Positions 1 through 22,726 of a DNA stretch of 22,726 nucleotides are shown one piece after another. Both the position numbers and the translations under genes were made by a program. The notes below the pieces were generated by a model. That model was not told the DNA's origin. It ran no database searches and saw nothing but the letters and a program-made list of their open reading frames with translations. The stretch is taken from positions 1 through 22,726 of IMG/VR virus record IMGVR_UViG_3300040815_001139; one strand, given 5' to 3'. The DNA comes from a virus. Position 1 is the first letter of the stretch; the number at the start of each line of letters is the position of its first letter.

Positions 1-337
1 CCTGTCTTTGGACTTGTGATCCAACTGACTTGGCTACTTGGTTAGTTATATCGTCCCTTACTGTTACAGTAATTTGTTCCCAAGCATGTTTACCTTGTAG
101 GTAACTTCTTGAGTTATAACTATCAATAATTATTTCTTCATAAGTAATTTTAGGTCTAGTAACGTTCTGTACATTTTGAGTCAATATTTTTGCCTCTGGT
201 GAACCACCAAAGTTGTTTAAAAAACTAACCCTAAATCTATACTTCAGTTTCGGCATTAAAATACCGGAACCAGTTGCACCCGTTACCGGAACTCCAAACT
301 TACTCTTAGTTTCGTTTGTTGCACTTGATACTGCCAT
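1..337 (-). CDS. gp19: Tail tube protein, gp19-like (C-terminus outside window)
   Basis: My translation gives 112 codons from the ATG at 337 down to the window edge, where the gene is cut. The product begins MAVSSATNETKSKFGVP. It continues with a beta-rich segment (KLKYRFRVSFLNNFGG, then QNVTRPKITYEE and HAWEQITVTVRDD) typical of the N-terminal half of T4-like gp19, which polymerises into the inner tail tube inside the sheath. Recognition is from memory of the family, supported by its place downstream of the sheath gene on the same strand. The start is fixed by AGGAGA five bases before the ATG and by a late promoter box about 30 bases upstream, the same layout as the sheath gene. The 192-aa early cassette separates it from gp18; the two are usually adjacent in T4-like phages. 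Confidence 0.8.
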   Translation of the reverse strand, partial: MAVSSATNETKSKFGVPVTGATGSGILMPKLKYRFRVSFLNNFGGSPEAKILTQNVQNVTRPKITYEEIIIDSYNSRSYLQGKHAWEQITVTVRDDITNQVAKSVGSQVQRQ

Positions 338-342
338 ATTGT

Positions 343-376
343 TCTCCTAGAACTAAATTATATGCAAATATTTATC
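343..376 (-). promoter_or_regulatory. Late promoter box and ribosome site of gp19
   Basis: GATAAATA on the minus strand (369-376) matches the T4 late consensus TATAAATA in seven of eight positions. It is followed by a leader of about 25 bases and AGGAGA (343-348), five bases before the ATG. This long-leader layout is shared with gp18 and the lipoprotein gene. Confidence 0.75.
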
Positions 377-419
377 ATTTCTAGCCAGATTTAATTAACA
401 AGTGTTTTAATTTTGCCAC

Positions 420-446
420 AAAAAAAGGGCAATTACATGCCCTTTT
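420..446 (-). terminator. Rho-independent terminator after the 192-aa gene
   Basis: On the minus strand, AAAAGGGCA pairs with TGCCCTTTT (9 bp, 6-nt loop) and is followed by seven T residues. It lies 16 bases past the stop of the 192-aa gene. The plus-strand T tract is short, so it probably works mainly in the minus direction. Its stem shares GGGCA with the terminator at 1115-1142. Confidence 0.85.
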
Positions 447-461
447 CATGCTCTTTCTCCC

Positions 462-1040
462 CTATGCTGACTCTTTTATTCTGTTTATAGCAACATCTCC
501 GCTCTCTATAATAGCAGTAATGTCTGTAAAACCGTAACTTTCAACTAAAAAGTATCTAGTTTGTGGAACTATATCAGCAACTTCCATTACTTCATAACCT
601 ACTTGTGGAACTTCAGCAATAATGTCACCAACTGATAGTGAATGCATGTTTCTGTATTCAATAGTTTTACCATCTCTTACAAAAGATTTCATTGTGTAAC
701 CTGATACATGACTATCAAACACAACATCTTCCATTGTGTCTTCATCTAAGTATTGTTGGTTAAGTATAGCAAATACTTCATTTTTACTTTTAACAGTATA
801 ATCTATATCACCATCTGATAACCCATTGTATCTGCCATCTACTTCACATACTTTTGTATAGTGTGAGAAAAACTCTGCTTTAAAGTTTATTTTTCTGTCA
901 TCGCCTCTGCCATGCATAGTTTCCATTTTTGCATGATATAGTGGATATTTTTTAGCGGCGCCTGTGTGTCCGCCATCGTTTGAATTGACGTAATCGTGTA
1001 TTTCGTCAGTTACTTGGATTTGATAAATGTTGTATTGCAT
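462..1040 (-). CDS. Unknown 192-aa early protein between gp18 and gp19
   Basis: I do not recognise this protein with certainty. It is acidic and soluble-looking, with no signal peptide or membrane segment. The C-terminal part (about residues 128-175) contains MHSLSVGDIIAEV followed by YFLVESYGF. This resembles the SLSVGDV...Y.V...GF pattern in YodL-like and related small proteins of phages and mobile elements; that link is weak. The N-terminus has YVNSNDGGH. It forms a self-contained unit: its own TTGACA/TATAAT promoter, a GGGAG ribosome site about five bases before the ATG, and a terminator just past the stop. The sigma70-type promoter suggests early expression, unlike the structural genes on either side. 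Confidence 0.75.
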   Translation of the reverse strand: MQYNIYQIQVTDEIHDYVNSNDGGHTGAAKKYPLYHAKMETMHGRGDDRKINFKAEFFSHYTKVCEVDGRYNGLSDGDIDYTVKSKNEVFAILNQQYLDEDTMEDVVFDSHVSGYTMKSFVRDGKTIEYRNMHSLSVGDIIAEVPQVGYEVMEVADIVPQTRYFLVESYGFTDITAIIESGDVAINRIKESA

Positions 1041-1074
1041 AAATGACTCCCATCTTTTTATTTAATATACAACT

Positions 1075-1102
1075 ATTATAGCAAATATCCTGATATTGTC
1101 AA
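1075..1102 (-). promoter_or_regulatory. Sigma70-type early promoter of the 192-aa gene
   Basis: Minus strand: TTGACA (1097-1102), a 16-base spacer, then TATAAT (1075-1080). Both hexamers are perfect consensus. The spacer holds an inverted repeat, ATATC-AG-GATAT, that could bind a dimeric regulator. The promoter starts only about a dozen bases past the gp18 terminator. Confidence 0.85.
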
Positions 1103-1114
1103 GCCTTTAGTCAT

Positions 1115-1142
1115 AAAAAAAGGGCAGTAAAAACTGCCCTTT
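1115..1142 (-). terminator. Rho-independent terminator of gp18
   Basis: Minus strand: AAAGGGCAGT pairs with ACTGCCCTTT (10 bp) around a four-base loop, followed by seven T residues. It lies 16 bases past the gp18 stop codon. It insulates the heavily transcribed sheath gene from the early cassette behind it. Confidence 0.9.
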
Positions 1143-1158
1143 AGTAAGTTTAATTAAC

Positions 1159-3915
1159 TTATGCTGTTGAGCCCAAAGTATTTTGGATTCTGATCGGTAT
1201 GTAAATAAACTCTACTGCCTTCACTGGTTGTACAGCGATGTCAATGTATAGTTCGTTTCTATCGATTCTAGCCGCCGTGTTATTTGTTGTATCACAAACT
1301 GTGACAAAATCAAATAGTCCACGTTGTTGTACTAACTGAGCTAGTAATCTGTCTACAACTACCTTAGCATTTGCTCTAGTAACTTCGTCGTTTGGTTCAA
1401 ACAAGAAAGGTTTCACTGCATCATCAAGTTGTTCTCTGATGTATATAACCAATCTTGAAACATTAACTCTATCCAATGCACTTGAAACTGAGTTAAGTGT
1501 TTTCTGTCCAAATACTGCAATTCCTCTTCCTGGGAAGTTTCCAATTGGGTTAATTTTGTTAAGGTAAAGACTGTCTCTTTGTCCTTCACTTAAACTAACT
1601 GCTTGGAATTCTCCAGTAGTTGCATCAAGGTATCCTGTAGAAGTTGCGTTGTTTACAACACCTCTTTGGAAACCTGCTGGTGCAAACCAAGGGAAAGCAA
1701 CTGAGTCGTTAAATGCAATAGTTCTTAATGCCATATGAGAAGCAGGTACCATGATAGTTGAACCATCTAAGTTTGTTGCTAATCCATGTGGGTAGTAAAC
1801 TGCCGCCTGTGATGATGAGCTAATTAAACCATCTTCACCGTTTTCAGTTGCTACTGAACTATTTGTTGCCCAATTCTGAGTGCTTGTTGCATCTGAAGCC
1901 AATCTTAGTGGAGCGTCTGCTATAGCAAATACTGTATCTTTTCTGTTCACACTTAAAGATAACATTTCATCTAAACACTCTGTATAACCAGGTACCGCAA
2001 CTATATTAAATCTATTAGTTTCATTTAATATTTCTTGGTTAGACACTAGTTGTGATTGTAAGGCAGTTACAACAACTTTACGTTGAGCTTTACGCATCAT
2101 GTATGGTGAACCATCAGCCTTATTACCTGAATAGTCTTTCCATAAATTTTCTGATAAGTCATACTGTTTAACGTTACCTACTGAAGCCATTTTGTTCCAT
2201 GCTAACATGTTAGCCGGATATAAAGCCGCATTTGGTAAACCGTTTGTTGTAGAAATTAAACTACCTGTTTTACTTGCTCTAAAGTCACCAAATAAGATAC
2301 CGTCGCTAGTAACTTGGTCTGCATTATCTACTAATACCCAAGTTGAACTTGCTGATCTCTTATAGATTTTAGGGAAGTTTTCTAAATCGCTACTATCAAT
2401 CCATAAATCACCACTTGCTAGACCTGTTGAGCCATCACTTTGTGTTGTTGGAGCACTTGCGGCAAACTGTACATCGCCTGAGTAAGTTGCCCATGTTCCA
2501 GCATTTTGATATAACATATCAATATTAGTGTTAGCAACGTTGTTATCGTACCATAAAGTACCTTCAACTGCTGATCCAGTAATTGCTGTATCTTTTGCTT
2601 CATAACTTAAACTTGCAAAGTTACTGTAAGTACCTGCAGTGATGTTTATGTCTGAAGGAGTGTATCCTGACACATTACCTGCTGTAATTCCAATATCTTT
2701 TCCATCTGAAGTAGTAATTGTAACTTTACCATCAACATTACTTGCACTTGCAGTTGTACTGTTTATTCCGGTTGCACCATTGATACTTGCAACTATTTCA
2801 TCTACTGATACTGAACTTACGTTTGCACCTGCAAATGTTACTGGAATATCTGCCGCACCATTAATACTTAAATTAATAGATACTTTACTAGCATGTGTAC
2901 TAAAGTCAATTCCATCAGTTAATGCACTTGAACTTGCAACTGAAAGTGTTGCACTTCCGTTATGTCTTTTTAAAGTAATACTTGCTGTTGTACCACCATC
3001 TGCCCATAAATCACCAATTACAGGTGAAGTATAAGTATCTGTATATACAACACTTGAATGCTCTTCCATTACAATATTTTCTGTTGTAAAAGCATTTGTA
3101 GTTGTTGAGTATTCTTTAACAATTATATTTGAGCCATTATTGGCAGGTGTTTCTTGTAAAAATACATCACCTGTTGTTAAAGCACCGCCACCTTTCTTAA
3201 GTGTAGGTATTGCTAAATGACTTGCAAATTGGAAGTCACCCGCAGAACCTGATACAGCACTTGACCAATCACTTGCTCCAACATTATACCAAACACCTGA
3301 AATTTTTTCATAAAAATCAACGGTTGGTTTAGTTGAGCCACTGTTTGTGTAATATGTAACTGCAAAGTCACCGTTTACACCAAATGCTGTTTTTGGTTTA
3401 CCTGTTCCTGAATCAGTTTCTGATGCAGTAGGTTTTTTAATTGTTTGTAACACCCATGCTGTACCATTCCAACGTTTTAACCCCCATGAAGTTAAACTTG
3501 TGTCTAACCAGTAGGCTCCGTTTGCTGGTGCTTTTGTAGGTGCTGTTGAACTTGCTGAAAGTTCATCTAAGTCTATGTCTGCTCTTAATACATACGCTCT
3601 GTTGGCTATGCCAAGGAAACTGTATGCGGCCATAAGACCATATTCATTCTGTTCACTACCGTGTAAAGGTGTAGAACCACTCTTTTTAAAGACTGGGTTA
3701 CCAAAATTTTGCAGTAACTCTCTTTGTGAAGTGATTTGATACAACTTTCCGGCTGTTGCTGATGTTGTATATGGTGCTGTAGATGTTCCTTCTGGGGCGG
3801 TTTTATCTTGTGCAGTTGCAATCACAATTAATGGGACTGAACCTGCACCAGCGGCCGCGTAAAACGATTCATCTGATACACTTATACTTACACCAGGGCT
3901 TATTAATGTTGCCAT
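1159..3915 (-). CDS. gp18: Contractile tail sheath protein, gp18-like, with large insertion
   Basis: This is the sheath subunit that contracts around the tail tube to inject DNA. The N-terminus (MATLISPGVSISVSDES) and the C-terminal third (about 600-918, including the ERG-like FPGRGIAVFGQKTLN segment and VNVSRLVIYIREQL) are typical of T4-like sheaths. At 918 residues it is well above T4 gp18 (659). The extra length is mostly an insertion at about 125-545. That insertion holds repeated GxxWxD...W modules (GAYWLD at 133, GDLWAD at 301, GTLWYD at 452, GDLWID at 502). It also holds a Ser/Thr-rich beta region at 345-415 that resembles the flagellin 'IN' motif. The insertion probably decorates the outside of the sheath. 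Expression is from a late box at 3961-3968 and AGGAGA five bases before the ATG; the gene ends at a strong terminator. Confidence 0.92.
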   Translation of the reverse strand: MATLISPGVSISVSDESFYAAAGAGSVPLIVIATAQDKTAPEGTSTAPYTTSATAGKLYQITSQRELLQNFGNPVFKKSGSTPLHGSEQNEYGLMAAYSFLGIANRAYVLRADIDLDELSASSTAPTKAPANGAYWLDTSLTSWGLKRWNGTAWVLQTIKKPTASETDSGTGKPKTAFGVNGDFAVTYYTNSGSTKPTVDFYEKISGVWYNVGASDWSSAVSGSAGDFQFASHLAIPTLKKGGGALTTGDVFLQETPANNGSNIIVKEYSTTTNAFTTENIVMEEHSSVVYTDTYTSPVIGDLWADGGTTASITLKRHNGSATLSVASSSALTDGIDFSTHASKVSINLSINGAADIPVTFAGANVSSVSVDEIVASINGATGINSTTASASNVDGKVTITTSDGKDIGITAGNVSGYTPSDINITAGTYSNFASLSYEAKDTAITGSAVEGTLWYDNNVANTNIDMLYQNAGTWATYSGDVQFAASAPTTQSDGSTGLASGDLWIDSSDLENFPKIYKRSASSTWVLVDNADQVTSDGILFGDFRASKTGSLISTTNGLPNAALYPANMLAWNKMASVGNVKQYDLSENLWKDYSGNKADGSPYMMRKAQRKVVVTALQSQLVSNQEILNETNRFNIVAVPGYTECLDEMLSLSVNRKDTVFAIADAPLRLASDATSTQNWATNSSVATENGEDGLISSSSQAAVYYPHGLATNLDGSTIMVPASHMALRTIAFNDSVAFPWFAPAGFQRGVVNNATSTGYLDATTGEFQAVSLSEGQRDSLYLNKINPIGNFPGRGIAVFGQKTLNSVSSALDRVNVSRLVIYIREQLDDAVKPFLFEPNDEVTRANAKVVVDRLLAQLVQQRGLFDFVTVCDTTNNTAARIDRNELYIDIAVQPVKAVEFIYIPIRIQNTLGSTA

Positions 3916-3920
3916 GTTGT

Positions 3921-3968
3921 TCTCCTAAAGTTTATATTAGTACTAATAATATAGTAATAGTATTTATC
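3921..3968 (-). promoter_or_regulatory. Late promoter box and ribosome site of gp18
   Basis: GATAAATA on the minus strand (3961-3968) lies 45 bases before the ATG, and AGGAGA (3921-3926) lies five bases before it. The leader is AT-rich and has no strong hairpin that I can find. Confidence 0.75.
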
Positions 3969-4019
3969 AGAATTGCGTATTTCTGCGTTTTTACGAGTAT
4001 TGAGCTGTATTATGCTGTA

Positions 4020-4682
4020 TTATACTAATTTTAGAGTTTGTTTGAATTCACCAGTTTTCCAATCTCTGATACCTTCAACTTGTTTGGCTAGATCTTCGAG
4101 GGTTCCATTATTATCTATAATGTAATCAACTGGGTAGCCTGCCCAATTCCATTCACTCTCATGAACATCTCTGTATTTTGTTTGCATGATTTTTCTGCTT
4201 ACAACGTTTTCGTGTGCCGTCTTTGCTGTTTCAAACCATTCAGGAAGACCACCACGTTGTACCCAAATAATTACACCGCCCATTTTTTTAATTAAATCTA
4301 ATTCATTTCTAAATCTTGCGTCACTTACAACTACACAAGATGAATTTGTATGCTGTTTTCTTATGCGATATTCCAAACTGTTAAGCCAAATATCCTGATC
4401 AAAATGATTTCTAAGTACATCAGTACCTAGTAATTGTAGGGCCAGTCTGGGAGTAAAATGTGGTACACCTAATTTTTTTGTCCAGAACATGTCCGGTGTT
4501 TCTCTGAAATCTCTGCTTTCAACAGTATCACCTTCCAGCATGGATCTTTCCCAACCAAAAATACTGGAACATAAATCTTTTAAGGGGGCGGCGAAACTGT
4601 CATGGACACAACCTCGTTCTACAAACATATTGGCTACTGTATCTTTGCCACTGCCTATAAAACCGGTTATTCCTATTAACAT
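4020..4682 (-). CDS. gp1: Deoxynucleoside monophosphate kinase (gp1-like)
   Basis: It phosphorylates dNMPs to dNDPs for phage DNA synthesis. The P-loop is at residues 7-15 (GFIGSGKDT, with Lys13). SFAAPLKDL, LLGTDVLRNHFDQDIW and SDARFRNELDLI are typical of the T4 gp1/dNMP kinase family. Length is 220 residues, against 241 for T4 gp1. The start codon shares one base with the gp13 stop (TAATG), so translation is probably coupled to gp13. No promoter of its own is visible. Finding it in a late structural operon is notable for a nucleotide-metabolism enzyme but is common for gp1-type genes in marine T4-like phages. Confidence 0.88.
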   Translation of the reverse strand: MLIGITGFIGSGKDTVANMFVERGCVHDSFAAPLKDLCSSIFGWERSMLEGDTVESRDFRETPDMFWTKKLGVPHFTPRLALQLLGTDVLRNHFDQDIWLNSLEYRIRKQHTNSSCVVVSDARFRNELDLIKKMGGVIIWVQRGGLPEWFETAKTAHENVVSRKIMQTKYRDVHESEWNWAGYPVDYIIDNNGTLEDLAKQVEGIRDWKTGEFKQTLKLV

Positions 4683-5443
4683 TATCCTATCACAAATCCT
4701 AGAGGCGTGTTGCCTTCTTCAAAATTATGTAAACTTTCTCTTAATTTGTCTATTTCTGCTTGTCCTTCTGCCTTAAGAGTATCACCATTTAATGTAATTG
4801 CTCCACCGGCTCCAGGTAAACCTGAGCTATATTTACTTCTGGCTTCTCCTAACATAAGTTTACACATGGCTAATGCATATGAACCTAACCAATTAGATGC
4901 ATACACATCCTTAAGGAGAATGCTTTCTGGAACAAAATTATAAACACCTACAGCAATATCTTCTTCATGTCTAATATTACGCATAATTTTTAAGTTTTTA
5001 GTATTTTTATTCCAAATAAAGTTGTATTCACTACCAAACACACGACCAATAGTTTCTTTGTATTGTGCAAATGCATCAAATACTGCTAGTCCGCCTATTT
5101 GTCCTGCTTGTAGCATATACATATTGTTAAATGCTACATCAAATGGATCAAAGTTAGTACCTCCACCACTATTGGTGCCTATACCTCTACGGTATATACG
5201 TCTAACTTCCATAACTTCATCTGGTAAGGTATAATCTGTTTGTCCATCTATTGTTTCAATAAATATTATACTTTCTTCAACTGACCCTGAACTAAGTTGT
5301 CTATAAATACCGATAGCCTTATCTATACCAATATCATAATGTTCTCTGTCCAGTTCAACATCAACCATGCCGTCAGCCAAACGAAGTTGTAACTCTCTAA
5401 TAAGTTCTTCTCTACTTGCGTGTCCTATTTGATCTATTGCCAT
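4682..5443 (-). CDS. gp13: Neck protein gp13-like
   Basis: In T4, gp13 and gp14 form the neck that closes the filled head and joins it to the tail. This 253-residue product shows the features I associate with cyanophage-type gp13: N-terminal ASREELIRELQLRLADGMVDVEL, then a DYTLPDEVMEVRRIYR stretch and YASNWLGSYALAMCKLMLGEARSK. The GG-rich region around 95-100 looks like a surface loop. A late box (5449-5456) ends exactly five bases before the ATG, and there is no Shine-Dalgarno sequence. gp1 follows with a one-base overlap. Identification is from memory of the family. Confidence 0.75.
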   Translation of the reverse strand: MAIDQIGHASREELIRELQLRLADGMVDVELDREHYDIGIDKAIGIYRQLSSGSVEESIIFIETIDGQTDYTLPDEVMEVRRIYRRGIGTNSGGGTNFDPFDVAFNNMYMLQAGQIGGLAVFDAFAQYKETIGRVFGSEYNFIWNKNTKNLKIMRNIRHEEDIAVGVYNFVPESILLKDVYASNWLGSYALAMCKLMLGEARSKYSSGLPGAGGAITLNGDTLKAEGQAEIDKLRESLHNFEEGNTPLGFVIG

Positions 5444-5448
5444 GCTAC

Positions 5449-5456
5449 TATTTATC
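5449..5456 (-). promoter_or_regulatory. Late promoter box fused to gp13 start
   Basis: GATAAATA, then GTAGC, then ATG on the minus strand. The five-base gap puts the expected T4-type transcription start at the A of the ATG. Confidence 0.75.
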
Positions 5457-5466
5457 GTTTTCGTAA

Positions 5467-6627
5467 TTAAAATGCCTTAAGAATAATAGTATTATCATTA
5501 ATTCTGCCATTCATTTTAATACCTGTTGTAGTAAGCTCGTCAAATGCTTTTGCAAACTTAGTCTTCGCTTTTCCTGTCCAATTACTTATTTGCTCTTTAG
5601 GTTTACGCAATGTTTTTTGCACACTTGATTCTTCATCAAAATCTTGTATAGTTGTACCTTTTACCATCAGCCCTGAACCAGGTCTTGCTAAATTTTTAGG
5701 GTCTTTATTAATAGCATGATAAACACCTAGTTTTCTAGTCTTTGTATTGTATACCCAAATTTCATTTGCATTAACAATATCTGTAGGATGTATACTTGCT
5801 ATGCCTAGTTCACTATCATTAATCTGATACTTTAATTTTTTTATAATTGCATCTTTGCTTCTTGCTTTAGGCTTACGAGCTTTTCTTGTAGTAACCTTTG
5901 TTTGAATAGTAGTATCACATGCTGTATTAATCTTTTCAAAAAATTCTAGATACTCTTTACGTTGCTTGGCGGAAAAGTGTGAATACCCTTCTTTAATATC
6001 AGGATCACTCCATTCTTTAACCTCTAATGCTTCTTGGTATGCTGGCTCAAAATCTTCTTTTATGAGTTTGGCATGGGCGGCCTTTATCTCTGGTCTGTAT
6101 GATATAATATCTTTATATGGTTCAAAATCCTTTAATGTTAATTCCCCTTCAACTAAACAATCTAATTTATATTCCCAATCAGCACATAAACTTTCCACCT
6201 GCATTTTCATTCTTTCCTGAATGCTAATGACTTTTTTGCTAGTTTGTTGTGCTTTTTCTTTCTTTTCGGCAATTACACCTTTACCACGTTCTAACCATTC
6301 CTCTTTTCTTTTTTGTAAATGGTTTAAAGTGTTTTCAGGAATATAACCTAATTTATATTCAATAAATGTAGAGATTCCTGTAGCACTAAAGGCCCAATCT
6401 GGATTTGCTAAAACAAACTTTTGCTCTTCTTTAGTCCACCCTGACTTATCTTTAACCCAATTTCTAACAGAAGCAACTAATTTCTTTTTAGGTATTTCTG
6501 TTCTAACAAAATATTCACATCTATGAAATGCTTCTTCTTGTTCTTTTATGTCTGTAAGAGCCCTGAATGTTTGCCACTCAGGTTCTTTTGTAATATAGAT
6601 GCTACGTTGTTGTTTTCTTTTTGGCAT
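5467..6627 (-). CDS. Unknown 386-aa basic protein upstream of gp13
   Basis: I cannot assign a function. The protein is rich in Lys, Glu and Trp. It starts MPKRKQQRSIYITKEPEW and has a segment WVKDKSGWTKEEQKFVLANPDWAF-like (about 57-80), a coiled-coil-like charged helix at about 105-150, and a Lys/Arg-rich stretch TTRKARKPKARSKDAIIKK (about 246-264). A more ordered beta-like C-terminal domain follows, with IWVYNTKTRKLGVYHAI. Similar proteins of unknown role occur in marine T4-like phages as far as I recall. The basic middle could bind nucleic acid; that is inference. AAGGA lies about 12 bases before the ATG, overlapping the end of the 74-aa gene, so the two are likely co-transcribed. Confidence 0.7.
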   Translation of the reverse strand: MPKRKQQRSIYITKEPEWQTFRALTDIKEQEEAFHRCEYFVRTEIPKKKLVASVRNWVKDKSGWTKEEQKFVLANPDWAFSATGISTFIEYKLGYIPENTLNHLQKRKEEWLERGKGVIAEKKEKAQQTSKKVISIQERMKMQVESLCADWEYKLDCLVEGELTLKDFEPYKDIISYRPEIKAAHAKLIKEDFEPAYQEALEVKEWSDPDIKEGYSHFSAKQRKEYLEFFEKINTACDTTIQTKVTTRKARKPKARSKDAIIKKLKYQINDSELGIASIHPTDIVNANEIWVYNTKTRKLGVYHAINKDPKNLARPGSGLMVKGTTIQDFDEESSVQKTLRKPKEQISNWTGKAKTKFAKAFDELTTTGIKMNGRINDNTIILKAF

Positions 6628-6636
6628 GTGTGTTGT

Positions 6637-6861
6637 TCAATCCTTAAATAATTCTGGGTTTGGATCTGCATATAACATCTGTATTGCTATAGGCCATTTT
6701 TTAAACCCTATTATATCATTTTTATCTTTAAGTACGTTTTTTTGCTTAAAGAACTGAACAATACTTATCATTCCAGTAAATTTTCCTGCTTTTTCACCTG
6801 CTTTGAACATAAAATAACTATTTGCTACTACAAAAAGCAAAAATATAATACTAAAGTCCAT
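6637..6861 (-). CDS. Small membrane protein, 74 aa
   Basis: It has one hydrophobic N-terminal segment (MDFSIIFLLFVVANSYFMF, residues 1-19) followed by a short Lys-rich cytoplasmic-type tail, so it is probably a single-pass inner-membrane protein. Function is unknown. It has a clear AGGAG (6868-6872) and starts a transcription unit with an overlapping sigma70-type and late promoter (6885-6913). The 386-aa gene follows after a ten-base gap. Confidence 0.65.
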   Translation of the reverse strand: MDFSIIFLLFVVANSYFMFKAGEKAGKFTGMISIVQFFKQKNVLKDKNDIIGFKKWPIAIQMLYADPNPELFKD

Positions 6862-6884
6862 AGAAATCTCCTGTTAAAAAATTT

Positions 6885-6913
6885 AGTTTAACAAAAGACT
6901 ATTTATTTGTCAA
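6885..6913 (-). promoter_or_regulatory. Overlapping sigma70-type and late promoter
   Basis: Minus strand: TTGACA (6908-6913), a 17-base spacer, then TAAACT (6885-6890, four of six matches to TATAAT). A late-type box AATAAATA (6900-6907) sits inside the spacer. The same stretch could serve host polymerase early and the late sigma later. An AT-rich inverted repeat (6873-6892) overlaps the -10. Confidence 0.55.
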
Positions 6914-6918
6914 GAAAA

Positions 6919-7875
6919 TTATTTGCCGCGGCTGAAGTTTTTTCTCTGATTATGAGGTATGTTATTCTCTATAATATTTTTCCAAACAGCAATAGTTCTG
7001 TCTAACCCTTCACTAATACCTACTTTAGGAACCCATCCTAATCTTGTAGTGATCTTGTGGTTAGTGCTATTCAATAAATATATTTCTCCTGGTCTTTTAG
7101 GTTTGGTATTCCAATTTACATGTCCTTCCCAACCTAGTTTATCTGCAATTATTTTTACATAATCTTTAATTTTAATTGCATTATCAGGCCCTATACAAAA
7201 TATTTCTCCTGCACACTTGTCAGGATTATTTATAACTAATTCCCAAACATCTAGTAGATCATCTATATATATGAAGTTTCTGTATGGCTCACCATAACCC
7301 AAATTAATTTCCTTTGGATCTTTGAGCATTTGTGTAATAATTTGTTCAGTTACAAAGAAGTCATTATCCTTTCTACCGTATGCATTTGTTTGTCTAATTG
7401 CAGTAAATGGTAGCCCATAACTTCTGTGTGCATATTCTAAATACTTTTCACAGCCATATTTTGCAACGGCGTAGGGGGCATTGGGATTAGGAGGTGTTGC
7501 TTCATTAAATGCAATAATACCTTCTTCTTTACCATCTCGTATAATATCACTAATAGGTTGCCAGCCGTACACTTCCATTGTACTTGCAAATACAAAGTTT
7601 TTTAAATTAGGCAGTTCTTTTGCAACTTCTATCAGATTGACTGTGCCAGTATAGTTAATGTCACTAAATGCTATCTGCTCATAGAAGCTCTGTTCTACTT
7701 CTGTTCTTGCCGCCAAATGCACAATAATCTCAGGATCAAATGTTGATATTTGCATAGCAACTTTGGAATGGTCTCTTAAATCTTCTGTTAAAAATCCTAG
7801 CTCATGTTTATCTTTTAATCTAGCCACCATGTGCTGACCTATAAAACCGTCTGCGCCTGTTATAAAAATTCTCAT
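6919..7875 (-). CDS. NAD-dependent sugar epimerase/dehydratase (extended SDR)
   Basis: This is an extended short-chain dehydrogenase/reductase that acts on nucleotide sugars, of the UDP-glucose 4-epimerase/GDP-mannose dehydratase type. The Rossmann GxxGxxG is at residues 7-13 (GADGFIG). The catalytic Tyr135 and Lys139 are in YAVAK, and the active-site Ser/Thr is in FASTMEVYG (96-104). Its 318 residues are normal for the family. The exact substrate cannot be read from sequence. It is the last gene of the minus enzyme arm and overlaps the upstream oxygenase gene by four bases (ATGA), so translation is coupled. It could supply a sugar for the glycosyltransferase-like protein near 22 kb or for surface modification; that is inference. 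Confidence 0.88.
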   Translation of the reverse strand: MRIFITGADGFIGQHMVARLKDKHELGFLTEDLRDHSKVAMQISTFDPEIIVHLAARTEVEQSFYEQIAFSDINYTGTVNLIEVAKELPNLKNFVFASTMEVYGWQPISDIIRDGKEEGIIAFNEATPPNPNAPYAVAKYGCEKYLEYAHRSYGLPFTAIRQTNAYGRKDNDFFVTEQIITQMLKDPKEINLGYGEPYRNFIYIDDLLDVWELVINNPDKCAGEIFCIGPDNAIKIKDYVKIIADKLGWEGHVNWNTKPKRPGEIYLLNSTNHKITTRLGWVPKVGISEGLDRTIAVWKNIIENNIPHNQRKNFSRGK

Positions 7876-8417
7876 GTTATATCCTCTTCTTTTGCATACC
7901 CTGTGAGTTGCATTGTAAATCTAGGTTCGTAACCTAGGTTAGCGACTGAATGAACTAAGTTTGGCCGTATTATAGTAAAGTCGCCTTTCTTATAATCTAA
8001 CCAACTTTCATTCTCTATTTCTATATAATGGCCCATTAATCTGTCTTGTAAGAATAAATTTACTCTTACAGGTACCATTCCTTCCGTATCCATATCTTCT
8101 CGTTCTGCTTTTTTACGCATTTTATATAACGTATCAACATGTGGTGCAATAAATCTGCCTGGCATTAATTTATTAACAGTAACTATACCATAATGTAACC
8201 AATCACTAAAATGATCATATACACCATGAACCCAACTTGGGCAATCATCTTCAAAAACTTGCCATACCCAAGGTGCTTCATGTGGGTAATCTGGTACTGC
8301 TACTCCTAAACTTTTCCAGTAACCTCCACTGTAAACAGTATTAGTATGTTCTGTGAATTTAAGCCTATATAACATTTCATCTGTTATATGTTCTATATCT
8401 ACATAACCTTTATACAT
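7872..8417 (-). CDS. Fe(II)/2-oxoglutarate oxygenase, aspartyl hydroxylase-like, copy 1
   Basis: The double-stranded beta-helix iron triad is visible: His93 and Asp95 in APHVDTLYKM, and His156 in NLVHSVAN. Arg166 (EPRFTMQ), ten residues after the distal His, is where this superfamily usually anchors 2-oxoglutarate. MGHYIEIEN and WLDYKKGDFTIIRP fit an aspartyl/asparaginyl beta-hydroxylase or cupin-like oxygenase fold. The protein has 181 residues. It is paralogous to the next gene upstream, which it overlaps by eight bases; it overlaps the epimerase by four. The substrate is unknown: a protein side chain or a small molecule made by the cluster are both possible. Confidence 0.78.
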   Translation of the reverse strand: MYKGYVDIEHITDEMLYRLKFTEHTNTVYSGGYWKSLGVAVPDYPHEAPWVWQVFEDDCPSWVHGVYDHFSDWLHYGIVTVNKLMPGRFIAPHVDTLYKMRKKAEREDMDTEGMVPVRVNLFLQDRLMGHYIEIENESWLDYKKGDFTIIRPNLVHSVANLGYEPRFTMQLTGYAKEEDIT

Positions 8418-8904
8418 TTTTAAGTACTGTTATCTGTGCAGAGTAAAATGGTTCCTCTCCCATATTACCTGCTATATGCCAATCGTCTACGCCAAACTTT
8501 ACCCATTCACCTGCCTTCCATTTAACAAAAGGTTGATCGTGTACTTCATAATAATGCCCACGTTTCCAATCTTCTAAAAATATCAGATAACGATGACTTT
8601 CGCCTTCACCGTGTTCTTGTTTAAGTTTAAAATGTTTATCAACATGATGTGGAATTGTTTGTCCGGGTTCTATGTTTATAACACTTACAACATGATGGTC
8701 AAAATCTTGTGGTATCTTTAATGATAAGTCATGTACCCATTGCGGTGAAGTTTCAAACATCTGCCATATACTACTATTATGTTTTGTATAATACTTTTCT
8801 ACAGCAGGTGTTTGCTGATAACATTGAAAGTAATCGTCAAAATTTAATTGCCTCATTTGATCATGAGTTATTCCAAAGTTATCTATTTTACCGTATTTAA
8901 TCAC
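8410..8904 (-). CDS. Fe(II)/2-oxoglutarate oxygenase-like, copy 2 (lacks the usual Arg)
   Basis: This 164-residue paralogue of copy 1 keeps the iron triad: His87 and Asp89 in PHHVDKH, and His143 in DDWHIAGN. It also keeps GHYYEVHD and WKAGEWVKFG, parallel to GHYIEIEN and YKKGDFTIIRP in copy 1. At the position of the 2-oxoglutarate-binding Arg it has Phe153 (EPFYSAQ, where copy 1 has EPRFTMQ). It may therefore use a different anchor, another cosubstrate, or be non-catalytic. The start is GTG at 8904, overlapping the end of the amidinotransferase gene by eight bases. No nearby ATG gives a better start. Confidence 0.72.
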   Translation of the reverse strand: MIKYGKIDNFGITHDQMRQLNFDDYFQCYQQTPAVEKYYTKHNSSIWQMFETSPQWVHDLSLKIPQDFDHHVVSVINIEPGQTIPHHVDKHFKLKQEHGEGESHRYLIFLEDWKRGHYYEVHDQPFVKWKAGEWVKFGVDDWHIAGNMGEEPFYSAQITVLKNV

Positions 8905-9961
8905 AGTAGTTTTCTAATGTACCTTTACGTCTTAAGTCTAATGTAGCACAATGTATGCCGCCGGAGAGCGTCATAGAATGCCTAAACTGTACAGGTACAC
9001 TATCTATACCGTACTTGTCAAGTTCCCTCATCAGAGGTTCTTGTGCTGAGTCTAAGATTACAGTATTTTGATCTACACTTAGTAAGTTCATACCAATGTA
9101 AGGTGAACAAGGTGGCATATAACCTTCGTCTGCTAATTTACTTCCTTGTACAACACAATCATCAAACCAAATTTTATCCCACTTCTTAAACATCTCAGGA
9201 CAGTTATCTGGTGTTACTCTTGAACTGTTCATTAGAACTAGTCCAGGTCTTAGTGGAACAATAGTGCTATCAAAATGTGCAAAACTATAAAGTTCGCTGT
9301 AATGCATTTTGTAACCCATAGGTTCTAGTAATCTTTTTAACCACTTGTATCCTTTCATATTTCCTGAATTACTTACTTGATACAATAAGTCTCTTCCTAC
9401 TCTAACAATATTAGGAGCATCAAAACATATTTCATGATCAAGTAATGTTGCTTTATCTTCTATGTCCTCAAACTGAAACATGTCATCATGTAATCTAGGT
9501 TTAGGTGCTTCTAACCATAATGCACCATCTTCAAATGCTTCATACATTATATCTTTATATAATTGTTTTGCTTCAAAGTATCTTGCTCTAACAGGAGTAG
9601 GCGTTTCAATTAACATATCTCCTAATGGTAATATTAAATCACGAGGACACCAACTATACCAGCCCTTGGTATTCCAACCTTGTCCAATATCATAATTAAC
9701 ATTATCCCAATCGACTATAGAAGGTCGGTGTACTTTAACACCCATTTTAGTAAGTGTGTCCGCTAGTCCGTCTGCATCTTCATTGGCTTCATCTATTACC
9801 CATTGCGGATATGTGCCTTCTAATTTTTCTACATCCTCTTTCTTAAAAGGTGCATAACTAAAACTTCTTGCTGAAATATCAGTTGCTATTCTACTGTGGT
9901 GAGCATGTCCAACGATTATCTCTTCTAATGGGTCCCAATCGTTGTGAGAATTTACTATCAT
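8897..9961 (-). CDS. AGAT-type amidinotransferase
   Basis: It is an L-arginine:glycine amidinotransferase-family enzyme. It would transfer the amidino group of arginine to an amine acceptor through a Cys-amidino intermediate. Landmarks: CPRDLILPLGDMLIETP (105-121), Asp181 in FDAPNIVRVGRD, His229 and Asp231 in FAHFDST, and the nucleophile Cys338 in SGGIHCATLDLRRKG. These match the Cys-His-Asp set of human AGAT. The protein has 354 residues, a little short for the family. The acceptor is unknown: glycine (giving guanidinoacetate), an inosamine, or another amine. It is the second gene of the minus enzyme arm, with AGGAGA before the ATG and a late-type box 31 bases upstream. Confidence 0.88.
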   Translation of the reverse strand: MIVNSHNDWDPLEEIIVGHAHHSRIATDISARSFSYAPFKKEDVEKLEGTYPQWVIDEANEDADGLADTLTKMGVKVHRPSIVDWDNVNYDIGQGWNTKGWYSWCPRDLILPLGDMLIETPTPVRARYFEAKQLYKDIMYEAFEDGALWLEAPKPRLHDDMFQFEDIEDKATLLDHEICFDAPNIVRVGRDLLYQVSNSGNMKGYKWLKRLLEPMGYKMHYSELYSFAHFDSTIVPLRPGLVLMNSSRVTPDNCPEMFKKWDKIWFDDCVVQGSKLADEGYMPPCSPYIGMNLLSVDQNTVILDSAQEPLMRELDKYGIDSVPVQFRHSMTLSGGIHCATLDLRRKGTLENYCD

Positions 9962-9992
9962 TTATTTCTCCTGTGTAATGTATATTCGTGAC

Positions 9993-10000
9993 TATTTATT
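9993..10000 (-). promoter_or_regulatory. Late-type promoter box of the amidinotransferase
   Basis: AATAAATA on the minus strand, overlapping the TAA stop of the aminotransferase-like gene, 31 bases before the amidinotransferase ATG. AGGAG lies seven to eight bases before that ATG. The first base differs from the GATAAATA used elsewhere. Confidence 0.5.
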
Positions 10001-10878
10001 TAACAGTCACTTAAATATTGAGAAATACAGACTCTAAAATTACCTTCTATACCTCTATTAAATTCTTGGTGTCTTTCAGCATCTCCTAATCCAAATATTA
10101 CACTATCACTATATACAAGATCTTGCTCTAAACACACTTGCTCATATTGATCTTTATATTTGTCCCAATTATAATCAGGTGAAAAGTTTTTCATATATTC
10201 AACTCCCAATGCCATACTATAATTGTTAGCCATCTTAACTTCATTAAGCATACTTACACCGTCATCTACATACTCCCTTGTAAATCTTATACCCACTCTA
10301 TGGTTTTCTAATGTGAAGAAAGGCTTACTAAGACTGCATGTAACTTCTTCAATTGCAGGGAAGTTATCTAAGTCTATATGTATGTTTTTACAAATACCCC
10401 AATATGCTAAGTCTAAGCAAACAGGAACATTATGTACTTTACATACTTTCATTAAATGTTCAAAATCAGGATGTATACAACCAAAATCACTAAATGGAGC
10501 ACTTACAATTAATGCATGTAGTCCTAAACCATCTAAATGTTCTTCTAGATAATGTGGATAAGGAATATATTTAAAGTTTAAATGTTTTCCTAAACAAGCA
10601 TGATATTGAAAGTCACCTTCTAATACAATAATTTGTCTATCTTTACTATGTCGTAAAATAAAATTATCGAACGATTGACTTGTTCCCTGTGTATAGTCTG
10701 CATATTTAAATGTATCTAATCCTGTTAAACTTTTATTATTACTAAAATTTAACCATTCTCTCCACACATTTTGATACTCTTCTAATGTAGGAACTGATAA
10801 AGCATTTTTATCTAAATGAAAGTGAAAATCAGATACTTCTTTATTTCTTATAGGCCTTGCACCTCTAACTGCTGTCAT
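10000..10878 (-). CDS. PLP-dependent fold type I aminotransferase-like enzyme (compact)
   Basis: The aspartate aminotransferase fold is suggested by these landmarks, numbered from the ATG at 10878: GTS phosphate loop at 65-67 (TQGTSQSF), Asp156 and Tyr159 in CLDLAYWG (pyridine nitrogen and O3 contacts), Schiff-base Lys185 in CSLSKPFF, and an Arg-containing HRVGIRFTR at 193-201. At 292 residues it is well below the usual 350-400, and the NP(T/N)G motif is replaced by APFSDFG. It may be a minimal or specialised enzyme. An upstream ATG at 10950 would add 24 residues, but the late box GATAAATA ends five bases before the ATG at 10878, which I therefore prefer. It leads the minus enzyme arm and diverges from the radical SAM genes. 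Confidence 0.72.
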   Translation of the reverse strand: MTAVRGARPIRNKEVSDFHFHLDKNALSVPTLEEYQNVWREWLNFSNNKSLTGLDTFKYADYTQGTSQSFDNFILRHSKDRQIIVLEGDFQYHACLGKHLNFKYIPYPHYLEEHLDGLGLHALIVSAPFSDFGCIHPDFEHLMKVCKVHNVPVCLDLAYWGICKNIHIDLDNFPAIEEVTCSLSKPFFTLENHRVGIRFTREYVDDGVSMLNEVKMANNYSMALGVEYMKNFSPDYNWDKYKDQYEQVCLEQDLVYSDSVIFGLGDAERHQEFNRGIEGNFRVCISQYLSDC

Positions 10879-10883
10879 GCCAA

Positions 10884-10928
10884 TATTTATCGCTATAATA
10901 TAATGTTTTAATTTTTTATTGATAAGTA
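10884..10928. promoter_or_regulatory. Divergent pair of late promoter boxes
   Basis: Minus strand: GATAAATA (10884-10891), five bases before the ATG of the aminotransferase-like gene. Plus strand: GATAAGTA (10921-10928), five bases before the ATG at 10934 of the first radical SAM gene. Only 55 bases separate the two start codons, so the two arms of the enzyme cluster share one regulatory gap and should be switched on together. Confidence 0.65.
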
Positions 10929-10933
10929 GTATA

Positions 10934-12013
10934 ATGCTACCTACGTTCACAATACCAAAATCTGTTCATGTAGAACTTACAGACAAGTGTAATGCACAAT
11001 GTCCTGTATGTGTTCGCAGGTACAATGGTGGTCCTATGAACAATGTTATAAAAAATATAGAGTTAGGAGTTGATTATTTTAAAAATCAATTAGGAAAAGA
11101 ATTTATCAAAGAGGTACTTGCATGGGAATTTTGTGGCACAAAAGGAGATCCTATAGCATGTACAGAATTAAAGGAAATAATAGTATACTTAAGATCAGTA
11201 AATTTGTTTACGTCTTTTACAATACATACTAACGGTGGATTTAGATCTAAAGAATGGTGGTATGAATTAGGAACAATATTAAAAAACACAGGTTCTTCAG
11301 TGATCTGGGGCATAGATGGTTTAGAGGATACTAATCATATTTACAGAAAAAATGTTAAATGGAATAAAGTATGGGAAAATTTAAATGCCTACACAGAAGG
11401 AGGCGGTCACAGCATATGGCAATTTTTAGAATTTGCACATAACAAACATCAAATTCCAGAAATAGAAAAAATATGTAAAGATTTAGGAATTGAACTATGG
11501 GTCAAAGATCCTGTAGGATTTCATCGTGTACATAAGCATAATACAGTAGAAGTAACTCCTATAGAAGTTTTTGATGAAGACGGAGAGTATTCCTATTCTA
11601 TTTTACCTAAAGATGCAGACTTAGATCACATAAAAATTATACCTGTCGATGACCACGGAAGATTCTTAAGAAGACAAGAAATAAAATACCATGGTGAACT
11701 ACAAGGTAATTATAATGTAAAATGTAAAATAGGTAATCAAACACCAGACCTTTATATAGACTGCGACGGTGCATTTATTCCTTGTTGTTATATAGGTGCA
11801 GGTATGCATATAGGCGGAATAGATCCACAACTAGCAGAACAATTTAAAGACAAAGAAAGTTTTATACCGTCTAAAGATAATCCTTTTAATAAAATACTAA
11901 AAAATGAGTACTTTACAACAACACTAATACAAGGTATACAAGGGCAATTACCTGGTGAATTAAAATATACGGTTCAATGTGTTGATTCTTGTTCTACTTG
12001 TCATGTACAATAA
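10934..12013 (+). CDS. Radical SAM/SPASM-like protein 1
   Basis: Cys19, Cys23 and Cys26 in TDKCNAQCPVC form the CX3CX2C site for the [4Fe-4S] cluster that cleaves S-adenosylmethionine. The C-terminal third is rich in paired cysteines (VKCKIG, IDCDGAFIPCCYIG, VQCVDSCSTC), like the SPASM auxiliary-cluster domain of peptide- and sugar-modifying radical SAM enzymes. The product has 359 residues. I chose the ATG at 10934 over an upstream TTG at 10919 because the TTG lies across the GATAAGTA box and the ATG has the standard five-base gap. Its gene overlaps its paralogue by 11 bases. The substrate is unknown and no obvious precursor peptide gene lies beside it. Confidence 0.85.
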   Translation: MLPTFTIPKSVHVELTDKCNAQCPVCVRRYNGGPMNNVIKNIELGVDYFKNQLGKEFIKEVLAWEFCGTKGDPIACTELKEIIVYLRSVNLFTSFTIHTNGGFRSKEWWYELGTILKNTGSSVIWGIDGLEDTNHIYRKNVKWNKVWENLNAYTEGGGHSIWQFLEFAHNKHQIPEIEKICKDLGIELWVKDPVGFHRVHKHNTVEVTPIEVFDEDGEYSYSILPKDADLDHIKIIPVDDHGRFLRRQEIKYHGELQGNYNVKCKIGNQTPDLYIDCDGAFIPCCYIGAGMHIGGIDPQLAEQFKDKESFIPSKDNPFNKILKNEYFTTTLIQGIQGQLPGELKYTVQCVDSCSTCHVQ

Positions 12014-13265
12014 ACCTATAAATGCAGTTCATGTAGAAGTTACAGATAGATGTAATTCAGAATGTCCTGGTTGTGCTAGAGCGGCCTTTGGGGGTCCAGT
12101 AAAAGATTTTATTAAAAATAAAGAGTTAGGTTTAGAATATTTTACAGACTATATTGGTATAGATTTTTGTAGGCAAATCAAGTCATGGAACTTTTGCGGT
12201 AATCTTGGTGATCCTAGTAATGCTCATGACCTTGTAAAAATTGTTAATTTCTTATTTGAATGTAATCCTGACACTAGAATAGAAATACGAACAAACGGTG
12301 GTGCTAGAAATGAGAAATTTTGGTTTAATTTAGGCGAAGCATTTAAAGGAAAAGTATTTGAAAGACAAGGCGGTGTGATTTGGAGTATAGACGGCTTGTC
12401 AGAAACAAATCATTTACACAGGAAAAACGTAAAATGGGATAAACTTTGGAAAAACTTTCAAAGTTATTTTTTAGGTCTAAACAGTAATTTAAATAGTACT
12501 GATGGAGAATGGATAGAAACACCTGTAAATGATGGCAGGGAGATTACTAAATTTTATTTTAATTCGTACAATTGGAGTAATGGTGCTTGGGAGTTTTTAT
12601 TATTTGATCATAATAAAAATGATATAGAAAACATTAAAGAACATTGTAAGTCTTATAATTTAGAACTACGAATTAAACAACCATACGGATTTCAATACGA
12701 TATTGATACTAACAGCACATTTACTATGCCTGTTTACGATAGGCAACCGAACAAAGACGGCAATTACGATCTTCTTTACACATTAAAACCTTACGGTTCA
12801 ATCAATTTTATAGACGATCATGTACCTTTTATGCAGGAAAATGCTAAGTTGACTTACCCAGATCCAGATATGTATAACGATGCTAATATAGAAAAGTATA
12901 TTAGTAAAAATAATTACAACATTGATATAGATTGCTTTAGTATATCTGAAGAGTCGGATTTTTACGAAATATTTTTAAATGCAGACGGCAGTATATTTCC
13001 ATGCTGTTTCCATGCAAATAAAATTCAAACTGGTGAAAAACAAATTAATGAAATGTATGGAAATTATAATAATGTTTTAAGTAAAGATAATACAATCAAA
13101 GATATTTTAAATTCAAACTTATTTAAAAAAGACTTGCCTGCAGGTATGAACGGCAATTTAAACGGAAAATACTGTTATACATGTATGGATTCGTGTTCTA
13201 ATAATCAAAACATTGCTAAAAAATTATTATTGTTAGGACAGTCCTCAGTAAGAAGTGAAGACTGA
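12003..13265 (+). CDS. Radical SAM/SPASM-like protein 2
   Basis: Paralogue of the preceding gene: HVEVTDRCNSECPGCARAAFGG here against HVELTDKCNAQCPVCVRRYNGG there, with the CX3CX2C at Cys17, Cys21 and Cys24. Both carry WSIDGL or WGIDGL followed by NH.(H/Y)RKNVKW and a Cys-rich C-terminus (DGSIFPCCFHA, CYTCMDSC). It has 420 residues, about 60 more than copy 1, mostly in a central insertion around 150-180. The ATG at 12003 is preferred over the upstream GTG at 11979. The TGA stop is part of the late box for the gp14-like gene, and TAA follows in frame. The two proteins may form a heterodimer or act in sequence; that is inference. Confidence 0.85.
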   Translation: MYNKPINAVHVEVTDRCNSECPGCARAAFGGPVKDFIKNKELGLEYFTDYIGIDFCRQIKSWNFCGNLGDPSNAHDLVKIVNFLFECNPDTRIEIRTNGGARNEKFWFNLGEAFKGKVFERQGGVIWSIDGLSETNHLHRKNVKWDKLWKNFQSYFLGLNSNLNSTDGEWIETPVNDGREITKFYFNSYNWSNGAWEFLLFDHNKNDIENIKEHCKSYNLELRIKQPYGFQYDIDTNSTFTMPVYDRQPNKDGNYDLLYTLKPYGSINFIDDHVPFMQENAKLTYPDPDMYNDANIEKYISKNNYNIDIDCFSISEESDFYEIFLNADGSIFPCCFHANKIQTGEKQINEMYGNYNNVLSKDNTIKDILNSNLFKKDLPAGMNGNLNGKYCYTCMDSCSNNQNIAKKLLLLGQSSVRSED

Positions 13266-13271
13266 TAAATA
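13264..13271 (+). promoter_or_regulatory. Late promoter box fused to gp14-like start
   Basis: TGATAAATA-GTAGT-ATG. The box GATAAATA overlaps the TGA stop of the second radical SAM gene and ends five bases before the ATG at 13277. No Shine-Dalgarno sequence is visible. Confidence 0.75.
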
Positions 13272-13276
13272 GTAGT

Positions 13277-14344
13277 ATGCCTAGATTAAGTTTATGGAAT
13301 CCGGTCAAGGGAAATGACTACACTTTTACTGACAGAATAGTTGGTGAGCACATCTACGCCGGAGGAACCGGAGTAAACATCCATAAATATTTAGGAGTAC
13401 ATGAAACTGTAGACGAAAATGATCCTACAAGGCCGTCAAGTGCCGGCAGTAATTCAGAAGTGTTTATACAAGACTTACTATTTTTAGAAAACAGAGATAG
13501 AAAATATAGCGAAGACATATACGAATTACGAGGACAATATAATTTAGGCGATAACGACGCCTTTGATCTAACACAATTTGGTATGTTCCTAGCAAATGAC
13601 ACATTATTTATGAACTTCCATATTGAAAGCATGGTTGAATCTATAGGCAGAAAACTAATGCCCGGAGATGTACTAGAACTTCCTCATTTACGAGATGATT
13701 TATTATTAGGCAGTGAAGAAGCAATAAACAGATTTTATGTGGTTACTGACGGAAGCAGACCAGCAGAAGGATACGATCCTCGTTGGTGGCCTCATCTTTG
13801 GAGAGTTAAATTAGGTCCCATAACTGACAGTCAAGAATACAGAGATATTCTTGGTACTGGTGAAGAGGAAGAAGATTTAAGAAACCTAATCAGTACATAC
13901 GCAAATGAAATTAATATAAATGATAAAATATTAGAACAAGCAGAAAATGATGTTCCATTTGCACCACAGTTTAGAGATACTGCACATTTATATTTTGATG
14001 AATCAGTACCAGGCAAACCGTCACCAACATTAGACTTTGCGTCTGGAGACGGTACACCTATAAACGGAATAAGTTTAGTAGGCAGTGGAGAAAGTTTCCC
14101 ACAAAGTGGAACAAGTGACGGAGATTATTTTTTAAGGACAGACTTTAGTCCTAACAGACTATTTAAAAAGTCTGGAACACGTTGGTTAAATGTTGGTACC
14201 GATAGTAGAGGTGTTTGGTCAGCGGCTAATAGAATCTTACAAGGGTTTATTAATAACAATAACTTAACAAATACAAATGATGGTGAAACAATAAACGAAA
14301 GACAAAATTTAAGTAAAGTCTTAAAGCCAAAAACGGATAATTAA
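13277..14344 (+). CDS. gp14: Neck/virion structural protein, probably gp14-like
   Basis: The N-terminal two thirds contain segments I associate with a neck or structural protein of cyanophage-type myoviruses: FIQDLLFLENRDRKY (63-77), GMFLANDTLFMNFH (102-115), LMPGDVLELPHLRDD (127-141) and RWWPHLWRVKLGPITDSQE (169-187). Its place directly before a gp15-like gene supports gp14, which forms the neck with gp13. The C-terminal part (about 225-355) is Gly/Ser-rich and carries a GDYFLRTD...LFKKSGTRW module (282-303) like those in the sheath insertion and the gp15 extension. The assignment as gp14 rather than another neck or baseplate protein is moderate. Confidence 0.62.
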   Translation: MPRLSLWNPVKGNDYTFTDRIVGEHIYAGGTGVNIHKYLGVHETVDENDPTRPSSAGSNSEVFIQDLLFLENRDRKYSEDIYELRGQYNLGDNDAFDLTQFGMFLANDTLFMNFHIESMVESIGRKLMPGDVLELPHLRDDLLLGSEEAINRFYVVTDGSRPAEGYDPRWWPHLWRVKLGPITDSQEYRDILGTGEEEEDLRNLISTYANEININDKILEQAENDVPFAPQFRDTAHLYFDESVPGKPSPTLDFASGDGTPINGISLVGSGESFPQSGTSDGDYFLRTDFSPNRLFKKSGTRWLNVGTDSRGVWSAANRILQGFINNNNLTNTNDGETINERQNLSKVLKPKTDN

Positions 14345-14345
14345 A

Positions 14346-14654
14346 ATGAAACTAAACGACATAATTTTAAAAGAAAACCTAAGTCCATTAGAAGACAAGT
14401 TATATGATTTGCAAGGTGCTTTAGAATCTGCAAGAAAAGAAACAAAAAATATTAAATATGCAGATATGCACATGGAAATTATCATCAATCTTTCTAATAT
14501 AGCAGAACAACACGGACTGGAATTAGACGAATATAATGTCAATCAAGTTTACAAGGCAAAAAATAATTTAGAAAGTGCTATTTACGAATTAGAAGAAGTA
14601 TTTGAAGATGCTATTAGAAACATACAAAACAAAATAGATTTGGAAGAAGAATAA
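14346..14654 (+). CDS. Unknown 102-aa helical acidic protein
   Basis: I do not recognise it. Nearly all of its sequence looks helical and charged, with heptad-like segments (LEDKLYDLQGALESARKE and NNLESAIYELEEVFEDAIR), so a small coiled-coil dimer is likely. It sits between gp14-like and gp15-like genes, separated by one base on each side (TAAAATG at the first junction), so it is translated with them. It could be a small assembly factor or virion accessory; that is inference from position only. Confidence 0.7.
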   Translation: MKLNDIILKENLSPLEDKLYDLQGALESARKETKNIKYADMHMEIIINLSNIAEQHGLELDEYNVNQVYKAKNNLESAIYELEEVFEDAIRNIQNKIDLEEE

Positions 14655-14655
14655 A

Positions 14656-16005
14656 ATGGCAGGAAAAAATTTAGATTATTGGTATGATGAGCAGATAAAA
14701 AGATATCTAATTCAGCTCATACGAATATTCTCTAATTTTAAAGTAAGAGAGAATACTAAAAAAGGCGTAAAATATAATCGTGTACCTGCAAGATACGGTG
14801 ATGCAAACAGAATGGTTGCTAGTATTTTAAGAAACAATTCAGAAAACATAATAAACTCTGCACCTTTTATAAGTGTAAATATTGCTAGTATACAGCCGGC
14901 AAGAGATAGAACACATGAACCATTCTTAGTTGATACCAATCAAGTTGCAGAAAGAGAATGGGATTCTGTACAAGGAAAATATACATCTGAACAAGGTAAT
15001 TTATTTACTACGCAAAGGTATATGCCTGTTCCATTTAATATGACACTTCAAGTAGATATATGGACTACTAATACAGATACTAAACTACAGGTTCTAGAAC
15101 AAATATTTGTTTTATTCAATCCCAGTATTCAATTACAAAGTAATGATAATCCATTAGATTGGTCTAGTGTATTTGAGGTAGAACTTACAGATATCGCATG
15201 GAGTAGTAGAGGCATACCTGCAGGTGTTGATGAAAATTTAGATATATCTACTTTAACATTTGCAATACCTATTTGGATAAGTCCTCCAGCAAAAGTTAAA
15301 AGACAAAGTATCATACAACGTATTATAGCAGATGTACATTCAACTAATAGTGTAGAAGGTTTAGGCTTTAGTGAAGACTACGGCGACTTCTTTGGTAATG
15401 TCGAAGAAACTGCGGAAATAGTTGTTACACCAAATGATTATTATATACAAATAGTAGGTAGCGGTGCTACCCTTGTAGACGCAAGTGGGGTTCCGCAAAA
15501 GTGGAGTGATATAATTGATATGGTAGGAGAACTTTCTGCAACTAGTTTATTAAAGTTAAATATAGGTACAGATAGCGATGATCTACTAAACGAAGTAATA
15601 GGTACTGTAACTGCTAATCCATTAAGTGAGACTTCCTTAATTTTTAATATAGATAAAGAAACATTACCCTCAACAACATTAACCGCAGTAGATAAAATTA
15701 TAGATCCAAGAGATTCTTATCCTGGAGACGGAACTTTAGCCGCGGCATCAGTTGATCAGAGATATTTAATTACTGAAGACATATCTGCAACAGGATATCC
15801 AAATTGGAATGTCGATGCTTCTGCAAATGACATTATACAATACAACGGTTCTAAATGGATAGTTGTATTTGACTCCAGTGCAAATACTACAGAACAACAA
15901 ATAATTAATACATTTACTACCAGTCAATACAAGTGGGCTGACGGAATCTGGATAAGTAGTTATGAAGGAGAATACAATCCAGGATTTTGGAGATTAACAC
16001 TTTAA
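14656..16005 (+). CDS. gp15: Proximal tail sheath stabilisation protein, gp15-like, with C-terminal extension
   Basis: T4 gp15 caps the tail after sheath assembly and joins it to the neck. The first 225 residues match the family as I know it from marine myoviruses: IKRYLIQLIRIFSNF (14-28), VPARYGDANRMVASILRNNSEN (43-64), RYMPVPFNMTLQVDIWTTN (121-139), LEQIFVLFNPS (147-157) and TFAIPIWISPPAKV (201-214). The protein is 449 residues against about 270 in T4. The extra 220 residues are Ser/Thr/Asp-rich and include QRYLITED...IIQYNGSKW (368-401) and a Trp-rich end. This resembles the module seen in the sheath and gp14-like proteins. It follows the 102-aa gene after one base. Confidence 0.78.
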   Translation: MAGKNLDYWYDEQIKRYLIQLIRIFSNFKVRENTKKGVKYNRVPARYGDANRMVASILRNNSENIINSAPFISVNIASIQPARDRTHEPFLVDTNQVAEREWDSVQGKYTSEQGNLFTTQRYMPVPFNMTLQVDIWTTNTDTKLQVLEQIFVLFNPSIQLQSNDNPLDWSSVFEVELTDIAWSSRGIPAGVDENLDISTLTFAIPIWISPPAKVKRQSIIQRIIADVHSTNSVEGLGFSEDYGDFFGNVEETAEIVVTPNDYYIQIVGSGATLVDASGVPQKWSDIIDMVGELSATSLLKLNIGTDSDDLLNEVIGTVTANPLSETSLIFNIDKETLPSTTLTAVDKIIDPRDSYPGDGTLAAASVDQRYLITEDISATGYPNWNVDASANDIIQYNGSKWIVVFDSSANTTEQQIINTFTTSQYKWADGIWISSYEGEYNPGFWRLTL

Positions 16006-16006
16006 G

Positions 16007-16435
16007 ATGACAATAACAGCGGCAGGAGTAGTATTCCTAGCCAAAGACACAGGAAGATGTATGTTGCAACTCAGAGAGGGCAATAAACGATTTAATCACA
16101 CATGGGGTTTTTGGGGAGGTATAATTGAAACAGGAGAATCTCCTTATCAATGTATACAACGAGAATTAGAAGAAGAAATCGGGTTCGTTCCAGAACTACA
16201 AAAACTAAATCCAATAGATGTATATCAAAGTAGCGACAAAAACTTTTACTATTACAGTTTTGTATATGTAGTAGAACAGGAGTTCCAGCCACCAAAACTT
16301 AATGGAGAGAGTGCTGGTTATGCCTGGGTAGACATAGGTCAATGGCCTAAGCCATTACATAATGGAGCAAAAATTACCTTACATAAAAACGGTGGCACAG
16401 AAAAACTACACACTATACTACAAATAAATTCTTGA
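16007..16435 (+). CDS. Nudix hydrolase
   Basis: A perfect Nudix box GX5EX7REUXEEXGU lies at residues 38-60 (GIIETGES..., then RELEEEIGF). Such enzymes hydrolyse nucleoside diphosphates linked to another moiety. The residues GFWGGIIETGESP and the 142-residue length fit small phage Nudix proteins. The substrate cannot be read: oxidised dNTPs, NDP-sugars, NAD or RNA caps are all possible. It follows gp15 after one base and ends in a TGA that is part of the next late promoter box, so it is made with virion proteins. Confidence 0.92.
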   Translation: MTITAAGVVFLAKDTGRCMLQLREGNKRFNHTWGFWGGIIETGESPYQCIQRELEEEIGFVPELQKLNPIDVYQSSDKNFYYYSFVYVVEQEFQPPKLNGESAGYAWVDIGQWPKPLHNGAKITLHKNGGTEKLHTILQINS

Positions 16436-16441
16436 TAAATA
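16434..16441 (+). promoter_or_regulatory. Late promoter box before the 210-aa gene
   Basis: TGATAAATA overlaps the Nudix TGA stop. The gap from box to ATG (16448) is six bases, one more than at the other genes of this class. No Shine-Dalgarno sequence is visible. Confidence 0.7.
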
Positions 16442-16447
16442 CTCGAT

Positions 16448-17080
16448 ATGAGCAAAGGCGAAATAATAGATTTTGTTATTTTGCGGATAACAACCGAACT
16501 AGACAAGTTTCAAAGAACTAAAACAATCCCACATACACTACTAGAAGGTGCCATAGAAATAGACCAAATCCAGGAGGTCTACTATGAACAGTTACCCACA
16601 AAGTACAAAAAAATATTTGATAGACTCTTAAAACAGTATCATCAGAATATTGGTGAAAATATCGAATCTTTAAAAGAAGCAATGAAAAAAGATTATGCTC
16701 GTGTAATGAAAAACATGTCTACAGAGCATGAAAGTTTTAGATTCAAAGAAATTATGCAATCTTACAGACCAGGTATGAATCCTATTAGAGGACTATTTTA
16801 CGAATCTAGAGAAGTAATTAGAAGATATAATCCAGATAATCCTCATCATTATTGGCTAGTTGATCTGATTACTGACCGTCTTTTTAATAATATAATTTTA
16901 GATGCCTTAGGTGCCGATACAAAAAAATTAGAAAGAATTATTAAAAGATATTATTTTCCATTAGTAAATCATGGTGAGGGAATTCCATTAGAACTTTTCC
17001 ATGCTAAACAGCAACTGAAGGATTTCAGACATTACTATATGTTTTTTAGGAATCTAAAGGATTGGTCACCAGACGAATAA
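16448..17080 (+). CDS. Unknown 210-aa helical protein
   Basis: I do not recognise this protein. It is rich in Lys, Arg, Tyr and Phe and looks all-helical. It starts with KGEIIDFVILRITTELDK, has a coiled-coil-like central part (about 55-95) and a basic C-terminal half (REVIRRYNPDNPHHYWLVD, KLERIIKRYYFPLVNHGEG). No membrane segment is visible. It ends the plus-strand run and meets the 106-aa gene tail to tail with no base between the stop codons. Its late promoter suggests a role in assembly, packaging or lysis timing, but nothing in the sequence shows which. Confidence 0.7.
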   Translation: MSKGEIIDFVILRITTELDKFQRTKTIPHTLLEGAIEIDQIQEVYYEQLPTKYKKIFDRLLKQYHQNIGENIESLKEAMKKDYARVMKNMSTEHESFRFKEIMQSYRPGMNPIRGLFYESREVIRRYNPDNPHHYWLVDLITDRLFNNIILDALGADTKKLERIIKRYYFPLVNHGEGIPLELFHAKQQLKDFRHYYMFFRNLKDWSPDE

Positions 17081-17386
17081 TTAATAAATCTTTCTTACAT
17101 CATAGCCAACAGGATTAACTACTTTAATTTCGTGTTTTACGCCTAATAAATCTGTAAAGATAATATGTTTGGTTGTTATTTTTTTAATTTTTTTAGCACG
17201 ATATGTCTTAGGCGCATCTTTTTGTATTGTCGTTCCATCTGGTAATATTTTAAGATCACCAGGAAAGAAAACAGTGATTTCCCACTCTTCTCTTATAAGT
17301 GTACGCCACCAATGTTTTATCTTAGCCCATAGACTAACTTTAATTAAAACTTCTTCTTCTTTTTGCTGTATATTATCCTGTGCCAT
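17081..17386 (-). CDS. Unknown small protein downstream of the cyclase, 101 aa
   Basis: The preferred start is the ATG at 17386 (MAQDNIQQKEEEV), because GATAAATA ends five bases before it. An upstream ATG at 17401 lies across the promoter box and the cyclase stop. The first 35 residues look helical and amphipathic with several Trp (WAKIKHWWRTLIREEW). The rest looks like a small beta domain (EITVFFPGDLKILPDG, then TYRAKKIKKITTKHIIFTD and VKHEIKVVNPVGYDV). No function recognised. It follows the adenylate cyclase on the same strand but has its own late box, so it may be a partner or simply a neighbour. Confidence 0.65.
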   Translation of the reverse strand: MAQDNIQQKEEEVLIKVSLWAKIKHWWRTLIREEWEITVFFPGDLKILPDGTTIQKDAPKTYRAKKIKKITTKHIIFTDLLGVKHEIKVVNPVGYDVRKIY

Positions 17387-17391
17387 ATTAT

Positions 17392-17399
17392 TATTTATC
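17392..17399 (-). promoter_or_regulatory. Late promoter box within the cyclase stop
   Basis: TGATAAATA-ATAAT-ATG on the minus strand. The box overlaps the TGA stop of the cyclase gene and lies five bases before the ATG at 17386. Confidence 0.75.
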
Positions 17400-19467
17400 A
17401 CTTGGTTGTTTTGCGTTCAACTCCGTCCCATTCGCCTTTAGGCATAGGTTGTTTGATTCTTACTGCATAAAGATCTGCAAGGGTATCGTTCCATTTATGA
17501 TCTTTAATTATTTCTAGTTGATTAGAACACTCTGCCCATGCTCTATTTTGATATGCATCAACCATTCTGTTTACTACTCTTGCATACTTATGATCTTGCA
17601 ATATAGTATAAATTGTTACTGGTGCTGTTTGTCCTTTAACTGCAATTTTATCCAGCATTACTAAATTTTCCGGTATTGGTATTTGTTTTAGTGTATGCTC
17701 TGTAAACATAAAGAACACACCATACTCTTTTGTCTGTGCTTCTAAACGTGCCGCTAAGTTTACACTATCACCTAATACGGTGTAATCAAAACGTTGATTA
17801 CTACCCATGTTACCTACTACAGCATCGCCTGTGTTAATACCTATACCAACACCTAACTCCATTAAGCCATCTGCTTTAAGTTCTTTATTGAGAGTTGCTA
17901 ATTCTGTTTCCATTTCCTGTGCTGTTTCGATTGCCAACTGAGCATGGTTATCAACATCAAGTGGGGCATTCCATATCGCCATTAAGGCATCACCTATATA
18001 CTTGTCTATTGTGCCTTCTTTACGCATAACTAAATCAGTCATTGGGGTCATATATCTGTTTATAAGTTTACCTAACCCTTGTGGGTCTGTTTTAAACTGT
18101 TCCGATATGGGAGTAAACCCACGAATGTCTGAGAACAAATATGTCATTGTTCTTGTGTCTCCACCTAAACGTAATAGGCTTGGATCTTTTTGTAACTTTT
18201 TAACCATGGCTGGTGCAAGGTAATGTTCGAATTGTTTCTTAATTTGTTCACGTAATTTAAACTGTTTATAAAAGTTATTAAATGCCGCCTGTGTAAAAAC
18301 TAAAAAGCCACTTAGAACAGGAAATGTTGCGTCTACTAGTACTAAACTACCTGTGTATTGTCTTACACTATAATATGCTATACCGCCTAAAATCGCTAAG
18401 GCAATAGGTGCCGTTAGTAGTAAAGGTAATCTATATACTGCTAAAGCAACAAGTACCATAGTCAGTAACCCTATGAGAAGCTCTGTGATGGCACTTAACT
18501 GACTTCGTGTTATGTTACTACCATCTATAAAGTTCTGTAGCATATGAGCTTGTATCTCTTGTGGATATAAGTTTCCTCTAGGTGTAGGTACAGGGTTTGC
18601 TATACCTTCTGCTGTAACACCCACTATCACCATTTTACCTGCTAAATCTGGTATGCTGTCTGCTCCTGTATATTCTATAGTTTCAAAACTATTATTAAAA
18701 CGTATATATGCTGTGCCGTCTGGTTGAGTAATAATAGGTTCGAATCCTTTTACAGCAACTTCCTGTATTCCTATTTCACTTGTTTTAACTATATAACTTT
18801 TATTACCTGTTTTAACTCTCAACATTTCCACAGCAAAAGAGGGGTATATTTTCTCACCCACAGTAATTGCTAGTGGGTATGTTCTTGTTTGATTGTCTGG
18901 CTGTGGTGCAGAAGCATTTACTCCTTTTCCATTTGCCATTGATTCTAATATAGGAACATTGGTAACCAAGTTGGGCCATTTTAACAAATAATCTTTTGCT
19001 GGTACAGGACCAATTGTGCCGGTGCCTATATGAGGTCCAGATGTTTTTATACCTTTAACACTAGGTGTTTGGCTTAGTACATTGTAGTTAATCGGATTTC
19101 TTCTTGCTCCAGGAACATTAACTTTATTTTGTTCTAAAAAACTAGCAAAAGTAGGGTCTCCTCCAAAACGATCTTTTTCTGGAAACATAATAGTCCAACC
19201 CACAACTCCACTATTTTTACTTGCAACATCTACAATTAGTTGAGCATAATACTGCCTGGGAAAAGGATATTGGCCGTAAGTTGCTAGAGTATTTTCGCCA
19301 AAGTTAAGTAGTACAACATCATCGCTTTGTACTAATTCATCTAATTGTTGGTAACTGTCAAAAACTTGACCACGTAAACTTTGTAATGGCGTAGGGTCAA
19401 TTACCCTTAGTGCGAGTAGTAAGACAATTGATACTGCTACGGCATACCCGCTATATAACCATTTCAT
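17398..19467 (-). CDS. Membrane CHASE2-class III adenylate cyclase
   Basis: It is predicted to make cAMP from ATP. Order of parts: N-terminal membrane segment (about 8-22); a large extracytoplasmic CHASE2-type sensor (about 28-318, with LRGQVFDSYQQL, FPRQYYAQLI and the family's late V..GVTAEG and P.G..YP.EIQAHMLQ segments); two to three membrane segments (about 326-395); a short linker helix; then the cyclase domain (about 436-622). The catalytic set is complete: metal-binding Asp447 (FSDIRGF) and Asp493 (IGDALMAIW), adenine-selecting Lys489 and Thr563 or Asp561 (RFDYTVLGD), Asn570 and Arg574 (VNLAARLE). Its 689 residues are normal for bacterial CHASE2 cyclases. A late box ends five bases before the ATG, so the gene is wired into the phage late programme. 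Phage-encoded proteins of this type are not familiar to me. Confidence 0.92.
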   Translation of the reverse strand: MKWLYSGYAVAVSIVLLLALRVIDPTPLQSLRGQVFDSYQQLDELVQSDDVVLLNFGENTLATYGQYPFPRQYYAQLIVDVASKNSGVVGWTIMFPEKDRFGGDPTFASFLEQNKVNVPGARRNPINYNVLSQTPSVKGIKTSGPHIGTGTIGPVPAKDYLLKWPNLVTNVPILESMANGKGVNASAPQPDNQTRTYPLAITVGEKIYPSFAVEMLRVKTGNKSYIVKTSEIGIQEVAVKGFEPIITQPDGTAYIRFNNSFETIEYTGADSIPDLAGKMVIVGVTAEGIANPVPTPRGNLYPQEIQAHMLQNFIDGSNITRSQLSAITELLIGLLTMVLVALAVYRLPLLLTAPIALAILGGIAYYSVRQYTGSLVLVDATFPVLSGFLVFTQAAFNNFYKQFKLREQIKKQFEHYLAPAMVKKLQKDPSLLRLGGDTRTMTYLFSDIRGFTPISEQFKTDPQGLGKLINRYMTPMTDLVMRKEGTIDKYIGDALMAIWNAPLDVDNHAQLAIETAQEMETELATLNKELKADGLMELGVGIGINTGDAVVGNMGSNQRFDYTVLGDSVNLAARLEAQTKEYGVFFMFTEHTLKQIPIPENLVMLDKIAVKGQTAPVTIYTILQDHKYARVVNRMVDAYQNRAWAECSNQLEIIKDHKWNDTLADLYAVRIKQPMPKGEWDGVERKTTK

Positions 19468-19472
19468 ACTAA

Positions 19473-19480
19473 TATTTATC
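19473..19480 (-). promoter_or_regulatory. Late promoter box fused to cyclase start
   Basis: GATAAATA-TTAGT-ATG on the minus strand. The TAA inside the box is the stop codon of the exported 170-aa protein gene. Gap to the ATG is five bases, with no Shine-Dalgarno sequence. Confidence 0.78.
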
Positions 19481-19988
19481 GGATTTTATTGCAATCCTGC
19501 TTGGCTTTATTAAGTAATCTGAAATTATTTCCAACAACTGCCGCATAAAACATATTAGTACCGTCTAGTTCCTCAGGTGTTACTTCTGTCCAATAATCAT
19601 TATACAGTAAGCCTGGTAGCAACAAAAAACTTTTTGTTAGTACTAGTCTAGCATCACTAGGATTTTCTGAAAAAAGTGGATTCACTTCTTTTACACAATC
19701 ATACTTTAATGCTCGTGATGTTGAGTAAACATCTAATAATTGAAATGTCCAAAATGCTAACCATTGTCCATTAGTGGCACGTGGTGCCATATCAAATATT
19801 GGAATGTTACTAGTTTCTATCTTCTTACAAATTTCAGGATTATTATCGCAAAAATATGGATCTAGTGGGGGATTATAAGTAAGGTCTAATACTCTACCTT
19901 CCGGTAAGTATGCTGGACTAATAACAATTTCCTCTGCTGTTAAAAACAGAGGAAATGTTAATGTTATGATTAAAAGTAATTTATTCAC
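19476..19988 (-). CDS. Exported 170-aa protein, DUF5658-like
   Basis: A signal peptide is clear (MNKLLLIITLTFPLFLTA, likely cleaved before EE at 19-20), so the protein goes to the periplasm or inner membrane. The central part FQLLDVYSTSRALK...KEVNPLFSENPS (82-111) followed by LTKSFLLLPGLLYN resembles the short DUF5658-type membrane proteins with a Q..D..ST...EANPL pattern; their function is unknown. Four cysteines (Cys47, Cys54, Cys98, Cys166) could form disulfides. The start is GTG at 19988, overlapping the end of the frameshift extension of the lipoprotein by eight bases. The stop lies inside the cyclase promoter box. The context suggests an envelope role next to the cyclase. Confidence 0.72.
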   Translation of the reverse strand: MNKLLLIITLTFPLFLTAEEIVISPAYLPEGRVLDLTYNPPLDPYFCDNNPEICKKIETSNIPIFDMAPRATNGQWLAFWTFQLLDVYSTSRALKYDCVKEVNPLFSENPSDARLVLTKSFLLLPGLLYNDYWTEVTPEELDGTNMFYAAVVGNNFRLLNKAKQDCNKIR

Positions 19989-20195
19989 AATCTTCAGGTA
20001 TCTTGGAGCAATATTCTTTAATTGCGTCTTCTAAAAGTTTATCTTTCAATAACTCTTTTAGAACTTTATTTTGCAATAAAAGTTCTTTAATATCCTCTTC
20101 AGTTACCTGCTCACTCTCTTTCGAGGGTGAGTCTATACCTTTTTGTTTTTCGTTCTGTTTTAAAAACTTAAAAGGTTTAAAGAATGAGCTAGTTA
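19981..20195 (-). CDS. Start-less 71-codon frame, probable -1 frameshift extension of the lipoprotein
   Basis: From the slippery run at 20196-20202 an open frame without any ATG, GTG or TTG near its beginning continues to TAA at 19981. It would encode VTSSFFKPFKFLKQNEKQKG, a linker, then a strongly helical TEEDIKELLLQNKVLKELLK and a Cys-containing end (CSKIPEDCE). The composition looks coding, and the next gene overlaps its stop by eight bases in the style of this phage. It is in the -1 frame relative to the lipoprotein. A fusion of 178 residues would result. A real -1 frameshift, a sequencing indel in the A6 run, or a decayed gene are the alternatives. A hairpin with a GAAA loop lies inside it at 20110-20131. 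Confidence 0.6.
20110..20131 (-). other. RNA hairpin with GNRA tetraloop inside the extension frame
   Basis: On the minus strand CTCACCCTC pairs with GAGAGTGAG (nine positions, one C-A mismatch) around a GAAA loop. It is unusually GC-rich for this genome. It starts about 65 bases past the slippery run, too far for a classical frameshift stimulator, and has no T tract, so it is not a terminator. Confidence 0.4.
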
Positions 20196-20516
20196 CTTTT
20201 TTGGCTCTTCTTTAGGTTCTTCTTCTTGTAAAGCATCAGTTTGGTCGTTTACTTCGTCAGCAACAACTTTCACTAATCCAGCACCTGTGTCAGCCGCAGT
20301 TTGGACCAATCCAACACCTACTTCTGCACCAGTTTGGACAATGCTACCAACATCATTTGCAACTGAACCAACTACTGAACTAGCAGTACCGGTTACAGTA
20401 TCAATTGTATCTGTAGCAAGTTGTTTTCCACCATCGATCACGGTACCAACTGTAGCACAACCTTGAGCGAAAACAACAAAGAATATACCTAAGAACGCAT
20501 TTTTAAAATTGTTCAT
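20193..20516 (-). CDS. Lipoprotein with amphipathic repeat helix, 107 aa
   Basis: A lipoprotein signal is present: basic N-terminus, hydrophobic FLGIFFVVFAQ and lipidated Cys20 followed by ATVG. The -3 to -1 residues are Ala-Gln-Gly, close to a lipobox. Residues 40-90 are a low-complexity Ala/Val/Gly/Thr helix with VG..V and VQT.A repeats, like a long amphipathic helix lying on a membrane. The end is Glu/Lys/Pro-rich (EEEPKEEPKK). It is made from a late box 53 bases upstream with AGGAGA before the ATG, the layout used here for virion proteins, so high expression is likely. The last sense codons form the slippery sequence A AAA AAG directly before TAA. Role unknown: an outer-membrane exclusion or spanin-like part is possible. 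Confidence 0.78.
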   Translation of the reverse strand: MNNFKNAFLGIFFVVFAQGCATVGTVIDGGKQLATDTIDTVTGTASSVVGSVANDVGSIVQTGAEVGVGLVQTAADTGAGLVKVVADEVNDQTDALQEEEPKEEPKK

Positions 20517-20520
20517 ATTT

Positions 20521-20577
20521 TCTCCTTATATATAAGTGTTATAAAACCATCTGTTATTATAACATTATATATTTATC
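20521..20577 (-). promoter_or_regulatory. Late promoter box and ribosome site of the lipoprotein
   Basis: GATAAATA on the minus strand (20570-20577), then a 43-base AT-rich leader, then AGGAGA (20521-20526) four bases before the ATG. This matches the long-leader class of gp18 and gp19. Confidence 0.7.
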
Positions 20578-20583
20578 ATAAAA

Positions 20584-20898
20584 TTAAAATCCTAACCTAT
20601 CGTTTGAAGTATTTCCAAATATACTATGCTCTTCGTGTAATATCAATTCCCACGTTAGCACATCTTTTGTAATTTGGTTATCTGCTTCACGAATTGCTTT
20701 AATGAGTACCTCTCTGTGACCAACATCTATTTCGTACGTTAATTCACACCACAAAAATAACACATAAAACATTACTGGAGGAACAACAATAAACATTAGA
20801 ACGTGTGGGAATAACCATCCTAATGCTACTAAGTGAGCGCCTAAGACAGCCATAGCATAGTTTCTCAAACTGTTTGTGTACTTAGTAACGTGGGTCAT
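20584..20898 (-). CDS. Small membrane protein, paralogue of its upstream neighbour
   Basis: Starting at the ATG at 20898 it has 104 residues and begins MTHVTKYTNSLRNYA. Two membrane segments follow (about AMAVLGAHLVALGWLFPHVL and MFIVVPPVMFYVLFLW), then a hydrophilic C-terminal tail of about 50 residues. It aligns with the 102-aa neighbour: NSLRNYAMAVLGAHL...WLFP against SSLKWYAGAIAYGHL...VLFP. That alignment favours 20898 over an ATG at 20925, which would add nine residues and a 44-base overlap. Function unknown; small paired membrane proteins in phages are often holins, antiholins or superinfection-exclusion proteins, but nothing here shows which. Confidence 0.62.
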   Translation of the reverse strand: MTHVTKYTNSLRNYAMAVLGAHLVALGWLFPHVLMFIVVPPVMFYVLFLWCELTYEIDVGHREVLIKAIREADNQITKDVLTWELILHEEHSIFGNTSNDRLGF

Positions 20899-21190
20899 AA
20901 TCTGCAAAAATGTAGTCTGGTTCATAATCGTTTACTAATACAAAAGGTCTCATGTGTGGATCATAACCACCGACATCAAATAATAGTATAGGTGTATACG
21001 GCCAATCTATGCCTTCACGTTGTGCATAATTATATACCATATAATATGCTATGAATAACCACAACGAAGGCACAACTAATAAAAATAAAACAAAAAAGTA
21101 CATGGGAAATAATACTATTAACAATAATAAATGTCCGTATGCTATTGCACCAGCATACCATTTTAAACTGCTAGTTACTTTGCTCAGCAT
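20882..21190 (-). CDS. Small membrane protein, 102 aa
   Basis: It begins MLSKVTSSLKWYAGAIAYGH and has a long hydrophobic region (about 14-55, two membrane segments, FPMYFFVLFLLVVPSLWLF), then a soluble Tyr/Asp-rich tail ending DYDPRY. It is the middle gene of three overlapping small membrane-protein genes driven by the early promoter at 21368-21396. It overlaps the 61-aa gene by 20 bases and the downstream paralogue by 17. No ribosome site is visible, so translational coupling is likely. Function unknown. Confidence 0.65.
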   Translation of the reverse strand: MLSKVTSSLKWYAGAIAYGHLLLLIVLFPMYFFVLFLLVVPSLWLFIAYYMVYNYAQREGIDWPYTPILLFDVGGYDPHMRPFVLVNDYEPDYIFADYDPRY

Positions 21191-21356
21191 TTTCTAGTTC
21201 TTGTTTGAGTATGAATCTAATATACTCATCTGCGTTAGTTAAATTATAATCTGTTACTATCGCAAATAATAAAGTAAGAAATACAAACGTCATTATCACT
21301 GACAAATATAAGTTTATACCGGCTGTTATCTTCAGCCATTTGATCATATGTTTCAT
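21171..21356 (-). CDS. Small membrane protein, 61 aa
   Basis: It is a single-pass protein: a short basic N-terminus (MKHMIKWLK), one hydrophobic segment (about 12-36, INLYLSVIMTFVFLTLLFAIV), then an acidic tail. The first gene of the early membrane-protein operon, it starts only 11 bases past a consensus -10, so its leader would be about five bases and lacks a ribosome site. The ATG at 21347 (MIKWLK) is an alternative. Function unknown. Confidence 0.6.
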   Translation of the reverse strand: MKHMIKWLKITAGINLYLSVIMTFVFLTLLFAIVTDYNLTNADEYIRFILKQELENAEQSN

Positions 21357-21367
21357 AGTTCAAATTA

Positions 21368-21396
21368 ATTATAGCAAAAAATACACGACTTGTCAA
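21368..21396 (-). promoter_or_regulatory. Consensus sigma70-type early promoter of the membrane-protein operon
   Basis: Minus strand: TTGACA (21391-21396), a 17-base spacer, then TATAAT (21368-21373). Both hexamers and the spacing are perfect. The -35 directly abuts the TGA stop of the glycosyltransferase-like gene. Only 11 bases separate the -10 from the ATG. Confidence 0.88.
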
Positions 21397-22569
21397 TCAT
21401 TTATTGTACATTGATTTTAATGTATCATAAAGTTCTTTTAAATATTTACCATTATCCCTTATATCGTTATAAAGATCTAAATTATGTTGAAGTATTGGAT
21501 ACATATCCTTTACCATTAAAGACAATTCTTTATGAGATGTCAGACTTAATGTTTTGTATAAGTTAATTAATTCTTTATATCTTTTATAATGATTTGTTAG
21601 GCCGTCATATGATTCGTCCCAATAATTATTAAATGTTTCAAATCCTAAACTTTTAATATATGCTAATGCTCCTATTTGAGCATGTAGTATAAATGGTTGC
21701 ATAGTTACAATTGGTTTTGTCGATTTCGCTGTCATATCTAATTCAAAAGGATTATCGTCTAAACTAGTATATTCGAAAAATGTTTCGCTTACAAAACTTA
21801 TGTAAGAATCTGCATGTGCTTGTTTTTCAGGAGTAGTTGTAAGAGAACATTTGACGTTATTATGCACGTCTTCCGTTGTTGCATCATATTCCCAAGGTAA
21901 TGTTTTTAAGAAATTATCACTAAGTTGCAATTCTTCTTTCCAATCAGATATTTTTATATCATCAAAAGGTGTTAAACAAGATACAATATTATATTTTTTT
22001 AAATCTTGTAAATATATAAATTTTGCTAATCTGGCTCTGTGTTTATATGGTTTGCCCATAAAGGTAAGTAATTTATATTTGTTTTCTTTACCATTTAAAA
22101 TATTATCTTTTCTTTGTTGTAAAAAGTCATCTCCCTGATAAACAGGCATAAACATTTGACTTTGTACTGTTGCCACATTATAACTAACATCTTTAAAAGG
22201 TTTTATATTACCACATGCCAATATAACTTCTGATATATCTAAATTATATTTGGTTTGTGTATTCATGATTATTATGTGTGTATAATCTTTATTACCGTTA
22301 TACTTGTATGTTATATCATAGCATTCATGCGTAAAATCAAATAGTATTTTACATAAACCTTTTTGTACATCATTTAAAATGTTATCAGGTATCTCGTATG
22401 TAAAGTTTTCTGCACGTTCTACTAATTCTAAATTATCATAGGGAGGACAAGAAATAGACATATCTATTTCTATAGGGTAGATATATTTTTGGTTGCTATC
22501 AGTTCTCTCTTTTAGTTTGAAGTAATCTGTATGAGAAAAATACTGACCTTTATCGTAAAAGATCTCCAT
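21397..22569 (-). CDS. Glycosyltransferase-like protein
   Basis: It resembles a group of phage proteins of probable glycosyltransferase fold. Landmarks: TFMGKPYKHRARLAKFIYL (169-187, like the N.R.HR segment of the group), SFVSETFF (258-265), KSTKPIVTMQPFILH (282-296), LGFETF (308-313) and DESYD (318-322), followed by a helical C-terminus. In the group the last part normally reads EKTFKPI...PF...LGF.TF...DESYD, so the Glu-Lys-Thr element is degenerate here (AKSTKPI). Activity is inferred, not shown. It has 390 residues and no membrane segments. The gene has the only perfect TATAAATA late box in the window, five bases before the ATG. It may use a sugar made by the epimerase at 6919-7875. Confidence 0.6.
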   Translation of the reverse strand: MEIFYDKGQYFSHTDYFKLKERTDSNQKYIYPIEIDMSISCPPYDNLELVERAENFTYEIPDNILNDVQKGLCKILFDFTHECYDITYKYNGNKDYTHIIIMNTQTKYNLDISEVILACGNIKPFKDVSYNVATVQSQMFMPVYQGDDFLQQRKDNILNGKENKYKLLTFMGKPYKHRARLAKFIYLQDLKKYNIVSCLTPFDDIKISDWKEELQLSDNFLKTLPWEYDATTEDVHNNVKCSLTTTPEKQAHADSYISFVSETFFEYTSLDDNPFELDMTAKSTKPIVTMQPFILHAQIGALAYIKSLGFETFNNYWDESYDGLTNHYKRYKELINLYKTLSLTSHKELSLMVKDMYPILQHNLDLYNDIRDNGKYLKELYDTLKSMYNK

Positions 22570-22574
22570 GTCAA

Positions 22575-22582
22575 TATTTATA
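22575..22582 (-). promoter_or_regulatory. Perfect T4-consensus late promoter box
   Basis: TATAAATA-TTGAC-ATG on the minus strand. It is an exact match to the T4 late consensus, with the same five-base gap to the start codon as the GATAAATA boxes. Confidence 0.8.
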
Positions 22583-22586
22583 GAGA

Positions 22587-22726
22587 TTAATTGTTCTGAT
22601 TAACTGAGACTGAACAGCCTCCTGAATTATTACATATACCTGTAAGTGAGTCAACCGACTAGTTACCTTGTGTTACTGATACCGAACAGCCACCTACTGT
22701 TGCACAGGTTTGGCTGAGTGTGTATG
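22587..22726 (-). CDS. C-terminal end of a repeat protein with an in-frame amber codon (partial)
   Basis: Reading the minus strand from the right edge, one frame gives TLSQTCATVGGCSVSVTQGN, then TAG (22659-22661), then SVDSLTGICNNSGGCSVSV and a short end at TAA (22587-22589). The two halves are copies of one 24-codon unit (Cys, five residues, GGCSVSV, a polar end). The reading frame is kept across the amber codon. Either the protein ends at TAG and a repeat remnant follows, or the amber is read through. Cys-containing short repeats ending a phage protein suggest a tail fibre or adhesin tip, which is inference. The gene starts outside the window. Confidence 0.5.

Follow-up and report, generated by a model that had tools for sequence, protein, structure and literature searches.

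What does a block of seven enzyme genes do among the late structural genes of a phage, and on what does it act? The block (positions 6919-13265) is located between the neck and tail genes of a marine phage, in the 22,726-nt window that makes up the whole stretch of DNA analysed here. A sequence-only reading had proposed that the block is inserted in the neck/tail region as one seven-gene unit, and that its amino, guanidino, hydroxyl and sugar chemistry forms a single pathway.

Layout of the cassette and late-type boxes

All seven open reading frames are present, arranged in two divergent arms. With the true starts, ATG 10878 for the PLP enzyme gene (PLP) and ATG 10934 for the first radical SAM gene (RS1), the gap between the arms is exactly 55 nt, the value given earlier. 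Genes within the arms overlap or abut as described, by 4 nt at EPI/OX1 and by 8 nt at both OX1/OX2 and OX2/AMD, with a 38-nt gap before AMD in the left arm. TATAAATA alone was dropped as a candidate late box because it is not enriched (3 found against 5.2 expected). GATAAATA is enriched, with 9 copies against 2.3 expected, a number reached in 0 of 100 shuffles. The late box proposed for each direction was found: GATAAATA (10884..10891, minus strand) lies 5 nt ahead of the PLP start codon and GATAAGTA (10921..10928, plus strand) 5 nt ahead of that of RS1. Another late-type box, AATAAATA (9993..10000, minus strand), sits about 31-33 nt upstream of AMD, and NATAARTA occurs at most 70 nt upstream of AMD in 77% of relatives. 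One edge of the insertion is marked by a further GATAAATA box (13264..13271, plus strand), 5 nt ahead of the structural gene that starts at 13277 and flanks the cassette. In relatives, late boxes also precede the tail sheath and neck genes.

Enzyme families encoded by the cassette

The catalytic residues of all cassette families are invariant among relatives. AMD (8897..9961, minus strand; 354 aa) is, judged from its sequence, a true amidinotransferase, as had been claimed, and of the StrB1-like, arginine-using type. Residues 2-352 align to StrB1 of streptomycin synthesis (1bwd, E 4e-85; AGAT, 5e-52), which is a full-length family match and the closest among solved structures, and the protein keeps the catalytic triad D254, H303 and C407 together with D170, D305, R322 and S355 (AGAT numbering). 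The glycine-pocket positions are Ser300/Ala302, as opposed to Asn300/Met302 in AGAT. In the AMD tree, from which a CP220 sequence was disregarded as a wrong-frame ORF, AMD clusters neither with StrB1 proper nor with AGAT, which shares a separate branch with SxtG and HsvA; it lies in a separate clade, with other bacterial amidinotransferases. At least 546 contig stretches encode AMD relatives, which occur in hundreds of other phages, mostly inside similar enzyme sets. The dN/dS values of AMD and EPI are 0.01-0.03, computable for three gene pairs only.

EPI (6919..7875, minus strand; 318 aa) belongs to the NAD-dependent NDP-sugar 4,6-dehydratase/epimerase family, with Pfam matches to GDP_Man_Dehyd (8e-42) and Epimerase (1e-40). 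G7/G10/G13, S98-T99-M100-E101, Y135 and K139 are invariant in 66 sequences, so that the GxxGxxG and YxxxK motifs and the catalytic Thr-x-Glu of 4,6-dehydratases are all present. In place of the earlier designation as a sugar epimerase, 4,6-dehydratase-type is the better description of the enzyme. Its top NCBIfam match, LegB (9e-37), is below cutoff (126.8 bits against 475 for the equivalog TIGR04180); with scores far under every equivalog cutoff, any exact reaction or substrate of EPI is putative.

Sequence searches of Pfam, PHROG and the PDB gave no usable match for PLP, the OX proteins and the c5 family described below, and PLP and OX were judged by fold. PLP (10000..10878, minus strand; 292 aa), which found no match in a sequence search of solved structures, is a compact protein whose AlphaFold2 (AF2) model (pLDDT 82) has CobD, Pad-1, HisC and AAT as its top folds. 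K185, D156, GTS 65-67 and R282 are invariant in 70 sequences, and the Schiff-base lysine, the aspartate near the pyridine nitrogen and the C-terminal arginine of fold-type-I enzymes accompany the fold. Model and motif agree with the earlier call of a PLP enzyme; the TM scores, 0.5-0.65, do not single out a subfamily. We regard PLP as a putative fold-type-I aminotransferase whose activity on keto-sugars is a prediction. Sugar aminotransferases are usually of the DegT type, and PLP is class-I/II-like rather than DegT-like, which counts against a guanidino-sugar product.

OX1 (7872..8417, minus strand; 181 aa) is an AspH-like Fe(II)/2-oxoglutarate oxygenase. Its AF2 model (pLDDT 93) superimposes on AspH (5apa) with an RMSD of 2.9 Å over 141 columns and has further DSBH matches. 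OX2 (8410..8904, minus strand; GTG start, internal ATG at 8856) is a second member of the family, matched at 9e-29 by a profile made from distant-phage OX genes. Despite the lack of any match of either protein to Asp_Arg_Hydrox or other Pfam 2-oxoglutarate oxygenase profiles, the two oxygenase-like proteins of the earlier reading have the DSBH fold and the facial triad HxD...H, which is invariant, together with an AspH-like arginine, in 141 OX sequences.

RS1 (10934..12013, plus strand; phrog_21308, 1e-19) and its paralogue RS2 (11979..13265, plus strand; probable ATG at 12003) are accessory radical SAM/SPASM proteins, as previously recognised. Their profile matches range from sub-threshold to just above threshold; the SPASM match of RS2 (2.5e-5) exceeds the Pfam cutoff, and RS2 falls in the same cluster as RS1. 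The CxxxCxxC motif and the auxiliary-cluster (SPASM) cysteines are all invariant in 39 sequences. A PADLOC search for defence systems returned a weak pVip match for RS1 (1e-4) and none for the other cassette genes; a known anti-phage defence system, whether viperin or another, was dropped, the core being negative.

A conserved core with exchangeable parts

The flanks are shared by close relatives that have the cassette and by those that lack it, which confirms its insertion in the neck/tail region. Among the close relatives fetched through a flanking neck gene, 32 were informative: 31 of them carry the insertion, and in L372 the site is empty (95 nt). EPI was found in 31 of the 32 loci of this set that extend far enough upstream, and PLP, AMD, OX and EPI co-occur in all 40 complete sites fetched via AMD. 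The separate occurrence of these genes in relatives, named beforehand as evidence against a common pathway, was looked for in both sets, and the core stays together. A minimal cassette (L276) consists of exactly EPI-AMD-PLP, without OX. The RS genes are present in 33 of the 60 sites where their interval is covered; elsewhere other genes or nothing take their place. The core is EPI, AMD, PLP and one to three AspH-like OX genes, and the RS genes are swappable cargo outside it. Thus, the proposed unit of seven genes stands for EPI, AMD, PLP and OX and fails for the radical SAM pair.

The same enzyme types recur beyond this site. AMD is joined by OX and an aminotransferase in 57 of 82 loci, almost all of which belong to far more distant phages; with the co-occurrence of the core, this supports a single pathway. 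Within five genes of AMD in these 82 loci we counted DegT (62), OX (59), a glucosyltransferase family (40) and UDP-glucose dehydrogenase (39). At a related site in L158, L165 and L166, EPI (60% identical) adjoins a homologue of the flanking gene g386; next come OX, a DegT/StrS sugar aminotransferase in the place of PLP, and AMD. In L177, OX, c5 and UDP-glucose dehydrogenase are fused in one protein directly after DegT-AMD. The window encodes a c5-family protein (21397..22569, minus strand; c5 profile E 4.8e-40), a candidate partner and possible transferase. The family has no Pfam or PHROG match, and our impression from its C-terminal motif is that it resembles GT-B glycosyltransferases; no recognised glycosyltransferase family was found inside the cassette of this window. 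In G001, a 250-kb relative, a second enzyme island follows baseplate and fibre-like genes and comprises UDP-glucose dehydrogenase, c5, eight rSAM6 genes and a carbamoyltransferase. The cellular clade sister to the one that holds this AMD includes L237, whose AMD lies inside a legionaminic-acid-type cluster of LegB, LegC, NeuC, NeuB and a cytidylyltransferase.

A candidate guanidino-sugar pathway and its alternatives

On balance, we consider it somewhat probable that the cassette is a late-expressed, modular guanidino-sugar pathway whose product is transferred to virion or envelope glycans. This reading builds on the gene content, the intact catalytic residues, the co-conserved core and its minimal form in L276, the low dN/dS, the insertion with its empty site, the late boxes, an AMD nearer to StrB1 than to AGAT, the repeated company of nucleotide-sugar enzymes, the second island of G001, the L237 cluster and the L177 fusion. 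We infer the reactions, their order, the sugar and the acceptor as follows. EPI would dehydrate a nucleotide-hexose to its 4-keto-6-deoxy form, and PLP would convert the keto group to an amine by transamination, giving the 4-amino form. With arginine as donor, AMD would then amidinate this amine, giving ornithine and the 4-guanidino form. OX1 and OX2 may hydroxylate the sugar or the residue due to carry it, and the swappable radical SAM enzymes may tailor it further. A transferase encoded elsewhere, with c5 as the candidate, would place the sugar on a virion glycan or protein, or less likely on the host envelope. The virion-target step is weakened because the cassettes of distant phages are often outside structural genes. 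The low EPI scores, the missing sequence match of PLP to solved structures, the lack of an assigned substrate for OX and c5 and the absence of a recognised glycosyltransferase family from the cassette also weigh against the reading.

The same guanidino-sugar could instead be put on LPS, capsule or another host glycan late in infection, excluding competing phages or aiding release. We hold this to be unlikely, though worth serious consideration: a surface-glycan (nonulosonate) cluster occurs in the cellular AMD clade nearest to this one, and the neighbours in distant phages resemble envelope-glycan loci, whereas the insertion among late virion genes, the late boxes and the position of the second island beside tail fibre-like genes argue against it.

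A free, released guanidino compound seems less likely again; it could be a metabolite like creatine or guanidinoacetate, or an aminoglycoside-like compound that inhibits competitors or the host. It would fit the resemblance of AMD to StrB1 of streptomycin synthesis, and a survey of ocean viruses reads a guanidinoacetate methyltransferase as creatine synthesis (PMC11360552). The cassette, however, contains no methyltransferase, inositol kinase or exporter, residue 302 of AMD is not the Met of AGAT, and the partners of AMD are nucleotide-sugar enzymes.

Chemistry on amino acids appears improbable. PLP would decarboxylate or transaminate an amino acid, or cyclise a hydroxy-arginine made by OX in the manner of GntC, and AMD would take the resulting amine. 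The presence of CobD and HisC among the top PLP folds (GntC ranks 50) and the AspH-like nature of OX are in its favour, whereas PLP gives way to an enzyme of the DegT sugar-aminotransferase type both at the related site and in most cassettes of distant phages, L276 does without OX, and EPI is constant.

Radical SAM and PLP enzymes are known from phage base-hypermodification pathways, and a dNMP kinase gene is nearby. Even so, DNA hypermodification with a guanidino group is very improbable: G001 has no enzyme of the thymidylate synthase family (PF00303), the dNMP kinase gene flanks empty sites too, and the timing is late. We give least credence to a hot spot of unrelated auxiliary genes, which would suit the freely varying rSAM and other cargo but not the constant order of the core, the return of the same enzyme types in distant phages or the L177 fusion.

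Among known systems, StrB1 of the streptomycin pathway, the closest solved relative of AMD, has the same catalytic residues including R322 and acts on a sugar-like ring (an amino-cyclitol) once an aminotransferase has worked; no streptomycin-type cyclitol genes or kinases were found in the cassette, and its AMD belongs to another clade. Legionaminic/nonulosonic clusters such as L237 offer a parallel, combining a 4,6-dehydratase, an aminotransferase and a sister-clade amidinotransferase; the phage cassette goes without a NeuC/NeuB/CMP step and has OX and rSAM genes in addition. Campylobacter phages CP220 and CPt10 have an interchangeable module with an amidinotransferase and several radical SAM genes, and two CP220 genes are annotated with nucleotide-diphospho-sugar transferase domains; their amidinotransferase is about 30% identical to AMD, EPI and OX are not annotated and no pathway was proposed (PMC2853527). 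In Synechococcus phage S-SCSM2R (PQ898602), genes for an amidinotransferase, the OX family, a StrS-type aminotransferase, rSAM and glycosyltransferases adjoin one another, but at another genomic site, with an AMD 38% identical and DegT in the place of PLP. The enzyme island of Pelagibacter phage Mosig EXVC030M (MT647606) lies near tail-fibre genes and combines a PLP relative (about 33%) with rSAM, epimerase and Asp/Arg-hydroxylase-like genes, but an amidinotransferase was neither annotated nor matched. The open-licence literature, searched for guanidino-sugars of phages and for amidinotransferases linked to legionaminic acid, yielded no pathway, and a text search on enzyme terms likewise gave nothing; as an absence this carries little weight.

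Phage amidinotransferases are usually annotated singly, either under the name glycine amidinotransferase or within creatine metabolism. In the present reading the enzyme is central to a conserved sugar cassette that is found in hundreds of phage contigs and exchanges its aminotransferase, oxygenase and radical SAM parts. The abundant, unexplained 2-oxoglutarate oxygenases and radical SAM genes of phages are thereby tied to the chemistry of nucleotide sugars, and the predicted product, a guanidino-sugar, is definite enough to be tested. The cassette also suggests that guanidino-modified nonulosonic acids exist in some bacteria. Tentatively, a large and diverse set of phages may share a so far unrecognised late pathway that puts guanidino-sugars on their own particles, with the same chemistry in some bacterial nonulosonate clusters. 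If so, their virions would bear positively charged, arginine-derived glycans.

Layout and promoters of the enzyme cassette

The window, a 22.7 kb virus record, belongs to a T4-related myovirus and lies in its structural region; it encodes a tail sheath, a neck-type protein, a gp15-type sheath stabilizer and structural proteins. As the sequence-only reading had described, the interval 6919-13265 carries seven enzyme genes arranged as two divergent arms, and all of the open reading frames are present. The left arm (minus strand) encodes a PLP enzyme (10000-10878), an amidinotransferase (8897-9961), the oxygenases OX2 (8410-8904) and OX1 (7872-8417), and an NDP-sugar dehydratase/epimerase (EPI, 6919-7875). 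The right arm (plus strand) encodes the radical SAM proteins RS1 (10934-12013) and RS2 (11979-13265). Reading of the sequence bore out a 55-nt gap between the arms, from the PLP ATG to the RS1 ATG.

Plain TATAAATA was not enriched in the window as a late box. GATAAATA was found 9 times against 2.3 expected, a count reached in 0 of 100 shuffles. The late box proposed for each direction was recovered, with GATAAATA 5 nt before PLP and GATAAGTA 5 nt before RS1; AATAAATA precedes the amidinotransferase gene by slightly more than 30 nt. Since the same box in relatives stands 5 nt ahead of the neck gene (58 of 58) and ahead of a 355-aa structural gene (97%), we reasonably infer from the promoter boxes that the cassette is expressed late. 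The box ahead of PLP is less regular in relatives (GATAAATA in 19%, a looser form in 39%), partly because other genes often sit ahead of PLP. Across the window, L002-L081 and L085-L097, 147 of the 221 GATAAATA boxes within 70 nt of a start codon lie exactly 5 nt before it. At the usual T4 late promoter spacing, transcription from such a box would start on the A of the ATG, which suggests that late mRNAs are leaderless.

The late region also encodes a protein with CHASE2 and class III adenylate/guanylate cyclase domains (17398-19467, minus strand), the latter similar to Pycsar cyclases. Its relatives (34-36%) include proteins of Pelagibacter phage HTVC008M and Methylophilales phages Melnitz, and the gene occurs in many relatives of the window, including beside empty cassette sites.

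Conservation, insertion and the minimal core

An amidinotransferase search gave at least 96 related stretches, of which 80 (78-100% identity) were kept. The proposed co-conservation of all seven genes held in part: PLP, amidinotransferase, OX and EPI genes are present in 40 of 40 loci with both site flanks, with one to three OX copies, whereas radical SAM genes (alone, paired or with another gene, c13) occur in only 33 of the 60 sites covering that interval and are missing in 27. Since these loci had been fetched by the amidinotransferase, the test was redone with the neck gene as bait, and EPI was found in 31 of 32 loci with enough upstream sequence.

The remaining one, L372, is a close relative whose neck protein is 81% identical; it has a bare junction, 95 nt from the divergent structural gene to the flanking gene g74, and the more distant L275, L282, L283, L284 and L290 also have empty sites. 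L276 carries a three-gene version, EPI (72%), amidinotransferase (84%) and PLP (61%), without OX or radical SAM genes. Together, the empty sites and the three-gene version show that the cassette was inserted into a divergent promoter region and is dispensable, and that its minimal core comprises a dehydratase-type enzyme, an amidinotransferase and a PLP enzyme.

Other cargo varies. A B12-binding radical SAM protein of ~620 aa (Radical_SAM 1e-15, B12-binding 2e-12) lies between EPI and g74 in 26 of 60 sites (L007, L019-L024 and others). Small sulfotransferase-like proteins occur inside or beside the cassette of some relatives (family c24 in L028 and similar loci; c26 in L012, L032 and L071), with a weak Stf0 match for c24 only. 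The interval from gp15 to the 355-aa structural gene is a second cargo spot, where some relatives (L057-L063, L072-L076) have inserted ORFs that by eye are lysozyme- or peptidase-like.

Enzyme identities, proposed pathway and acceptor

Along its full length the amidinotransferase matches StrB1, the inosamine-phosphate amidinotransferase (E 4e-85), more strongly than AGAT, SxtG and HsvA (about 1e-52), and it keeps every catalytic and binding residue tested. EPI belongs to the short-chain dehydrogenases and is of the NDP-sugar dehydratase/epimerase type; its residues T99-M100-E101, Y135 and K139 are invariant, and the Thr-x-Glu pattern is typical of 4,6-dehydratases, not 4-epimerases. The PLP protein is a compact fold-type-I enzyme (K185, D156, GTS 65-67 and R282 invariant), and its predicted model resembles the folds of CobD, HisC and aspartate aminotransferase, with modest TM scores. 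OX1 and OX2 both have the 2OG oxygenase triad, the OX1 model showing an AspH-like fold. RS1 and RS2 are paralogous members of the radical SAM/SPASM group.

With a broader profile, relatives of the amidinotransferase were found in at least 546 viral stretches. Of the 82 loci examined, 62 have a short DegT/StrS-type aminotransferase within five genes of the amidinotransferase, 59 an OX homologue, 40 a PHROG 'glucosyltransferase' and 39 a UDP-glucose dehydrogenase. Genes for radical SAM proteins, a carbamoyltransferase or SGNH-like proteins are often present too, and amidinotransferase, OX and aminotransferase co-occur in 57 of the 82. In L158, L165 and L166, a homologue of g386, another gene flanking the insertion site, adjoins EPI (60%), followed by OX, DegT and the amidinotransferase; this is the related site, with DegT standing where PLP would be. 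L177 (9974-12880, plus strand) encodes, directly after DegT and the amidinotransferase, a natural triple fusion of 968 aa joining OX, the possible transferase family c5 and UDP-glucose dehydrogenase. The window has its own c5 member (21397-22569, E 4.8e-40).

The most economical reading is that an NDP-sugar would be converted to a 4-keto, then a 4-amino and then a 4-guanidino sugar, which would undergo hydroxylation and other tailoring before transfer to an acceptor. It draws on observed gene content, catalytic residues, synteny, insertion, associations and fusion, from which we infer the reactions, sugar identity, transferase and acceptor. We prefer the virion as the probable acceptor, because the insertion sits in late virion genes and because a second enzyme island in a 250-kb relative (G001) follows a baseplate wedge gene and fibre-like genes. 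The cassettes of more distant phages, however, are often sited elsewhere, and the host envelope is also a possible acceptor.

The second island of G001 (157-183 kb, L092-L094), which comes after the wedge gene and a 6236-aa ORF, encodes eight proteins of the radical SAM family rSAM6, UDP-glucose dehydrogenase, c5 and a Nol-like carbamoyltransferase. Elsewhere in G001 (88-97 kb, L089) are several secreted-looking proteins with, by eye, curlin-like repeats; a passage of PMC9004378 links Melnitz phages to curli.

Phage precedents and bacterial relatives

An interchangeable module of Campylobacter phages, in which a putative glycine amidinotransferase is accompanied by five radical SAM genes, resembles the cassette in combining these enzymes, and no pathway was proposed for it (PMC2853527). 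An ocean survey took a gene for guanidinoacetate methyltransferase as a sign of creatine synthesis (PMC11360552). Our open-access searches turned up no account of a guanidino-sugar pathway in phages. We read the cassette as a form of a known kind, the phage nucleotide-sugar/glycan island; for its signature step, amidino transfer, we have seen no earlier description in phages.

In the amidinotransferase tree, the window's group also contains three contigs from MAGs; among these, at least L185 looks phage-like. Its sister (99/97) is a bacterial clade whose members include SAR11, candidate-phyla genomes and two MAGs, one leptospiral and one gammaproteobacterial. In the leptospiral MAG (L237, 58-12760), the amidinotransferase gene lies among LegB-like, LegC, NeuC, NeuB and cytidylyltransferase genes, and the gammaproteobacterial MAG (L262) also has a LegC-family gene, under the curated cutoff. 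The L237 gene set reads as a legionaminic-acid-type cluster with an embedded amidinotransferase, and it shares the logic of the cassette: a 4,6-dehydratase, an aminotransferase and then an amidinotransferase. It points to a possible guanidino-nonulosonic acid in bacteria.

Follow-up and report, generated by a model that had tools for sequence, protein, structure and literature searches.

The gene studied here raises the question of whether a phage can make a membrane-anchored lipoprotein in two lengths by letting some ribosomes slip on the last codons of its reading frame. The window, that is, the whole stretch of 22,726 nucleotides that we analyzed (positions 1 to 22,726 of IMG/VR record IMGVR_UViG_3300040815_001139), encodes on its minus strand a 107-residue lipoprotein (20193..20516) with a signal peptide, the lipobox FAQGC, whose Cys20 is invariant, and an acidic C-terminal tail, EEEPKEEPKK. 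The original prediction placed a slippery A AAA AAG directly before the zero-frame stop, and the final codons of the ORF are indeed CCA AAA AAG TAA, with the heptamer at 20196..20202 (minus strand), read as AAA AAG in the zero frame, and the TAA abutting it at 20193..20195 (minus strand). The -1 frame was also said to stay open for 71 more codons and to end in an overlap with the next gene; from the heptamer it runs through two lysines and a 71-residue extension (19981..20202, minus strand) to a stop at 19983-19981, overlapping the GTG start (19988) of the downstream gene, so both statements hold. Its translation, KKVTSSFFKPFKFLKQ...EYCSKIPEDCE, comprises a basic SFFKPF linker, a charged helix and a CX6C end, and the peptide predicted across the junction of lipoprotein and extension would read ...EEPKKVTSSFFKPF. 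The two cysteines of the terminal CSKIPEDC (19987..20010, minus strand) are conserved, with Y64, C65, P69 and C72 invariant in relatives. AlphaFold2 models the extension alone as a single helix over residues 35-67 with a mean pLDDT of 71, and gives only a poor model of the lipoprotein (pLDDT 44).

We gathered relatives from IMG/VR scans with a close set, a wider family and then distant profiles (the best 80 of 148 and the best 80 of 155 matches), and tallied heptamer and extension in the 121 distinct homologues, among the matches listed, that have at least 100 nt downstream. An in-frame canonical heptamer was observed in all 70 of these with a -1 extension (64 with A AAA AAG, 5 with G GGA AAG and 1 with both A AAA AAG and A AAG GGA) and in none of the 47 without an extension; the other 4 lack a heptamer and carry the extension in the +1/-2 frame. 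Fisher's test of the association gives a p of about 8e-34, which is only indicative given that the sequences are related. In every close relative the lipoprotein ends in A AAA AAG TAA with a homologous extension in the -1 frame, and more distant relatives end in A AAA AAG TAG, A AAA AAG GAC TAA, A AAA AAG GGA TAA, A AAA AAG AAG TAA or G GGA AAG TAA/TAG. The heptamer is thus invariant across the -1 lineages, except where G GGA AAG takes its place, and it is retained in the GLS lineages, where the zero-frame stop comes one codon later. A comparison of homologues had been proposed as a check on the frameshift, and the joint conservation of the heptamer and both frames is an observation far beyond chance. 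Downstream of the homologues that lack an extension there is usually either a terminator-like hairpin or a conventional gene that has its own start, and therefore the short form can exist alone. We also observed, in L224/L218, a homologue without the heptamer but with a long -1 overlapping ORF, whose start seems to be a GTG that overlaps the stop (AAGTGA) and which looks like an ordinary coupled gene. One pattern match, L303, proved unrelated.

It had been stated beforehand that the prediction would fall if the A run were a sequencing indel, or if relatives carried the extension in frame or as a separate gene with its own start. Single-contig data and a homopolymer site do leave room for a sequencing or assembly error, or for a gene in decay, but dozens of contigs assembled from different metagenomes share the site, with lipoprotein identity to the window falling to about 35-45%, and dN/dS is about 0.2-0.3 for both the lipoprotein and the extension. 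Most members have a run of six or seven As, and with seven the heptamer remains in frame (GAA AAA AAG); the relatives show no indel artifact. Because the identical site recurs in independent metagenomes, a sequencing indel is ruled out, and we attach practically no weight to error or decay as an explanation. The extension was found in frame with the lipoprotein in no relative.

Alternatively, the extension could be translated on its own as a distinct protein, through reinitiation or a nonstandard start after the lipoprotein stop, and its overlap with that stop is a layout common among coupled genes. None of the 71 distinct -1 members, however, has a start codon (ATG, GTG or TTG) in the stretch from the preceding stop to the slip site. 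This holds for the window too, and the original prediction that its -1 frame lacks a start codon stands for the region upstream of the slip; it does not hold for the extension itself, where an in-frame TTG occurs at codon 41, too late to account for the conserved first part of the extension. Across the -1 members, the first in-frame start within the extension ranges from codon 5 to codon 47 and is not conserved between lineages, and independent initiation would leave the conservation of the heptamer unexplained. A separate downstream gene was rejected on the absence of starts before the slip in the -1 members, and we consider it very improbable.

The -1 frame had been described as reading like a real protein, and the substitution patterns confirm this impression. 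Nei-Gojobori ratios calculated per frame gave medians of 0.29, 0.21 and 0.22 for the extension in the -1 frame of three lineages, compared to 0.7-2.3 in the other two frames and to 0.27-0.34 (pooled) for the lipoprotein. Purifying selection is confined to the -1 frame, where the extension evolves as a protein. For the first 30 extension codons in the window's lineage, where no member used has a start codon, pN/pS is 0.62 with pS lowered, a less clear signal than the extension gives over its full length; the RNA stem described below may be what lowers pS in this part. Lysine codons elsewhere in these ORFs are mostly AAA (251 AAA and 29 AAG, or about 10% AAG among 280), and the lysine codon at the Z position of the slip is AAG in 71 of 71. 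Since the Z-position G is also the first base of a -1 codon, part of this AAG bias may be due to selection on the -1-frame protein, which itself presupposes the slip.

Signals that stimulate -1 frameshifting generally begin 5-8 nt downstream of the slip site (PMC4066793), and in the window we found a stem, absent from the original prediction, whose 5' arm GCUCAUUCUUU (20179..20189, minus strand) begins 6 nt past the heptamer and pairs over 11 bp with the 3' arm AGAGAGUGAGC (20109..20119, minus strand). RNAalifold predicted this 11-bp stem from 20 sequences without prompting. In the first alignment 99.1% of cells are paired, compared to 50-68% for slid partners, with two pairs changed on both sides; in the GLS lineage the values are 94.9% and 36-53%, with three pairs changed on both sides. 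Most of the other representatives that we folded have simple hairpins at 5-7 nt past the heptamer, and one, L015, has a different minimum-energy fold. Dinucleotide-shuffle z-scores calculated along the gene dip at the end of the heptamer in four lineages (means of -3.2, -3.7, -4.6 and -4.6), and the signal is modest in the KVE lineage (mean z of about -1.5). A Shine-Dalgarno-like stimulator upstream of the heptamer, searched for by eye, is not consistently present. A second, sharp and terminator-like dip in folding energy lies just past the extension stop in loci of the L145/L158 and L162/L199 types, which suggests that the extension closes the transcription unit there.

The stem also bears on transcriptional slippage, in which RNA polymerase would stutter on the A run and yield some mRNAs with the extension in frame. 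The A6 or A7 runs of most members would allow it, yet the G GGA AAG members hold an identical -1 relation without any run longer than three, and stuttering accounts neither for a stem placed at ribosomal spacing nor for the heptamer's fixed phase relative to the zero frame. On these grounds we rejected it as the common mechanism, to which we concede only a very slight chance.

We conclude that -1 programmed ribosomal frameshifting, which would give the lipoprotein in two lengths, is very likely. The locus satisfies the criteria that can be read from sequence: an X XXY YYZ heptamer in the correct phase, conservation of the heptamer and of a -1 frame under protein-level selection, and a stem or pseudoknot 5-8 nt downstream. 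The conserved heptamer, both frames and the stem support the frameshift that had been predicted, without experimental proof of a slip; the evidence is comparative, the slip and both products are inferred, and there are no reporter, ribosome profiling or peptide data. Most ribosomes would decode AAA AAG and stop at TAA, releasing the short lipoprotein. Some, held by the stem 6 nt downstream, would let both Lys-tRNAs shift back by one base onto AAA AAA, and would translate another 71 codons to give a long form with the same lipid anchor plus the basic linker, the charged helix and the two-cysteine end. The slip would thus fix the ratio of short to long form. A_AAA_AAG, the dnaX site, is highly prone to shifting in E. 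coli (PMC5009743). The signals of dnaX (gamma/tau) and of the IS911 type share with ours this heptamer, a stem starting 5-8 nt downstream and two products from one start. The lipoprotein site differs from them in that it has no consistent upstream Shine-Dalgarno-like stimulator, slipping would yield the longer product, the zero frame terminates immediately and the gene is that of a phage lipoprotein.

The four-member branch L070, L072, L075 and L082 has changed slip-site type and reading frame together. Its site is GA(A/C) GAA AAG AAG TA(A/G), in which the canonical heptamer is lost. The sequence before the conserved GCTCATTC is one base shorter, and the extension is in the +1 (= -2) frame. 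The extension retains a pN/pS of 0.23, and the stem is kept with a spacer one base shorter. Here, we infer, a Lys-tRNA could exchange its pairing with AAG for one with AAA two bases upstream. A review records -1, -2 and +1 variants among phage tail genes, the -2 type being that of phage Mu (PMC5009743). This branch also offers some support for a separately made extension, as a start codon precedes the extension in its own frame in three of the four members (in two of them it is an ATG that lacks an evident Shine-Dalgarno sequence) and in the fourth there is none; independent initiation in this branch is not fully excluded. We lean slightly toward the reading that recoding was kept obligatory while the event itself changed, being -1 on two heptamers in most lineages and -2 (or +1) at GAA AAG AAG UAR in these four. 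If true, the family would provide a natural series showing a frameshift signal that switches direction with its product retained.

The genes of the window described next lie on the minus strand. The downstream gene that overlaps the end of the extension encodes a 170-residue membrane protein with a signal peptide and a weak DUF5658 match (19476..19988), and the same cluster contains a CHASE2-adenylate/guanylate cyclase (17398..19467; PF05226 E=2e-32, PF00211 E=3e-18). Upstream are small membrane proteins of 113 (20584..20925) and 102 residues (20882..21190) and a 61-residue single-TM protein beginning MKHMIKWLKI (21171..21356). Homologues of the first and the last of these were observed upstream of 32 and 34, respectively, of 48 frameshift loci, compared to none of 21 loci without an extension, and form a module linked to the frameshift; the single-TM homologues are mostly 53-69 residues long. 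In relatives, CsgF, CsgG, curlin repeats and FecR lie upstream of the lipoprotein (L003:40-3661; L024:22-2353), and a DUF5658-like protein and the CHASE2 cyclase lie downstream, with close cyclase homologues following the lipoprotein in many of them. In another lineage the lipoprotein sits between DNA polymerase B and SNase/RecA-like genes. In one relative (L147:3900-5957), two ORFs of 89 and 593 residues take the place of an intact cyclase homologue, a split that could be an error, decay or another recoding event. The tail sheath of the window is closest (40%) to those of PA5oct-like jumbo phages and one relative's contig reaches 250,519 bases; a large uncultured marine myophage is therefore the probable source of the window. 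A curli-like cluster is observed in an apparently PA5oct-related myophage lineage, beyond the pelagimyophages.

The closest known counterpart of this neighborhood is the curli (CsgF/CsgG) cluster of pelagimyophages such as HTVC008M and of methylophage Melnitz, which also has CsgG, curlin repeats and a CHASE2 cyclase (with FecR in Melnitz); the cyclases of HTVC008M and Melnitz, at 34-36% identity, lie next to the curli genes. A profile search found no homologue of the lipoprotein in either phage, and the paper on this cluster mentions neither a lipoprotein, nor the cyclase, nor a frameshift (PMC7029224). Searches of annotated phages by tblastn with seven queries found no relatives, although the low-complexity filter may hide Ala/Val-rich proteins, and none were found in the bacterial genomes searched. 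In PHROGs and Pfam, neither the lipoprotein nor the extension could be assigned to a family, the matches being at chance level.

As for function, we propose that both forms would reside in the outer membrane facing the periplasm, an inferred location, and that the helix and cysteine pair of the long form would extend to a partner within an envelope complex, possibly the small inner-membrane protein whose gene lies upstream, the complex being built by the phage during infection. In its details this envelope-spanning complex is speculative and we hold it with low confidence. A rival reading makes the long form a lysis protein of spanin type, an outer-membrane lipoprotein reaching the inner membrane at a dose set by frameshifting. 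Like phage spanins (Rz1-type o-spanins and u-spanins), ours would be a periplasm-facing phage lipoprotein; the lipobox with its invariant cysteine meets the lipoprotein-signal criterion for a spanin, a C-terminal cysteine is found in many spanins (PMC6139136) and conserved in several of their families, and the gene close upstream in 34 of the 48 loci encodes a small, probably type II, inner-membrane protein. In the neighborhoods scanned, however, we saw no endolysin or holin nearby, the neighbors being curli, FecR and cyclase or replication genes, and neither adjoining lysis genes nor a recognized i-spanin were seen there, the linked 61-residue single-TM protein being a candidate only. The inner-membrane candidate, with homologues of only about 53-76 residues, has no room for a periplasmic domain of coiled-coil size, sister lineages have the short form only, and the two lengths inferred from frameshifting set this lipoprotein apart from spanins. 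Without lysis-complementation data, a spanin role seems to us improbable.

Conserved phage frameshifting is known mainly in tail chaperones and in some coat and tail proteins. The G/GT chaperones of lambda and its relatives resemble our case in being encoded by a phage gene with a slip near the 3' end that adds a C-terminal domain; the lipoprotein is, in contrast, lipid-anchored, not a tail gene and not beside a tape measure gene. The locus does not pass as a tail assembly chaperone, as its neighbors are membrane, curli and cyclase genes and the only hint of a tape measure is a weak PHROG match (E=0.017). The original prediction regarded a frameshifted lipoprotein as unfamiliar, and we likewise found no case combining the two in the open-access literature, an absence that is not proof of novelty; lipoproteins are not mentioned in the accessible part of the 2016 recoding review, nor in the paper on the PRFect tool, which deals mainly with tail chaperones. 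The mechanism is classical, and for a phage lipoprotein gene we found no earlier report in open papers.

To judge from its genomes, this phage family appears to make a membrane-anchored lipoprotein in two lengths, with the slippery site, the hairpin and the hidden tail kept together across deep evolutionary distances. In a family present in roughly a hundred or more contigs of uncultured marine viruses, and missed by ordinary gene calling, frameshifting would here serve an envelope protein that carries a lipid anchor. The joint gain and loss of heptamer, stem and tail, together with the frame-changed branch, makes the evolution of a recoding signal directly testable, and the finding gives a concrete way into the curli/cyclase clusters of marine myophages, which are so far unexplained.
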